This document shows positions 1 to 64,000 of a stretch of DNA of 64,000 bases, piece by piece. This DNA is from Actinomycetes bacterium. GTDB lineage: Bacteria > Actinomycetota > Acidimicrobiia > Acidimicrobiales > Acidimicrobiaceae. The DNA lies in assembly GCA_021841935.1 (NCBI GenBank), contig JAKCDL010000013.1:1-64000 (forward strand), read 5' to 3'. Position 1 is the first letter of the stretch; the number at the start of each line of letters is the position of its first letter. A program made the position numbers and the translations under genes. The notes beneath the pieces were generated by a model. That model was not told the origin of the DNA, did no database searches, and saw nothing but the letters and a program-made list of their open reading frames with translations.

Positions 1-121
1 TCTATGAGTGGGCTTCTCATCTTGAACCAAAGAGTGAATTTACGTCTTACCTTCGACAAGAATGACACCCTTTCTGCCAACAATCTATGTTGACTAAACA
101 GATGTCCACTAAATCTGGGTA

Positions 122-335
122 ACCTCAGGAGGTGCTGGGGCCATCTGCAGCACGCTGCAGATGGCCTCGACCCCGAACTCCTACTTGTGATGGTCGATGT
201 ACTCGACTATCAGCGGTGTGGGCGGTCGAGCTCCGCCGCGAAGAAAGCTGACGTGCTCTTTAGAATCGAGTTGGCCCGGCGCAGCTCGCGCACTTCCTGC
301 TCCAGCTCCGCGATGCGACGCTTCTCTGTGCTCGT
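122..335 (-). pseudogene. IS3-family insertion sequence relic (OrfA end / OrfB start)
   Basis: Reading leftward, positions 335-213 encode about 41 residues of the IS3 OrfA C-terminus: a leucine-zipper-like stretch (RIAELEQEVRELRRAN) followed by SAFFAAELDRPHR and a stop, which is the usual OrfA ending. A different frame then gives the beginning of OrfB (LIVEYIDHHK, stop, EFGVEAICSVLQ) and breaks off near 125. The arrangement of OrfA end overlapping OrfB start is that of an IS3 element, but only about 210 bp remain and OrfB has an internal stop, so it cannot transpose. The fragment is GC-rich compared with the genes that follow. Confidence 0.75.
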
Positions 336-362
336 CGTCCCGCCGATCGGGCCTTCGACACA

Positions 363-731
363 ACGCTGACGCCCTATAGCCTCTTCCTCGCGCTGGTCGA
401 CTAGTGGCTGACCGACCTCGGCCTGGAGAACAGGATCGCCCCGGCGACCTGGTTCAACTACGAGCGCGACACGAATCGGCTCGTGCCCCCTGCCTTGCGC
501 GACTATGCCCTGCGCGTGATCGGAGTCGCCGTGCGCATGGAGCTCGGCAAGCAGTCGTACGCCCGATCCAAACGCACCGAGACCGTGCTCCGCCTCGCCT
601 TCGGTCTCGCAGTCCGATACAAGGTGATCCACCGCAACCCGATCGATGGCGTCGCTCGCCTGCACAAGCCGAAGCGGACGCCGACCGCGTTGACCGTGAC
701 GGAGGTAAGCGCGATCCGGGCCGCGCTCAAT
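363..731 (+). pseudogene. broken tyrosine recombinase (phage-type integrase) fragment
   Basis: One frame reads like the N-terminal SAM-like core-binding domain of actinobacterial site-specific integrases: WLTDLGLENRIAPATWFNYE, then a helix-rich stretch, then VLRLAFGLAVRYKVIHRNP and a proline-rich hinge with ALTVTEVSAIRAAL, where the catalytic domain would start. The catalytic R-H-R-Y part is absent. A TAG stop at 402-404 lies in the frame just before WLTD, and a short block seems deleted around 520-550 where the family normally has a loop. It is a dead fragment embedded in GC-rich DNA next to an IS3 relic. Confidence 0.65.
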
Positions 732-788
732 CGCAGGGCTACCTCAAGGCGACAGAGCGCGACGAGCTCGCCGCCGCACTGGAGGCTC

Positions 789-1020
789 GCCATTAACGAT
801 GAACACCTCGACTCCCGGCTGGTCGCACTCGTCCGCGCGCTGAAGCCCAAGACGAACGAGCCGGTCTCGGCCAAGGTCCTCAACACCTGGATTGTCCAGG
901 CCGAGGGCAAACTCGGCGACGAAGCGAAGGGCGGTCGACTCGGCTGGCTCATCGCGTCCTCGGTCGCGATCGCCGCCGTGCAACGTGCCATCGACGTGGA
1001 GTGCCAGTGGGTGCGTGAGG
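789..1020 (+). pseudogene. possible AbiEii-type nucleotidyltransferase toxin N-terminal relic
   Basis: The frame gives about 75 residues of coding quality (NDEHLDSRLVALVRALKP, then VSAKVLNTWIVQAEGKLGDE and GRLGWLIASSVAIAAVQRAI) before degenerating. From memory this resembles the start of AbiEii/AbiGii-like nucleotidyltransferase toxins of high-GC actinobacteria, upstream of their LLKGG motif, which is missing here. In another frame the preceding bases (about 735-797) end in ATERDELAAALEARH and a stop that almost touches this frame, as the end of a partner antitoxin gene would. The family assignment is uncertain; that it is a truncated foreign gene is more secure. Confidence 0.35.
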
Positions 1021-1935
1021 TTCCACGCGACCCCGGGCTCCTTCGAGGCGAAAGCTCTACTGCTCGAATGCTTGTAAGCATGTGGCCTATGGACGGCGTC
1101 GCGGTGTGAGAATCGGAGCCTGCTATCACCCCTGGGACAAAACCCAGACGTCCCATCATCGTCTACGAATGTTCCTCTCGTGGAACACGTGCACTCGTGG
1201 AACGGCGTTGAGATGAGTGTGGGCTTTAAGTCTCGGGTTGGGCTTGGATGCCTTTGTCCACATCGTGGGGATCTCATATCGATCACAGACCCGTTCGACG
1301 AGGAATTGATTAGCAAGTAAATCCTTGGGGCTCTAAGAACTGGCCACCATTAGTTCAAATAACGGATCTAAGCGGAGCTCATCTAGATATCTTTAATTTA
1401 ATCGGGTAATAAGTGCGGATTGTGGGTTATGTGGACCAAGATGTTGAATCCCAAGTTCAGTCACAAATAGAACCCATGGCTCTTCTTCGTCCACATATCC
1501 ACATCCCTAGATTCCACCGACTCAGACTGCTCGGTTTGGTCAGGAATTGCAGAAGTCCTCACCCAACCATCATTTCGGTCAGATCGTCAATTCCGGGACA
1601 ATGTAACGCCTATGGTCGATTCCCGTTCCAAAAACTGATTGGGACTCAGAAAACAAACTCTCCAAATAACCCGGGGCGATTCATCTCTCAAAGTTGGTTA
1701 TGAATTAACCTTGTTTGAATTCGATAGCGTGGTGTAGCCGTTGTGCCCATTATTTGAGGTGATCTTTGTCTCGTCGCACGTGACGTTGAGTTTTTTCATG
1801 AAGAGTGTCGAAGCAATCGGTGCGATTTTTTGATCGATCGTTAAAATATGGCTACTTTTTCTGTCGGATAGTTGTTTTATTGATTTGAAAATTTCCACTA
1901 CATTGGGTGCTTAGCTGCTAACTTTGGGAGATTTG
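1021..1935. other. gene-free stretch after the GC-rich relics
   Basis: No convincing gene is seen. GC drops back to the window norm after about 1.1 kb, marking the right edge of the foreign scrap. Short open frames here (for example 1413-1703) have no ribosome site and read like random translation. Confidence 0.5.
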
Positions 1936-2433
1936 ATGTATAGGAAGATTGCATTTGTCTGTCTCGGCAATATCTGTCGATCACCAACAGCAGAATCGAT
2001 CGCCAAAAAGCGAGTAGTAGAGCGGGGATTGTCAATCGATATAGAGAGCTTTGGCACCGGTTCGTGGCACGTTGGAGGCGATGCCGATGCACAAGCACTT
2101 AGAGCATTGAAGCGTGCTGGGTATAGCCTAGAGAACCACAGGGCCAGACAGATTTTGCCAAGTGGTGGTGACGACGAAGTACTTTACGTGGCCCTTGACT
2201 ATTCGAATTATCGGGACCTTTCGAAATTTGCCTTCTTCGTAAGTCACCCAGATCACTTGACGATGTTGAGGTTCTTTGATCCGCAGTTATCAAATCTGGC
2301 AAAGAGGCCATCAAAGAGCTTTGATGTCGATGATCCTTACCATCTTGACGACGAATTCTACGACCAGACGCTCAAGACAATTGAACGTTGCATCGATCCC
2401 TTGATCGACTACGTCACTGTTGGAAGGTCGTAA
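1936..2433 (+). CDS. low-molecular-weight protein-tyrosine phosphatase
   Basis: A 165-residue cytosolic phosphatase of the LMW-PTP/arsenate-reductase fold. The P-loop CLGNICRS lies at residues 9-16, giving the CX5R signature with nucleophile C9 and phosphate-binding R15, followed by PTAE. A late VDDPYH supplies the general-acid Asp-Pro of the family. The length is usual. The ATG at 1936 is preferred over an in-frame TTG at 1924 because GGGAG (1926-1930) sits 5 bases upstream of it. The gene stands alone and converges with the LacI regulator 40 bp downstream. Its substrate (tyrosine-phosphorylated protein or low-molecular-weight phosphoester) cannot be told from sequence. Confidence 0.9.
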   Translation: MYRKIAFVCLGNICRSPTAESIAKKRVVERGLSIDIESFGTGSWHVGGDADAQALRALKRAGYSLENHRARQILPSGGDDEVLYVALDYSNYRDLSKFAFFVSHPDHLTMLRFFDPQLSNLAKRPSKSFDVDDPYHLDDEFYDQTLKTIERCIDPLIDYVTVGRS

Positions 2434-2473
2434 CTTTAGATTTCAATGTGAAGTTTCGCGAAAGAATGAAACT

Positions 2474-3568
2474 TTAACTTTGAATCGAGTGCTTGCAACT
2501 TGACTCTCTTACAACTAGGTCCGGCGTAAATCTGATTTCGCGGTGACGGTGCGTAGCGTCGGCTAGCTCCTCTAACAATAGCTTTGCAGCGGCGTGTCCC
2601 AGGTCATATTGTGGCTGACGAACCGAGGTCAATGGGGGCGATACTAGAGATGAAAATGTGATGTCGTCATAGCCGACGAGCGCGATGCGAGACAACAGAT
2701 CGGAACCACTTCTAGTAATGCCTCGCATTACTCCGATTGCTAAAAGATCGTTTGCACACATAATTGCTGTTATTGAAGGGTCAATATCCAGAAGACTATT
2801 TGCAATGTCCTCACCGGCGGCGATAGAGAGGGCTGGAACCCCTATGTCCACTATTTCAATTTTGTCGGTGTTGGAGTTGTTTTTGAGGGTTCTTATTGCG
2901 ACGTCGACTCCGGCGCGACGGTCGCGACATTGCCGGATTGAAGAAGGACCGTTTATAAATACGATTTTGCGGTGGCCCTCCTCTATTAGGTGTGTTACGG
3001 CGATGGAGCCTCCCTTTACGTCGTCGACCGTCACAGAGCAGAGCTCCCCAGAATTTGATTCGCGATCGACAAGTACGACTGGGGTACCACGGTCGTGAAA
3101 CTCAATAATTTGACCTAGATTGTCGTCGCTTGGGGTTATTAGGACGCCTTCGACTTGATGCTCTTCGAGGTGTCGGAGGTAGTTAGTCTCGCGTTCTTCG
3201 TTTCCATCCGTCGAGCATGCTATCAAGAGGTAGCCCTCAGGTCGAAGTGCATCTTCGGCACCCCTGATCATTTCGGTAAAAAAGGGGTTAGATGAGTCGA
3301 GAATTACAATCCCAATTGCCTTCGAGCCGCCCCCGCGAAGTTGGCGAGCTGCGATATTTCGAATGAATCCAGTCGCTTCGATGGCATCTAAAACCCTGTT
3401 TCGTGTAGCGGCAGCAACTCTATCTGGATCGTTTAGAACGTTTGAGACGGTTCCAAGTGATACTTTTGCCCAGTTTGCTACGTCGCGTATTGTCGCTTTC
3501 TTACCATCTTTGGTCGGATGGGTGCCGTCATCAAGACCTCCCCTAGTGGCACCATTATCTCCAACCAT
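2474..3568 (-). CDS. LacI-family regulator, probable rhamnose regulator
   Basis: A 364-residue LacI/GalR repressor. After a variable 24-residue N-terminal leader comes the helix-turn-helix ATIRDVANWAKVSLGTVSNVLN and the hinge helix region (AARQLRGGGSKAIGIVI), then a periplasmic-binding-protein-like effector domain with FINGPSSI, a long SITAIMCANDLLAIGVM segment, and VGYDDI near the end. A GGAGG site lies just upstream of the ATG. It is transcribed divergently from the rhamnose importer, and the intergenic region has a perfect LacI-type palindrome (3838-3851) plus a weaker copy (3583-3596) beside its own start. I infer that it represses the rha genes and itself, with L-rhamnose or a derivative as inducer. 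Confidence 0.9.
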   Translation of the reverse strand: MVGDNGATRGGLDDGTHPTKDGKKATIRDVANWAKVSLGTVSNVLNDPDRVAAATRNRVLDAIEATGFIRNIAARQLRGGGSKAIGIVILDSSNPFFTEMIRGAEDALRPEGYLLIACSTDGNEERETNYLRHLEEHQVEGVLITPSDDNLGQIIEFHDRGTPVVLVDRESNSGELCSVTVDDVKGGSIAVTHLIEEGHRKIVFINGPSSIRQCRDRRAGVDVAIRTLKNNSNTDKIEIVDIGVPALSIAAGEDIANSLLDIDPSITAIMCANDLLAIGVMRGITRSGSDLLSRIALVGYDDITFSSLVSPPLTSVRQPQYDLGHAAAKLLLEELADATHRHREIRFTPDLVVRESSCKHSIQS

Positions 3569-3582
3569 CGAGCCTCCGTAAG

Positions 3583-3596
3583 TTGAAACGTTTTTA
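3583..3596. promoter_or_regulatory. partial LacI-type operator near the regulator start
   Basis: TTGAAACGTTTTTA matches the perfect palindrome at 3838-3851 in its first 11 bases and the last base. It lies 14 bp before the start codon of the LacI gene, where a bound repressor would block the regulator's own promoter. The pair of sites about 255 bp apart could also allow looping. Inferred only. Confidence 0.45.
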
Positions 3597-3796
3597 TTGC
3601 AATCTACTTACAACGATAGCAAATTAGAGATACCTAAAGTTTGAAGACGTGGTTTTTTTAATTTGCAGGCACGGATATCGCATATAGCCTTTCGCTAAAC
3701 CCTCTGTCAAATATGTCTGTGAGATATGAAATACCATTTCATCAAGGTTTAATGAGTAGCCGTTGATTATTTCTTATCAGAAATTTTACATTTAGC

Positions 3797-3825
3797 TTGA
3801 ATCTCGTTAACTTTGCCGTTACACT
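3797..3825 (+). promoter_or_regulatory. candidate promoter of the rhamnose operon
   Basis: TTGAAT (3797-3802) and TACACT (3820-3825) are separated by 17 bp and each match the vegetative sigma consensus at 4 of 6 positions. The predicted start site would fall next to the palindromic operator at 3838-3851. Position and spacing are the only evidence. Confidence 0.35.
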
Positions 3826-3837
3826 AAGGATATGTTT

Positions 3838-3851
3838 TTGAAACGTTTCAA
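3838..3851. promoter_or_regulatory. perfect palindromic LacI-family operator
   Basis: TTGAAACGTTTCAA is a perfect 14-bp palindrome with the central CG typical of LacI/GalR operators. It lies about 80 bp upstream of the first importer gene and just after a candidate promoter, between the divergent LacI gene and the rha operon. A bound repressor here would block initiation. Confidence 0.75.
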
Positions 3852-3881
3852 TAAATGAATTCAAAAGCGTGTGTTGGGGGG

Positions 3882-3900
3882 TCGAGAGTTTAACTCTCGA
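3882..3900. promoter_or_regulatory. inverted repeat in the rhamnose operon leader
   Basis: TCGAGAGTT-T-AACTCTCGA forms two perfect 9-base arms around one base, 30 bp before the TTG start of the ATPase gene. In RNA it would fold into a 7-bp stem with a 5-base loop just upstream of the ribosome site; in DNA it could be a second regulator's site. Function unknown. Confidence 0.4.
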
Positions 3901-3929
3901 ATTGCTTTGAAATTTTCGGGGGAACATCT

Positions 3930-5444
3930 TTGAGTAATCAATTCGATCCTGTTATTTCCCTAAGAGGTGCTAAAAAATACTTTGGTGCAGTTCATGCGTT
4001 AGAAGACGGCCAGATAGAGCTGTTTTCTGGCGAGGCTCATGCCCTTGTTGGTGAAAATGGTGCTGGGAAATCGACGTTAGTAAAGATCTTTGCTGGGCTT
4101 CATCGTCCAGATAGTGGCACCCTCACCGTCGATGGGAAAGTGGTGCACTTCGATTCGCCTCGAGCTGCAATCGAATCTGGTATCGCAGTGATCTACCAAG
4201 AGCCAACGTTATTTCCAGATCTTACCGTCGCTGAAAATATCTTCATGGAGCGACAACCACAACGAAGCTTCAAAAGGATCGATTTTCGTCGAATGAATCG
4301 TGAAGCAAGAGAGATTTTTTCACGACTTGAGGTGGTATTAGATCCAACGCGACTCGCTCTTGGTCTGTCGATTGCAGAACAGCAGATCGTTGAGATCGCG
4401 AAGGCTTTGTCATTGGATGCTCGTGTAATAGTTATGGATGAACCAACTGCAGCCCTTTCGTCGGTTGAGGTTGATCGCCTTTTTAGAGTATCAGAGACCC
4501 TGAAGGCCTCTGGTGTAGCGATACTTTTTATCTCTCACCGTCTCGATGAAGTATTTGCCCTATGTGAGAGGGTAACTGTGATGCGCGATGGTCGTTTTGT
4601 TACATCAAGCCTAACGAACGAAACTGACGAAAATAGTCTGGTCAGGGCAATGGTTGGTAGGGACCTAGAAAAGCGAACCGATCAGCTTAGGCAATTTGAT
4701 CAAAGGGCGCTATTGGAGGTCGAGCACCTCACCCTTGAAGGCCTCTTTGTCGATATATCATTCACTGTGGCGGCCGGAGAGATAGTGGCTCTTTCAGGAC
4801 TTGTTGGAGCTGGTAGAAGTGAGGTTGCAACTGCGATCTTCGGTATTCGGCGCTACGACCATGGAAGAGTTTCAGTTGATGGCAAGGAGCTAAGGCGCGG
4901 TTCCCCCTCGGCAGCTATGACATCTGGTATCGGTCTTGTCCCAGAGGATCGTCGACTCCAAGGTTTGGTGATGGAGCAGTCGATTTCCAGAAATATATCC
5001 ATGGGTTCTCTGAAGAGTCTCAAGAAGAACGGCGTCATTCGAGCCTTCACCGAGACGCGTTTTGCAGCTGATTGGTCGGTGAAGCTTCAAATAAAGTACG
5101 GCAATCTAGGAAACTCAGTTTCAACTCTCTCTGGAGGCAACCAGCAGAAGGTCGTCTTGGCAAAGTGGATGGCGCGCTCCCCAAAGATCTTGATTGTGGA
5201 CGAGCCAACGCGTGGAATCGATATCGGTACGAAAGCTGAAGTACACAGGTTGATTTTGGAGCTAGCGAGAAGTGGGGTAGCAGTATTAGTTATCTCATCC
5301 GAGCTTCCGGAAGTATTAAACTTGGCGGATCGTATTTTGGTGATGCGCGAAGGACGCCTCGTCGCTGAATTTACCCACGACGATGCGAGTGAAGAGGCGA
5401 TCATCGGAGCTGCGACCCTGTCGTCGGAGGTTAGTGCCTCATGA
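3930..5444 (+). CDS. rhaT: rhamnose ABC importer, double ATPase subunit
   Basis: A 504-residue ATPase of the CUT2 sugar-importer class (RbsA/MglA/RhaT type) with two nucleotide-binding halves. The first has Walker A GENGAGKST (41-49), the signature-like LSIAEQQIVEIAKAL and Walker B VIVMDEPTAAL. The second has the degenerate Walker A GLVGAGRSE, signature LSGGNQQKV and Walker B ILIVDEPTRG, the asymmetry normal for this class. Start is TTG with GGGGGA 7 bases upstream. It is the first gene of the import operon and overlaps the next by the 4 bases ATGA. Rhamnose is assigned from the catabolic genes downstream; other deoxysugars are possible. Confidence 0.88.
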   Translation: MSNQFDPVISLRGAKKYFGAVHALEDGQIELFSGEAHALVGENGAGKSTLVKIFAGLHRPDSGTLTVDGKVVHFDSPRAAIESGIAVIYQEPTLFPDLTVAENIFMERQPQRSFKRIDFRRMNREAREIFSRLEVVLDPTRLALGLSIAEQQIVEIAKALSLDARVIVMDEPTAALSSVEVDRLFRVSETLKASGVAILFISHRLDEVFALCERVTVMRDGRFVTSSLTNETDENSLVRAMVGRDLEKRTDQLRQFDQRALLEVEHLTLEGLFVDISFTVAAGEIVALSGLVGAGRSEVATAIFGIRRYDHGRVSVDGKELRRGSPSAAMTSGIGLVPEDRRLQGLVMEQSISRNISMGSLKSLKKNGVIRAFTETRFAADWSVKLQIKYGNLGNSVSTLSGGNQQKVVLAKWMARSPKILIVDEPTRGIDIGTKAEVHRLILELARSGVAVLVISSELPEVLNLADRILVMREGRLVAEFTHDDASEEAIIGAATLSSEVSAS

Positions 5445-6511
5445 CAGTTCTAGAGAACAATTCACGAGACCATTCTCTAAGTGGTGGACCTGCAATCGAC
5501 TTTGCTCCGAGTGGTGCTTCTCGATTTACCTCGATCGTGTTTCGAGCAAGAGAGTTCGGAATATTTGGAATTCTGGTTGTTTTCGTCCTCATTACAACCG
5601 CTATAAAGCCAAGATTCCTGGCGGCTCAGAACATCAAGTTCATCTTGATTGACACCACGATTTTTGCTCTGCTTGCACTTGGTGAGACGATGGTGGTTAT
5701 CTCAAAGAACGTTGATCTTTCGATCGGTTCGATCCTTGGCATTTCTGCATTTGTCTCGTCTAACCTCTACCAGCAGTTTCACCATATTTCAATATTGCTG
5801 GTCTTTACTACCGGTATTGGAATCGGGCTCGTCTTTGGATTAATAAACGGCGTTCTTGTCGCATTCGGTAGGGTTCCAAGTCTCGTAGTAACCCTTGCAT
5901 CCCTCTACATCATCAGAGGAATAGACGTCCTGTACGTAGGCGGGCAACAGGTAGTTGCCTCCTCGCTTCCTTCTAACTTCCTCTCGGTAACCTCGTCATC
6001 TCTTGGCCCAGTCCCGATTATTTCAATCGTGGTTGCAATAGTTATATTCGTTGGCTCTTACTACCTCAAGAACTATCGGTCAGGGCGTGATCTATATGCA
6101 ATTGGATCTAGCGATCTTGCAGCTGGATTAGTTGGAATTCCGATTGCCAAGAGAGTCTTTACGTCATTTGCCTTATCGGGAATGATAGCTGGACTAGCAG
6201 GGGTTATCTGGGCTTCTTACTATGGAACTGTCGACTCCACCGCTGGAACGGGATACGAGTTCACGGTAGTTACCGCGGTTGTTGTCGGTGGCGTAGCGAT
6301 CTTTGGTGGTAGCGGAAGCGCAGTTGGAGCCGCAATTGGAGCCCTGCTTCTAAACACCATCAATTCGTCCCTTTACGTACTAGGGGTCTCAGCGTTCTGG
6401 GACCAAGCGATCAGCGGTCTTTTGCTGATCCTAGCTATTGCTTTGGATCGAGGGCTTGGTCTTTATGTAGCCAAGTCGCTACGAAAAAGGAGTTCTCGTG
6501 TTGCAAGTTGA
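5441..6511 (+). CDS. rhaP: sugar ABC importer permease 1
   Basis: A 356-residue CUT2 permease (RbsC/RhaP type) with about 8-10 hydrophobic segments after a polar N-terminus of about 40 residues. Family features are the ALLALGETMVVISKNVDLSIGS region early in the protein and the late GGVAIFGGSGSAVGAAIGAL loop that contacts the ATPase. Its ATG overlaps the ATPase stop as ATGA, with GGAGG 10 bases upstream, so translation is coupled. It would pair with the second permease to form the membrane channel. Confidence 0.87.
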   Translation: MTVLENNSRDHSLSGGPAIDFAPSGASRFTSIVFRAREFGIFGILVVFVLITTAIKPRFLAAQNIKFILIDTTIFALLALGETMVVISKNVDLSIGSILGISAFVSSNLYQQFHHISILLVFTTGIGIGLVFGLINGVLVAFGRVPSLVVTLASLYIIRGIDVLYVGGQQVVASSLPSNFLSVTSSSLGPVPIISIVVAIVIFVGSYYLKNYRSGRDLYAIGSSDLAAGLVGIPIAKRVFTSFALSGMIAGLAGVIWASYYGTVDSTAGTGYEFTVVTAVVVGGVAIFGGSGSAVGAAIGALLLNTINSSLYVLGVSAFWDQAISGLLLILAIALDRGLGLYVAKSLRKRSSRVAS

Positions 6512-7553
6512 TTCCGTCAAAGCGGGCGATATCGAGGGTGGTACAGCCAAGAGTAACTCCTTTGAGATTCGAAATTTAGTGAGGTGGGAGAGCGGGCTTG
6601 CTGTAGTTCTTATTGCCTCATTGGTGATCGGCACAGTTGCCTCGCCGCAATTTATAACTTCGGCGAACTTCTTCAACATCGGACTTTCAGTTGGAGACAT
6701 AGCGATAATGGCCTTGCCGCTAACGTTGATCGTTATCACGGGGGAGATAGACCTTTCGGTAGCCTCGACTCTCGGACTGTCATCCTCTCTACTTGGTTAT
6801 CTTTGGATACATGGATGGCCGATGCAGTTGATACTGCCTGTCGTGGTCATCGTTGGAGCGCTACTTGGTTTTATAAATGGCTTTCTGGTGACCAAGCTCG
6901 GACTTCCATCTCTTGCCGTAACTATAGGAACACTCACTCTGTATCGAGGAGTTGCCCTTATCTTGCTTGGTTCAAATATCGTCTCCAACTTTCCGACGAC
7001 CTTCACGACTATTGGAGTAACTCCAATACCTGGAACTCCACTACCTTGGTCGGTTGGGATATTTATAGTTTTGGCCTTGATCTTTGGAGTGGTCGCACAC
7101 TTTACTCCACTTGGTCGATCCATCTTTGCAATTGGAGCTAACGCTGAGGCGGCTGCCTATTCAGGTATCAAGGTAAAGGCGATTAAGTTGCGCCTATATG
7201 TACTATCTGGGATTATCTGCTCTATTGCCGGAATACTTTTTACCTTCCGATTGGCTACTGCGGAGTACGATAACGCAACTGGCCTTGAATTAAATGCTGT
7301 ATCGATTGTATTGCTCGCAGGCGTTTCAATATTTGGCGGTCGAGGTACGATCCTAGGGGTTGTTCTTGCAGCTGCAACTGTAGGTGCAATTGGAAACGCT
7401 CTGCTGCTAGCCAACTTTCCTCAGCAAGCAATGGGACTTATCAATGGTGGCCTTCTCTTGGTGAGCGTCTTTGTTCCTAACTCGCGGGACCTTGTAAATC
7501 GTTTCAAAGGGCAAATTGGACGAGTTCGACTCGTCGGAACGCGGAGGGGCTAG
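6498..7553 (+). CDS. rhaQ: sugar ABC importer permease 2
   Basis: A 351-residue paralogue of the preceding permease, again with a polar N-terminal stretch, the LPLTLIVITGEIDLSVAS region and the GVSIFGGRGTILGVVL coupling loop. GTG at 6498 is chosen because AAGGAG (6487-6492) lies upstream; this makes a 14-bp overlap with rhaP. Two different permeases in one importer is the RhaPQ arrangement and distinguishes it from ribose systems with one. About 270 bp separate it from the binding protein, a gap that includes a weak inverted repeat (7623-7642). Confidence 0.87.
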   Translation: MLQVDSVKAGDIEGGTAKSNSFEIRNLVRWESGLAVVLIASLVIGTVASPQFITSANFFNIGLSVGDIAIMALPLTLIVITGEIDLSVASTLGLSSSLLGYLWIHGWPMQLILPVVVIVGALLGFINGFLVTKLGLPSLAVTIGTLTLYRGVALILLGSNIVSNFPTTFTTIGVTPIPGTPLPWSVGIFIVLALIFGVVAHFTPLGRSIFAIGANAEAAAYSGIKVKAIKLRLYVLSGIICSIAGILFTFRLATAEYDNATGLELNAVSIVLLAGVSIFGGRGTILGVVLAAATVGAIGNALLLANFPQQAMGLINGGLLLVSVFVPNSRDLVNRFKGQIGRVRLVGTRRG

Positions 7554-7822
7554 TAACGGTGATGGCTGATTTGAGACCAAATCCTTCGCTCTTCGATGCT
7601 CACTGACGTATATAGATATTTTCTAACTTTTATCGAAGTTAGGTGGTTTTGGATGAGGCACGAGTTCGCCAATTTAGCGGCGGGGCTGCATGCTAATCGG
7701 TGCTCGTCTCCTCTCTTAGTTCAAGGAGGTGCAGGGGAAGAGAATAGTCAATTTGTCAAGATCTAAAGGATCTTTGACTTTGGGAAATTTTGGTGATTTC
7801 CTCACGTGATGGGGGAAAAGTT

Positions 7823-8911
7823 ATGCAAGGAAAGTCAATGTTTTCAAAGAGAAAGACAACCACGGCACTTCTTTTAGGTGCATCTTCGGTTGCGTTGGTA
7901 GCGTGCGGTACTACCGTATCATCCTCAACATCAACTACAGCGGCGTCATCGGCTACAACTCAGGCCGCGTCGTCTGGTGGGTCGATCAAGACGGGTTTGA
8001 AGGTAGTAGTCATACCTAAGGTAATAGGAAACTCGTACTTCACTACGGCCGATTCCGTTCAATCAGGAGGTGCTTTGGCTGCACTTCAGTCATTGGGCGA
8101 AGTAGGTTCTGAGACAAGTGGTACAGCGGCAACTCCATCTTCTCAGCTTCCAGTTATCCAAAGTGCAATTACCCAGGGTGCTAATGCACTGGTAATCTCT
8201 GCCACGGACCCAACTGCTCTATGTCCTACGCTGAATCAAGCAATGGCCAAGGGGATAACAGTTGTTACCTACGATAGTGATGCGCCAACTTGTCGCGATC
8301 TATTTGTGAATCAGGCCAGTACGGCTGAGATCGGAACGAGTGAAGTTGATCTGTTGGCAAAGCAGATAAATTCGACTGGTGACATAGCCATCGTTTCGGC
8401 TACGGCGTCTGCAACGAATCAAAATGCATGGATCGGATACATGAAGCAAGAGCTTACAAAGTATCCAAATATGCATCTAGTTTCTATCGTCTACGGTAAC
8501 GATGACCCAGCAACGGCCACCGCTGTGACCCAGGGTCTGCTTCAACAATATCCGAACTTGAAAGGCATTATTTCGCCGACGACGGTAGGAATTGCAGCGG
8601 CTGCGGCCCTTCTTGATACCCCTCAATATCGTGGAAAGATAGCACTTACTGGACTTGGAACTCCAAATGAGATGAAGAAGTACGTTGCCGATGGTACCGT
8701 GACCGCGTTTGAACTTTGGAATCCTGCCAACTTGGGCTATCTAGCAGGATATGCTGCTGCTGAATTGGCGAGCAAGGCGATTACGAATGCTCCAGGTCAG
8801 ACTTTCACAGCAGGTAAGTTGGGCAAGTACACCATTGCTTCGGACCATTCGATCTTGCTAGGCGCCCCCTACGTCTTCGACAAGTCAAACATCAATAACT
8901 TCAACTTCTAA
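7823..8911 (+). CDS. rhaS: sugar-binding lipoprotein of the rhamnose importer
   Basis: A periplasmic-binding-protein type lipoprotein of about 362 residues. The N-terminus is basic (KRKTT), then a hydrophobic segment ending in the lipobox LVAC, whose Cys would be lipidated, then a Ser/Thr/Ala-rich linker. The mature part has the two-lobe CUT2 receptor fold with GNSYF near the start, ALVISATDPTAL, VVTYDSDAP and a late LTGLGTPNEM. ATG at 7823 has GGGGGA 8 bases upstream; another ATG at 7838 with AAGGAAAG is possible, and a TTG at 7790 is less likely. It lies between the permeases and the catabolic genes. Confidence 0.87.
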   Translation: MQGKSMFSKRKTTTALLLGASSVALVACGTTVSSSTSTTAASSATTQAASSGGSIKTGLKVVVIPKVIGNSYFTTADSVQSGGALAALQSLGEVGSETSGTAATPSSQLPVIQSAITQGANALVISATDPTALCPTLNQAMAKGITVVTYDSDAPTCRDLFVNQASTAEIGTSEVDLLAKQINSTGDIAIVSATASATNQNAWIGYMKQELTKYPNMHLVSIVYGNDDPATATAVTQGLLQQYPNLKGIISPTTVGIAAAAALLDTPQYRGKIALTGLGTPNEMKKYVADGTVTAFELWNPANLGYLAGYAAAELASKAITNAPGQTFTAGKLGKYTIASDHSILLGAPYVFDKSNINNFNF

Positions 8912-8926
8912 ATTCCCCACGAGTGA

Positions 8927-8955
8927 CGGGGCGCCACCCCTTAAATAGCGCCCCG
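8927..8955 (+). other. GC-rich intercistronic stem-loop
   Basis: CGGGGCGC (8927-8934) and GCGCCCCG (8948-8955) form a perfect 8-bp stem with a 13-base loop. It lies 15 bp after the binding-protein stop and no T-run follows, so it looks more like an RNA-stabilising or processing hairpin than a terminator. Such hairpins commonly raise binding-protein levels relative to downstream genes. Confidence 0.5.
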
Positions 8956-8979
8956 CCACCCCAGGCGACGGAGGTCGTT

Positions 8980-9297
8980 TTGCAACGAGTTCTATTCCAT
9001 CTACGAATTAATCCTAAAAAGATTGAGGAGTATAAGGCGCACCACCAAAGTGTATGGCCCGAAATGCGCGCTGCATTGAGTGAGTCGGGATGGCGCAATT
9101 ATTCGCTCTTTCTTACTGACGACGGTTTGCTCACCGGTTATCTCGAATGTGATGACTTCGCATCTTGTCTTTCGAAGATGGCATCAACTGAGGTGAACGA
9201 ACGATGGCAAGAGATGATGGCCCCTTACTTCATAGATATCGAGGGGACACCCGATGGAGCGATGGTGAGCGTCGATGAAGTATTTCACCTCGATTGA
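8980..9297 (+). CDS. rhaM: L-rhamnose mutarotase
   Basis: A 105-residue protein of the RhaM family that interconverts alpha and beta L-rhamnopyranose. It shows the family path FHLRINPKKIEEYKAHH, VWPEMRAALSESGWRNYS and the late WQEMMAPYF; conserved His, Tyr and the Trp-Gln pair are present. The TTG at 8980 is preferred over an in-frame GTG at 8923, because GGAGG lies just upstream and the resulting length matches the family. The upstream GTG would translate through the GC-rich hairpin. Confidence 0.85.
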   Translation: MQRVLFHLRINPKKIEEYKAHHQSVWPEMRAALSESGWRNYSLFLTDDGLLTGYLECDDFASCLSKMASTEVNERWQEMMAPYFIDIEGTPDGAMVSVDEVFHLD

Positions 9298-9336
9298 TAT
9301 ATCAAATCAGCAGCGTAATTGAAAGTGAGTTTGTAA

Positions 9337-10503
9337 ATGATCGATCTAAAGACAGTCAAGGCAACTTTGAAGAGGCAGCATATCGAAACGCCTTCTTGGG
9401 CCTACGGCAACTCTGGTACTCGATTTAAAGTTTTTCCTCAAATGGGTGTTGCCCGTGATCCATTTGAGAAGATTGAAGATGCTGCTACGGTACATCGCTT
9501 TACCGGTGTGGCACCCTCAGTGGCATTGCATATACCTTGGGATAAGACCGATGACTATTCAAAACTTGCGAAACACGCCAGTGAAATGGGGATAAAGATC
9601 GGGGCCATCAATCCAAATGTTTTTCAAGACGTTGATTATCGACTCGGATCGGTCTGTAACCCGGACCCGAAGGTTAGGAAGAAAGCTACCGACCATCTAC
9701 TTGAGTGTGTAGACATCGCACACGAGACTAACTCTTTTGGGCTTTCACTTTGGTTTGCCGATGGTACGAACTATCCTGGTCAGGATTCTATTAGAGCCCG
9801 TCAAGAGAGGTTGGGTGAAGCTTTAGAGACGACATATGGCCACATGGGGAGCGATTTGATCATGTTGATTGAATATAAGCTCTACGAACCCTCTTTCTAC
9901 ACAATGGACCTGCCCGACTGGGGCACCTCACTTCTTCACTGTATGGCACTTGGTGACCGTGCAAAGGTTCTAGTAGATACGGGCCATCACGCTCTTGCGA
10001 CGAATATCGAATTTCTGGTCTCTTCGTTGATAAGAGTACAACGACTAGGAGGTTTCCACTTCAATTCTCGATTCTATGGCGACGATGATCTCATGGTCGG
10101 AAGTGCCGATCCATACCAGCTCTTTCGAATAATGTTCGAGATAGTCGACGCTGATGCTGTAACCCCTGAAGGTGGAGTTGCATTCATGCTAGATCAGTGC
10201 CACAACATTGAGCCTAAAGTTCAGGCTGAGATTCGATCGGTTATGAACGTCCAGGAAGCTACTGCCAAGGCGCTTTTAGTTGATCGCGAAGAGCTCGCGA
10301 AGGCACAATCTAATGGTCAAGTTTTGGAGGCGAATGCAATTTTTCAAGAGGCCTTCAATACCGATGTTAGGCCCCTACTTGCTGAAGTTAGGCAAGAGAT
10401 GGGATTGGACCCTGATCCGATAGCAGCATATAAGGCATCGGGTTATCAAAAGAGGATCGAAGAGTATCGCGTCGGTGGTACTCAAGCTGGATGGGGTGCA
10501 TAA
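9337..10503 (+). CDS. rhaI: L-rhamnose isomerase
   Basis: A 388-residue TIM-barrel isomerase of the RhaI (Pseudomonas stutzeri) type rather than the E. coli RhaA type. It converts L-rhamnose to L-rhamnulose. Recognisable pieces are ETPSWAYGNSGTRFKVF near the N-terminus, the metal-binding barrel segments IEYKLYEP, VDTGHHA and GGFHFNSRFYGDDDL, and DQCHNIEPK, providing the Glu/Asp/His metal ligands. It sits 39 bp after the mutarotase and almost touches the aldolase gene. Confidence 0.9.
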   Translation: MIDLKTVKATLKRQHIETPSWAYGNSGTRFKVFPQMGVARDPFEKIEDAATVHRFTGVAPSVALHIPWDKTDDYSKLAKHASEMGIKIGAINPNVFQDVDYRLGSVCNPDPKVRKKATDHLLECVDIAHETNSFGLSLWFADGTNYPGQDSIRARQERLGEALETTYGHMGSDLIMLIEYKLYEPSFYTMDLPDWGTSLLHCMALGDRAKVLVDTGHHALATNIEFLVSSLIRVQRLGGFHFNSRFYGDDDLMVGSADPYQLFRIMFEIVDADAVTPEGGVAFMLDQCHNIEPKVQAEIRSVMNVQEATAKALLVDREELAKAQSNGQVLEANAIFQEAFNTDVRPLLAEVRQEMGLDPDPIAAYKASGYQKRIEEYRVGGTQAGWGA

Positions 10504-10504
10504 A

Positions 10505-12562
10505 GTGGCTACTTCATTTTCCTATACGCCTCCAAAGGCGGTAAAAGAGCTTTTGGATCGGGCTAATCGCCTTGGAAGCGATCCAAAAAATACTAACTAC
10601 GCTGGAGGAAACGCCTCCGCCAAGGCTATGGTGCAAGATCCCTCAAATGGTCGCGACGTTGAGGTTATGTGGGTTAAAGGTTCCGGCGGCGATCTTGGAA
10701 CGTTAGACTTCAACGGCCTTGCTGCTTTGAAGGTCGATCAACTTCGTGCTCTAGAGGGAGTGTATCGCGGCTTAGAACACGAAGATGAGATGGTTGCAGC
10801 GTTTGATTTTTGTGCATTTGGCAAAGGTGGCGCTGCACCATCTATCGATACAGCGATGCACGGTCTCGTCGAATATGATCACGTGGACCATCTCCATCCC
10901 GATTCAGGCATAGCAATAGCTACTTCGGCAAATGGCCGAGAGTTGACAGAAAAGATCTTTGGAGATCGAGTCAAATTTGTTGACTGGAGAAGGCCCGGCT
11001 TCGAATTGGGTCGGGACATAGCAAAGATTGCTAAGGACTTCCCAAACTCCATTGGAGTGATTCTTGGTGGCCACGGAATAACCGCTTGGGGATCTACATC
11101 TAAGGAGTGCGAAGAAAACAGCCTCGAGATCATCGAGCTCGCTGCCAAGTACATAAGAGAGAACGGTAAGGAAGACGTCTTTGGAAGGATCGATCCCAAT
11201 TTTGCACCTCTTGAAAGAGATGCAAGGCGAAAGAGGGCTGCGGAACTTGCGCCGATCATTAGAGGTATGGCCTCCACTGACGTGCGAATGGTCGGTCACT
11301 TTAAAGATGATGACGTAGTTTTGGACTTCCTGTCGCGCGAAGGCCATCTTTCGGTCGCCTTACGAGGTACTAGCTGTCCTGATCACTTTCTTAGGACCAA
11401 GGTTCGACCTCTTATCGTCGATACGCCAGCTGATTCTCCACTTGAAGTCGTTGTGGCCCGACTAAAAGAGTTGCATTTAGAGTATCGGAAAGAGTACTCC
11501 GAGTACTACGGACGTTATGCCACCACTGACTCACCGCCAATGAGAGGTGCCGATCCAACAATATTTCTAGTTCCTGGAATTGGGATGTTTTCTTTCGGTA
11601 AGGACAGTCAAACAGCACGAGTTGCAGGCGAGTTTTACATCAATGCAATCAATGTAATTACCGGAGCTGAATCAATCTCAACGTATGCGCCAATTGACGA
11701 TTCGGAGAAGTTTAGGATCGAGTATTGGCAGCTAGAAGAGGATAAGCTCAAGAGGATGCCTAAGGCAAAGCCCCTTAGTGGAAAGGTAGCTTTAGTTACA
11801 GGGGGCGGTTCTGGAATTGGCGCTGCTACCGCACGACGACTGTCTGATGAAGGGGCGCATGTTATCGTTTGCGACCTTGACGCTAGTAGCGCCCGGGATG
11901 TTGCGGGCGCTATCGGAAGTAGCGATAAAGCTGTTGGAGTGGAGATAAACGTTGCCGATAGCCAGAGCATTGCGCAGGGGATGATTGAAGCAACTCTTAG
12001 CTACTGTGGCATCGACATTCTAGTGAATAATGCCGGTCTTTCAATTTCAAAGTCGCTCTTTGAAACGAGCGAAGAGGATTGGGATCGCCAGAGTAACGTC
12101 ATGGCTAAAGGCTCTTTTCTTATGTCAAAGGCTGTGGCGACGGTGATGGTGGAGCAGGGTATGGGTGGAGACATAGTTTATGTCGTCTCTAAGAACGCTG
12201 TCTTTGCTGGCCCTAATAATGTTGCTTACGGCGCTACAAAGGCAAATCAGGCCCATCAAGTAAGGCTTCTAGCAGCGGAACTTGGGCAATTCGGAGTACG
12301 TGTTAACGGAGTGAATCCCGACGGCGTCGTTAGGGGTTCAAAGATATTTTCAAGTGGATGGGGTGCCAAACGCGCAGCCGTTTATGGAGTTGATGAATCG
12401 GAGTTAGGAAAGTACTACGCCTCTAGAACTCTGCTAGGTAAGGAAGTTCTTCCGGAAAACATTGCGTCGGCAATCTTTGTGCTCGTGAGCGGAGATCTTG
12501 CACAGACCACAGGTACGCACATTCCGGTCGACTCTGGTGTAGCGAGTGCGTTTTTACGCTAG
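10505..12562 (+). CDS. rhaD: bifunctional rhamnulose-1-phosphate aldolase / lactaldehyde dehydrogenase
   Basis: A 685-residue two-domain enzyme. Residues 1-about 400 form a class II aldolase with the zinc motif HLH (129-131) and GGHG (His190). Residues about 425-685 are a short-chain dehydrogenase with TGGGSGIG (432-439), NNAG and catalytic YGATK (Tyr585, Lys589). In this family the aldolase splits L-rhamnulose-1-phosphate to dihydroxyacetone phosphate and L-lactaldehyde, and the dehydrogenase oxidises the latter to L-lactate. GTG at 10505 begins 2 bases after the isomerase stop and has GGGG 8 bases upstream; an upstream start at 10475 would overlap the isomerase. No rhamnulokinase lies before it: the kinase comes next, after a terminator. 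Confidence 0.9.
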   Translation: MATSFSYTPPKAVKELLDRANRLGSDPKNTNYAGGNASAKAMVQDPSNGRDVEVMWVKGSGGDLGTLDFNGLAALKVDQLRALEGVYRGLEHEDEMVAAFDFCAFGKGGAAPSIDTAMHGLVEYDHVDHLHPDSGIAIATSANGRELTEKIFGDRVKFVDWRRPGFELGRDIAKIAKDFPNSIGVILGGHGITAWGSTSKECEENSLEIIELAAKYIRENGKEDVFGRIDPNFAPLERDARRKRAAELAPIIRGMASTDVRMVGHFKDDDVVLDFLSREGHLSVALRGTSCPDHFLRTKVRPLIVDTPADSPLEVVVARLKELHLEYRKEYSEYYGRYATTDSPPMRGADPTIFLVPGIGMFSFGKDSQTARVAGEFYINAINVITGAESISTYAPIDDSEKFRIEYWQLEEDKLKRMPKAKPLSGKVALVTGGGSGIGAATARRLSDEGAHVIVCDLDASSARDVAGAIGSSDKAVGVEINVADSQSIAQGMIEATLSYCGIDILVNNAGLSISKSLFETSEEDWDRQSNVMAKGSFLMSKAVATVMVEQGMGGDIVYVVSKNAVFAGPNNVAYGATKANQAHQVRLLAAELGQFGVRVNGVNPDGVVRGSKIFSSGWGAKRAAVYGVDESELGKYYASRTLLGKEVLPENIASAIFVLVSGDLAQTTGTHIPVDSGVASAFLR

Positions 12563-12725
12563 AGATTCCGAGACCCTCGTTGCCCTCTAGGCTTCGTTGA
12601 TCTACCTTTCGGATAAGGTCGTCTGTCTATCGTCGGCACTTCAAGATATCAATTATGAAGTTCAAATTCGAACCTATGTTGGATATTGCTCCGGCCAAAG
12701 TTGCAATTGATAAGGTCCCCCCAAT

Positions 12726-12770
12726 GCCCTCCGCTAATTGCCCAAAATGGCGGAGGGCCCCCTCTTTTTT
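12726..12770 (+). terminator. rho-independent terminator (or attenuator) between rhaD and rhaB
   Basis: GCCCTCCGC (12726-12734) pairs with GCGGAGGGC (12750-12758) and is followed by CCCCTC and six T residues. It ends the main rha transcript but stands only 25 bp before the kinase gene, so partial read-through could set the kinase level. Confidence 0.75.
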
Positions 12771-12794
12771 GTAAAGCCTTCGAGGAGATAAAAG

Positions 12795-14309
12795 GTGAAA
12801 GTGAAAAGGTATGTATCTGCCGTTGACCTCGGCGCTTCGAGTGGAAGGGTCTTCGCAGTTAGCTTCGATGGCGATAGAGTCGAACTTGAGATCGCCAGTC
12901 GATTCAGTAACGGTGCTATTTCTATGGGAGGCGGCCAATTCTGGGATATTGGAAATCTATATAAGGGTGTCAAAGAGGGGATTGTACGTTCAGGCGAAAT
13001 TGCAAGAGTTTCAAACTCTGGACTGTCTTCGGTTGCAGTCGATTCGTGGGCAGTCGACTACGGATTCGTGGTGGAACACGGACCGATGTTGGGGCTTCCG
13101 CATCATCATCGAGATAATCGAACAATTTTTTCACAGGATAATTTTTTTAAGCGGTGGGAGCCCTTTGACTTATATACCCGCTCTGGGATAGCTCTGCATC
13201 GTTTCAATACCCTCTACCAACTGTTAGCTGAAGAACCTCTTCTCTATGGTCTCGAACCTTTGAGAGCGCTGTTGATCCCTGATCTTATTAGCTTTTTTTT
13301 GACGAATGAGATAGCGACAGAGGCAACAAACTTTTCAACCACGCAGTTGATGATGACTTCAGGTGAGATCGACGAAGTTCTTCTTGGTGAAGTCGGTGCA
13401 AGCAAAGATCTTTTCGGAAGCATCGTCGAAGAGACGAGTTTGCGAGGTCTCTTGACTGAACAGGTTGCCTTAGAGTTGGGATTAGATCGTCTACCGGTCT
13501 ATACGGTGGCGTCGCACGATACAGCTTCTGCGGTCCTTGCGGTTCCATTTGGACTAAGTTCATCATCAAATTACGGTAGCGAATCGCTCTCTAAGAGACA
13601 CAATTCGGCTTACATATCTTCGGGGACCTGGTCCTTGGTGGGTGTGGAACTGTTGAAGCCGATTATTTCAAAGGAGGCCTTCACCTTAGGTTTCACTAAC
13701 GAGTTAGGGGCTTTCGGTCGCTATCGATTCTTGAAGAACGTCATGGGCCTTTGGATGCTCTCGGAGGTGCTCCGAGATCTTTCAATTGATCTATCGACGA
13801 CTGCATATGAGACCTTGATTCAACGAGCTGCTGAAGTAGTACCCTTTAGAGCATTGATTGATGCTACTTCAGAGGAGTTCCTCGGAGTTGGGTCGATGGC
13901 AAGGCGAATTACTGAAGATGCAAAGCGCAATGGATTCAAAGCTCCAGAATTAGCACAGGAATTTGCTCGTTGCATCTTTGATTCGCTGGCTATTGCTTAT
14001 GCTAAGGCAATAGCGGAGATCGAAGAGTTGACGGGTCAAGAGATCGAGAGTATTCATATCGTTGGCGGTGGTTCGCAGAATTGGCTCCTCTCTCAATTGA
14101 CGGCTGATGCAACTGGGAAGCCAGTTCTTTCAGGGCCGGTAGAAGCCGCTGCCCTCGGTAATGGCTTGATGCAACTTATTTCCCTCGGTGATCTACCAAG
14201 AGATTTAGATGTGGTCCGTGCGGTAGTTGCTGATTCGGTCGAAGTCTCCACTTACTACCCGGATGCGGATAATCACCAACGCTTCCGTTACTTCATCGAT
14301 CATACTTAG
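12795..14309 (+). CDS. rhaB: rhamnulokinase
   Basis: A 504-residue FGGY-type sugar kinase that phosphorylates L-rhamnulose. The N-terminal ATPase fold starts with VSAVDLGASSGRVFAV; HRFNTLYQL and SHDTASAV are typical of rhamnulokinases; the C-terminal domain has SSGTWSLVG and the adenosine motif IHIVGGGSQNWLL. The start is GTG at 12795 with GAGGAG 7 bases upstream. The gene completes the pathway. It is separated from rhaD by a terminator-like hairpin, so it either depends on read-through or has a promoter in 12563-12725 that I could not identify. Confidence 0.9.
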   Translation: MKVKRYVSAVDLGASSGRVFAVSFDGDRVELEIASRFSNGAISMGGGQFWDIGNLYKGVKEGIVRSGEIARVSNSGLSSVAVDSWAVDYGFVVEHGPMLGLPHHHRDNRTIFSQDNFFKRWEPFDLYTRSGIALHRFNTLYQLLAEEPLLYGLEPLRALLIPDLISFFLTNEIATEATNFSTTQLMMTSGEIDEVLLGEVGASKDLFGSIVEETSLRGLLTEQVALELGLDRLPVYTVASHDTASAVLAVPFGLSSSSNYGSESLSKRHNSAYISSGTWSLVGVELLKPIISKEAFTLGFTNELGAFGRYRFLKNVMGLWMLSEVLRDLSIDLSTTAYETLIQRAAEVVPFRALIDATSEEFLGVGSMARRITEDAKRNGFKAPELAQEFARCIFDSLAIAYAKAIAEIEELTGQEIESIHIVGGGSQNWLLSQLTADATGKPVLSGPVEAAALGNGLMQLISLGDLPRDLDVVRAVVADSVEVSTYYPDADNHQRFRYFIDHT

Positions 14310-14453
14310 AGATTGAGCGCTCGGCGATTTGGTGCGTTAGCTTATGTGCAACTTGTGCAATGGTCTACTGGCCACTTGGGAAGTCTAACGGTTCAGACCG
14401 GTGAAGGTTGAGCTGACGATATTGCGAGAGTAATGACCAAGAGGCCTTAGTTC

Positions 14454-15203
14454 TTACCCTTTTGCTAAGAGGCTAATCGCTACTCCCAAGCCCACAATTA
14501 CTACGATGGCTCGCAGCACTTTTTGCGGTATTTTACGGCCTACTTTAGCTCCTACCTGGGCACCAATGACAGATGAAATTGCTATCAGAAGTGCAGGCGT
14601 GTATGCGACGTGTGTGACGATGATGAAGAAGATCGCGGCTATGCCATTTACCAGTCCGGCTAGGACGTTCTTAAGGGCATTTAGTCGCTGCAGTGAGTCG
14701 TCAATTCCGATGGCTAAAAGTGCAATGAGTACAACGCCTTGTGCTGCACCAAAGTAACCACCGTATATCGCGGTTAGGAACACACCCCCATAGATAAGGC
14801 CAGAGGTTATGTGTGACTTATCCCGCGACGAGAGAGCCTTGGAGATGCGGGGTTGAAGGGCCATTAGTACCACGGCTGCAATTATGAGATAGGGAACTAT
14901 CTGTTGGAAGGCACCGGGATAGGTAACTAGCAAAAGTGCGCCGACAACCCCACCTAAGAGAGCGAAAACCGAAAGCTTTATGGCCCTTTGTCTCTGCCCC
15001 TCTAATTCTTTTCGATAACCAATAGCTCCGCTGATTGAGCCAGGAACTAGGCCGAGAGTATTGGAGACGTTTGCGACCAAGGGTGAATAGCCGAGAGAAA
15101 GTAGCGTGGGAAAGGTAATCAATGAGCCAGATCCTACAATTGTATTTACCATTCCAGCACCAAAACCAGCTGCCGCAATTGCCAGGTCCGAAGTTATAGA
15201 CAC
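14454..15203 (-). CDS. TSUP-family (TauE/SafE) membrane permease
   Basis: A 249-residue polytopic protein with about 7-8 hydrophobic helices. The repeat hallmarks of the sulfite-exporter TauE/SafE family are clear: GFGAGMVNTIVGSGSLITFP at the N-terminus and the inverted second half with YGGYFGAAQGVVLIALLAI, NALKNVLAGLVNG and SSVIGAQVGAKVG. Start is GTG with GGAGG about 9 bases upstream. These proteins move sulfite, sulfoacetate or other small anions; the substrate is unknown and no sulfur gene is adjacent. It converges with rhaB. Confidence 0.88.
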   Translation of the reverse strand: MSITSDLAIAAAGFGAGMVNTIVGSGSLITFPTLLSLGYSPLVANVSNTLGLVPGSISGAIGYRKELEGQRQRAIKLSVFALLGGVVGALLLVTYPGAFQQIVPYLIIAAVVLMALQPRISKALSSRDKSHITSGLIYGGVFLTAIYGGYFGAAQGVVLIALLAIGIDDSLQRLNALKNVLAGLVNGIAAIFFIIVTHVAYTPALLIAISSVIGAQVGAKVGRKIPQKVLRAIVVIVGLGVAISLLAKG

Positions 15204-15690
15204 CTGATTTCGCCTCCGAATTTCGTTTCTCTACCAAAGTAAGCTCTTCCAAGCGCCCCTGCTCCTATTCGGTCTTGGGGATCTGCGTCCGTAGTACTGT
15301 CACCAGAACAATAGAAGACGTCGAAAGTAATGGGACTATTCCATGGCGCCACTACTACGGCGGATATGGTCTTCGACAGCCCTTCAAAGCTAGTGATATC
15401 GAGGCTTTCGGTTGGGTTGAGGCAGATGGTTGGCGGTGTCGACAACGTTTGGTACTGAGCTGATCGCTTTAGCGACAACATCAGAAATTTATTTCGGTAT
15501 ATAGCATTGAAGCGGTTTTTGATGACTTTCTCCCATGTGAATTTTGTAGTCCAGATTGCAGTAAGGGGCGCGAAGCTGGAGATTGCAGTTCGAGGCGTGG
15601 CTTCATTCTCCCCTGGTGGCAGCGTTTCTCGATTAGCGAAGCCCTCTTCCTAACAAGAAGTTAACTTCAGTTAACGACATTGAAACATTT
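15204..15690. other. gene-free upstream region of the peptide importer
   Basis: No gene is supported; open frames here are antisense shadows. GTTAACTTCAGTTAAC (15660-15675) contains two GTTAAC palindromes 4 bp apart, a possible regulator site. Confidence 0.4.
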
Positions 15691-15722
15691 TTGACAACAT
15701 TGAATCCATAATACTGTATACA
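15691..15722 (+). promoter_or_regulatory. candidate promoter with overlapping TGTATACA palindrome
   Basis: A consensus -35 TTGACA (15691-15696) is followed after 18 bp by TGTATA. The latter forms part of the 8-bp palindrome TGTATACA (15715-15722), a GntR/FadR-like core. The site lies about 50 bp before the start of the peptide-binding lipoprotein. A GntR gene at the far end of the cluster is a plausible ligand, but this is inference. Confidence 0.45.
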
Positions 15723-15771
15723 CTAATCTTTGGAAGCACTTTAGGGGTGCTCAGGAAATGGGGAGGGTAGT

Positions 15772-17415
15772 TTGCCGTCATTTTTATTGCGTAAAAAACG
15801 CTTGGCGCGGCGAGGACGTCTTGCAGGGGTTCTAATTGGCGCCTCGTTAGTATTAGCTAGTTGTTCGAGTGGTTCGAGCTCTTCAGGCTCTTCCACCGCT
15901 TCGAGTACTGCTTCGACATCAGCTCCAGCCGTCAAGATTAAAGACGGTGGACAGATCATCGTGGGTCTTCCAGCAGCACCAGAAGCTCTTGACCCAGCGA
16001 CTGAGGCAACCTACTACGGAAGGATAGTCTTTGCCAATATGTGCCTCGGTCTATATGGAATAAGTGCTAGCGGACTCCCAACGCCGGTGTTAGCGTCAGC
16101 GGCTCCAACGATAAGTGATGGTGGCCTTACCTATACCATTCCACTAAAGTCCGGAGTAAAGTTCAACGACGGTACATCCTTCGACGCTGCCGCTGTTGTT
16201 ACTTCGCTGACAAGGGATCAGACGCTTCCAACTTCTGCCCGTGCGTCAGCGCTAAAGGACATCACCTCCATTACCGCAACTGGTAACGATACAGTTCAGC
16301 TCAAGCTTGCAGCACCTGATTCAGCGCTGACGACCATTCTTGCCGGAAGGTCAGGAATCGTTATCTCACCAACAGCACTGACAAAGGAAGGGGCAAACTT
16401 TGGCCAACAACCGGTATGTGTTGGTCCGTTTATGTTCTCCTCTCGGCCGTCTTTGGATCAGATCAACCTCGTCAAGTCTCCGTACTTCTATGACGCGGCC
16501 TCTGTTCATGCCTCGAGCCTTGAGTTCACGGTCATCACTGACCCGAGCACCTGTTACTCGAACCTTCTGTCTGGAGCGATCAATGTAGCTGCATGCCTGG
16601 CTCCAAATGATGTAGCTCTGTTGAAGTCGAACTCGCAGTATCAAACTCAAAGTGTTATCACTAACGCTTATTCGGGTCTTGACATTAACGTTGGGAATGC
16701 GAATGGTTATAACAAACCGTCGTCGCCACCGAATAACCCATTTGCTCAACATCCGGCTCTGATGAAGGCGTTTGAGTTGAGTATCTCTAGAAAGACCATC
16801 AATAACGTGGTCTTTGGTGGGATCAACTTGCCCGGTTGTACTCCTCTGGCACCGAGCAGCCCGTATCATACGGCTATAGGTTGTACGCATCGCAATATCG
16901 CCGAAGCTAAGTCGATAATTGCATCAACTGGAGTTGCAACGCCGATACCTGTTACCTTGATGGTTCCAACGGGCACTTTGAATACCCAGGAAGGTGAAGT
17001 AATCGCATCTGAAGCTTCGCAAGCTGGATTCAATGTGACTGTTCAGTCGACAGAGTTCACGACAGCTCTAGCGGCGGCCGAGAGTGGTAACTACGAGATG
17101 TTTGCGATCGGCTGGTCGGGTCGTGTCGATCCAGATCAAAATATAACTCCTTTCTATGCCCCAGGTAGTGCCCTGAACTACACCGGCGTTCAAGATCCAA
17201 CCCTTCAGTCACTTCTGACCCAAGGTAGGACGGCGACGACCGTAAGCGCTAGAAAGGCTATCTATGCACAGGTCGAACAGCGCCTCGCTAAAGATCTGGG
17301 CATTATCTACCTTTATCATGAGGCCTTCCAACTGGCAAATGTCTCGACGCTGAAGGGTGTTGACTTTACCCCCGATGGAATTATTCACTTTCAAAACGCA
17401 GGCTTTACCGCATAG
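15772..17415 (+). CDS. peptide/nickel-type ABC importer, substrate-binding lipoprotein
   Basis: A 547-residue extracytoplasmic binding protein of family 5 (DppA/OppA). The N-terminus is very basic (LRKKRLARRGR), then a hydrophobic stretch ending in the lipobox LASC and a long Ser/Gly/Thr-rich tether. The body carries the family core GLTYTIPLKSGVKFNDG and ATEATYYGRIVFANMCLGL. The start is TTG with GGGAGGG about 4-10 bases upstream. It is the first gene of a five-gene importer operon. Substrate is unknown; the facing gamma-glutamyltransferase hints at gamma-glutamyl peptides. Confidence 0.9.
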   Translation: MPSFLLRKKRLARRGRLAGVLIGASLVLASCSSGSSSSGSSTASSTASTSAPAVKIKDGGQIIVGLPAAPEALDPATEATYYGRIVFANMCLGLYGISASGLPTPVLASAAPTISDGGLTYTIPLKSGVKFNDGTSFDAAAVVTSLTRDQTLPTSARASALKDITSITATGNDTVQLKLAAPDSALTTILAGRSGIVISPTALTKEGANFGQQPVCVGPFMFSSRPSLDQINLVKSPYFYDAASVHASSLEFTVITDPSTCYSNLLSGAINVAACLAPNDVALLKSNSQYQTQSVITNAYSGLDINVGNANGYNKPSSPPNNPFAQHPALMKAFELSISRKTINNVVFGGINLPGCTPLAPSSPYHTAIGCTHRNIAEAKSIIASTGVATPIPVTLMVPTGTLNTQEGEVIASEASQAGFNVTVQSTEFTTALAAAESGNYEMFAIGWSGRVDPDQNITPFYAPGSALNYTGVQDPTLQSLLTQGRTATTVSARKAIYAQVEQRLAKDLGIIYLYHEAFQLANVSTLKGVDFTPDGIIHFQNAGFTA

Positions 17416-17464
17416 GTTGCCAGTTCTTATGAAGATAAAGCGAACTTAGAAGGAAAGGCTTCGT

Positions 17465-18421
17465 TTGAGAAGATACCTGTATCGCAGAGCGGGCGCATCG
17501 TTTATAACGTTGGTCTTAGCATCTATGGTCGTCTTCGCGGGAGTCCGGGCTCTCCCGGGCAATATGGCAGTGGCACTCTCAGGTGAGAACGGGAGTGCCG
17601 CGGCCATAGCTGCAATAACACGTGAATATGGCCTCAATAAGCCGCTGGTTGTTCAATACTTTGACTGGGTAAGACAGATACTGACGGGTAACCTGGGGAT
17701 CTCGCCGCAAACTGGGCAGAGCGTTGTTCAAGAGGTAGCCCAAAGGCTTCCCGTAACACTCGAGTTGACCCTTTTGTCGATCCTCTTTGGCGTTGTCGTT
17801 GGTATTCCTGTTGGAATATTCGCAGCGTTAAAGCGTGGAAAGCCGATCGACTATGCGAGTAATTCGTTAGCGATCTTTGGCCTTTCGATCCCTTCCTTCT
17901 GGTTTGGTATCTTGCTCATCCTCTTTCTCTCCGTAAGGAGCCATATCCTTCCATCGTCAGGTTTCGTCTCGTTCTTTTCGAACCCGCTAGGGAACCTCAA
18001 AGATATGATCATGCCGGTGGTCGTATTGGGATCTGGCGTAGCCGCGATTCTCATGAGGCAGATGCGCTCTGGAATGCTCGAAACACTACGATCGGACTAT
18101 GTCAGAACGGCTCGAGCTAAGGGCTTGCCGGAGAGAGCCGTCATCGGTAAGCACGCTTTGAGGAACTCGCTGACGGCGGTAGTCACAATTATTGGCCTCC
18201 AATTCGGAGTGCTACTGTCGGGTGTGGCAGTTACCGAGCAAGTCTTCTTGTTGCCTGGTATCGGCCAGTTGACGATTGACTCAGTCTTTCAGCGTGACTA
18301 CCCGACTCTTCAGGCACTAGCACTATTGATAGCAGCCTCATACATCGTCATCAATTTCTTAGTCGATATCGCCTATAGCCTACTGAATCCTCGGGTTCGA
18401 CTGACTGGAGCTTCGAAGTGA
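17465..18421 (+). CDS. peptide ABC importer permease (DppB type)
   Basis: A 318-residue inner-membrane permease. It begins with the DppB hallmark (YLYRRAGASFITLVLASM, GVRALPGN), has about six membrane helices, and the cytoplasmic EAA-type loop DYVRTARAKGLPERAVIGKH that docks with the ATPases, followed by LLPGIGQLTIDSVFQRDYP. Start is TTG with AAGGAAAGG upstream. It overlaps the next permease gene by 4 bases. Confidence 0.92.
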   Translation: MRRYLYRRAGASFITLVLASMVVFAGVRALPGNMAVALSGENGSAAAIAAITREYGLNKPLVVQYFDWVRQILTGNLGISPQTGQSVVQEVAQRLPVTLELTLLSILFGVVVGIPVGIFAALKRGKPIDYASNSLAIFGLSIPSFWFGILLILFLSVRSHILPSSGFVSFFSNPLGNLKDMIMPVVVLGSGVAAILMRQMRSGMLETLRSDYVRTARAKGLPERAVIGKHALRNSLTAVVTIIGLQFGVLLSGVAVTEQVFLLPGIGQLTIDSVFQRDYPTLQALALLIAASYIVINFLVDIAYSLLNPRVRLTGASK

Positions 18422-19287
18422 CGGATCTAGCTTCTACTAAAAGGCGTCAGAAGCCTCAAAGGCGAAGGCTCAAGGCATTTCTTGGGAGGAAGGTAGCTGT
18501 CTTTGGCGCAATCGGAATACTCATCATCATCGCAATGGCGATCTTTGCGCCCTTGATAACTTCCTATTCGCCAACTGCGACTGACTTTACTCATCTATTT
18601 GCAGCACCCTTCTCTGGTGGTCACATCCTTGGTACAGATCAGTTAGGAAGAGACTCGTTCTCTAGGCTCATCTACGGAACTCAGTCCACTCTCGAAGTTG
18701 GTGTCGTTGCTACACTACTTGGAACTTTCGTTGCAGTGCCGATAGGAATAGTTTCTGGCTACTACCGGGGTTGGGTTGATTCGGTGATTATGCGTCTCAC
18801 TGATGTGATTTTGTCGTTTCCGTTCTTGGTCATAGCGGTTGGATTAGCGGCGATCTTGGGTCCGTCGCTTAGAAACGCAATTCTAGCGCTGGGAATAGCG
18901 CAGATCCCGGGAGTTATTCGTATCGCTCGTGCTGAGGCCTTAGGCCTGCGGGAACAGGAGTTCGTTCAGGCAGCGATCGCTAGTGGCGCCTCCGACCCTA
19001 CGATCTTGGCTCGATATATGCTTCCCAATATGCTAAGCCCTCTGGTAGTGCAGGTAAGTGTCGCAATTCCAGGGGCAATTCTTGGTTCTGCGCTACTCTC
19101 TTTTTTGGGGGTAGGGGTGCAACCACCTACTCCGGCGTGGGGTTCGATGTTGGCGACTGCTCAAACTTATCTCTACCAGGACTACTGGCTAGCAGTTCTA
19201 CCCGGTGTTGCGATCCTCCTTACCACCCTTTGCTTCAACTTCTTTGGCGACGGTCTGCGAGACGCACTTGACCCATCACTTGGATAG
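18418..19287 (+). CDS. peptide ABC importer permease (DppC type)
   Basis: A 289-residue DppC-type permease. The N-terminal GTG overlaps the dppB stop (GTGA). It has HILGTDQLGRDSFSRLIYG, typical of DppC, then five or so helices, the EAA loop EQEFVQAAIASGASDPTILA and a C-terminal GVQPPTPAWGSMLA segment. It forms the second half of the translocation channel. Confidence 0.92.
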   Translation: MTDLASTKRRQKPQRRRLKAFLGRKVAVFGAIGILIIIAMAIFAPLITSYSPTATDFTHLFAAPFSGGHILGTDQLGRDSFSRLIYGTQSTLEVGVVATLLGTFVAVPIGIVSGYYRGWVDSVIMRLTDVILSFPFLVIAVGLAAILGPSLRNAILALGIAQIPGVIRIARAEALGLREQEFVQAAIASGASDPTILARYMLPNMLSPLVVQVSVAIPGAILGSALLSFLGVGVQPPTPAWGSMLATAQTYLYQDYWLAVLPGVAILLTTLCFNFFGDGLRDALDPSLG

Positions 19288-19295
19288 GGGATATC

Positions 19296-20282
19296 TTGGA
19301 AAAACTTCTTGAAATAGAAGATCTTTGTATTAACTTTGGATCCCAACCAGACGCAGTTAGAGCGGTTCGGAACCTAAACCTCTCCGTCGATGCCGGTGAG
19401 GTTGTGGCCTTAGTTGGCGAGTCAGGGTGTGGAAAGTCGATGTCAGCCCTGGCTGTCATGAAGTTGACACCTCCTGCGGCGATTGCTACGGGTAGCATCA
19501 GGTTCAATGGGACCGAAATTCTGTCTGCGCCAGATTCGGTCATTCGTAAAATTCGCGGACGGGAGATTTCAATGGTCTTTCAAGAGCCTATGACCTCCCT
19601 AAATCCAGCATTTACGGTTGGTGATCAGATCGCAGAGACGCTTCGTCTTCACCTAAAGATATCTAAGCAGGAGGCAGCAAAGAGGGCAGTCGAGTTACTT
19701 AGCAGGGTGAGGATAGCCTCTCCTGAAAAGCGTGCTCGAGCCTATCCTCATCAGCTCTCTGGTGGTATGAGGCAGAGGGTGATGATCGCTATCGCACTTA
19801 GTTGCAACCCTAAGTTCTTGATCCTCGATGAACCAACTACGGCTCTCGACGTCACTACGCAGGCTCAGGTTCTTGAGATAGTGAGAGAGCTTGAAGGAGA
19901 GGGTGATACTGGGGTTCTGCTGATCACCCATGATCTAGGTGTCGTGGCGGATCTCGCCGATCGAGTAGTTGTTATGTACGCAGGATCTCCAGTTGAGACT
20001 TCAGATGTCGGTGGGATATTTAGCCAACCCATGCACCCCTATACCAATGGACTCCTAGGCGCCGTACCAAGGCGAAGTGACGGGATTCGACGAAGGTTAA
20101 ATGACATTCCAGGGACTGTTCCAGTTATTAAAAGTAATCCCGGGCGCTGTGCCTTTGCCGATCGGTGTTCTTATGCTGCGGATGATTGCGCAGCTAAAGA
20201 GCCGGAGCTCTTTGATATCCAAGGTGGGCATCGAGTTGCCTGCTTCCACCCGGTTGGAGTAGAAGAAGGTGCCATTTTATGA
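19296..20282 (+). CDS. peptide ABC importer ATPase (DppD type)
   Basis: A 328-residue ATPase: Walker A GESGCGKS, Q-loop VFQEPMTSLNPAFTVGDQ, signature LSGGMRQRVMIA, Walker B FLILDEPTTALD and H-loop LLITHDLG. The C-terminal extension has CAFADRCSYAADDC, the cysteine cluster of the oligopeptide-type ATPases that can hold an iron-sulfur cluster. Start is TTG 8 bases after the permease stop; the end overlaps the next ATPase by ATGA. Confidence 0.92.
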   Translation: MEKLLEIEDLCINFGSQPDAVRAVRNLNLSVDAGEVVALVGESGCGKSMSALAVMKLTPPAAIATGSIRFNGTEILSAPDSVIRKIRGREISMVFQEPMTSLNPAFTVGDQIAETLRLHLKISKQEAAKRAVELLSRVRIASPEKRARAYPHQLSGGMRQRVMIAIALSCNPKFLILDEPTTALDVTTQAQVLEIVRELEGEGDTGVLLITHDLGVVADLADRVVVMYAGSPVETSDVGGIFSQPMHPYTNGLLGAVPRRSDGIRRRLNDIPGTVPVIKSNPGRCAFADRCSYAADDCAAKEPELFDIQGGHRVACFHPVGVEEGAIL

Positions 20283-21304
20283 GTAGTCCAATATTGCAGT
20301 TAGAGGGGCTAAAAGTTAGCTTTTCAGTCCCGGGTGGCACGGTAAATGCAGTCAGAGATGTGAACCTTGAAGTTGGCAAGGGTGAGATCTTAGGGCTAGT
20401 AGGTGAGACCGGAAGCGGTAAGACTACGGTTGGTAAAGCAGTAGTGCGCCTCATAGAGCCAACTTCGGGCAAGGTCTTGATCGACGGAGTGGATATATCA
20501 CACCTATCTAGAGGTCGGATGCGTCCATTTAGGCGTAAGGTACAGATGGTATTTCAGGATCCATATTCTTCTCTGAATCCGAGGATGACGGTGGCTAAGC
20601 TCATTGAACACCCTCTAGCAATTCACGGCGTTGCAAATCGCCTCGAGAGAAGGGCAAAGGTGGAAGAGATTGTCGATCGCGTCGGCCTCTCTAGGGCGGT
20701 GTTACATCGTTATCCAGGAGAGATGTCTGGTGGGCAGCGGCAACGCGTCGGCCTCGCTAGGGCTCTAGTTTTATCTCCGGAACTTCTCGTCGCCGATGAG
20801 CCGGTCTCCGCATTAGATGTTTCAGTGCAAGCAGGGATCTTGAACCTGCTAGTTGACCTTCAGCAGGAGATGGGTTTTTCGTGTCTTTTTATCACTCATG
20901 ACCTCTCTGTTGCAGAGCATCTCTGTGACCGAGTTGCTGTTATGTACTTGGGCGAGATCGTCGAGGTCGGAAGTCGAAGTGATGTGTTGGTTAGTGGTCT
21001 TCATCCATACACTCAGTCTCTTCTTGAAGCTGTGCCAGTTCCTGACCCAGTGGTACAAAGGGGAAGGGTTAGAGCGACGCTTCCTGGCGATCCACCTGAC
21101 CCATTGAATCCTCCTCATGGCTGTGCCTTGAGTCCTCGTTGCCCGTTGGTCGATAGTCGGTGCATCGATGAACATCCTGCACTGTTGTCTTATACGAGCG
21201 GCCAAGGTGGTAAAGTTGGTAGCGAGATAGGATTGGATCATCTGATTCGATGCCATCGAGTCGCCGAGAGGAAGGCTACGTCCTTAGTAGAAAATACGCT
21301 TTGA
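20279..21304 (+). CDS. peptide ABC importer ATPase (DppF type)
   Basis: A 341-residue partner ATPase with Walker A GETGSGKTT, Q-loop VFQDPYSSLNPRMTV, signature MSGGQRQRVGLA, Walker B LLVADEPVSALD and H-loop LFITHDLS. A C-terminal cysteine cluster (CALSPRCPLVDSRC) matches DppF/OppF proteins. It is last in the operon; a strong bidirectional hairpin follows 22 bp later. Confidence 0.92.
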   Translation: MSSPILQLEGLKVSFSVPGGTVNAVRDVNLEVGKGEILGLVGETGSGKTTVGKAVVRLIEPTSGKVLIDGVDISHLSRGRMRPFRRKVQMVFQDPYSSLNPRMTVAKLIEHPLAIHGVANRLERRAKVEEIVDRVGLSRAVLHRYPGEMSGGQRQRVGLARALVLSPELLVADEPVSALDVSVQAGILNLLVDLQQEMGFSCLFITHDLSVAEHLCDRVAVMYLGEIVEVGSRSDVLVSGLHPYTQSLLEAVPVPDPVVQRGRVRATLPGDPPDPLNPPHGCALSPRCPLVDSRCIDEHPALLSYTSGQGGKVGSEIGLDHLIRCHRVAERKATSLVENTL

Positions 21305-21326
21305 CGTATTTGAAGTAACTCTTTTG

Positions 21327-21359
21327 GATGCCGTTACCTGTTTGGTAACGGCATCGTTT
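21327..21359. terminator. rho-independent terminator between converging operons
   Basis: GATGCCGTTACC (21327-21338) and GGTAACGGCATC (21344-21355) form a perfect 12-bp stem with a 5-base loop, followed by GTTTT on the plus strand. It can also serve the leftward GntR transcript. Confidence 0.85.
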
Positions 21360-21401
21360 TGCACTAATTTTCGGCTCGTTCTTTTGTAACTTCGGTCTTT
21401 C

Positions 21402-22070
21402 CTATCCAGGTAGAGCTAGGAGACCGCGGCGACTACGGTCGCAGTGAATTGCCATGAGCGACTTTGCGGCTTCTGGGTCACCCTTGAGTATCGCCTCAAC
21501 GACGCCCCCGTGCTCTTCCCACGATGCGGGCGCTCTCTTTACTGCTATGGCCGCAAAGTACCAACGTACTCTACCTTCAATTACACCGGTCATCTCAGAG
21601 AGTACATGATTGCCTGAGAGGTTTATTATCGCTGAGTGAAGGGTTGCGTTGTGGTCAACGATCTCTTTGTCGACGCCGTTAGTTGCCTCGTGGGAACCGG
21701 TATGGAGGATGGCCTTTAGGCTATCTAGCTCTTCAATGTCGACTTGTGAATCTCGAACTCGTTGGGCCGCTTGAAATGCAGCCTCTGACTCCAAGGCAGT
21801 GCGGACACTAAATACCTCGTCGATTTCTCGAGCGGTGGGGGTGTGAACGTATGCACCGTAACCGGCCTTTAGGTCTATCCAACCGTCGCGAGCGAGGATC
21901 TGTAGAGCCTCTCTGATCGGTAGGCGGCTAACGCCGAGTTGAGAGGCCAATTCAGATTCAATTAGGTGTTGGGCGAATTTGTATTCGCCCGTCACAATCA
22001 GCTCTTTAATGGCGCTAGCAACCTCCACTCGAAGTGGCCCTGGCCTTGTGATTGCTCTTAGGTTTGTCAT
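21402..22070 (-). CDS. GntR-family (FadR subfamily, FCD domain) regulator
   Basis: A 222-residue regulator. The winged helix covers residues 10-75, with VASAIKELIVTGEY, ESELASQLGVSRLPIREALQ and ARDGWIDLKAGYGAYV. The all-helical FCD domain follows, with the R-x-x-LE motif (VRTALESEAA) and metal-binding Asp/His candidates (VDHNATLHSAI, GNHVLSEM). It starts 12 bp after the gamma-glutamyltransferase stop and is probably co-transcribed. Local control of that gene and of the facing peptide importer is likely; the ligand would be a small carboxylic acid. Confidence 0.9.
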   Translation of the reverse strand: MTNLRAITRPGPLRVEVASAIKELIVTGEYKFAQHLIESELASQLGVSRLPIREALQILARDGWIDLKAGYGAYVHTPTAREIDEVFSVRTALESEAAFQAAQRVRDSQVDIEELDSLKAILHTGSHEATNGVDKEIVDHNATLHSAIINLSGNHVLSEMTGVIEGRVRWYFAAIAVKRAPASWEEHGGVVEAILKGDPEAAKSLMAIHCDRSRRGLLALPG

Positions 22071-22082
22071 CGGTGGAAGATT

Positions 22083-23852
22083 CTAATGACCTGTTGAGTA
22101 AGCTTGATCTTGCCTTGGATCAGACCCAGCAATTAGCTCTTGTCCGACCCTACCTACCGCACAGACCCTTCCCAACCCCCAACCTTCAGCTACATGGACA
22201 TCGTGGCCCATCTCTCTTAGTCTGTCAATTTGTTCAGTGCCGAAACGTGCCTCCACATCAACTCTTCGGGTGTGGGCTTCGCGGGGGTAGAAGGAGGATG
22301 GAAAGTGTGATGTGTGAAAAGTTGGAGCATCGATCGCCTCTTGTAGGTTCATATTGAAGTGGACCTTTCGCAAGAAGAAGGAGAGGGTCCATTGATCCTG
22401 CTGGTCTCCCCCTGGGGTTCCAAAGGCTAAGTCTCCCTTTGAGCCACCAAGGGCTATCGTTGGACTCAATGTGGTTCTCGGTCGCCTTCCTCCAACGTAG
22501 GAGGTGGGGGAGTCTGGATCAAGCCAAAACATCTGTCCACGAGTTGAAAGGGAGAAGCCAAGACCTGGAATACAGGGGCCACCATGTAGCCACCCCCCAG
22601 ACGGCGTTGCTGAAACCATATTTCCGTAGCGATCAACTACATCTATTTGACATGTATCTTTGCTTATCGGATCTGGTGGAGCTCCGGTGCCCCCTTGGAG
22701 CACCCCAACTCCAATTAGTTGGTTAGATGGATACCACGGAGTCTTGCCGTCAATTGATCCAGGTCGCAACTCGAGCGAGGCTTCTTTAGAGATCAACTTT
22801 CGGCGGCTGTCGGCGTATTGCTTTGAAAGTAAGGTTTCGAGGGGAACCTCGACATAGTTGGGGTCGCCGTAGTAGGCGTCTCGATCGGCAAAAGATAACT
22901 TCGCTGCTTCTATTACTAGATGGACAAAGTCAGCAGATCTAGGGTCCATAGCCGATATGTCAAAGCCCTCTAAGAGTCTCAGTTGTTGTAAGAATACTGG
23001 GCCTTGGCCCCATGGGCCGGTCTTGAAGACTTCATATCCTTGGTAATTTATCGATATTGGATCTTCGAGCGATGGAGACCACCTCGCCATATCCTCGCCG
23101 CTAAGGTAACCGCGGTGCCTATCACCGCTATCGTCCATAACTTCGTTATTGGCTACGAATGAATCGATGGCCTCGGCCACGAAGCCGGAATAGAAGATCT
23201 CTCTTGCGCGTGCGATCTGACTCTCTCGCTTTGTTGAAGTGCGCTTTGACTCGTCAAGTATTCGGCTATAGGTGTTGGCAAGAAGGCTATTCTTCCAAAT
23301 TCCACCCCCCTTGGGAGTTGCACCTGAAGCTAAAAGGTAGACTTCGGCCGAGCTCTTCCAGTGGTTCAAGAAGAGTTCACGGTTGGCGTCGATGGTCATT
23401 GCAGCTCGATCGAGGAGGCGAAATCCATCTTGGGCATAAGCGATAGCGGGGGCCATGACGGTTTCAAGATCTAGCGAGCCGTACTCTTCGAGCAGCATCA
23501 TCCAGGCCCCAAATGCACCTGGAACACACATTGGTAGCACGCCGGTGCCTGGAACTTGAGTTAGCCCTGAATCTACGAGGTCGTCGATGTTTGCTCGAGC
23601 GGGTAAAGGTCCTTGGCCACAGATAACTTTCACCTGCGATGTTGAAGATTGATAGAAGATAATGGGAACGTCGCCACCTGGACCATTTAGGTGAGGCTCG
23701 ACCACTTGAAGTACAAGGCCGCCCGCTACAGCTGCATCAAAGGCGTTTCCTCCGCGATCCAACATCGCCATTGCAGTTCCTGCGGCTAGCCAATGTGTCG
23801 CAGAGGCCATCCCAAAGTTGCCTGAGAGTTCGGGGCGCGTTGGTTGAGTCAT
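22083..23852 (-). CDS. ggt: gamma-glutamyltransferase-family enzyme
   Basis: A 589-residue Ntn-hydrolase of the gamma-glutamyltranspeptidase family. Thr400 (in DTCQIDVVDRYGN) aligns with the autoprocessing and catalytic Thr of the usual TTHYSVVD motif; the next residues are Cys-Gln instead of Thr-His, similar to the DTCHLDV subfamily. The oxyanion SATPSGGW and the large-subunit GGNAFDAAVAGGLVLQVVEPH are present. No signal peptide is seen, so it should be cytoplasmic, unlike E. coli GGT. It faces a peptide importer and is about 8 kb from 5-oxoprolinase genes, which suggests cleavage of imported gamma-glutamyl compounds. Confidence 0.87.
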   Translation of the reverse strand: MTQPTRPELSGNFGMASATHWLAAGTAMAMLDRGGNAFDAAVAGGLVLQVVEPHLNGPGGDVPIIFYQSSTSQVKVICGQGPLPARANIDDLVDSGLTQVPGTGVLPMCVPGAFGAWMMLLEEYGSLDLETVMAPAIAYAQDGFRLLDRAAMTIDANRELFLNHWKSSAEVYLLASGATPKGGGIWKNSLLANTYSRILDESKRTSTKRESQIARAREIFYSGFVAEAIDSFVANNEVMDDSGDRHRGYLSGEDMARWSPSLEDPISINYQGYEVFKTGPWGQGPVFLQQLRLLEGFDISAMDPRSADFVHLVIEAAKLSFADRDAYYGDPNYVEVPLETLLSKQYADSRRKLISKEASLELRPGSIDGKTPWYPSNQLIGVGVLQGGTGAPPDPISKDTCQIDVVDRYGNMVSATPSGGWLHGGPCIPGLGFSLSTRGQMFWLDPDSPTSYVGGRRPRTTLSPTIALGGSKGDLAFGTPGGDQQDQWTLSFFLRKVHFNMNLQEAIDAPTFHTSHFPSSFYPREAHTRRVDVEARFGTEQIDRLREMGHDVHVAEGWGLGRVCAVGRVGQELIAGSDPRQDQAYSTGH

Positions 23853-24208
23853 TTATTGTTCCCATCTAGATTCTCGTCGTGGACAGCAAAGGCTAAGTTG
23901 GCTAGCACGGTCTAACGCTAAGATTTGAGGTTGGTACCAAGGTTAGTTTGGTTGCGATGGTGGTGTCTAAGTGAACACTGTCTGCTCCCCAAACCCTAAG
24001 CTCCTTTGAGCTCCGCCCGCCTTCGAAGCTCCGCCGTCTCACCTCGCAACTATCTCTACCTCTGTCCGCACTAGCCCTTGATATCTTGACTGTCGTAACG
24101 ACTTGCACGAGTGAGAACGCTTTAGCGACCGTACAAATTAATTACTGTATTCTGTATCCAACATTAGCACGATGCCCGTTTCGACACGGTTTGATTTTTA
24201 GATTTTGC
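23853..24208. other. intergenic region upstream of ggt
   Basis: No gene is supported. TACTGTATTCTGTAT (about 24141-24155) repeats the TACTGTAT seen in the candidate peptide-operon promoter (15712-15719), which might mark a shared GntR site, but it lies about 290 bp from the ggt start. Confidence 0.35.
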
Positions 24209-24400
24209 ATGTTGGAACCATTGAAGGCTCCTGCCCTCTTGCTACTTGACGAATTGACTACAGAGGTAGAGGGGATTGGAGCGGTTGTCAGTGGAGTGCT
24301 TAGGGACTTTGGTGGCCTCGTCGACTTATGTAGGCCTTCAAAGAGTAAGGGTGCTGGATTTACATCCTCTCAACGATCGTCACGCCTACTTTGGTTTACT
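24209..24400 (+). pseudogene. possible relic of an FAD-linked oxidase (GlcD/D-lactate dehydrogenase type) C-terminal region
   Basis: An open frame reads APALLLLDELTTEVEGIGAV, VLRDFGG and then SQRSSRLLWF. The order (hydrophobic beta strand with E/D, helix, GG turn, then an R..LW helix) is that of the cap domain of glycolate/lactate FAD oxidases. Nothing of the FAD-binding N-terminal part is visible and the frame runs into the antisense of lutB-lutC. The neighbourhood of lactate oxidation genes makes a lost lactate or glycolate oxidase plausible. Weak match by eye. Confidence 0.35.
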
Positions 24401-24436
24401 TTTTTTGACAATACCGCCCTACGCCTCTTCCCCTTT

Positions 24437-26698
24437 TTAGCCTCGCTCAACCACGATCACGTCGAGTTTTCGGGGGCCGTGGACTCCCTCAACCCGCTCA
24501 AGTTCTATGTCAGAGGTCGCTGAAGGTCCCGAGATCCACGTTTGCGGAGCTCGGTGATTGATACGGGAAATCGCTTCAGGCAGCACCTCAACGATTTGGT
24601 CTTCGTACACCAAAGCAATGTGGTGATCCACGATGAGCGATATCGCTCTTCGCCCTTGCCCTTTACCTCCGTCGAGTATGATCGTTCCACTTGTCGCTAC
24701 TGCGACGGCGGTAGTCGTTACGACTGTGTTGATTTTGTCTAGAGTGTCATAAGTCAAGTTGTCGTCGAGAGATGATATCGTCCGGGCGCGCTCGCCAAGT
24801 AGAGCTTCGTCAAAATCTTTGGAGATGACCACAGTCGTCGTTGAGTTTTTGGCGATCAACGCATCGATCGTCTGCGGTAATTCAGCTTCGCTACAACGAG
24901 TGATAGTCGCCTTGTAGTCGATCGTCCTGTCGATAAAGAGCTCGATCACTTCATCGTGCGACAGGACCCCAGCCTTGTTGTACGAGTTCAACGGAGCTGT
25001 TGGCTTTTGGAACCCTGCCCCGATTATTTGGTTTATTGGATAAGTGAAGTCATCGATCGTTACCCCTGCTACACTTGTGGACCGCCCTTGATCGCCAGTG
25101 GTTTGTTTAGTTTCTTTAGCCGAATCCTGAGGGGCGAGATTAGGTATGCCTTTGGATAAATTGAAGCCGAACTTTGCCATGGCGCGCAAGGACCCTAGTG
25201 CACTTCTGCTCGATGAAGATCTCTTTTTACTCTTAGGTCCTCTAACTATGTTTTCGGGGTGATTCTCTTTCATCCAGTCGCGAAATGACGGACCGACTGG
25301 AGTAGGTAGTGACCTGCCCTTAGTCCACGCAGATAGAGGAGGCGGAGCGACGTTTATGGTTCGTTTCCCGATCAAGGCCGCACCCTTTCGTGCGATCTCG
25401 AGTGAGTTTCGAAAAAGGGTAGGGTTTTTGAAGGCGGCATAGACGCTCTCCATGAGCACCTTTTCGCCAGATATTGAACCTGCGTTGCGTGCGCTATCGA
25501 CGCTTTGTGATCTAAGTTCTACTAGAAGTTTAGGAATGTCGATCTTGACTGGGCAGACTTCGTAACAGGCACCACATAGTGATGATGCGTAAGGAAGAGA
25601 CTTTTCTAATTCTCCAATCGAACCTCGCCTAATCTGGGGAACCAGCACTGCACCTATTGGTCCGGGATATGTTGAGCCATAGGCGTGGCCGCCGGCTCGT
25701 TCGTATACTGGACAGACGTTTAGACAGGCTGAACACCGGATGCACCTGAGAACTTCTCGTCCAACGGGATCGCGAAGTGCCTCGCTCCTTCCGTTGTCGA
25801 TCAAGATGAGGTGGAAGTTCTTTGGCCCATCGCCATCTGTAACGCCGGTAAATATCGACGTATAGGGATTCATCCTCTCCCCCGTTGAACTTCGGGGAAG
25901 CAGTTGCAAGAAGACCTCTAGGGACTGCCAATCGGGAATGATCTTGTCGATACCTACTACCGAGATCAAGGTCTCTGGTAGGGTAAGGCACATTCGTCCA
26001 TTTCCCTCGGATTCGACGATGACGATCGACCCGGTCTCCGCAACTAAAAAGTTTCCCCCAGATATTGCGACCTTGCTCTCTAAAAATCGTGCCCTTAGGT
26101 GACTCCTAGCTGCTGCCGCCAATTGCTTTGGCTCATCGGTCAACCCCATCGGCGCAGGAACACCAGATTTGCCCATATTCTCGAGAAATATCTCTCGTAT
26201 TTGAGATCGATTCTTGTGGATCGCCGGAACGAGGATGTGCGATGGTAGATCGTCGCCGAGCTGAACGATTAATTCGGCTAGGTCTGTCTCGTATGCTTCG
26301 AGCCCCGCCTCCTCAAATGCCTTGTTGAGCTCGATCTCCTGAGTCGCCATCGACTTTATCTTGACGACCGACTTGGCTCCATATGATTTGGTCAGTGCGA
26401 TCGCAATCTGGTTCGCCTCATCTTTGTCCCGGGCAAAGTGAACTACTCCACCGGCCTTTGTGACATTTTCTTGGACTAGCCGAATTAATTCTGGAAGCGT
26501 CGACTGAGCGAGATCTTTAATGTATGCCCCGTGGTCCCTAAGGGCTTCCCAGTCACTTAGCTCACCTACAACCTTCGCTCGTTTGTTGCGAATTGTTGTG
26601 GTCGCATGGCTTAGGTTTGCCCGCAGTTGAGAGTCTGCTAGCGCAGCAATTACCTGCTTTTGAAATGGACGTGGATCGTCGAATGTCCTTGATGTCAC
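24437..26698 (-). CDS. lutB-lutC: fused LutB-LutC L-lactate oxidation protein
   Basis: A 753-residue cytoplasmic iron-sulfur protein. Residues 1-about 480 are LutB: the LUD region (THILVPAIHKN-type segment, FLVAETGSIVIVESEGN) followed by two [4Fe-4S] motifs, C319-C322-C325-C329 and C375-C378-C382. A basic Ser/Lys-rich linker (about 480-560) leads to a LutC/YkgG-like LUD domain ending in TWISGPSATSDIELERVEG and HGPRKLDVIVV. In most bacteria LutB and LutC are separate proteins; here they are one chain. The gene overlaps lutA by 4 bases (ATGA). With LutA it should oxidise L-lactate, the end product of rhamnose breakdown, to pyruvate. Confidence 0.9.
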   Translation of the reverse strand: MTSRTFDDPRPFQKQVIAALADSQLRANLSHATTTIRNKRAKVVGELSDWEALRDHGAYIKDLAQSTLPELIRLVQENVTKAGGVVHFARDKDEANQIAIALTKSYGAKSVVKIKSMATQEIELNKAFEEAGLEAYETDLAELIVQLGDDLPSHILVPAIHKNRSQIREIFLENMGKSGVPAPMGLTDEPKQLAAAARSHLRARFLESKVAISGGNFLVAETGSIVIVESEGNGRMCLTLPETLISVVGIDKIIPDWQSLEVFLQLLPRSSTGERMNPYTSIFTGVTDGDGPKNFHLILIDNGRSEALRDPVGREVLRCIRCSACLNVCPVYERAGGHAYGSTYPGPIGAVLVPQIRRGSIGELEKSLPYASSLCGACYEVCPVKIDIPKLLVELRSQSVDSARNAGSISGEKVLMESVYAAFKNPTLFRNSLEIARKGAALIGKRTINVAPPPLSAWTKGRSLPTPVGPSFRDWMKENHPENIVRGPKSKKRSSSSRSALGSLRAMAKFGFNLSKGIPNLAPQDSAKETKQTTGDQGRSTSVAGVTIDDFTYPINQIIGAGFQKPTAPLNSYNKAGVLSHDEVIELFIDRTIDYKATITRCSEAELPQTIDALIAKNSTTTVVISKDFDEALLGERARTISSLDDNLTYDTLDKINTVVTTTAVAVATSGTIILDGGKGQGRRAISLIVDHHIALVYEDQIVEVLPEAISRINHRAPQTWISGPSATSDIELERVEGVHGPRKLDVIVVERG

Positions 26699-27432
26699 TT
26701 TTGATCTCCAGTGTGGGCAAGTATCTCGGCTAGGTGCATGACTCTTATGCCACTCTTCATCTTCTCGCTAATGCCACCGATGTGAGTTAGGCAGGAGTTA
26801 TCCAGGGAACAGAGGACCTCTGCGCCGCTTCTTTTGACCGAGGTAAACTTATCACTACCCATCGCAATCGAGGTATCAGAGTTCTTGAGGGCAAATACCC
26901 CTCCAAAGCCACAGCAAGAGTCCTGCTTTTCTATCTCTAGTAGTTGAAGGTTTCTAACTGCTCTAAGGAGACGCGTTGGTCGGTCTCCCGCTTTAGTGAC
27001 GCGAAGCGAGTGGCAGGTGGGGTGATAGGCGACTTTGTGAGGAAATGAAGCCCCTACGTCTTCTACCTCCAAGATGTCGGTAAGGAACTCGCTAAATTCG
27101 TAGACCTTTGGAGAATATTGAAGGGCTATCTCTTCGAATTGTTCGTCATGTGTCGCTTTGGCAGCGTTGTGATAGACCTCTCGCACAGTTCCGACGCAAC
27201 TTGCTGAAGGAGACACTACATAGTCAAAGTCGCTAAAGATCTCAATGCTCCTCTTTGCAAGTTCGATCCCCTCTTGGCGGTATCCTGAGTTGAGGTGCAT
27301 CTGGCCACAGCAACTCTGTTCTTCGGGAAAGTAGACGCTGTGTCCGAGACGCTCTAGAACCTTGACGACTGCAATTGCAGTCTTGGGGTAGAGTGCATCG
27401 TTGATGCAAGTGATCATCAACCCAATCTTCAT
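26695..27432 (-). CDS. lutA: LutA-type L-lactate oxidation iron-sulfur protein
   Basis: A 245-residue protein with two CCG domains, each supplying cysteines for a non-cubane iron-sulfur site: SCCGQMHLNSGY in the N-terminal half and SCCGFGGVFALKN in the C-terminal half, with CINDALYP and HPTCHSLR as the partner segments. ATG at 27432 has GAGGAA upstream and fits the family start MKIGL; an in-frame GTG at 27465 is less likely. It is the first gene of the lut pair; about 280 bp separate it from the divergent LLM gene. Confidence 0.92.
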   Translation of the reverse strand: MKIGLMITCINDALYPKTAIAVVKVLERLGHSVYFPEEQSCCGQMHLNSGYRQEGIELAKRSIEIFSDFDYVVSPSASCVGTVREVYHNAAKATHDEQFEEIALQYSPKVYEFSEFLTDILEVEDVGASFPHKVAYHPTCHSLRVTKAGDRPTRLLRAVRNLQLLEIEKQDSCCGFGGVFALKNSDTSIAMGSDKFTSVKRSGAEVLCSLDNSCLTHIGGISEKMKSGIRVMHLAEILAHTGDQK

Positions 27433-27712
27433 CGCATTCCTCAAGTCTCTTTTTGGTGCTCTCACTCTTTGAGTCTTTTGGATCGGCTACCGGACCCGTG
27501 TGACTTACTATAAGAAAATAGCACCGTGGTGGCTGAATCGCGGGGCTGAGTTGTCAAACCATCATATCTAGTCGATGGTGAAATTGTCACATCGAAGCGG
27601 TAGGTATTTGTGCGCAATTGCAATTCGCCTTACCGAGATGATCTTTCCTTTGCTAACTTATGGCTAAGGAGGCCGAGATGTATCGGCAGCTTAGTTTCGA
27701 AGGCGATGTGAA

Positions 27713-28747
27713 GTGGCAAAGTTAAAGTTAGGGCTACAACTTGGATACTGGGGCTCAAAGCCACCAGCGGGGGCTATGGAGCTGGTCCGAGCCGCAGAAG
27801 ATGCCGGCTTCGACTCAATGTGGACTGCCGAAGCTTATGGCTCTGATGCGCTTACCCCTCTTGCATGGTGGGGATCGCAGACTTCAAAGTTGCGAATCGG
27901 CACTGCGATTATGCAACTTAGCGCACGAACTCCAACGGCTGCGGCCATGGCTGCTATGTCATTAGATTACTTGAGCAACGGCCGTTTCATTATGGGCATC
28001 GGCGCATCTGGTCCTCAGGTAGTTGAAGGGTGGTACGGGCAACCATATCCCAAGCCCCTACAACGAACTAGAGAGTACGTTGAGATCGCACGTAAGGTCA
28101 TTGAGCGTGAAGGACCAGTTCAATACTCGGGAAGCTTTTATTCCCTACCCTTTGAGGGCGGCTCTGGCTTAGGCAAGGCGTTGAAGTCGACCATTCACCC
28201 GCTCCGAACCAATATTCCAATAGCAATTGCTGCAGAGGGACCTAAAAATGTAGCTTTAGCCGCTGAAGTTGCAGACGGCTGGTTTCCATTTTGGTTCTCA
28301 CCTCGATCGAATGACTTCTACTCCAAGGCTCTTGCTGATGGCTTTTCAAAGAGAAGTGCGCCGAGCCCAATCGAAAGCTTCGAGGTTTTTTGCCCGGTTC
28401 CAGTGGTGATCGACGATGACCTCGAGGCTGCGGCGAACAAGATTCGCCCCATGATCGGACTCTACGTCGGAGGAATGGGCGCCAAGGATACGAACTTCCA
28501 CGCTGATGTATTTATTCGAATGGGTTATGAAAAAGAGTGCGAAGAGATACAGAGCCTCTATCTAGCTGGTAGAAAGGATGAAGCTCTAGCCGCAGTCACC
28601 ATGGAGATGGTTGAAGATGTAGCTTTGATCGGTCCCAAGGAGAAAATTCGAGATTCGCTCGATCGCTGGAGCGAGACCGTTGTCACCACAATGGTCATAG
28701 GCGGGGACATTGAGACTATCAGAACTATGGCTGAACTAACTGCGTAA
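27713..28747 (+). CDS. LLM-class F420-dependent oxidoreductase
   Basis: A 344-residue TIM-barrel flavin/F420 enzyme of the luciferase-like monooxygenase class. Markers are LGLQLGYWG at the N-terminus, EDAGFDSMWTAEAYGSDA, the RIGTAIMQLSARTP strand, LDYLSNGRFIMGIGASGPQV, and ADGWFPFWFSP. The overall pattern is that of F420-dependent dehydrogenases abundant in Actinobacteria. Start is GTG; the ribosome site is weak. The substrate cannot be assigned; no partner gene is close enough to guide it. Confidence 0.85.
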   Translation: MAKLKLGLQLGYWGSKPPAGAMELVRAAEDAGFDSMWTAEAYGSDALTPLAWWGSQTSKLRIGTAIMQLSARTPTAAAMAAMSLDYLSNGRFIMGIGASGPQVVEGWYGQPYPKPLQRTREYVEIARKVIEREGPVQYSGSFYSLPFEGGSGLGKALKSTIHPLRTNIPIAIAAEGPKNVALAAEVADGWFPFWFSPRSNDFYSKALADGFSKRSAPSPIESFEVFCPVPVVIDDDLEAAANKIRPMIGLYVGGMGAKDTNFHADVFIRMGYEKECEEIQSLYLAGRKDEALAAVTMEMVEDVALIGPKEKIRDSLDRWSETVVTTMVIGGDIETIRTMAELTA

Positions 28748-28984
28748 GTCGTTCTCTTCGCCTACCTTAGGAAGTTGAAATTTGCGATCTGACTCCGGCA
28801 CCATGCATCTTTGCCACTTTTATGGTGCTCATATTAAAAACCGCTACGAATTTAGACTTTGCGAATTGGAATTTGCTAAATTTTTGAGATGAGGTCGAAG
28901 AGAGGGTCACTACGACTCAAAAGTTTGAACCCTACCTATTAGACGGTTTGCTTTGGCACTACTGAAACTTGGGAAGGCATGGCC

Positions 28985-29356
28985 ATGATAGACTCTGGCT
29001 TTGCGGCACACTTTGCAGCGAATTGGGCGGAGGCCTGGAACGATCACGACCTCGATGCAATACTTGCATTCCTGCATGACAACTTTGAGATGGTTTCGCC
29101 TTCGATCGTTAGGATCGCCGGTGTTGAGAGCGGAAGACTTGTTGGTAGGGAGGCGGTGAGTGCCTACTGGACTAAGGCGCTCGAGATGTATCCCAAACTA
29201 AATTTAGAGATCGTTCACGTGCTAACTGGAATCGACTCAATTGTGATCTATAGCAAGATTGCTAATGACAGGTTCTTGGCTGAAACTTTTTACTTTGACA
29301 ACGCTCAATCGAGTACACCTATGGTTGTTCGTTCGATATCTCACTATACGCAGTAA
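28985..29356 (+). CDS. NTF2-like/SnoaL-type small protein
   Basis: A 123-residue protein with the cone-shaped NTF2-like pattern: NWAEAWNDHDLDAILAFLHD, then FEMVSPS, a VGREAVSAYWTKALEMYP helix and four C-terminal strands. Such proteins are polyketide cyclase-like, isomerase-like or simply ligand-binding. ATG at 28985 is preferred over 28979 because GGGAAGG (28971-28977) is then at optimal distance. It stands alone. Confidence 0.75.
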   Translation: MIDSGFAAHFAANWAEAWNDHDLDAILAFLHDNFEMVSPSIVRIAGVESGRLVGREAVSAYWTKALEMYPKLNLEIVHVLTGIDSIVIYSKIANDRFLAETFYFDNAQSSTPMVVRSISHYTQ

Positions 29357-29787
29357 CTAAGTGATTCCGATTAGCTAAGCAGGTAAGAGTGCCTTCTTCT
29401 CCTTGGAGAATGATCTTGCGCCTCTCGCCTCTTTTTCAGACGGGAGCGAAACCAGGTGCGTGCGGATGTGGCGATTCGTCGCTCAAAAAGCGCTAGACAG
29501 AGGTTTCGAATGGGCAGGAGAGGAAGATGGATAGCCTCCCTGCTAGTGTTCAATGGTGCTTGGACCTGTTTAGTTCTTTTTTGACAGATTTGCATTTGTC
29601 GAAGGGTGAGGACCCCTCTTGCACCATCTCGTTGGACTGTTTCGTTTCGGGATGTCTTTTTATTGCGCGTCGTTGACATTCAGTTATATGCCTGGTTCGC
29701 AAAGTTCATGAAGTTGCACTTCGTACAGAGCCACATCGCTTGAGTTGCGTATCTTCGCAACGATCTGTATCGTCGAGGCGCAAAGAT
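29357..29787. other. intergenic stretch with no supported gene
   Basis: The only long frame (29371-29679, minus) is an arginine-rich read-through with no ribosome site and no recognisable domain. Confidence 0.4.
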
Positions 29788-30384
29788 CTACTTTCTTCTG
29801 ATCATGTAGGCCGAATCGACGCCTTCAAATCCTAACTTTGGGTAGTAGTCAACTGCAGACGGAGCAGCAATAAGTATCAGAGAGACGCCGTCGCCTATTG
29901 AGCTTTTAGTCGCTTCAACTAGGGCTATACCGATGCCTCGACCTTGAAATTTCGAGGCAACTGCGAGATCGGAGAGGTAGCAGCAGTACGAAAAGTCAGT
30001 TACCGATCTGGCGACACCCGCTAATGTCTTCCCATAGGAGCTCTCTTTCGGTAGGCTTTCCCCAGTCGGTTGGTGGTCTACATAAGGGCTCTCATGCTTG
30101 CCATTGGAGCGATCGTCAGTCACCTTTGACCTGAGGCGATCTAGGTCGAAGGTGAAGGTGACCGCGCTAGCGTCGAGGTCTTCTCTATAACTCTTTGCTG
30201 TCGTTTTATTCTCAAGTTCGACTTCTCGGATCCAAGCACAAATCAGGAGATTGCTACCTTCGATCATTGCCTTGATCAAGTCGATGTTCTGGGTTGGTCG
30301 GTTGATCGTCGAATCATCGAAGAGTGAGGCGAGTTCTGCAGGCGAGACCTCTAATTTGTCGGTGATCAGCACTTCTAGCGTCAT
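29788..30384 (-). CDS. GNAT-family N-acetyltransferase with internal insert
   Basis: A 198-residue protein. The C-terminal half has the acetyl-CoA-binding motif A, LSDLAVASKFQGRGIGIALV (Q-x-x-G-x-G/A), followed by LILIAAPSAVDYYPKLGFE, the usual GNAT ending. The N-terminal half has a strand (NLLICAWI) that normally continues directly into the next strand (LAGVARSV), but here about 65 polar residues are inserted between them. The insert is charged and has no recognisable motif. Substrate unknown. Confidence 0.75.
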   Translation of the reverse strand: MTLEVLITDKLEVSPAELASLFDDSTINRPTQNIDLIKAMIEGSNLLICAWIREVELENKTTAKSYREDLDASAVTFTFDLDRLRSKVTDDRSNGKHESPYVDHQPTGESLPKESSYGKTLAGVARSVTDFSYCCYLSDLAVASKFQGRGIGIALVEATKSSIGDGVSLILIAAPSAVDYYPKLGFEGVDSAYMIRRK

Positions 30385-30469
30385 CGTCTTTTATCCTTGG
30401 ATCTTGATTCTTATTGATTGAAGTTCAAGATAAAACCTACATGGGGTGATCTGTCCCTTTCGTTTTGAT

Positions 30470-32467
30470 TCATAGGACTAACTGCTCGTCGTAGGGACGA
30501 TAACCACTTGCGACTTCCACGGAACCCTCTGTTCTTCGATCGAGCCCAAAGAGGTCTCGCATGGTTGAGGTAGCCTCGATGGCCAGAGTGTCGGGATCGA
30601 TTTTGCCGTAGGCTCGTCTCGCATTGGGAGTAATTTCAATTGATTGGCGGAGCCTAACCTTAACCCTGCTTCCAGGTACGAGTTGTAGCAGCTCAGGTAG
30701 ATCTCGTTGGGCGAAGTATCCAAGGATAGGGTAACCACCAGAGACCGGGTGATCACGGCCGATGACAAATCCATTTCCGTCGGGGTTGATCTGTAGAGCG
30801 CCGCTTGTGATAGGGGTCGATTGCGAGAGAGGAACAAGCGACTTTATCCTTGGTTCTATCTCGATATGGGTCCCGCTTCTGCTTTTTCTATCTGTAACTG
30901 TGTAACTGAAGCCTCTAAAGTCAGCGACGGAAAGACCAGTACTTAGGTATAGGTCAAAGTCATCTCTCTGTTGGCGATCCATCGCTAGAACGTCGATGTT
31001 TGCCCTAACAGGGTGGCGTCTTTCTCTTCGAAAGAGGCATCTACCCACCGAAAGCTCCACTCCGATCTTCGATAGGGTATCAAATGAGATGGTGCCTCCT
31101 AGACTTTCAATCGATTCGAATCGCCCTAAGTCATCATTTGGTAGGCCGTTCTGCTTGGTGATTGAGCCTGCCACGGCAAGGTACTCGTAACTTCTCTTGC
31201 CACCTAGTGGATTAGCGACTTTGACGATCTGCCCAGGTTCTACAAGAGCGGTGCATCCAATTGGGATGGCGTGACCATCTACGAAGATCGGCGTCCCTTT
31301 GCTCGTGTAGAGAAGGTGAGTGGCAGCGGTGACCTCGAGAATAACCCTGCCCCCTAAACCAACTTCGATGGCCCCCTGATACTTTGGGTCTTGATTTCCT
31401 ACTGCGCTATTTGAAAGTTCAGCTAGCTTTGGGCTTATTGGACCACTGCGGGAGATTGCGATCTGCCCCATGCCGTCTCTAAAGCGATCTTGTATCGTGA
31501 CTGGACCAGTGACCTCTTTTACGACAGCGAATTGAAGAGAGTCGTTGTTTGAGTAAAGGCTCTCCTTTTCGCTTGCCGTATCTCCGTCATTCGAAGCACT
31601 CTCATCACTCTTTGGAGAGCTGTAGCTCTCTAAATTGCCCTTGAGGGCAATTTTGGATCCTTGGGATTCGATCTCGCCTTTGACGTGACTGCCCATGGCA
31701 GTAGGCTCATCGTCGAATGCGCTTTGGACAGCTTCGCGGTAACGAGCTAGGACGATACGATCCCCGCGTCGAATCGAACCACCTAGTACGAAATTTTCAA
31801 TCGGCTCGACGATGGTCCCTATGATATTCCAGCCTCCAGGAGAAGTTAGCGAATAGATCCCGAGATAGGGGCCACCTATCGCTAGGGAGCGCCTGGGAAC
31901 ATTTTGTCTAGGGGTTGAGCGTCGACTGAGAAATAGGGAGGATGGCAGTCCCTCTAGATATAGAAATCCAGGTGCGAAGGATATCTCTCTGACGGTGATA
32001 GTTGCTTCCTCTAATTGCCTCTGTACCTCAGCGGTGCTCAATCCTAGATTTGTCAAAAGCTCAAGATCGGGGCCGTCTAGTACAAAGTGAAGGTAATGGA
32101 TAGAGATCTGCCCCCTCGGGACATCATCGCGGTCAAGCGCCCTTTTGATTGACGGAGCATCACGGTGGGACTTCGCAGAGATCTGTTCACTTGCATCTGT
32201 GGATTTTTCTATCGTTGCGATAGCGGAAGTAAATTCGATTATTGCATTTAGGGGCGCCTCCTCGTCTACCTCCAACAAGAGTTTGTCTTCGAAGGCGTAA
32301 TAATTTAGGATAAACGGTGGTCGAACCTCGCCTAGGGTGATATTTTTCTGCAATAGAGTGAGATTGCTTAGCAAGATCGCATTTGGTGAGAGGGCCATGA
32401 CCTCAATGATGTTCGGTTCGCGATCATTAGCGGTCATTGGTTGGAGGCACCCTCGTGAACGGACCAT
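30470..32467 (-). CDS. pxpB-pxpC: fused 5-oxoprolinase subunits B and C
   Basis: A 665-residue chain. Residues about 15-270 are PxpB/KipI-like (YLHFVLDGPDLELL, then the hallmark FAPGFLYLEGLP and SPGGWNIIG). Residues about 330-660 are PxpC/KipA-like (TIQDRFRDGMGQI, GLGGRVILEVTAATHL, LAVAGSI, and near the end HPVSGGYPILGYFAQRDLP with VRLRQS). An acidic Ser-rich linker of about 60 residues joins them. With PxpA it hydrolyses 5-oxoproline to glutamate using ATP. It starts 4 bp after the pxpA stop with no clear ribosome site, so translation is probably coupled; ATG at 32437 is an alternative start. The upstream NH2 region includes an unusual segment rich in acidic residues. Confidence 0.88.
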   Translation of the reverse strand: MVRSRGCLQPMTANDREPNIIEVMALSPNAILLSNLTLLQKNITLGEVRPPFILNYYAFEDKLLLEVDEEAPLNAIIEFTSAIATIEKSTDASEQISAKSHRDAPSIKRALDRDDVPRGQISIHYLHFVLDGPDLELLTNLGLSTAEVQRQLEEATITVREISFAPGFLYLEGLPSSLFLSRRSTPRQNVPRRSLAIGGPYLGIYSLTSPGGWNIIGTIVEPIENFVLGGSIRRGDRIVLARYREAVQSAFDDEPTAMGSHVKGEIESQGSKIALKGNLESYSSPKSDESASNDGDTASEKESLYSNNDSLQFAVVKEVTGPVTIQDRFRDGMGQIAISRSGPISPKLAELSNSAVGNQDPKYQGAIEVGLGGRVILEVTAATHLLYTSKGTPIFVDGHAIPIGCTALVEPGQIVKVANPLGGKRSYEYLAVAGSITKQNGLPNDDLGRFESIESLGGTISFDTLSKIGVELSVGRCLFRRERRHPVRANIDVLAMDRQQRDDFDLYLSTGLSVADFRGFSYTVTDRKSRSGTHIEIEPRIKSLVPLSQSTPITSGALQINPDGNGFVIGRDHPVSGGYPILGYFAQRDLPELLQLVPGSRVKVRLRQSIEITPNARRAYGKIDPDTLAIEATSTMRDLFGLDRRTEGSVEVASGYRPYDEQLVL

Positions 32468-32471
32468 TTCA

Positions 32472-33194
32472 TCATCGCATACGAAATTCTTGAGCTAAGG
32501 CCAAGGCCTCTATTGAGGGAGTGTGATCCCCGTGGAAGCAGACCACATCGACCGTAAGGGGTATTATTTTTCCGCTAGCAGCTTCGACTTGTTGGTCATT
32601 CGAAATCGATTCAATTTGCCTTAGGATCTGATTGGGATCATTTAGCAAAGAAGCGGAATTTGATCGCGGTGCCAAAGATCCGTCTTCTAAATACATTCGA
32701 TCGGCGAAGCCTTCTTTTAGAAAACGATACCCACGGATGGCACAAATCTGCTCTAAGGTACTGCCTGGAGCTCCAACGATGAGAGGAGATGGGGAACTTT
32801 CGTATATCTTGTCGATTGACTCCAGGAACCATGTTGCAAGCGATGAATCGGCGAACATGTCGTTATAAAGGGCTCCATGAGCTTTCACAACCTCTGGTAG
32901 ATAGCCAACGATATTTGATAAGAAGTCAAATTGACTTTTCATTTGATCGAGGAGCCCCCCTGAGGTGACAGATTGCGACAACCTTCCAAAGTTATAGGGA
33001 TCAAAATAAGAAGGGTGCGCAGCAATCATTACCCCATGCTGAGTGCACAGGTCAACGGCACGTGTGATTGATTCTTTAGTTCCTCCGTGGCCCCCACAAG
33101 CTATGTTAGCGACGTCAACGAGTGGAATGACACTCTCATCATCTCCTACATTGTTGCCCCTGAATGTCTCTCCGACGTCGGCCCCAAACCTCAT
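32472..33194 (-). CDS. pxpA: 5-oxoprolinase subunit A (LamB/YcsF family)
   Basis: A 240-residue protein of the LamB/YcsF family. It has the early acidic/GDDE segment, the metal-site-like NIACGGHGGTKES (usual NIACGFHAGD), IAAHPSYFDPYNFGR, VKAHGALYNDM, KEGFADRMYLEDGSLAPR and the C-terminal VCFHGDHTPSIEAL. The Gly-for-Phe and Thr-Lys changes in the first motif depart from consensus. The usual DLNxDxGE is GADVGE. It leads the pxp operon; no strong ribosome site is seen before the ATG. Confidence 0.87.
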   Translation of the reverse strand: MRFGADVGETFRGNNVGDDESVIPLVDVANIACGGHGGTKESITRAVDLCTQHGVMIAAHPSYFDPYNFGRLSQSVTSGGLLDQMKSQFDFLSNIVGYLPEVVKAHGALYNDMFADSSLATWFLESIDKIYESSPSPLIVGAPGSTLEQICAIRGYRFLKEGFADRMYLEDGSLAPRSNSASLLNDPNQILRQIESISNDQQVEAASGKIIPLTVDVVCFHGDHTPSIEALALAQEFRMR

Positions 33195-33548
33195 AATAAG
33201 ATCAGAATAATTCGGAAGGTAACAGGTCGACTCAGGCCCGTGGAGCTAATAAGAGCGAAGACCTTTATCGCCACCCTCGATTATTGTGCTCTAGTCTATT
33301 TCGAGTGCCTGAGCTTCAGCAAATGGATCCTAGAACCTACAGTTCAAATCGTATAAATTGACTTGGCCTGGAGATTTTTCGGCGAAACCGCGAGCCATGT
33401 TTTACTTTGCGGTCAGAGGACCGACGGTTGAAAAAATATTCTTGAGCTCGGTAATACATTGTTTGTCGGACAGCTGATATTTGTGCTTGACCTTATTGAA
33501 TTTTTATCGAATGGTCCAATGCGAGTGAAGTTACATTAGTATGTTCCC
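33195..33548. other. intergenic region before the tRNA
   Basis: No supported gene. It must hold the promoters of pxpA (leftward) and the tRNA (rightward), but no strong consensus was identified. Confidence 0.35.
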
Positions 33549-33625
<77 letters not shown>

Positions 33626-33870
33626 TTTTTTTCCAAAGTCGACAGCGTCAGAAGTCATAGAGGTCGAGTACCTCGGCTGATTGGATTTTTTAGGGGTTCT
33701 TCCGCAATATTCGCCTCATCGGACATTAGCGGCTCATCGGATATTAGCGGGGTTTCTTCAACTGCTCCGAGTTCTCTATTTTCAATATTGGCCATGAAGT
33801 CTAAATTATCGATTGCATTAGAAGTGCACAGCGATCGAATTGCACAAGTGGTTTTCGTTTCGGTAGATGG

Positions 33871-33911
33871 AGATACATCCCTAGCGGCCTTTAGCCGCTA
33901 GGGATGTATCT
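33871..33911. terminator. very strong hairpin terminator
   Basis: AGATACATCCCTAGCGGC (33871-33888) and its exact complement (33894-33911) form an 18-bp perfect stem with a 5-base loop, followed by TTCTCTT. It is about 250 bp after the tRNA and about 70 bp beyond the end of the ISL3 transposase relic, and could stop transcription from either side. A tandem 18-bp near-repeat (33715-33750) lies between it and the tRNA. Confidence 0.75.
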
Positions 33912-33979
33912 TTCTCTTGTCTGTCGATTGCTGTCTTTGAGTCTGTTTTCTTTTGAAGCGTTTGTTATATGGCTTAGCC

Positions 33980-34252
33980 TTACCTGACAACCATTGAGTC
34001 AAGTATCTTCCAGTTTGGCTTTCCGCAGTAGAGAAGTACTCTTATGCGATAGTTGTCGAAGTTCCTAAAGCCAAATCCAACTCTCTTGACTCTCTTGATG
34101 AGGTTGTTGATTGCTTCGGTTGGCCCGTTGCTGACTTTGGCGATGTGGTAGTTCTGTATTTGGTCGAACCACTTCTCTATGGTTCGACCAAGTCGCCGAA
34201 CCTCATATGGCATATGCCTTCTCTTTGCCTGGTCTATGAGTTCGTATAACAT
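33980..34252 (-). pseudogene. ISL3-family transposase C-terminal relic
   Basis: A 90-residue frame that ends with NGPTEAINNLIKRVKRVGFG and FRNFDNYRIRVLLYCGKPNW, the typical C-terminus of ISL3-family DDE transposases (the Glu in PTEAINN is the last catalytic acid). The upstream 300 or so residues are missing: beyond 34252 the frame ends and the sequence is unrelated. It lies just downstream of a tRNA and a strong hairpin. Confidence 0.8.
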
Positions 34253-34296
34253 CTCTGTCGCTGTATCAAGCGATTGCTCGAAGTCTTCCCTTTTAG

Positions 34297-34488
34297 AGCC
34301 CCGAACCTAATGGGCGTAACTCAAAGTCAGCGCTAGTTATTCACCTGACCGATAGAGGCTCAGCGACGAGTCTTCAAAAGAGTCTTGAAAGATTCAAGTA
34401 TGTTCAAGCTAACCTCGACCTCCAACCAGCGACCTATGTCTTGCCTCATCACGGTATCGCGATCATCAATCAAGCATCTAAGCGATAA
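34297..34488 (+). pseudogene. orphan C-terminal coding fragment of unknown family
   Basis: An open frame without a start codon reads SALVIHLTDRGSATSLQKSL, then LDLQPATYVLPHHGIAIINQ and a stop at 34486-34488. Composition and wobble look coding, with no stop for 63 codons. It directly abuts the truncated ISL3 transposase, so it may be the tail of a gene cut by that element or by a deletion. I do not recognise the family. Confidence 0.4.
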
Positions 34489-34725
34489 TAAATGGATAAC
34501 ACCTATCTCAACTATCTACAGCTAAGGATGGCGATTGCGCACTCCCAGCTTGAAAGATCACGATCCGACAAGGAATCCCGCAATATCACAGAGGTAGATA
34601 ATTGAATACAAGCAGCATCACTTCAAATAATCCGACCATTACAAATAATTGCCAACTTTACCCTGTAAAGTTGTCAAGAGCGAGAGCTACAATTTCAATG
34701 TCGACGAATACGGAGAGATCCTCCA

Positions 34726-35856
34726 GTGAAACGTAAAAGCAACCTTGGCGCACATGCAATGATCAGTGACAAAGCTATCGTTAGGGGCAAAAAAGGTGGC
34801 ATTCGCATTGCCATTGGTATAGTGCTAGTGACAGCAGCGGCAGTAGGAATTGCGTACCCAATTTGGTGGAATAATAGATCTGCAACGGGAGCTGCTAACC
34901 TCTTGCGCAAAGATCTGACAAAGCTTCAACAAACTTCCAAAGGTGCTGCGTCTACTCGAACTGTGGGCAGCACGCAATCAGCTTCACAAACATGCAAAGC
35001 TGATCCTGGGCCAGGTATTCTCAGCATTCCAAAGCTATCCCTTACGGCGCCCGTCGAGCAGGGCCTCACTGACGGAGTCCTTAACATTGCAATAGGACAC
35101 GATCCATCTACTTCATGGCCCGGTCCAAACTCTGCATCCCTCTTTGCTGCACATGACGTAAGCTTCTTCTCGCGCCTCAACCAACTAAGCCCGGGCGATA
35201 TCATCACGTACACAGTTCCTTGCGCGACATACACCTTCAAGGTGGAAGGTGCGCGGATAACTTCTCCCGGTTCGCCAATATCGGTTCCGAACGAAGGGGC
35301 GCTGATCTTAGATACCTGTTATCCACCCAATGCCCTTTGGTATACCCCAGACCGCTATATCGTCACCGCATCGTTCGCAAGCTCTGGCCCACAAGACCCT
35401 AGAGTTGCATCTTCTCTGAGTAGTCAAGTTGCTCCTCCTATCAACTACACAGTCAACGTTCCGCCAACGATTCCACCGCAAGAGCTTCAGTTGGCCAATA
35501 ATTCTCAGGAGATGGGTCAACTGTCTTTTACCGGATCTCCTAGTGCATCATTTCAACAGTCAAATGCGCCACTACAGGTCGAAGCTGCAGGACTTGAAGG
35601 GTGGTTTGCTATCCTACATGCAATCGAGTCGAATCAGCCGACATGGTGGAAGGCCATTGTGTCGAACGTCGCATTTCCGCAAGGGATGGCAGGGGGAACA
35701 CTGAAGAGTACCTCTCCGCTAGAGATAACTGAGGACGTCACTGGAAGCACTCCACATTCGATTACCCTAACGGGTTCGATAAATTCAACGTCAATAAAAG
35801 TGACTGGAACTTTTACGGGTACCCAGATGAGCGTTAGCGACGTAGTCTTCAACTAA
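34726..35856 (+). CDS. sortase with an extra C-terminal region
   Basis: A 376-residue membrane-anchored transpeptidase. A cytoplasmic basic N-terminus and one membrane helix (about 27-47) are followed by a Ser/Thr linker and the sortase beta-barrel: GILSIPKLSLTAPVEQGL, catalytic His143 in AAHDVSFF, Cys198 in LILDTCYP and Arg210 in YTPDRYIV. Spacing and LDTCYP resemble class D/E sortases. About 160 residues beyond the barrel form a second region rich in Ser/Thr and beta-type sequence that is not part of normal sortases. GTG at 34726 has GGAGA upstream. The likely substrate is the surface protein 1.5 kb downstream. Confidence 0.88.
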   Translation: MKRKSNLGAHAMISDKAIVRGKKGGIRIAIGIVLVTAAAVGIAYPIWWNNRSATGAANLLRKDLTKLQQTSKGAASTRTVGSTQSASQTCKADPGPGILSIPKLSLTAPVEQGLTDGVLNIAIGHDPSTSWPGPNSASLFAAHDVSFFSRLNQLSPGDIITYTVPCATYTFKVEGARITSPGSPISVPNEGALILDTCYPPNALWYTPDRYIVTASFASSGPQDPRVASSLSSQVAPPINYTVNVPPTIPPQELQLANNSQEMGQLSFTGSPSASFQQSNAPLQVEAAGLEGWFAILHAIESNQPTWWKAIVSNVAFPQGMAGGTLKSTSPLEITEDVTGSTPHSITLTGSINSTSIKVTGTFTGTQMSVSDVVFN

Positions 35857-37418
35857 GTCACAGCCGTATTTAACTCAGAGAGTCACCGTTGGGGATTCCT
35901 AGCTCGTAAGGTTGATACCCCTAAACAAAGTGCTATTCAAGGCAGAGGTGATTGCTCACTCCAATGGACCTCTTAGGAAGTTGACGCCATTGAGGAGCCG
36001 CGTCAATGTGCCCTTTAACTTTAGCTCTCGCAACCAGTCACTACCATATAGAACGATCGTTACCGACCCACCGTAGAGACGACCAAAGAGTGTCGCCCTT
36101 ATCCATAGACAGTCGCATGTGCTTTACTAACTCGATATGAGGAGACAATAGCCGCAAAGGTGATAGTACCTTCGATTTTCATAGCCCGACCATATGCAAG
36201 CCAACCACTTTTTGAAGGTGATTAATCGCCAATCAAATTTTGAAAATGAGATCACAGGGGGATGTGCTTTATTTACGTCACTATTTTCCGCTATACCGAC
36301 TCTGATGACGGAGCGGAAAAGCTAGCGATAGTGTCGTTGGAATAATGTCGTCCTTCGAAGTCGGTCATGTTGCGAGTGGATAGTTATATGGACAGATAGG
36401 TCAGAATTTCGTTGCGAATCTGCTTGTCTGCAAAAAGCGCCGGAAGAGCCATAACAAACTACAGCCATCAAGTTAGTCAAATAAAATTGAAGAAGTTCTA
36501 CCCGTCGGTGAGTAAGTCGAGGCGCTTTTCCAATCTAAAGGGCGAAGGCTCAAAGCGTGCCAAATGGTAGAAGCGATCTACGCCAAACCCAATCTTTAGG
36601 TGCAAGCCGATCCTCAGATAGGCACAGAACTCCTCCGTAAACAGTGACGGTAGGGTAACGAGTCTCTATTCGAAAGTAACATACCGTAATGAGGCAAATT
36701 GCAAGTACGGGATCGGGACTATGTGAAGCTCACTTTCTGCGATTTGCGCCGCGATCAACGTGTTTTGCTAGCTTGGCCCTGTTCAAATGGGCTAATCCAA
36801 CGCGTTGAACGCTACTCGATGGTGGCAAATTTCATGTGCACCGCAGAACTCCATCCAAGCTTCTTCACCTTGAACACTTTGGATCCCTCTTGCACCGGGC
36901 GCAAGCCTTCATAACAAATTAATACAATCACAATGATTGAACGACCAAGGGGATCGGTCGTGATAGTGGATGATGGAATCACTTTACTGCACTTCGGCTA
37001 ACGAGTGGATCTGCACCTGCAGGGCGAAGAAACTAGTATAGCTTTTTACTTATCTAGGCAATTGGAACATTGAGACCACTTTCCAGCAGCAGAAATATAC
37101 AGGGTAAATAAAGTTTGGGTACTAAAACGACACGGACAATAGTTCAGAAATTTCAAGAAATTTGGAGCGTTCGACTACCTTGCCGCCAAACCAAGATGCG
37201 CTAGAGATCGTTCGACCGAGAGACGATATCGCGAAGAGCGATCAACTTTCAACTTCTGATCTTGAAGGTAAAAGTCCTTTTCATTAGCACATAGGCGAAA
37301 AAAAGTACCTGACGGACTCAAAAACACCTCCAAATTCCCCTTATCGGCATATTTGCATGATAACTTTAAATATTGTTTAGAAATTTCTTACAAAATAGGA
37401 AAATACACAGGAGGACAC
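35857..37418. other. 1.5-kb gene-free region between sortase and surface protein
   Basis: No intact gene in either strand. Short frames (for example 36699-36914) lack ribosome sites and have no recognisable family. The sequence reads like decayed DNA. The promoter of the surface protein must lie near its right end. Confidence 0.45.
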
Positions 37419-39737
37419 GTGAAAAGTAGGCTGATTGCAGCTTCTACGGTTGCACTTGTCGGTTTAGCACCAATTGCAGCAGCAACGCTGAATAGTTCTG
37501 TAGCAGGTGCGTCGACTACAAACTACACACCAGTTCCATTGGACCTGGCTAATCTGATCGCCAACAGCGGTAATACTGGGATTAAAACGGGTGTCCACTT
37601 CGAGCAGACTGTAGTGGATTCCTCGGGTAACTATTGGACAGATACAACCGATGGAAAATTAATAGAGATAAGTGGCGCTTCACCGCATATAGCAGTCGGC
37701 TACCTCAACGTTGGAGGTTCTTCGCTATATGACGCCGTAGCCAATGGCAACACCATCTATCTGATCAACCAACAAAGCCCTCTATGCCCTGTTGAAATAG
37801 TCGACGTCGCTCCTAGCAACATGAGCGTAAACACCTCCACTCTGCAAATATCTCTGAAAAATGGGCCAACCTGCGTAACACCCGCAAGTGGCAATTTTGG
37901 AAGTACAACCACCACCTCTATCGCTACCGACGGAACGAACGTTTACTTTGCCCAGCGGAACAGTACAAGTAGTAATGCTACTTCAACCCTCTGGGAGATA
38001 AAGTCTGGCGCCGTCACAGCAACGCCGTTTCCACTCTCAGTGAGTGTCGACTCGGCCATAACAGTTGCAGATGGCTACCTCTTCGCACAGGACCCAACCT
38101 ACAGTAATATCTACCAATTTCAATTGAACGGGATGTCGAGTAGCACGCCACTCATTCCAGTGGAGACCTACGCAATTCCCGGAGCAAGCAAAAAACTTGG
38201 TGATTTCCAATATGTGAGCGCGTACAAAGAGCTATGGTTCGTAAGAGAGTTCGTCGGTCAAGTCGGTTTCATCCCCGTAGTAACCAGCGGTGCCAATAAG
38301 GGCGGCACGGTTTACAGCGTCCAAGGAACACCGAATTCAGCAGCTGAATCGATGACCCTCGACCCGAATACCAACAACTTATGGATAGCTTCAGGCAATG
38401 TAAATGGCTCTAGCTACAAGAGTGTTGTCTTTGGATACTTCAACCCGTCCTCATTGCCATCGGGATCGTCGATTAGCCCCGTGTTGGTATTGCCGCCTAC
38501 GAGCTCAAGTCTTAGCGCAGACGACTTCGTACTCAGCAATGGAGCTCCTACATACTTCGACAACTCACCGCTCAACGCCCTCACAAAGACTGACAGTGCT
38601 GGCGGTAAAGTTTTAGACAACCAGAGTTTCAATTTCGTAATCCAACCGTCGGTAGCGTCAAACTCGCCTATACCTGGTTACGGAGGTTACCAACTGATAG
38701 ATCCGATGCCAACCGGTATAACGGCCACGAGCTTCACCACATCCTCGCAAGGAACTTCAGTTACGACGCCATGGAGCTGTCAACTTTCGCCGGGCCAGTC
38801 AACGGCGGGCGGAACTGGAACTCTCACTTGTAATCTGAGAGCCAATGCGCCGATCGCAGCTGGCACGCAATTACCTCCGATTACTATCACCGCCATTGCT
38901 ACTGGTCCAGTTGGTACTCCCATTCAAAATACAGCGACGCTGAGCAACGCCACCTGTAACGATTCCAATGTCTGCACCGTCGTTGCTCCTCCGGTGAGTG
39001 CTTCTGATTCAATTACGCCGATCACAACACCAGTTACCCCTGCTGCACCAACAGTGTCCCTTTCGAAGACTGCAACGCAGCCGACCGTCTCCCCTGGTGG
39101 AACTGACAGCTACACAATCTCTGGATCCTTCACGGGGTTGATCACCGCCACAGCAACCGTGACCGACAATATACCTGCTGGGCTAAGCGTGAATGGAACG
39201 CCAACGATAACTGGAAGCGGCTTTGCTTCGGCAAACTGCAATGTAGCGGGTAGCGTAGTCACTTGTACTTTAGTGCCTCCAGCAGCAGGTGTCTCAAGCC
39301 CAGCTATTGGTAGCATCACAGTTCCGGTGTCGGTCGCCTCTACTGCAACCGGATCGATAGTCAACACCGCAACGGTCAGTGATCCAGGAAATAATATTTC
39401 CCCGGTATCTGCAAGTGCGACTATCTCGGTGGTAGCACCTACACCAAATGCACCTTCGTCAGTATCACCTACACCAAATGCACCTTCGTCAGGATCACCT
39501 ACACCAAATGCACCTTCGTCAGGATCACCTACACCCTCACCTGTCACAAGCGTCGTATCGGTTCCAACTGCGCCATCTTCCGCATCCGGTACCGCAACTG
39601 TCGTGACAGTTCCGGCGGTGCACACTGGCGAGCCTTGGCGTGCTGCTAGCTACTGGTGGCTCATAGCCTCCCTAGGTGTTGCAGGAGTGATCCTCGTCTT
39701 TCCCAGGGGATCAAAATCAAGAGGGACGCAAATCTAG
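37419..39737 (+). CDS. large surface protein with DUF11-type domain and atypical sorting signal
   Basis: A 772-residue secreted protein. A signal peptide (KSRLIAASTVALVGLAPIAA, cleavage near a VAGAST) precedes a long beta-rich N-terminal part resembling a beta-propeller (SSLYDAVANGNTIYLINQ type repeats). A DUF11-like bacterial adhesion module follows (VSLSKTATQPTVSPGGTDSY to NTATVSDPG), then a Pro/Ser/Thr-rich repeat region, then VHTGEPW, a membrane helix (YWWLIASLGVAGVILVF) and a basic tail RGSKSR. That end has the architecture of a sortase sorting signal with xxxTG but not LPxTG. GTG at 37419 has GGAGG 4 bases before it; the longer frame from 37353 would place residues ahead of the signal peptide. 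Confidence 0.85.
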   Translation: MKSRLIAASTVALVGLAPIAAATLNSSVAGASTTNYTPVPLDLANLIANSGNTGIKTGVHFEQTVVDSSGNYWTDTTDGKLIEISGASPHIAVGYLNVGGSSLYDAVANGNTIYLINQQSPLCPVEIVDVAPSNMSVNTSTLQISLKNGPTCVTPASGNFGSTTTTSIATDGTNVYFAQRNSTSSNATSTLWEIKSGAVTATPFPLSVSVDSAITVADGYLFAQDPTYSNIYQFQLNGMSSSTPLIPVETYAIPGASKKLGDFQYVSAYKELWFVREFVGQVGFIPVVTSGANKGGTVYSVQGTPNSAAESMTLDPNTNNLWIASGNVNGSSYKSVVFGYFNPSSLPSGSSISPVLVLPPTSSSLSADDFVLSNGAPTYFDNSPLNALTKTDSAGGKVLDNQSFNFVIQPSVASNSPIPGYGGYQLIDPMPTGITATSFTTSSQGTSVTTPWSCQLSPGQSTAGGTGTLTCNLRANAPIAAGTQLPPITITAIATGPVGTPIQNTATLSNATCNDSNVCTVVAPPVSASDSITPITTPVTPAAPTVSLSKTATQPTVSPGGTDSYTISGSFTGLITATATVTDNIPAGLSVNGTPTITGSGFASANCNVAGSVVTCTLVPPAAGVSSPAIGSITVPVSVASTATGSIVNTATVSDPGNNISPVSASATISVVAPTPNAPSSVSPTPNAPSSGSPTPNAPSSGSPTPSPVTSVVSVPTAPSSASGTATVVTVPAVHTGEPWRAASYWWLIASLGVAGVILVFPRGSKSRGTQI
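39436..39525 (+). repeat. three 30-bp tandem repeats encoding SPTPNAPSSG
   Basis: Units 39436-39465, 39466-39495 and 39496-39525 are nearly identical (one differing base pair position), with a partial fourth from 39526. They lie in frame in the surface protein and encode the 10-residue stalk unit SPTPNAPSSG. Copy number is likely to vary between strains. Confidence 0.9.
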
Positions 39738-39770
39738 TAGCGTAGATCCCAACTAATAAATCAATTCAGA

Positions 39771-39806
39771 ACGGGGGTGGCTAATTGACTGTCACCCCCG
39801 TTTCGT
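39771..39806 (+). terminator. rho-independent terminator after the surface protein
   Basis: ACGGGGGTG (39771-39779) and CACCCCCGT (39793-39801) form a 9-bp stem, extended by one or two A-T/G-T pairs, with TTTCGTT downstream, 34 bp after the stop codon. Confidence 0.85.
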
Positions 39807-40482
39807 TAATCACGTATCGAAGCATCTACTCCCGTAAGCTCTATCAAGTTTTAAAACTCAATGTACAAATAGCCAAAAAAGGAGCTAAAGAGAAGCGGCT
39901 TATTAGTAGATACAAGGCCAATTCAGCTCCGCTAACATAATCTCTAACCATCCGATAGAGCAATGACACCCACACAGCGGCTGTGTGAATGAGCTCATTT
40001 GTGATGACTATCAGATGACGAAATCTCAAATATCAAGTTCCGGGCTGAGCGCCATTTAAAAGAGTCAAATCACTACCGAAACTGAGACGGGAATCGGGAT
40101 AGATCGCAGGGTCACAATCCCGCCTTGCATAGCTAAATTCGAAATCAAAGACGAGCTTGATGGTTAACGTAAGTTTTGCGCCAAGGCTTGTATGGGCGAA
40201 ATTGAAATGAGGAGCCAAGCAAGCCACAGTGTTTCAACAATTGTCTATTTGATGAAAGATCCAATAAAAGGAGGGGTTTCGAAATCTCCGACCCATGCTG
40301 TAGTAATCCAAACTTTAGTACCACTCCTGCGAGTAAACGCCCTTTTAGTTGAGGATTCCGAGCAGAGTTCTTGGCGGGTTTTGTCCAAGGAAAAGTTCCT
40401 AACCCACGAGTGGAGCAAGTAATGCAACTTCGCCAACTTCAAGGAACTTTTGCTACTCGAACTTTCCGGTCCATAGCGCTAC

Positions 40483-40512
40483 TTTCAAGACAACGAGTTT
40501 CAAGACAACGAG
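40483..40512. repeat. 15-bp tandem duplication
   Basis: TTTCAAGACAACGAG occurs twice in direct succession (40483-40497 and 40498-40512) in non-coding DNA. No function is evident. Confidence 0.7.
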
Positions 40513-41207
40513 TTTTGATATGACTTTTTCGCTCGTAGGCGAGCTAATAATGATCTATCTCAAAATGGGTATTTCAACAATTCGTCGAATAAGCATGGCG
40601 GAGAGAACTCTCCCTAGCTCTTTATTCATTCAATCCTCTTCTTTAATGGTCACTGCCTAGTACATCTCATCACGATAAGTGGCACTACTCCATATTCCAT
40701 TACAGATACAGGTTCGTAAAATTTGACATCGATTGAAGCGAAGGGCACATTTACCGCTACGAGGGTTAGCGCGAGCAACATGGCAGCACGCTGAGCCGTA
40801 GATCAAGCGAAGCTCAGAGTAGGATGATCAATGAACCGCAGCTCGCGCTACCGAAATCGCATAGTAACGATCTATTTCAAAGCTGTTGCTAAAGATCTTA
40901 GGACCTCTTGGGGGTACTTCGCTAAATTCGACACTTGGGATTTACCCTTTTTAGATGATCAATTCAAAATGTTGGAATGTGGCGATTGAGAGTGAAAGAA
41001 TATCGCCACGATAGTTGCATACGGTAAGAACATCTGATAAACCAACAACTTTTGGATCTATTCGTTACAAGATTTGGTGACACAATGGCCCTTTGGGTAT
41101 CACTTTTAAAAAAAGTAAAGGCGAAGGCTCTTGTTTGCGGCGTGATCGGGGCTTAACAGCATATAAAAACAGAGGAAGGTCCCCATACTGGGAACGATCG
41201 ACCATAA

Positions 41208-41240
41208 TGGCCCCACCGCGATCGAGTGAAGTGGCCCCAC
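41208..41240. repeat. paired TGGCCCCAC repeats, possible IS21-type end
   Basis: TGGCCCCAC occurs at 41208-41216 and 41232-41240, a 24-bp period. IS21-family elements carry repeated terminal boxes of this kind, and an IstB relic lies 430 bp to the right. No matching opposite end was found, so it is a tentative call. Confidence 0.35.
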
Positions 41241-41672
41241 TCGTCTCTCGACTATAGCTTTCAAATTGGTGTTGTTTTATATTCTTTGATCTTTCAATTG
41301 TTGAAGAAAAAGCAATTGAAGATTTCTTTTCGATCGCAGTACTGCGATTAATCCGGACAATTCAAAACATGAAGAATCTTATGCCGAATGTAAGTCGCCA
41401 TAGGGTTCACAGGTGGTTGTTATGGCTAGGTATCTAGATACCAGCTGTGATGCGCGTTGAATCTCATATCGATGGCCATTGTGAAGTGTAAGTTGGCGGC
41501 CACAAAAATTACAAGCCGGGGTCCTATTCATGCGTTTTCTAATGACGGGTGACTTCTTTTGCCTGATATCAGGCTCATGTTGTAGTTGGCGAGGTTGAAT
41601 TAATCGCCTGTGGCCAGGTCCATGCAGACAGTTCTTTACCTATCGTTGTTTGTGGACTTGGCCCTTTAGTCG

Positions 41673-42190
41673 TTAGCTGTTTTTCGATACTGCCTGACTG
41701 AGGCGATATGATTTGGATCCCGTCTCGATGATCTTTGAGTTGAAGGTAATTCGATCAACTATCGCACCAGCAAGTCTTGGATCGCTAAATATCTCGTTCC
41801 ATTTGAGAAAATAGAAGATTGGTAGCTACCATGAGCGACGATGCTTCTTCTCGCTCTTTAATCACTTGAAACAGTAGTTCGGCACCGGAGCCTATCGAGG
41901 TGGAGATATCCAAACTCACCCATTCCGAGAACGTCTTCTCGTTGGTACTTCTCAATGACCCTAGATAGCTTCTGTTCGTCTTGTACTTCGTGTAGTTCGT
42001 TCACTAAGGATGCCAAGTTACAGTAGCGAATCCTCTTGCCCTTGCCAGCCAAAGTGATAAGTGTTCCTATCAGTAGATGAGTCATACCTGAACCTGGTTC
42101 TCCGACTAATACTACTGACGTAGCAAAGTCACTAAAGTCCCCACGGGCAGCTTCCTTGGCGGAGAGGGTTCGAGCTTTTTTTCCATACCT
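41673..42190 (-). pseudogene. IS21-family IstB transposition helper, decayed
   Basis: Reading leftward from about 42190, FATSVVLVGEPGSGMTHLLI corresponds to the IstB Walker A, but the catalytic Lys is Met (GEPGSGMT). It continues with the IstB core RIRYCNLASLVNELHEVQDE, LSRVIEKYQ and MGEFGYLHLDR, then changes frame to AELLFQVIKEREEASSLMVATN, and shifts again to NEIFSDPRLAGAIVDRITF and KSYRLSQAVS before a stop at 41673. All parts of the family are in order, but two frameshifts and the Lys loss make it dead. No IstA is recognisable nearby. Confidence 0.75.
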
Positions 42191-42880
42191 TCTCCTGCCG
42201 GTCTTCAGTAACGTACCAGACTGGTTTTATCCCTGCCTTACTCTCTTTGCCAAGGTGGGTGTGGAATGAGTCAGAGTGCGGGAACTACGCTCGCTAAGGG
42301 TGAGTATTGCGTCTAGCCAATTTAGGTTCTTCATCAGAGGTGATTGGTGTCGTCAGTGTGAAGAGCCCTGTTGGTAGTCGCAGAGAGGATCTTCTTGTGT
42401 ATGGTATAGGTCGTATCAAATTGCCGGCATGGTCAAAATTGGTTGCGATGTGACCGTCGCACGAAATGACGATCGAACGCACTCGCGCCGAGCTGGAAGT
42501 TGCCAAGCAATCGAGCCACAAGGGTTCTAAGGCCGAAGATGATCGACAACAAAATCGAGTCGTCCTAAGGATCTTAGGCTGTCCATTCCGACGTACTTAT
42601 GTTCAATTCCAGTTTTCGCGTACACTTAGCAGGAAACATTTAGTCCTCTGGGACTACTGGTTCCATGAACGTTAGTGAAATATACAGCATTTAAAGGCAT
42701 ACTCCTTCCACTCCGTGCATTGGTCGTACTTATAGGCATTGAATATATGACAGCTGTCGAACTAATGCGTCAAGGCTTTTGTCGCCTTTCCTCTTTTAGC
42801 CAAGCTACGTCCGCTTTTGTATAGTTCTTGAAGTGCGATTAGAAGACTTCTTCCTAGGTGAGACGGTTCAGATGCTAACT
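42191..42880. other. non-coding stretch between IstB relic and glucuronide module
   Basis: No gene is supported. Possible remains of IstA were sought and not found. Frames at 42294-42521 and 42466-42675 overlap each other in opposite senses and have no ribosome sites. Confidence 0.4.
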
Positions 42881-44170
42881 CTAACTTTTTGGATCTCGCT
42901 TTATAAAGTTCCAAAAGTTGCCGCGGAAGAGAGCGGTAACATCTTTTTCAATGTCCCCTTCGGTGATTGCCCAGTTTTCATCAAATAGAAGCGAATACTG
43001 CGACTGTAAAGCTTTGGTGATCGTCGCCCTCGAGTGACTCCACTTATAAATGAGTTGTTCTAGCACTCTGGCGTCTGAGTGCTGCGCTATGAAGTTTGGG
43101 CCAAGTAGTTCAAGGCGCATCGTCGTTATCTTTTCAATCAGCGATGGGGTATTTAGAAACCACCAGCAGCCAAAGATCATTATGTTTGAAAATTTTCGTG
43201 CTACAACTGTAAGACGATGCTGATCTTCTAGTGAAAGCAAAGTAACCAAGAAGCGATTATTTGGGTTATTTCGCGCTAGATTTTCGACCGCTCCGACGTC
43301 GGTACTTGCAACTGAATCCCCAGCTAACTTAAGGTCAGGATTTATCTGTCGTTTGGTGCCGGCCATAATTGCAATAGTCAAATTGTGCCTTCGGGCGACC
43401 GGCATGACGACCTCGTCGAGGAGGAAGGTTTGTAGGTCGCTGGCGGGGTAAGTAAATGTACTCGGAACCGATGCTGCAAGGTAGAGCGGATCCATTCGAG
43501 TTATCCACTCGGTTAGAAATCTCGAAAGCTCCTCCACCGCTAGAGTGCGCTGGTTTGGAGTATCTAGGTCGCCGTCGACCTGGTAACCGCGGTTTACGAG
43601 TTTGACCTTGGAGTTTTCCCAGTCGTTTAATATTTGATCGAGTCGAAGTGCTCGATGGAACCTCTTGTCAGAAGTCAATTGCCGGAACTTATCATTGATC
43701 CATAGGTGTGATTCAACTTCATCTAATGGATCGTTGGTCATGACGACATCCCTTACGTTCGCCAAGGACAACGTGGTGTCTATCATCTGCTCCTTCGAAG
43801 TCTCTTCGAAGTACTCTCGTAGCTCTGAGAGCTTGATGTCTTTTGTGGCAAGACCCAGGCGATTTAGTACGGTGACGATTCCCCTCGTCGCCTCACTGAT
43901 TGGCCTTTGATCAACGAATAACCTCTGCCAAATTAGGTCAGCTCGTTCCGAGTTTTCAAGTGACCAGAAGTACTCCTTCGATATCCGGTTGTCTAGCAGG
44001 GCTTCGGCCACGAGGTAGTGGTAGTTGATCAGGTCGTCGGCTCCCGAGGACATCAATTCACCAAATGCTTGAGGGAAAAGGTGTGTATGAATGTCGGTGA
44101 TCGAGACGCTGGCGACTTGGGCTGCAATGGCCTGCGAGAGTTGCTCACTACTTTGAATGAAAGTTCCCAA
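42881..44170 (-). CDS. uronate isomerase-like protein
   Basis: A 429-residue amidohydrolase-fold protein, distantly like glucuronate isomerase (UxaC): it has the metal-binding TDIHTHLFPQAFGELM with the HxH pair, LINYHYLVAEAL, and later LTIAIMAGTKRQINPDLKLA, NRFLVTLLSLEDQHRLTVVA and FGCWWFLNTPSLIEKITTMR. It is divergent from UxaC, so isomerisation of D-glucuronate to fructuronate is an inference supported by the adjacent beta-glucuronidase. TTG at 44170 is chosen because AAAGGGG lies just upstream; in-frame ATG 44221 and GTG 44230 would fall inside an operator. It is divergent from uidA. Confidence 0.75.
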   Translation of the reverse strand: MGTFIQSSEQLSQAIAAQVASVSITDIHTHLFPQAFGELMSSGADDLINYHYLVAEALLDNRISKEYFWSLENSERADLIWQRLFVDQRPISEATRGIVTVLNRLGLATKDIKLSELREYFEETSKEQMIDTTLSLANVRDVVMTNDPLDEVESHLWINDKFRQLTSDKRFHRALRLDQILNDWENSKVKLVNRGYQVDGDLDTPNQRTLAVEELSRFLTEWITRMDPLYLAASVPSTFTYPASDLQTFLLDEVVMPVARRHNLTIAIMAGTKRQINPDLKLAGDSVASTDVGAVENLARNNPNNRFLVTLLSLEDQHRLTVVARKFSNIMIFGCWWFLNTPSLIEKITTMRLELLGPNFIAQHSDARVLEQLIYKWSHSRATITKALQSQYSLLFDENWAITEGDIEKDVTALFRGNFWNFIKRDPKS

Positions 44171-44220
44171 GGTGACCCCTTTGTACTTGGCTCGAGTAGT
44201 TGTATTGTATCTAGTGCACA

Positions 44221-44238
44221 TTATATGCACACGATAAC
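44221..44238. promoter_or_regulatory. operator 1 of the glucuronide module
   Basis: TTATATGCACACGATAAC is repeated exactly, all 18 bases, at 48093-48110 before the module's own LacI gene. TTAT and ATAA flank the core. It lies just upstream of the uronate isomerase-like gene. Confidence 0.65.
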
Positions 44239-44470
44239 AAAATGTGCAAGATAAACCTGATTTTTCTCTTAACCCTCAGCTGGAATGAGAGCCGGTTCGA
44301 TACCAGACTCAATACGAGAAGATTGCTATAAATGTCATTTTTAGTGCCCTTTTACCCTCATAATAGTTGATTTTGATCTTTTGAATAGAAGATTTGGACC
44401 ATTGAAGAGACGGGTTCGTATCAGGGAGATGCAGGTTGGGAATATATTTTATCATTTAGTCAAAAAAATG

Positions 44471-44486
44471 TTTACGTGTGCATAAA
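44471..44486. promoter_or_regulatory. operator 2 of the glucuronide module
   Basis: TTTACGTGTGCATAAA carries the same core in the opposite orientation (reverse complement TTTATGCACACGTAAA) with TTTA/TAAA arms. It sits about 135 bp upstream of the beta-glucuronidase start. Confidence 0.6.
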
Positions 44487-44515
44487 TTGGATGTACAATC
44501 AATTTTGTTCTAAAT

Positions 44516-44533
44516 CGTAAATGTGCATTTACG
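44516..44533. promoter_or_regulatory. operator 3 of the glucuronide module (near-perfect palindrome)
   Basis: CGTAAATG-TG-CATTTACG has two perfect 8-base arms around TG and contains the shared ATGCACA core on the reverse strand. It is 86 bp before the beta-glucuronidase start. Confidence 0.6.
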
Positions 44534-44618
44534 GTTCTGAAATGGCACTTTGTAGCAATCGCGGGGTGGCCGTAGCAGATTGCGAATGTGTGTCAACTAT
44601 TTTTGAAAGGGGTGCGGG

Positions 44619-46436
44619 GTGCTTTATCCTGTGAATTCTCAATACAGAGTCCTGCTTGATCTCGGGGGAATCTGGAACTTTGAACTAGGTACGGTTGAAG
44701 GCTTTGGTTCAGATGTGATCCAAAGGCCGATAGCCGGTGGAGTTCAAATGGCAGTTCCCGCCTCTTTCAACGATGTTGGTGCATTGAATTCGATTAGAAA
44801 CCACGTCGGATGGGTTCGATACGAGCGGGAATTTATTGTTCCTCGATTGATCAGCGATGAGCGCATAGTCTTGCGTTTTGGATCGGTAACACACTTTGGA
44901 CGGATCTTTATAAATGGAGTCTTTGTCGGAGAACATATTGGTGGTTTTACCCCATTTGAATTTGAGATCAACTCATACGTTCAAATAGGAGTAAATCGCT
45001 TGAGTGTCCTGGTCAATAACATCGTTGATGATTCGACGTTGCCGGTTGGCACAGTCATTACAAGCGTCGATAGCAATGGTGTTTCGTCCGTAAAGAACAA
45101 CCCCAACTTTGACTTTTTCAACTACGCAGGGATTCATCGCCCAGTAAAGATCTACACCACCCCTAAAACCTTTATCTCAGACGTTGAAGTCGTTACTACA
45201 ATCGACGGTAATAGAGGAGTTGTCGACGTCAACGTCGAGATTGCCAACCAAGATGAATCTAGAAGCTATGAAGTTCGTGGTCTGCTATTTGACGAAGACC
45301 ACACCGTAGTAGCGCAAGCTGTCTTTTCTGATCAAAGCTTCAGATTCGAAGTTGACGATGTTCATCTGTGGGAGCCGATGAACGCCTACCTTTATTCACT
45401 GGAGCTGAACCTCTTTGAAGGTGGCGAACAGATCGACAGCTATTCAGTGGACATTGGCGTTCGTACCGTCGAGGTTCGCGACTCAAAATTTTTGATAAAT
45501 GGTAAGCCCTTTTACTTCAAGGGCTTTGGTAAGCACGAAGATTTTGCGGTCCATGGGCGTGGATTTGATGAGGCACTAAATCTACTAGATGTAAATCTGA
45601 TGAAGTGGCTCGGCGCCAACTCATTTAGAACAGCGCATTATCCCTACTCCGAAGAGATGATGCTTCTGGCCGACCGACAAGGCATAGTTGTGATCGATGA
45701 AGTTCCAGCTGTTGGTCTTCATCTCAACTTCGCTGCAGCCTTATTTGGAGCTAAGGAACACAAGAACACTTGGGAGAATATAAAGACCTTTGAGAACCAT
45801 CAAAACGTCATCACCGAGTTGATCGAGAGGGATAAGAACCACCCAAGTGTCGTCATGTGGTCAATTGCAAATGAGCCAGCCTCGGAAGAGAGTGGAGCAT
45901 ATGAATACTTCGAGCCGTTAGTGGCCTTAGCCAAAGAGCTTGATCCAAGCAAGCGACCAGTAACGATAGTGACTCATCAATGGGCAACTCCGGGAGTCTG
46001 TGAGGTTGCACCGCTTATCGACGTGATTGCGCTGAATCGTTACTACGGATGGTACGTAGATAGTGGCGATCTAAGTGCGGCATCTGAACACCTCCTCGAC
46101 GAGATAACAAAGTGGCAGGAGTTGTTCCCAGAAAAGCCGATCGTCTTCACCGAGTACGGCGCGGATACCGTAGCTGGACTTCACGACGTTGACCCGGTGA
46201 TGTTCACGGAAGAGTACCAAAGTCTCTTCCTCCAAACCTACCATCAGGTATTTGATAAGTGTTCTTCGGTTGTGGGCGAACAAGTCTGGAACTTTGCCGA
46301 CTTCAACACCACGCAGGGAGTTCTAAGGGTACAAGGAAATAAGAAGGGGGTATTTACTCGCGATCGTAAACCAAAGGCTGCCGCCCATGAGCTTCGGGCG
46401 CGTTGGCAGAATGTGCCAAATTACTTTTACAAATAG
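44619..46436 (+). CDS. uidA: beta-glucuronidase
   Basis: A 605-residue glycoside hydrolase family 2 enzyme: sugar-binding jelly-roll (1-about 180), immunoglobulin-like domain (about 180-280) and TIM barrel. The acid/base is Glu419 in SIANEP and the nucleophile Glu512 in FTEYGAD. The N-x-K carboxylate clamp that separates beta-glucuronidases from beta-galactosidases is present (GNKKGVFTRDRKPK, Asn574 and Lys576). No signal peptide, so it hydrolyses imported glucuronides in the cytoplasm. GTG at 44619 has AAAGGGG 6 bases upstream. It is followed by the transporter and controlled, by inference, from operators in the 390-bp region before it. Confidence 0.93.
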   Translation: MLYPVNSQYRVLLDLGGIWNFELGTVEGFGSDVIQRPIAGGVQMAVPASFNDVGALNSIRNHVGWVRYEREFIVPRLISDERIVLRFGSVTHFGRIFINGVFVGEHIGGFTPFEFEINSYVQIGVNRLSVLVNNIVDDSTLPVGTVITSVDSNGVSSVKNNPNFDFFNYAGIHRPVKIYTTPKTFISDVEVVTTIDGNRGVVDVNVEIANQDESRSYEVRGLLFDEDHTVVAQAVFSDQSFRFEVDDVHLWEPMNAYLYSLELNLFEGGEQIDSYSVDIGVRTVEVRDSKFLINGKPFYFKGFGKHEDFAVHGRGFDEALNLLDVNLMKWLGANSFRTAHYPYSEEMMLLADRQGIVVIDEVPAVGLHLNFAAALFGAKEHKNTWENIKTFENHQNVITELIERDKNHPSVVMWSIANEPASEESGAYEYFEPLVALAKELDPSKRPVTIVTHQWATPGVCEVAPLIDVIALNRYYGWYVDSGDLSAASEHLLDEITKWQELFPEKPIVFTEYGADTVAGLHDVDPVMFTEEYQSLFLQTYHQVFDKCSSVVGEQVWNFADFNTTQGVLRVQGNKKGVFTRDRKPKAAAHELRARWQNVPNYFYK

Positions 46437-46688
46437 TAAATAGTCTGTCGCGGCGATAGGCGTCGTCGCTAACTTTTTCCGCCAAGCAAATTTGATCTTG
46501 GCCGATGCCATCTTCGAAGGATCTTTGCTTCTTTCACTTATCTATTCGCATGGCAACTGCCATGCAGATTCATCGCCTTATTGAAGTACTCAAATGGCAA
46601 CCAATCGTGGGGGCGTCCTTTATTCAAGGGCGGCGCGTTCAGTTGTGGTTTGTTACTTCGGTAAGCGCCATAGACAGGGGGTCTATCA

Positions 46689-47834
46689 ATGAAAACACAA
46701 AATGACGAAATCGCAGCTAGTGATGGAGCTGGCGGCGATGACGAATTGCATCAAAAAGGTGTACAAGCACCAAAGGGCGTAGTTGGGACCATCTTCAAGT
46801 TCATCTCGGACTCTTTTGGGCCTTTAGTACCACTTTTTGCTGGGGCCGCAACCATAAAAGCGCTGCTTGCGATCTTGCTAAAGGTGCACTCGATTAATCC
46901 CAAGGGAGGAACGTACTTAATTCTTGCAGCTGCGGGCAACTCAATCTTCTACTTTCTTCCAATCTTTCTTGGCTTTACCGCAGCTAAGGCACTAAATGCC
47001 AATACCTTTATCGGCGCAGCGATTGGTGCTTCGTTGTTGGAGCCTAACTTCACCTCTTTAGCTCTTCACGCGACTCGTTCCTCTTTCATTGGTATACCAG
47101 TTGTGCTAGCTAACTACTCCTCAACGATCCTTCCAATATTCTTTGCGATTCCCCTCTTTGCCTTAGCTGAGCGACAGTTGAATCGCTATATCCCGAAGGA
47201 CCTCAAGCTCTTTTTGGTTCCGATGATCTCTCTGATCATCTTTGTACCCCTGGCCGCTATCGTTGTGGGCCCATTTGGAACCTACGCTGGCAAATTAGTA
47301 AGCGACGTTATCTCGGCACTCTTCAAGGCCAATGGCCTCGTGGCAGGTGGAGTACTCGGCGCGGCTTGGACATTTCTTACCATCATCGGCCTCCACATTG
47401 CACTTATTCCAATTGTTATAGTGGACCTAGCTAAAGGTGGTGATCCCCTGATCGCAACCGCGTCAGCCGGAGTATTTGCTCAAATCGGATTTGCTCTTGG
47501 AATGTTTATTCGCTCTCGTAATAGCGACCTCAAGTCGCTCGCAGGCGCGAGCATTATCCCTGGCGCTCTCTCTGGGGAAACCCGTCCTATTCTCTATGGC
47601 CTCTTTCTCCCCTTCTACAAGAGAACCTTCCTCTTTGTTGCTCTGTCGGGTGCAGCTGGAGGTGCCATTGCGGGTGCAGCCGGGGTAAAGATGGTTTCGC
47701 TGGCGTTCCCAAGCTTTCTCTCAATCCCCCTCTTTACACCGATGGTACCCTATATCATCGGGATGGCGGTCGCCCTCCTCGGGGCCTTCATTTTGACCTT
47801 GATATTTGGATATGAAAAATCACAACGTGGCTAA
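46689..47834 (+). CDS. orphan PTS EIIC-like permease, probable glucuronide transporter
   Basis: A 381-residue membrane protein that follows the EIIC domain of beta-glucoside/sucrose PTS permeases: PLFAGAATIKALLAILLK, GGTYLILAAAGNSIFYFLP, FTAAKALNANTFIGAAIGAS, GIPVVLANYSSTILPI, GPFGTYAGKLV, IGLHIALIPIV and VFAQIGFALGMF. No EIIA or EIIB part exists in the chain or in the window, and the conserved GITEPAIYG substrate motif is GETRPILYG (296-304), with Arg at the usual Glu. Without phosphotransfer partners it probably works as a secondary transporter or facilitator. ATG at 46689 has AGGGGG 7 bases upstream. Confidence 0.82.
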   Translation: MKTQNDEIAASDGAGGDDELHQKGVQAPKGVVGTIFKFISDSFGPLVPLFAGAATIKALLAILLKVHSINPKGGTYLILAAAGNSIFYFLPIFLGFTAAKALNANTFIGAAIGASLLEPNFTSLALHATRSSFIGIPVVLANYSSTILPIFFAIPLFALAERQLNRYIPKDLKLFLVPMISLIIFVPLAAIVVGPFGTYAGKLVSDVISALFKANGLVAGGVLGAAWTFLTIIGLHIALIPIVIVDLAKGGDPLIATASAGVFAQIGFALGMFIRSRNSDLKSLAGASIIPGALSGETRPILYGLFLPFYKRTFLFVALSGAAGGAIAGAAGVKMVSLAFPSFLSIPLFTPMVPYIIGMAVALLGAFILTLIFGYEKSQRG

Positions 47835-47905
47835 GTTCATCGAAGGCCAAGGCGTAATTGAATTGCGTTGAGATTGAAACAGATCTCCTAAGGATTGGCC
47901 AATGA

Positions 47906-47945
47906 TTTGAGCGAGGTGTGGTGCCGCACCTCGCTCAAAGAGTTT
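47906..47945 (+). terminator. terminator after the glucuronide genes
   Basis: TTTGAGCGAGGTG (47906-47918) pairs perfectly with CACCTCGCTCAAA (47927-47939) over 13 bp around an 8-base loop. The T-run after it is weak (GAGTTTGC). Confidence 0.7.
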
Positions 47946-48092
47946 GCTTGGCAAATCTTTGGTCAGCTATGTGATTGAAGCTCTTCTAAGCCCGACGCGA
48001 CTATCGTAAGATTATCGATAACAAAGCAAAGGTAACGGCGTTTATGATATCTTTTTCCTCATTCAATAGGGCTAAGCTTCTGTTTCTGACTT

Positions 48093-48110
48093 TTATATGC
48101 ACACGATAAC
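48093..48110. promoter_or_regulatory. operator 4, before the glucuronide LacI gene
   Basis: An exact 18-base copy of the site at 44221-44238, located 64 bp before the LacI start codon. Indicates autoregulation and links the regulator to the divergent isomerase/uidA promoters. Confidence 0.65.
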
Positions 48111-48174
48111 TAAGAGATTATCCGTTGCAGCTAAGGCAATTGAAAGTCGCCGATAGATAGCACGTCCTGAGAAA

Positions 48175-49188
48175 GTGCGGTGTGGCATTAGCGTTACCAT
48201 CAAAGACATTGCTCGTATTTTGGATATTTCGCACACTACTGTGTCTAGGGCATTGAATGACAGCCCCCTGATAAGTCCCGCTACCAAAAAGAAGGTAGCC
48301 GAGACTGCTAAAATGCTAAATTACGTCCCGAACTATTCAGCGCGAAGCTTGGTTCAAAACAAGTCATTCAACATAGGCCTCTTCTTTACCACCATAGGTG
48401 ACTCGACCTCAGCTGACTTCTTCTACCAAACCGTCCACGGTGTCTCATCAGTCATCGAAAAGAGCTATAACCTGGTCATCAACGGCCTCGACCACTTTGA
48501 AGACTTTGACTGGGTGGATAGCAGACGATTCGATGGGGTGATACTCGTTAGCCAGAGTGATCGCGACGATGAGTTCGTCTATCTTCTTCGTGAACGAAGG
48601 ATTCCCCTTGTTGTGCTGAATCGCAAGTTGCCAATTGATTCGATAGTCAATATCGTCTCCGACGATAGGGGAGGGGCAAAGGCGGCGGTGAACCATCTGA
48701 TCGCAAATGGACATCGAGAGGTGGCGCTTATCGGTGGGGTTCCGGGCTTCCATGCGACATTCGAGCGACGTGAAGGTTACTTCGAAGCTCTGATGGAAAA
48801 TGAACTGACAATTAAAAAGTCACTTATGGAAGATGGTGACTTCACGATGGAGAGCGGTAGAGTGGCGATGACTAAGTTGCTCGAGGTTCAAGTGCCACCG
48901 AGCTCGGTCTTTGCGATGAATGACGAGATGGCAATCGGAGCGATGAAGGCGATATTGTCAGCTGGATATTCAATCCCCGATGACTTTTCGGTCGTTGGGT
49001 TCGACGACAGTCGATTCTCCTCGTACTTTAGTCCAGCGCTAACCTCTGTTCGCCGTTCAATCGAAGACGTTGCCTCTAGGGGCGCCACCTCTCTTATGGA
49101 GATCATCGAGGGAAATGTTGAACTAACTGGGCTAACTTCAGTTGAGACAAAGCTGATTTCGCGTCAGTCGGTCCGTGATCTCCGTTAA
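48175..49188 (+). CDS. LacI-family regulator of the glucuronide module
   Basis: A 337-residue LacI/GalR repressor: helix-turn-helix IKDIARILDISHTTVSRALN (about 9-28), hinge region NYVPNYSARSLVQNKS, then the effector domain with GLFFTTIGDSTSADFF, RFDGVILVSQS, VSDDRGGAKAAVNHLI, HREVALIGG and FSVVGFDDSRFSSYFSPALTSV. Start is GTG; its ribosome site is weak. It sits after its own terminator-separated promoter with a copy of the module operator. By position and shared operator I infer it senses glucuronate or a glucuronide. Confidence 0.9.
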   Translation: MRCGISVTIKDIARILDISHTTVSRALNDSPLISPATKKKVAETAKMLNYVPNYSARSLVQNKSFNIGLFFTTIGDSTSADFFYQTVHGVSSVIEKSYNLVINGLDHFEDFDWVDSRRFDGVILVSQSDRDDEFVYLLRERRIPLVVLNRKLPIDSIVNIVSDDRGGAKAAVNHLIANGHREVALIGGVPGFHATFERREGYFEALMENELTIKKSLMEDGDFTMESGRVAMTKLLEVQVPPSSVFAMNDEMAIGAMKAILSAGYSIPDDFSVVGFDDSRFSSYFSPALTSVRRSIEDVASRGATSLMEIIEGNVELTGLTSVETKLISRQSVRDLR

Positions 49189-49673
49189 TAACAAGAGCTT
49201 CGTTGTGTGCCTCGTGTCAAGTTGAGGCGACGTAGGAAGTTGTCGATGACGTGAAGGTAACCTCGTGCGCTCGACGGCAACGACGATAGTTATTCCGTTT
49301 GCGCATAACAGTCAACCTTGGAGTTCAAACATTCGGTGGTTATTTCCCTCGGCTATCGCCTTGTCTCAATTTGTTCGGTGCGTTATAACGATGCGATGCG
49401 ATGGTGAGTTCAAGTCGTAGAGCAGACTCATTGCGATCTTTGCCGCTAGTGCAGATTGATCGACTGGAGGTGATGGCCATGAGGAAGCCTTTAGGTTTTC
49501 AGTGGCCATCTTTTATTTCCCACCCCTCAAATATCGTCGGTCCGTTTACCGTTCTCTCAAGAGTTTTTACTGTCACGATTGAGGCTAGTACAGTAGCACC
49601 CACTCGATAGGCCACGCTGAAAATACCAATTGATAGCCACTCTATTTTGAAGCATACACCTTTTTGAAAAAAG
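49189..49673. other. intergenic region
   Basis: No gene supported between the converging LacI gene and the membrane-protein gene. A 69-codon frame at 49401 has no recognisable content. Confidence 0.4.
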
Positions 49674-50804
49674 TTATAGCTTGACGTCGTATTGAAGCTT
49701 ATGTTGCAGACCAATTAGCCTCTCACCGTCGATATAAGACGATTTCACCTCTGATGATTCAGGAAATAGTAGTGAAATTGTGATTATCAAGAGCGGTAGG
49801 CCGGAGTTGAAGTCAGTTCCAGTTGGGGAGAAGACTCCGAAATCTTGTATAAATACCCAGATTATTAGGGCAAAGGCGGAGGTGATAACAACGGTGCTTC
49901 GACGAGCTGGAGATAGCGCTAAGAGTAGCGCAACGATGACACCTGCGATAATCATCGCTCCATTTATATAAGCGCCTTGATCTCGTACCATCGATGCGCC
50001 AGATTGGAGAAGGTGTGAGATGAAACTTGGTTGTTGAGACTCTGCCATAGTCGAGATCATCTGACTATACCCATTTGGGGTCCAAAACTTTTCAACCGGA
50101 AGGGCTGAAAGGAGCGTCCCAAGGGTTATGAATATTCCAAGGTAAAAGCCGGTCCTTCGAGTTGAAGAGGCATTATCTTCGACTTTAGAGAGCTTTAGCA
50201 TCTCTGCTGAGGCAAAGGTATATAGAAGAATCGCAGAGGGTGCACCAGTTGCCAGGTTTGCACCTTGATAGAAGAGGCCAAAGCCATTTCCAAAAACAAA
50301 GATCATCGCGGACCAAATAATTGATGCCTTGACTACAGCCCTCCAGGCTTTACCGGTTTTGAGAAAGAAAACTCCACATCCAATCGTGATCTGTATCAAA
50401 GCGGTCCCTAGATCTGCCTTCACAGGCGCTAAATTCCATAGCCCCTGTGCCAATGATTCGACTTCTTTGAAGGGATAGGGCGCTAGAGAGAAGGAGGGGT
50501 TGATTATTGACGCTACGAATTGCGAAGGCATGGCATCTCGCATTTGAAATATGCCATCTACTATCCACAGTACCCCAAATGACTTGGACAGAAAGTTGAG
50601 TCGTCGAGGAGCTGGTCTATTCTCTGTTGCTGTCATCCCAGTCGAAGACGTAGACCACCCTTCTTTTTGACTCGGGTCGTCCAGGATGTAGGTCATCGTA
50701 AGAAGGACTATAGCGGCGCCTATGAAGAGGCCAACGATCATATATACGTGCATCCCTGAGTTACCGAAAGGGTGGCTGCTCAAGGTAAAGTTCATGCCTG
50801 GCAT
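49674..50804 (-). CDS. polytopic membrane protein of unknown function
   Basis: A 376-residue protein with about nine hydrophobic segments. Recognisable points are an N-terminal helix with MHVYMIVGLFIGAAIVLL, a cytoplasmic basic loop (RPAPRRLNFLSK), then FGVLWIVDGIFQMRDAMPSQ, which recalls membrane proteins of actinobacteria with a VDGxxQ-MP motif, and the sequence FVFGNGFGLFYQGANLATGAPSA. Start ATG has AAAGGGG 7 bases before it. No catalytic motif is recognised and no partner is adjacent. Confidence 0.75.
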   Translation of the reverse strand: MPGMNFTLSSHPFGNSGMHVYMIVGLFIGAAIVLLTMTYILDDPSQKEGWSTSSTGMTATENRPAPRRLNFLSKSFGVLWIVDGIFQMRDAMPSQFVASIINPSFSLAPYPFKEVESLAQGLWNLAPVKADLGTALIQITIGCGVFFLKTGKAWRAVVKASIIWSAMIFVFGNGFGLFYQGANLATGAPSAILLYTFASAEMLKLSKVEDNASSTRRTGFYLGIFITLGTLLSALPVEKFWTPNGYSQMISTMAESQQPSFISHLLQSGASMVRDQGAYINGAMIIAGVIVALLLALSPARRSTVVITSAFALIIWVFIQDFGVFSPTGTDFNSGLPLLIITISLLFPESSEVKSSYIDGERLIGLQHKLQYDVKL

Positions 50805-50832
50805 CTTCTACCCCTTTTAGAAAAACTTCTAA

Positions 50833-50861
50833 GTTGGGGTGGTTGATTTAGCCACCCCAAC
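50833..50861 (-). terminator. hairpin downstream of the chemoreceptor
   Basis: GTTGGGGTGG (50833-50842) and CCACCCCAAC (50852-50861) form a 10-bp stem with a 9-base loop. On the minus strand it lies about 90 bp after the chemoreceptor stop and is followed by TTAGAAGTTTTT. Confidence 0.7.
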
Positions 50862-50952
50862 GCTCTTTACCCTTACACACGATGCATAAGGATTGTTCGT
50901 TGAAGCTGCAGGGTGCCTCAACTAGATTCCATCGGTACCACGATTTGGCTTT

Positions 50953-52260
50953 TTAGTGCCTAACTAGCTCTGAGGTATCTTGAAGCATTGCAATCCTTGA
51001 GTTCATTTCGACGGTTGTGCCAACTACGTCGTCGATCGTTTGCGCTATCTCGTTGGTTGAGGCGACTTGAGCCTCAACTGAAAGAGCGATCGACTCTTGG
51101 AGATGTCCAATTTCGACAACTGTACTCGATACCTCTCGGAATGCAGCGCCAGCGGCAGTCGTGTCGGATGTAATAGAGACCGCCATCTCTCCGATGTCAG
51201 CTGTGGCTAGAGCAGTAGCTGAAGCTAGTGACTTGACTTCGTTTGCAACTACAGCAAAGCCTTTGCCGGCATCTCCAGCCCTTGCTGCCTCGATTGCGGC
51301 ATTTAGCGCCAAGAGATTTGTCTGCTCGGCAATCGTCGTAATAGTTGCAACTATCTCAGTGATCTTGGCTGAGTTTACGTCAAGGCGGGCAAGGGTGGAT
51401 GATGTCTTCTCGACAACCGTCACGGCTCCTTGTGCAACTTCGGCTGCGCGATTGGCGCCATGGGCGATGGTTGTAATCGTTCTCTCCATCTCTCGAATTG
51501 CGCTCGCTACGCCATCGATATTTGCTCGAATCTGATCCGAACCTGCAAGGAGGCCACTTGCCTGATTAGCAATTTCGACTTGAGCTTGGTGAGCCTTCTC
51601 CATCTCGATAGTTCGACGCTCTAACTCTTCCCGCTCGGACTTTTCCTTCTCGAGCTGGATAGCCAATCTGTGCTCCTGCTCAAGGCGGGCCTGGTCTATA
51701 AGTTCGGCACTCTGGCGCCTCAGTGAGTCTGAGAAGCTCCAGAATACAACTTGGACGGCTACGGCACCTGCGATAAAGCCGGCGTGTACCAGAGCCCAAG
51801 CAATTGGATTCGCCCGCTCGTAGCTGGTGTAAAAGACGGAGTTCGGCCAAAAGAGACCTAGGACGATATGGTGCACTAGGACGAATCCAATTGAAATTAG
51901 ATACGGGAACCACTCTTCATAAAGCGCCACGATACCGAGGGAGACGAAGAAGTAGAAGTGCATATCTGGGATTCCATGCCATATATTGATGAGGGCGGCA
52001 TCAGCCCAAAGAAGGCCAAGACTCGTAATTATCGTGGCTGGTCGTCGCAGCTTTACAAGTGTTGCGCCAATTGCGAAGAGCAGCTCTGTGCCAACGTCCA
52101 CTATGAGCACTTTTAGAGGGGAGTGCTCTGGTATTGAGGCTACCAAGAGAAATGGAACTTGGAAGTAGAGGGCGTAGACGATGAAGCGATGCCTCTTTGC
52201 CCAAGCAGCATCGTCTAAGTTGGCCCCCTTGGGGAGTTTCGAAACTAGATTTTTGATCAA
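50953..52260 (-). CDS. methyl-accepting chemotaxis-type receptor with polytopic sensor
   Basis: A 435-residue receptor. Residues about 30-195 contain five or six membrane helices with a conserved histidine-bearing sensor ([34 protein letters not shown]), a layout seen in membrane-embedded sensor domains rather than classical periplasmic ones. A coiled coil (about 205-255) leads to the signalling hairpin whose tip is [21 protein letters not shown]. The cytoplasmic part is short. No chemotaxis or flagellar gene is in the window, so it may feed another pathway. Start is near 52260; ribosome site not clear. Confidence 0.87.
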
Positions 52261-53007
52261 AGCTCCAGCCTTTCGGATTGGTCAAGTGCGGTTGGACAAT
52301 TTGCTACATTTGCACTATCGACCTAGGATGTTGAAGCTTAAGGTCAAAATTGAAACTAATTTGTACATTCGTACCCTAAACGACGCAGATTTTTTCTTAT
52401 GTAACAAAATAGCCAAACGAGCAAAAGGTGTTGATGTAAAAGATCCAATCAAGTTGGCGCTGTAGTGCCAACTTCTCGTGGTCCTATATGACCTAGGTTG
52501 GCGCCTTTAGGTGGTGAAGATGGTCGACTTCGTTTTACTAGACCAATCGAATACTTGCGATGAAGCATGTCAGCTTCGATTTTTTAATTTTTAGCCATTC
52601 AAATTCGGCCGGAGAATAATCGATGATGTAATCAAAAACCGATAGCGTTATCCCTGGTCTGATCCCCAATGACTTCTACAGCTAGTAGACCTAGGTCCAC
52701 TTAGGAGAGAGGCTCTTTGAAGTTGAACGAAGGGCCTCTCTTCCAATGAAGCATTACCAAGTATAAGGAGAGACTACTTCCACTGTAATTTGGTGGAGAA
52801 GAGGTCTTTAGGTGGCGCTCGTCGAGGTGAGTTCTCGTTTTGTAAGAGCACTTTGCCACGCTAATGACTTGAAACCTCAATGCTTATTCGGGGCCACTGA
52901 GGAAAGGCACTTCGGGGGATTTTCCGGTAGCTCAATTGTAAAGCGGTACCGAAATATAACGTTGCGATTGAGCGTTTTGCGTCGAGGGTAATTGTAAGGA
53001 GACTGTT
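52261..53007. other. 0.75-kb intergenic region
   Basis: No gene is supported. An imperfect 10-bp hairpin (52451-52474, with one G-T pair and a 4-base loop) and a looser GAGAGGC/GCCTCTC pairing near 52706-52738 are present; neither has a T-run, and no known riboswitch core is seen. Confidence 0.4.
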
Positions 53008-54639
53008 TTGTCGGAAGCAACTGGAGAGGTAGCAGCACCTTGGTTTGGCGCAGTTCCTGAGGGATACAAACCTAAGTGGTCTATGATGCCATTTATCGCC
53101 TTAGGTGTGGCGATGATCATCGTCGATGCGACGATCGTAAATGTCGCACTCCCCACCATGATCTCCACGCTGCACCTCAATAGCTCCGATGCAGAGTGGC
53201 TAAATTCGATCTACTCATTGGTCTTTGCATCTCTTTTGATAACACTTGGGAGGTTGGGCGATCGCCTCGGTAGGCGCAAGCTCTTCGCGATTGGAGTTGT
53301 CATATTTGTTGGGGCCTCTCTCTTTACGGCGCTCTCATCTGCTGCCTCGACGATCATATTTGGAAGATTTCTACAAGGCATTGGTGGAGCGATGGTTCTT
53401 CCCAACACCCTCTCCTTGGTAAATGCCAACTTTTACGGTAAAGACAGACAAATTGCATTCGCGATCTGGGGATCAACAATCGGAGGCGTTGCCGCACTTG
53501 GACCATTGCTTGGCGGTTGGCTGACGCAGTCGTTTTCGTGGCGCTACGCATTTCTGGTGAATGTCCCTGTTGGTTTGGTGATTCTGATCGGTGCCGTCCT
53601 AGTTGTCAAGGAGTCGAAGGACGAAAAAGCTGGCAAGGGAAGTGACATCTTTGGCAACCTAACGATCATTGTTTCGTTGACCTTTCTTGTATTCGCCTTG
53701 ATCGAGGCGCAACGCTACGGGTGGATTAAGCCAATAGCAAAGTTTGAGCTGTTGGGAGTCGCCTGGAACTCATCCTTCATATCCCCGATACCATTCGCAC
53801 TCCTGATCTCAGTAGTGGCATTCGTCGTCTTTACCGTCTATGAGTTGCGAAGGGGAACCTCGGGTAAGGAGACGTTGATCGATACCAAGCTCTTTCGGAT
53901 CTCTTCATTTACCTTTGGCAACATCGCTGCTTTGATCATCTCTCTTGGAGAGTTCGGAATCTTATTCGCCCTTCCGCTATTTCTCCAAGGAGCCAGAGGA
54001 TACGGAGCTCTTGGAACGGGGGTAATCCTTCTTGGTCTAGCAACGGGGGCATTTTTGGCCGGTGGCGCTGTAGCACCTCTGTCTAAACGCCTCGAGGCTG
54101 TTGTTGTGGTTCGCATTGGCTTGCTACTTGAGGCAATTGGAATAGTGGGGTTGGCCCTGTTGATCTCCGCGACTCGCGCAGTGGCTCTGCTCGATATTCC
54201 GCTATTCATCTATGGATTTGGAGTTGGGTTTGCAACGGCACAGCTTACGGGTGTAGTTCTCGCAGACGTACCAGTAGCTAAAAGCGGAATCGGATCGGGA
54301 ATCTCCTCTACCGCCCGTCAGGTTGGTTCAGCTCTAGGAATTGCAATTCTTGGTACAGTGCTGTTGAGTCGCCTCTCCTCTACTTTGACGTACTCCTTGT
54401 CCCTGCAGCAGGGGCTCCCAAAAGGTCTCTCCTCGCAGGTAGTTTCTATCGTTAGAGCAAGTGCTGGAGCTGCGATCCCGTCGCTATCTAAGTTGCCAGG
54501 CGGAAGTTTTTTACATGCTGCAGCGGTAAATGCAATGGTCAGCGCTACTCGCTTTGCTGCACTTAGTGCTGCTGGATTTATATTGATCGGCCTTCTTGCG
54601 ACACTTCTTTTGCGGAAGGGAACGAGGGTGGACAACTAG
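53008..54639 (+). CDS. MFS multidrug exporter, DHA2 (14-helix) type
   Basis: A 543-residue major-facilitator protein with 14 predicted helices, as in EmrB/QacA drug antiporters. Hallmarks are IIVDATIVNVALPTM (motif D1-like), SLLITLGRLGDRLGRRK (motif A), RFLQGIGGAMVLPNTL (motif C region) and LGPLLGGWLTQSFSWRYAF. Start is TTG with AAGGAG upstream. Substrate unknown; no adjacent regulator is seen. A strong terminator follows. Confidence 0.9.
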   Translation: MSEATGEVAAPWFGAVPEGYKPKWSMMPFIALGVAMIIVDATIVNVALPTMISTLHLNSSDAEWLNSIYSLVFASLLITLGRLGDRLGRRKLFAIGVVIFVGASLFTALSSAASTIIFGRFLQGIGGAMVLPNTLSLVNANFYGKDRQIAFAIWGSTIGGVAALGPLLGGWLTQSFSWRYAFLVNVPVGLVILIGAVLVVKESKDEKAGKGSDIFGNLTIIVSLTFLVFALIEAQRYGWIKPIAKFELLGVAWNSSFISPIPFALLISVVAFVVFTVYELRRGTSGKETLIDTKLFRISSFTFGNIAALIISLGEFGILFALPLFLQGARGYGALGTGVILLGLATGAFLAGGAVAPLSKRLEAVVVVRIGLLLEAIGIVGLALLISATRAVALLDIPLFIYGFGVGFATAQLTGVVLADVPVAKSGIGSGISSTARQVGSALGIAILGTVLLSRLSSTLTYSLSLQQGLPKGLSSQVVSIVRASAGAAIPSLSKLPGGSFLHAAAVNAMVSATRFAALSAAGFILIGLLATLLLRKGTRVDN

Positions 54640-54665
54640 ACGGTCCACTTTGGTGATTAAAGGGA

Positions 54666-54697
54666 AGAAGCCCCCTAGGAGAGGGGGCTTCTATTTT
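54666..54697 (+). terminator. rho-independent terminator after the MFS exporter
   Basis: AGAAGCCCCCT (54666-54676) and AGGGGGCTTCT (54682-54692) form an 11-bp stem with a 5-base loop, followed by ATTTTG. Confidence 0.9.
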
Positions 54698-54847
54698 GGG
54701 TCGCAAGAGTAAATATATCGTTGGGTCGCAAGTCAACATAATATTTATCTCGAAAATCATTATAGCATCGATTTTCAAGAAAATGCATTGAAATTGAAGA
54801 TTTATTGGTCGACTGACCATTTTTTTAAATGACGCAATGCTTATCTC

Positions 54848-54865
54848 ATAAATTTTAAAATTTAT
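54848..54865. repeat. 18-bp AT-only perfect palindrome
   Basis: ATAAATTTTAAAATTTAT is a perfect palindrome in the AT-rich gap 54700-54900 between the MFS exporter and the DAB gene. It could bind a regulator or nucleoid protein; unassigned. Confidence 0.5.
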
Positions 54866-55084
54866 AAGTAATAACTAATCTTTTTTTAATATTTGGAGGG
54901 TATGCACCGTCACCTAGCTGCGTTGGGGTTCAACTCTAAGCTTGTATTGATATGGCTTTTGCACCTATTCTTTGTGAAATATAGTTCATCATTATTTCAG
55001 AGATAAGAAGAACTTGGCCTACTACTAACCCATTAGGTGAGTGCGGGTAAGTGAGCGATTAGTAGTGACAGCCTCCCACGATTT

Positions 55085-55275
55085 CAGCTCTCACTAACGT
55101 CTATGCCTGACCTCTATGGCCATCACAGGTTGCTCCTTGGTATAGCAAGGAAGACTTGGGTGGTTAAACTGGCCTGTGACCCATTGGGAGGGTCATAGGG
55201 CAACTTGGTTGATTGTTCTCAGTTGATGGCGCCGTAGCGTACTTATAACGCAATTGCCGTATTGATCCTCAACTG
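55085..55275 (+). other. candidate structured RNA leader or small RNA
   Basis: In a gene-free kilobase several helices can be drawn: TCCTTG/CAAGGA (55134-55139 with 55146-55151) closed by TCACAGG/CCTGTGA (55123-55129 with 55173-55179); TGACCC/GGGTCA (55177-55182 with 55190-55195), which overlaps and so excludes the former; and TCAGTTGA/TCAACTGA (55219-55226 with 55269-55276) enclosing GCGT/ACGC. The mutually exclusive arms resemble a switch. No known riboswitch class was recognised. Confidence 0.25.
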
Positions 55276-55486
55276 ATCTTCGACAAGGAGCTAGCGATGC
55301 ATCACAGATTGATGTTCGTGCGCTAAATGCAAGTATGCTCTTGAAATTCGGCGAGGTTCAGGATTTATGCATCTATTTGATCGATGATTCAAATGACAGC
55401 ATGATAACTGTCAAAGATGGATTTTGACGCTTGTGAAAGGGTCAGTTCCGATGGAAGTTAGTGACGCTCATTCGAGATGGATGAAG

Positions 55487-55530
55487 AAGATGTCCCGCTG
55501 AAGGATAGATCCTCAGCGGGACATCTTTAT
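55487..55530. terminator. strong hairpin downstream of the DAB gene
   Basis: AAGATGTCCCGCTGA (55487-55501) and its exact complement (55513-55527) form a 15-bp stem. It lies about 100 bp beyond the stop of the leftward DAB gene; on the plus strand it is followed by TATG, so it may also end a rightward transcript from the gap. Confidence 0.8.
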
Positions 55531-55623
55531 GTATCGTTTCGGTTAGTTTGCGAACCATCGCGATTTTTGCATTGATGCTCTTTGCGTTTGGGTGTTGGTC
55601 GTCCCAAGGACGCATCTTTCGTA

Positions 55624-58600
55624 CTAAAGCGGTTGTGCTATTCCAAAGGCCATATCGCTCAGGTCATCCTTCGTTCCGTTGATCAGGTTGTAGACGTCGT
55701 GGAATTTTCCATCTGAACTATCGAGAACGAGAATGTGCATCCATCTATTGGTGATGGTATCGCGAAGTAGCGGATTGGAGGTCACTATGGTCTTTACGGT
55801 CTCCTTATTCGCATAGATCAACCCAGTTAGACGAAGCGGAAGGTGGGCTAGCTCCCCTTGGGGGGTCATGTATGCTTGTCGAGCTAATCCTCCAATTAGA
55901 TCTCCGCTCGTTCCGGCGATTGCACCTAGGTTAGATACTGGATTGAGGAGTGTCTTATTCGATGTCAGGGTGCTGTCGTCGAGCGCTGCAAAGAGGTAGC
56001 TCTTTGAGATCATCTCGCCTACGACCATAGGAGCTAGCATTATCGACTCGAGAGCGGCTCCGTCTGGATCGAATCTTAGGTCATAGGATTGGAGGAAGGA
56101 CCTTCCCCCTAAGTCAAGACCGCGGGTCATTTCTCGCGGTGCAATTATGAAGCTAGCAGCATTTGCTAGACCCATCTCAGGCCAACCTTCAAACCACCAG
56201 TTGCTACGTGTGTCGCGATTGCGAGGTAAAGAAGCGATATTTGAAAACGTAGAAGTGGTATTCGATGATCGGTTTAGCTCTGACACTAGCCTTTGCAGGG
56301 CTATGGTATGGATAGTTTGGTCGTCGAGGGAAGATATTACTTCAATCTTGGCTTGGGTGGTATCGTGGGCGGCTGAGAAGAAGGTAGTGCTCTCGGGAAT
56401 TGAGATTCCATATGAAGCCATCTTTACCCGAACCTCCTTTTGATTTAGGAGCTTTGTGACCAACGTGGCATTTTCAGCTCCTGAATTTCCTCCACAAGCT
56501 CCGCATTGATATGCCATTCGTTGTAGTTGGTTGGCGTTCGTCGAATGGTGTCCCACGATCACAACCGAGTCTGCAAAGTCTTTTACTAATCCGATCGACT
56601 TTAGGGTTGTGGCTAATTGATAGGCCACATCTTCGATCTCGGCATCGTCCATCTTCTCCAACTCAATGCTCCGAAGGGCCGCAATGTCTGCATCCAATAC
56701 TGACTTGCTGTTTCGAAGTTTGGCGGCGAAGTTGGGGTAGTTGGTCTTTAGAAACGATGCGACACCCATATAACCACCTATAACTTCAGCGGTCACAAGT
56801 GACAGTGATGGAACGTTATCTAGAAGTTCGTAACTTGCTGCGATATCATTTAGGAACTCTTCGAAGCTAGGAACGACCCTCTTTATCCGCGCCCATCTCT
56901 GAGGGTCTAGCAGAACTGGTGCCCTAAGGGTTGAGGGAGTAGCTTCACGGACCCGAAATGGAAGACCGAAGAAGCCGGCTATCCCAAATGTGCGGACCTC
57001 AGAGAAGTTCTCTTCTAGATAACCTCGCATTGGTTCGCTTCTAACGTCGATGCAAAAGAGCATATCAATGCTGTTGGTTCGCTCTATTGGAGCGCTTGTT
57101 GCGTTGTTTGCAATCTTTGTTAGAAGTCCATTCTGGTAAGTAAGTTCGAGAGCGCGTTGGGCCACAATCCGTACTGCCTTTTCTCGGCGAGCTAAATCTA
57201 GGACTAGGTCGGATTCAAGAAGGAGCTTTGTGGCCTCGGATGTTTTTTCAGCTGGCTCAGCAACTTTATCTGATGATTTGATCGATGAGCCGACCAACTC
57301 CTCATAGTCAAAGTCGAGAACCATTGCGGTGAAGAGGAGCGCGAAGACCATGGATGCGACTCCTAGTTCACGGTGTCCCTCGCCAATTCCACCGTCGTTG
57401 GAGCGGTTCATTAGGGTGAGCCATCCGGGGATTAGATCGTTTGCAGTCTCGATCACCCTCTTCAAGTGATCTTCACCCTGTGCACCGATGACCGTTGCTA
57501 CTTGAGCGATCTTGTAGCTAACTATCAGTGCGATGTCGTCAGTGGTGACGCGCTTAGCATGAAAGTGTCGTATGAAGCCATGGCCTAATGTGAGCTCCAA
57601 GACTCTAAACGCGAGCTCCTTATCGTCTTTGATGACCTTTCCGCCTTCGATGATTGCATCCATGAGCAGAATCGAGACCTCTTCTAGGAGTTCATCGAAG
57701 CGGCCTTGATCCCTCCCAGCTTTGTGTTCCCAATGGATCTTTGAAGGTTGTGTTGTAAGTGCATCCAAGACCGCTGTCTCGAGGAGCCCTTTTGTCCTAA
57801 GTTGAGCCGGTACATGCTCGGGGTAGAGGGCAAGGGTATCTTCAGCTGCAGCGGCGATGAATTCGTTAGCGATCTCTTTGTTCGCGTAGAGCTTTGCCAA
57901 AGTGCTAAGCGATGGAAGTGGTAGGTCGCGATTTGGAGTGGTGATCTCGATAAAGTTCTTACCAATCTGAGATTGGTAAGGGTTTACCGCTACAAAGTTG
58001 ACTGTAGGTAGCGAGAGGGCAATCTCGGAGGCAATTTTTTCAACGTTGGCATCAACTATCGTCGCCGCCTTTGGATCGAGGCTCTCTAATGACTCGAGTT
58101 GAATCCTCGTCTTTTTGAGTTTGCGGCTGAAGGTGACGGTGTTGGAGGAGGCGGCATAGCTTCTGTGGATCAGGTGGCTAAGTGAAAGTTTGTCCACCGT
58201 CGATGAGCGCTTGATCATGATAGGTGCGATCAGCGAAAGTAGTGTTGGAATCCAAATTGCAAGGTGAACGTGGTCTAATGAGACGATGTGGCGAGCTGCA
58301 ACTTTGCTAACCGCTATGGCCGCCAACCATGGAGCGATCACGATAACCGACGCGGCCGCTCGGGCTGGAGTAGTTGCACCGATGCGATCGCTATGGCCAA
58401 AGCTAACATTTATAGCGACGTAGAGCGCGATGGCGAGACCTACTGTTTCAGGGATGAGTGAGCTCAGGTTGGCAAAGGTGATCGAGCCTGATAGAGACGT
58501 AGCTGTAACCATTACAGCGACTGAGATGAGCGCCGCAAAGATGGCCCTCGGGGTGTTTTGAACTTTGACTACCTTGTGGTTTGCGATCGAAGTTCGGTTC

Positions 58601-59523
58601 TTGGTTGCCTTTTCACTGATGAGCTCTGATTTATTGAATGGATCGCTTGGGGCGTCGTAGAGGAGGTAGCTCTTGAAGAGGCCGTGACCTACGGCGTGAA
58701 AGAGACCGAGGGTTGGTAGACCCGAGAGAATCTCTAAGACCATGAATGACATCTGGCCACACGTAGAGACCGCTAGGCGCCCCTTTGCATCTTTGGCGAA
58801 GGATTTAGCTAAGGAACTCCAGATGATGGTAGCTATGGCTAATACTACGACCGCAATGAGCACTCGGGTATCGATCATCTTGTAGGAGCCAAAGTAGATC
58901 AGTGCGATTGCTGGTGCATTTACGTATCCACCATGAATCATGACGCTAGCGGCGGTAGGGGCGTTGACACTTGACACCACCCACTTGCCAAATGGGAGCA
59001 GTCCGGCGCGACTAAAGGTCCATATGATCAATGCGATCTGGGTGCTCTTTTGATCTGGAGTGCTGATTGAGGCGGCTGCTGCTACCAGTAGGATCACGTC
59101 ACCTAGGTGAAGGTGCCAAGGATAACGTGGCTTTTTCGACCGATCTTGAAATGGTATGAGAAATGTTGCATACCCGAGAGCGGCGGTAGAGATAGTTGTT
59201 GCGATTGAAAATTGGAGTAGAGATGGCGCAAATACCATCGCATAGGTAGCGACGAAGAAGAGAGAAGACGATACTAGAAACTTTCTGAGGTTGGGCTCAT
59301 TTCGCATCGACCCGTCCGCATAGGCGTAGACGGTATTTGCAATGATTGTTACAAGGACTACAAAGAGAGCCCTCGAGATCGTGAAGGAAATTCCAAACAT
59401 AGGGTGCATTGCGCCGCTGTTCAAGGCTAGCTCTCGCCCCTTTGCTCCAGTCAATGAGAGCGCAGCGGTTATTGCAATGTATGGAAGTCCAATTGCCAAT
59501 GGTGTGTACTTTAGTGATCGCAT
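55624..59523 (-). CDS. dabB-dabA: single-chain DAB inorganic-carbon pump (DabB-DabA fusion)
   Basis: A 1299-residue protein. Residues 1-about 440 are a proton-antiporter-like membrane part (DabB/NuoL type, about 11-12 helices) with FGKWVVSSVNAPTAASVMIH and FHAVGHGLFKSYLLYD, the conserved Lys/His segments. Through a basic linker (about 465-490) it passes into DabA (DUF2309): VNFVAVNPYQSQIG, zinc site C824-x-D826-x-R828 in LFCIDVRSEP, His992 in VGHHSTNANQ, Cys1007 in CGACGGNSGAENA, and NWWFEGWPEMGLA. In known systems DabB and DabA are separate proteins that together drive CO2 hydration with ion flow. Start is taken at ATG 59523; GTG 59595 would add 24 residues encoded by promoter-like AT-rich DNA. 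No other carbon-fixation gene is in the window. Confidence 0.88.
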   Translation of the reverse strand: MRSLKYTPLAIGLPYIAITAALSLTGAKGRELALNSGAMHPMFGISFTISRALFVVLVTIIANTVYAYADGSMRNEPNLRKFLVSSSLFFVATYAMVFAPSLLQFSIATTISTAALGYATFLIPFQDRSKKPRYPWHLHLGDVILLVAAAASISTPDQKSTQIALIIWTFSRAGLLPFGKWVVSSVNAPTAASVMIHGGYVNAPAIALIYFGSYKMIDTRVLIAVVVLAIATIIWSSLAKSFAKDAKGRLAVSTCGQMSFMVLEILSGLPTLGLFHAVGHGLFKSYLLYDAPSDPFNKSELISEKATKNRTSIANHKVVKVQNTPRAIFAALISVAVMVTATSLSGSITFANLSSLIPETVGLAIALYVAINVSFGHSDRIGATTPARAAASVIVIAPWLAAIAVSKVAARHIVSLDHVHLAIWIPTLLSLIAPIMIKRSSTVDKLSLSHLIHRSYAASSNTVTFSRKLKKTRIQLESLESLDPKAATIVDANVEKIASEIALSLPTVNFVAVNPYQSQIGKNFIEITTPNRDLPLPSLSTLAKLYANKEIANEFIAAAAEDTLALYPEHVPAQLRTKGLLETAVLDALTTQPSKIHWEHKAGRDQGRFDELLEEVSILLMDAIIEGGKVIKDDKELAFRVLELTLGHGFIRHFHAKRVTTDDIALIVSYKIAQVATVIGAQGEDHLKRVIETANDLIPGWLTLMNRSNDGGIGEGHRELGVASMVFALLFTAMVLDFDYEELVGSSIKSSDKVAEPAEKTSEATKLLLESDLVLDLARREKAVRIVAQRALELTYQNGLLTKIANNATSAPIERTNSIDMLFCIDVRSEPMRGYLEENFSEVRTFGIAGFFGLPFRVREATPSTLRAPVLLDPQRWARIKRVVPSFEEFLNDIAASYELLDNVPSLSLVTAEVIGGYMGVASFLKTNYPNFAAKLRNSKSVLDADIAALRSIELEKMDDAEIEDVAYQLATTLKSIGLVKDFADSVVIVGHHSTNANQLQRMAYQCGACGGNSGAENATLVTKLLNQKEVRVKMASYGISIPESTTFFSAAHDTTQAKIEVISSLDDQTIHTIALQRLVSELNRSSNTTSTFSNIASLPRNRDTRSNWWFEGWPEMGLANAASFIIAPREMTRGLDLGGRSFLQSYDLRFDPDGAALESIMLAPMVVGEMISKSYLFAALDDSTLTSNKTLLNPVSNLGAIAGTSGDLIGGLARQAYMTPQGELAHLPLRLTGLIYANKETVKTIVTSNPLLRDTITNRWMHILVLDSSDGKFHDVYNLINGTKDDLSDMAFGIAQPL

Positions 59524-59709
59524 GCTTAAACAATATAAGAAAAACTTTTCATATGTAGCAAATATATGCAAAATTTTTCGTATGAAATTAGTCACAGCGC
59601 CATTCAGCTAAAAGATCCTCGTTTTTATTTGAGAATAAGTACTTCGGAATACGACAAGAGCGTGGCGATTTGGCAATAGTTCTCCGATGGTCTAGGTAGT
59701 CTCGTAATC

Positions 59710-60438
59710 ATGGATCATCACGGCAGAACAGAGCGCTTAGAACTCGAAGATGCGAGTATCAGAAAATTCCAGGCAACTGTATTGGAGGCATCGGAAGAGG
59801 GGATCGTACTTGATAGATCCGCCTTCTATCCTGGCGGTGGAGGACAACCACCAGACTTCGGTGCGCTTAGCTTCAATGGTAACTTCTGCCGAATAGTGGG
59901 GGTACGAAAGGGCGAAGACCTCTTTCTGGTACCGGAAGAGGGAGATCCACTCCCATCTGCTGGAAGTGTCGTTGAGGGCATAGTTGACGATGAGCGCCGC
60001 TTTCAATTGATGCGCACTCACAGCGCACTGCATCTCCTGTCGGGAGTTGTATTTAGAGATTTCGGAGCACTCGTTACGGGTGGAAATATGGAACCCCTTT
60101 CTGCACGCCTTGACTTCAACCTCGGAGAAGTTCCTCCTGGATTCAAAGATACGCTTGATGAACTCTGTAACGTCGAGGTAGATTCAAATAGAGCTATCAC
60201 CACATATAGCCTCCCGCGGGATGAAGCATTTGCCATTCCCGACATAATCAGGACAGCAACCAACCTGTTGCCTGATGATCTCGAAATAGTTCGAATTGTT
60301 GATATCAATGGCCTCGACGTTCAAGCTGATGGTGGCACTCACGTCTCGTCGACTTCGCAGATTAAGCGGATGCGAGTTGCGAAAGTTGAAAATAAAGGCA
60401 AGGGGTTTCGAAGGGTGAAGATCGAATTAGAGAGGTGA
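59710..60438 (+). CDS. alaX: AlaX-type alanyl-tRNA editing protein
   Basis: A 242-residue free-standing editing protein related to the AlaRS editing domain. The N-terminal beta-barrel has AFYPGGGGQPPDFGAL; the zinc site has HSALHLL (two His) and ADGGTHVSSTSQI (third His; the usual Cys is Asp as in many AlaX proteins). It hydrolyses mischarged Ser-tRNA(Ala) or Gly-tRNA(Ala). It starts 187 bp from the divergent DAB gene, ATG without a strong ribosome site, so co-regulation is possible but unproven. Confidence 0.88.
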   Translation: MDHHGRTERLELEDASIRKFQATVLEASEEGIVLDRSAFYPGGGGQPPDFGALSFNGNFCRIVGVRKGEDLFLVPEEGDPLPSAGSVVEGIVDDERRFQLMRTHSALHLLSGVVFRDFGALVTGGNMEPLSARLDFNLGEVPPGFKDTLDELCNVEVDSNRAITTYSLPRDEAFAIPDIIRTATNLLPDDLEIVRIVDINGLDVQADGGTHVSSTSQIKRMRVAKVENKGKGFRRVKIELER

Positions 60439-60978
60439 CGGTGGCTTAGGCGAGGAATTCTCCTCGAGCTATCTGAACCTTATATTCATCTATTGATATG
60501 AACTTAGTATTTAGGTGTGCGACCTATTGTCAAGTGCGACTTAAATACCTAGGCGACGCTGTCGGCACGCCTTAGAGTGACTCTAGAGCTTCAAGGTTTG
60601 CATAAACCAACTTCTAATAGTCAGTCTCTGCCGATTCAAGACTTGGAGGTCTTGTGCTCTTCTTTCAATCAAAAGAGGCTAATTAGCAATTGTCCAACCC
60701 CAAGAAGTCACAGTGTGCTTTCGTTGATCGAGTAGTTCTAGGTCGTTTTATTTTGGGGACAATTCTCATTTTGCTGACTTTAGGTCGTCCGGATGGCAGA
60801 GCAAAGGTTGTGAAGTTGCGCGATATGTACTTCAATGGTTTTGGTCATTGGCTCGAAAAGGTGCTTGGATCTTTAAAGCTCAGCTATCTAGAGTAGGCAA
60901 CAGCGTTTCGAGGTGACTTTGAGGCTGATTGCACGGCGAGATCGACTCGTCCTCGAACAACAGCGAAAGGGTATTAGC
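60439..60978. other. intergenic region before the paired lipoproteins
   Basis: No gene is supported. A 68-codon frame (60690-60896) has a TTG start with no ribosome site and no known family, and is left out. Confidence 0.4.
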
Positions 60979-61572
60979 ATGTCTTTTAGAGCTAGTGCTG
61001 CGATCAACGAGTTAAGTATTCGAAGACCTCTTCAAATCGCGTTGATTTCCATGGGGTTTATTACCTCAAGTTGTGGTGGTGCTGCGGTTGGTAGCACGAG
61101 TACAACTTCCCAAACAACAGTAAAAGTTAAAACCACATACGTTACAACTTCGATACCCCCTGTAACAACGACAACTTCACCGGCGGTCTCGGCCACCTCC
61201 CCTCAGAGCGTACCAGCAACACCAACCTTGGGGTTGAGCAATATTTATTCCGGTGGATTAGGGTTTGGAGAGGTTGAGCCAACGAAGATATATCTCGGTG
61301 GTGATCCGACCGGACTACTGTCCAAAGTCCAATGGAGCACTTGGGGAGGGAGTAGCGCGAACGGGGTGGGAGTCGGAGAGTATGTAGGCCCTAGCCAAGT
61401 TGTGGCGCAGGGAAAGCTGGAGACTGCCACTGTTGTAGCCTTCGATCTTGGAAGCTGCAACGGTATTTACGCGTACCAGAAAGTTGAGTGGTACTTTCCC
61501 GGTGAGGGAGAGACGTTCAACCCGGCGCACGCAATTACGACCTGCCTCTTCTTTGGGCAACCTCCTTCGTAA
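60979..61572 (+). CDS. small lipoprotein of unknown function, copy 1
   Basis: A 197-residue secreted protein. The basic N-terminus and hydrophobic segment end in a lipobox (ITSSC), followed by a Ser/Thr/Val/Pro-rich tether (about 55 residues). The globular C-terminal part has LGLSNIYSGGLGFGEVEP, LGGDPTG, WSTWGGSSANGVG, LGSCNG and a Cys near the end. ATG at 60979 has GAAAGGG 8 bases upstream; an in-frame start at 60913 is less likely. It is paralogous to the next gene. Confidence 0.75.
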   Translation: MSFRASAAINELSIRRPLQIALISMGFITSSCGGAAVGSTSTTSQTTVKVKTTYVTTSIPPVTTTTSPAVSATSPQSVPATPTLGLSNIYSGGLGFGEVEPTKIYLGGDPTGLLSKVQWSTWGGSSANGVGVGEYVGPSQVVAQGKLETATVVAFDLGSCNGIYAYQKVEWYFPGEGETFNPAHAITTCLFFGQPPS

Positions 61573-61731
61573 TCAAAAGCTATATCCAACTTGGAGATTT
61601 CTCTAGCGAGCTCTAGATGTTTCCTTCCTGATCCTGATTGACGCAGTGTTTTTGTTGAAGTTTCATGCTTGCATCTTCAACTTTGAATATTTTATTGCCG
61701 AAAGCTAATCGGGTAGGTTAAGGACGGAATC

Positions 61732-62526
61732 TTGGCTCAAGTTAAATTTCTAGAAAGAGGCGCCAAAAGCAAGGTGCCAATTGCCGCAGTTTTGTTCGGG
61801 TTTCCCTTGGTATCGTGTGGCTTTTCTTCTGGCGTTCATTCAGTGGGAAAGAGTACCTTTTCAACGCCGACGACACTACCGGTGATCGTCTTGCCTTCGG
61901 CAGCTAATACTCCTCAGGGACAGGCCTTGCCCACTCAACAAGCCAGCACTGTTCAACAAGCCAGCACTGTTCAGCGGGGCCAGGGGCAACTGACACCGCA
62001 AAGCTCCTCTGGTCAGCCATCCTCCCAGCTAGCTCCCCTTTCTTCAAGTGTCCAAGGTGCAACCGCAACTGTGTCGGCGGCATCGTCCTTTCCTTCAACA
62101 TCGACCACCACACCCCCAAGTACAGTTTCGCCGACTACCACCACTCAAACTTCACCTTCCACAACAACGGTGCTCTCTGGATCAGCGCTCCCAACTCTAG
62201 GACTGTCAGGAACTTACGTTGGAGGGATGGGCTTTGGAGCAGTTGAGCCCTTGACGATCGCTCTTGGTGGCGATCCAACAGGCGTCATCTCTTCGGTAGC
62301 GTGGAGCTCATGGGGTGATTCAAGTGCCGTTGGTAGCGGGATCGCAGCTTATGTCGCGCCCGGTCAAGCAGACGCGACAGCTGTCAAAGCAACTGCAGTG
62401 GTAGTCGCTACTAACCTTGGGAGCTGTGGAGGGCAGATCGTTTACCAAGATATTCTTTGGTACTTCCCGCAATTTGGCCAGAGCAAAAGTACGGCTCACG
62501 AAATTCCAACTTGTCCCATTAGCTAG
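61732..62526 (+). CDS. small lipoprotein of unknown function, copy 2
   Basis: A 264-residue paralogue of the preceding gene with the same layout: lipobox (PLVSC), a much longer Gln/Ser/Thr/Pro tether (about 130 residues), then LGLSGTYVGGMGFGAVEP, LGGDPTG, WSSWGDSSAVGSG, LGSCGG and WYFP. Two conserved cysteines could form a disulfide. Similar domains with a SWGxSSAxGxG core occur in other actinobacterial secreted proteins, from memory. TTG at 61732 has AAGGA 7 bases upstream. Cell-wall exposed by inference; function unknown. Confidence 0.75.
   Translation: MAQVKFLERGAKSKVPIAAVLFGFPLVSCGFSSGVHSVGKSTFSTPTTLPVIVLPSAANTPQGQALPTQQASTVQQASTVQRGQGQLTPQSSSGQPSSQLAPLSSSVQGATATVSAASSFPSTSTTTPPSTVSPTTTTQTSPSTTTVLSGSALPTLGLSGTYVGGMGFGAVEPLTIALGGDPTGVISSVAWSSWGDSSAVGSGIAAYVAPGQADATAVKATAVVVATNLGSCGGQIVYQDILWYFPQFGQSKSTAHEIPTCPIS
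61936..61971 (+). repeat. 18-bp tandem duplication in the lipoprotein tether
   Basis: CAACAAGCCAGCACTGTT occurs twice in succession (61936-61953, 61954-61971), encoding QQASTV twice. It lies in the disordered tether of the second lipoprotein. Confidence 0.9.
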
Positions 62527-62978
62527 CGACTTTTATAAGTCGACAAAGTCGTTGTCTTTTGGTCGATCTCTCTTTAGCGTTTGACGAGATAGCTCTTGCA
62601 ACTTTGATGGAATGGATAAGGTAGATTTTTCGTGGTTCAATTCGAAGTGGGAAAAGATCTACCTATAAAGACCTCTAGATAATGATTACACATCCCTCTG
62701 AATCTCATACTATGGCATGAGGTAGCCATTTACGAGGATGTGAATACACATTAACTACGAGTGGCTACTCATAGGCATTGTTGAGATCTCGAGCGATTCT
62801 TCCTCGTTCTATGGGCGCTCAGTCGATGGGTGCTCCAATGGTTGCAGTTGATGGGGTACTGCGATGCGAACTGAGGTTGACGCCTCTATGGTCATTTGTG
62901 AAAGGCTTTGAAGTTTACCTTTCGACAGTCATAGCCTATTATTCACTGGTTTTTTCGTCCTCAACCAAATCACAGCAT
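62527..62978. other. intergenic region
   Basis: No gene is supported between the second lipoprotein and the final membrane protein. Confidence 0.4.
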
Positions 62979-64000
62979 ATGCAAAGGTTGTTAATTGAAT
63001 ATGGTGCCATGGCACTTTCATATAAAGATATATCGCTTAGAGATACCGAAGGGAGAGTTGATCGCGAGATTCTTCTAACGATCATCGCCTTCTTGGGATT
63101 TGCAGCTCTGGTGTTGCTGACAAATGGAGTAGTTACCGGGTCAAGCTATGAAACGTTTGCCGCCGCTGTAGCGGCTTTGGCCTCAGGACACATTCAACTT
63201 TCACCTTCCCTGCCACATATCACATTGCAGCTCCAATCGGGCGGTGGCTTTGCCGGAGACAACTTTCCATTTGTTAATCAATTCTCTGGTGCCTTTCAAA
63301 GTGGTCCAGCCTCCTTTACGATCGTCGGTAACTCCGGCGGACCCTTTGCTCGTTTTGGCGGAGGATTCCAAAACTTTGCAGCCAGTGGCCAACTAAACCA
63401 TGGAGCTCCGCTCTCGTCACTTAGCTTCGGCTTTGTTGCCCTAGCTGTTCCTTTTTATCTCACGGGCACTTTGCTCTTTGAGCCAATAGTCTTCGGCGCT
63501 ATCGCAGTATTTGCCATCTTTATCGCATCGCGAAGGTGGCTCGGGAGATGGGGCGGTTTGCTATCGGTATCGCTGTTTTTACTCACCGACTTAGCAGTAA
63601 CACTCTCTGAAAAGATCTCGTATGCCTCTTCTATTGAGGCGTATCTTCTGGCAACAGGTGTTGCACTCCTCTTATGGTCACTCTTGGCTCATGAGATGCG
63701 ACTTAATCGACGCCTCTTGGCTGGATGCAGCTCCTTCTTTGCCTTATCGCTAGCGACGCTGGTTCACGGAAGCGACTTGATCTTCTTGGTCGGCGCCCTT
63801 GCAGTTGTAACGGTTAGCCGTAAGTGGGCCAAGTTAGATGTTGCAACTCTGGCACAGTTTTATGCCGTGGCACTTGGATCTTTAGTCTCCGTTGTGGCGT
63901 TCAATGAATGGTCTTTTGGAAGAGTGTTAGTTGGAGGATTGCTGCCGGCATCGTTCTCGTCGGTAGGCGGCAATCTGCAAGCGATCTTTCCCCATGCGCT
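62979..64000 (+). CDS. membrane protein of unknown function, truncated by window end
   Basis: An uninterrupted frame runs off the right edge (341 codons seen). A short cytoplasmic N-terminus leads to a membrane helix (LLTIIAFLGFAALVLLTNG), an exported loop of about 100 residues rich in Gly/Phe/Ser/Asn (SGGGFAGDNFPF, GGPFARFGGGFQNF), and then at least five helices with R/K-rich turns (ASRRWLGRWGG, MRLNRRLLA). ATG at 62979 or 63009 may be the start; neither has a strong ribosome site. The layout recalls GT-C-type glycosyltransferases/dolichol-mannosyltransferase-like proteins, but no DxD-like motif in the first loop is visible, so it is left unassigned. Confidence 0.65.
   Translation, partial: MQRLLIEYGAMALSYKDISLRDTEGRVDREILLTIIAFLGFAALVLLTNGVVTGSSYETFAAAVAALASGHIQLSPSLPHITLQLQSGGGFAGDNFPFVNQFSGAFQSGPASFTIVGNSGGPFARFGGGFQNFAASGQLNHGAPLSSLSFGFVALAVPFYLTGTLLFEPIVFGAIAVFAIFIASRRWLGRWGGLLSVSLFLLTDLAVTLSEKISYASSIEAYLLATGVALLLWSLLAHEMRLNRRLLAGCSSFFALSLATLVHGSDLIFLVGALAVVTVSRKWAKLDVATLAQFYAVALGSLVSVVAFNEWSFGRVLVGGLLPASFSSVGGNLQAIFPHA

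Follow-up and report, generated by a model that had tools for sequence, protein, structure and literature searches.

The window, the whole stretch of 64,000 nucleotides that was analysed, contains a gene in which both parts of the DAB carbon pump appear to be encoded as one polypeptide (Table 1). This raises the questions of whether the fusion is real, whether it is new and what it does for the cell. An earlier note on this DNA had read the gene as a membrane DabB part that continues in frame into a complete DabA, and this reading holds. The frame of 1299 codons on the reverse strand is open from 59523 to the end of the stop codon at 55624, with NuoL and DabB matches in its N-terminal part and the Pfam DabA profile (PF10070) behind them. 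PF10070 spans residues 494-1262 in the 1299-aa numbering and is covered from position 1 to 747 with 396.6 bits (cut-off of 25 bits), so the DabA part is complete. The DabA half also matches DabA2 of the solved DAB2 complex (9rd0_A) with an E-value of 6e-62. The DabB half matches NuoL-type models (NADH-quinone oxidoreductase subunit L) with an E-value of 6e-18, which is well under the equivalog cut-offs, and DabB2 (9rd0_B) with an E-value of 9e-11; hhalign against a profile of 15 separate DabBs gave a probability of 99.7%. The Pfam profile search found no match of the fusion protein to the antiporter family PF00361; therefore, the DabB half is divergent. AlphaFold models of residues 101-1299, alone and with two close relatives, have pLDDT values of 36 and 32 and are unusable as evidence on the fold.

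Table 1. Features of the fusion gene and its flanks, in positions of the window
Feature	Position	Strand	Reading and basis
dabB-dabA fusion gene	55624..59523	(-)	ATG start at 59523, 1299 aa; uninterrupted frame, PF10070, orthologues in G008 and G011
DabB half, residues ~1-476	58096..59523	(-)	NuoL-like proton-conducting membrane domain, from homology; ~12 hydrophobic segments (hydropathy)
Variable linker, residues ~477-493	58045..58095	(-)	Joins the DabB end to the DabA start; low identity among three fusions
DabA half, residues ~494-1299	55624..58044	(-)	Helical N-terminal domain, then two beta-CA-like domains; PF10070 full profile, DabA2 match
C824-I-D826-V-R828, zinc ligand and Asp-Arg dyad	57040..57054	(-)	Aligned with DabA2 C351/D353/R355
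H992 to C1007, remaining zinc ligands	56503..56550	(-)	Aligned with DabA2 H524/C539
E913, membrane-inserting finger	56785..56787	(-)	Aligned with DabA2 E444
Conserved upstream block, 72 nt	59524..59595	(-)	Likely promoter/operator, non-coding; substitutions even over codon positions (three genomes)
Hairpin between convergent genes	55487..55527	(-)	Likely transcription terminator; fold energy and hairpins at the same place in relatives

The same fusion is found in two more metagenome-assembled genomes, G008 (JAJZFV010000048.1) and G011 (JAKAZZ010000022.1), and whole-protein identity among the three is 67-73%. These two were the only close orthologues in the scan of the genome collection. The viral-contig scan found no relative of the fusion, and in the plasmid records no single place covered 80% of the query. 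The whole gene has a dN/dS of 0.07-0.12 among the three fusion genomes, with synonymous sites near saturation, and is therefore under purifying selection. The two halves have similar ratios where computable; saturated synonymous change leaves the DabB ratio undefined in two of the three pairs. In the linker region, identity among the three fusions drops to 36-47%, versus 67-76% elsewhere, as would be expected of a linker.

The residues associated with catalysis are retained. The earlier note had listed C824, D826, H992 and C1007 as four zinc-site residues, together with R828. All five are present, but the ligands number three: DabA2 binds zinc through C351, H524 and C539 only, and D353, to which D826 corresponds, pairs with R355 in a dyad that keeps the zinc water in place (PMC13144422). 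The C824/D826/R828 site is invariant in all fusions and in 43 other DabAs. The finger glutamate E913 occurs in all three fusions; its DabA2 counterpart E444 is essential in vivo (PMC13144422). In the DabB half, S193, H197, K247, S253, H276, H280 and K284 align with DabB2 S256, H260, K310, S316, H339, H343 and K347. All seven of these proton-path residues are kept in three of three fusions, even though identity to other DABs is at most 33% for DabA and at most 24% for DabB, and mutation has shown their importance in DAB2 (PMC13144422). Further positions kept are those of DabA2 S356, A376, H585 and L658 and DabB2 D185. Of 71 highly conserved DabA columns, 61 are retained by every one of the three fusions, as are 16 of 23 DabB columns. 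The most notable residue change is at the position of DabA2 Asp590, where the three fusions all have Ala and 43/43 other DabAs have Asp or Glu. Asp590 is said to hold a water in a proposed proton relay from the zinc water (PMC13144422). It is commonly conserved but is not known from mutation to be essential; hence, it is not treated as defining. The earlier note had raised the possibility of altered coupling; this is a conjecture, for which the Asp590 to Ala change may be the best handle.

With this architecture and residue set, the protein is probably a single-chain DAB, that is, a vectorial carbonic anhydrase driven by the proton motive force. The mechanism and the physiological role are carried over from DAB2. 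The chain would begin as a DabB-type membrane proton conductor and run on covalently as a DabA-type latent beta-carbonic anhydrase. Protons would flow inward through the DabB half, with the finger glutamate of DabA completing the periplasmic half-channel, and by homology to DAB2 this flow would open and activate the zinc site. Entering CO2 would then be hydrated one way to bicarbonate at the cytoplasmic zinc site. The bicarbonate would feed the carboxylations of the cell, most likely including the Calvin cycle via re-supply of CO2. The fusion most likely fixes the stoichiometry at 1:1 and keeps the peripheral half attached, although the chemistry would not need it. Such an attachment fits the instability of wild-type two-chain DAB2, which falls apart on purification (PMC13144422).

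The fusion is the only DAB found in the window genome. The earlier note had suggested anaplerotic bicarbonate supply in acid habitats as its job. As for the acid setting, only kinship with the acidophile Acidimicrobium ferrooxidans bears on it. A form I RuBisCO operon with the small subunit, a CbbX-like ATPase, transketolase and FBPase is located on another contig, so the gene is indeed away from the carbon-fixation genes. No match to a carboxysome shell was found in the window genome (completeness 87%). The genome also has three beta-CA genes, which carry the C-x-D-x-R and H-x-x-C motifs; two of the three are identical. The two genes for the identical protein lie 6.5 kb apart (L128:5440-5739 and 11940-12239, contig C15 of the window genome), which may be due to recent duplication or to the assembly. 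Across the family, DAB goes together with RuBisCO (19/23 versus 8/19, p 0.01, uncorrected for relatedness), and genomes with DAB tend to lack beta-CA (6/23 versus 11/19, p 0.06, likewise uncorrected). Three separate-DAB genomes (G022, G023 and G030) have no RuBisCO match, which suggests that a DAB may also serve without RuBisCO.

The reading that survives best beside autotrophic supply is that the protein provides bicarbonate mainly for anaplerotic carboxylation. The gene does not stand beside carbon-fixation genes, and the non-autotroph Staphylococcus aureus needs MpsAB to grow in air (PMC6689103). However, the RuBisCO operon carries transketolase and FBPase, and with the beta-CAs also present a purely anaplerotic role is not favoured; the beta-CA genes also mean that the pump may not be the sole source of bicarbonate. 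These genes and the co-occurrence of DAB with RuBisCO make autotrophic carbon supply the likelier main job. Anaplerosis as the main job is therefore unlikely, but it is possible as a second one, so the anaplerotic role is weakened and a mixed role may apply.

A still less probable reading is that the protein is a degenerate or repurposed DAB in which proton flow is uncoupled from CO2 hydration; it might, for instance, act as a leaky anhydrase or conduct ions only. In the two trees, built on the DabA core and on DabB, the stems of the window lineage are 2.55 and 3.25 changes per site, and both trees put this lineage at the greatest median distance from all the rest; it is the most divergent lineage sampled. 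With stems this long in both halves, the protein could have changed its function. The fusion has also diverged more quickly than the genes around it (67% identity versus 80-92% for MCP, MFS and AlaX), it has the Asp590 to Ala change, and beta-CA is present in 3/3 fused genomes, which are sisters, versus 3/19 separate-DAB genomes of the family. Against degeneration, the zinc ligands, the dyad, the finger glutamate and the proton-path residues are all kept, and dN/dS is about 0.1. A working single-chain DAB thus remains the preferred reading.

Genome samples of the family (42), the phylum (396) and the class (395) were surveyed; the samples overlap. True fusions occur in these samples only in A. 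ferrooxidans (G001) and in the window lineage, which comprises three genomes. A detailed reading of 42 further loci showed dabB and dabA in two frames of their own, as a rule next to each other or sharing a few bases; one of the 42 ends before dabB. Congeners of the window genome carry separate DABs in place of the fusion. Many DabA frames of 1100-1450 aa were considered as fusions and rejected, since they are overlapping frames or long-insert DabAs beside a separate dabB. L037-L042 and L044 (e.g. L040:1342-5313), from several other actinomycetotal families, have a DabA of about 1200 codons for a profile of 747 positions. They seem to contain a long insert of about 400 aa and have a separate downstream dabB.

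Both trees nest the A. ferrooxidans halves among separate DABs, in a clade distant from the window lineage; these halves are 57% identical to the separate DAB of G032. Forcing all fusions together was rejected for the DabA core (AU p 0.000221) and for DabB (AU p 0.00622). Therefore, the two fusions are independent. Owing to the long branches, the placement of an exact sister to the window lineage is uncertain. Descent of both from one old single-chain DAB family is very improbable: the two belong to the same family in the genome set, have the same order of halves and are both single-chain, but the position of the A. ferrooxidans halves and the AU results (p 0.0002 and 0.006 under the model used, with long branches as a caveat) argue against it. 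An assembly or sequencing artefact that joined two adjacent genes through a missed stop or frameshift is scarcely credible, since, although canonical dabB and dabA lie next to each other, often sharing a few bases, so that one error could join them, three separately assembled genomes that differ at nearly saturated synonymous sites have the same open junction, with no stop or frameshift there (about 58.0-58.2 kb in the window).

The start of the gene is supported by the DNA in front of it. The 72 nt upstream of ATG 59523 are conserved in the three genomes as DNA and without codon-position bias; this supports the ATG as the start and makes the block look regulatory. A start at GTG 59595 is ruled out on the same ground. 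The block begins abruptly at GTGAC-AATTTCATACG, directly adjoins the fusion and contains a weak -10-like TATATT. It is possibly an operator, or a promoter with a very short leader. The note had also given the gene its own hairpin and described it as standing alone, and both points are borne out. The 3' hairpin is stable (-30.9 kcal/mol, z -7.3), and hairpins of unrelated sequence can be read at the same spot beyond the stop in G008 and G011, which is consistent with a terminator. The neighbours of the gene are an MFS gene, convergent with it, and a divergently oriented alaX. All three fusion genomes share this neighbourhood, which consists of an MCP-like gene, the convergent MFS transporter, the fusion and the divergent alaX. 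The adjoining gene at 59710-60438 encodes a free-standing alanyl-tRNA editing protein of the AlaXM type and is 87% identical in the relatives. Farther along (60913-62526) are two tandem paralogous Ser/Thr-rich proteins, apparently secreted; G008 and G011 have relatives of these at the corresponding position.

Published work contradicts the claim that known DABs always consist of separate genes. Fan et al. (2019) reported a single fused gene for mpsA and mpsB in A. ferrooxidans (PMC6689103). Lo et al. (2026) modelled a functional DabB2-DabA2 fusion on that design for cryo-EM; growth yield was not significantly affected, and the structure was solved (PMC13144422). With these natural and engineered precedents, most of the claimed novelty falls. 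Fusions are still not common, since the actinomycetotal genomes surveyed hold only two such lineages. What is new is another single-chain DAB, one that evolved separately and is very divergent.

DAB pumps are candidates for carbon-uptake engineering, and natural single-chain DABs that have arisen twice in one family show that fusion is a viable state in nature. The window fusion keeps the catalytic set at an identity to other DABs of no more than 33%, which helps to tell residues essential for coupling from those that are merely conserved. A more speculative and rather unlikely proposal is that the independent fusion, the lost Asp590 relay and the very rapid divergence are signs of a single-chain DAB that differs in function, has altered coupling and operates in an autotroph next to a cytoplasmic beta-CA, and that covalent DABs have been repeatedly selected in this family.

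The nearest known system is the A. ferrooxidans fusion, which likewise has DabB followed by DabA in one open frame, comes from the same actinomycetotal family in the genome set, retains the zinc site and proton-path residues and occurs with RuBisCO. It differs from the window fusion in its separate origin and in its ordinary halves (57% to separate relatives, DabA 889 bits), whereas the window lineage is extremely divergent (DabA 398 bits). It has Glu where the window fusion has Ala at the Asp590 position, and its genome has no Pro_CA match, versus three in the window genome. S. aureus MpsAB has homologous DabB and DabA parts (at the family level, from the literature) but is encoded by two separate genes, and it has been argued to use sodium (PMC13144422). 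DAB2 of Halothiobacillus neapolitanus, solved as an engineered B-A fusion (PDB 9rd0), has the same two parts in the same order and the same catalytic, dyad, finger and proton-path residues. Natural DAB2 consists of two chains, unlike the single chain of the window, and its DabB is longer (551 aa versus ~480 aa for the window half). DabB2 Arg182 and Lys235 are replaced by His and Arg in the window fusion, at positions that are both variable in the family, and DabA2 Asp590 is replaced by Ala.
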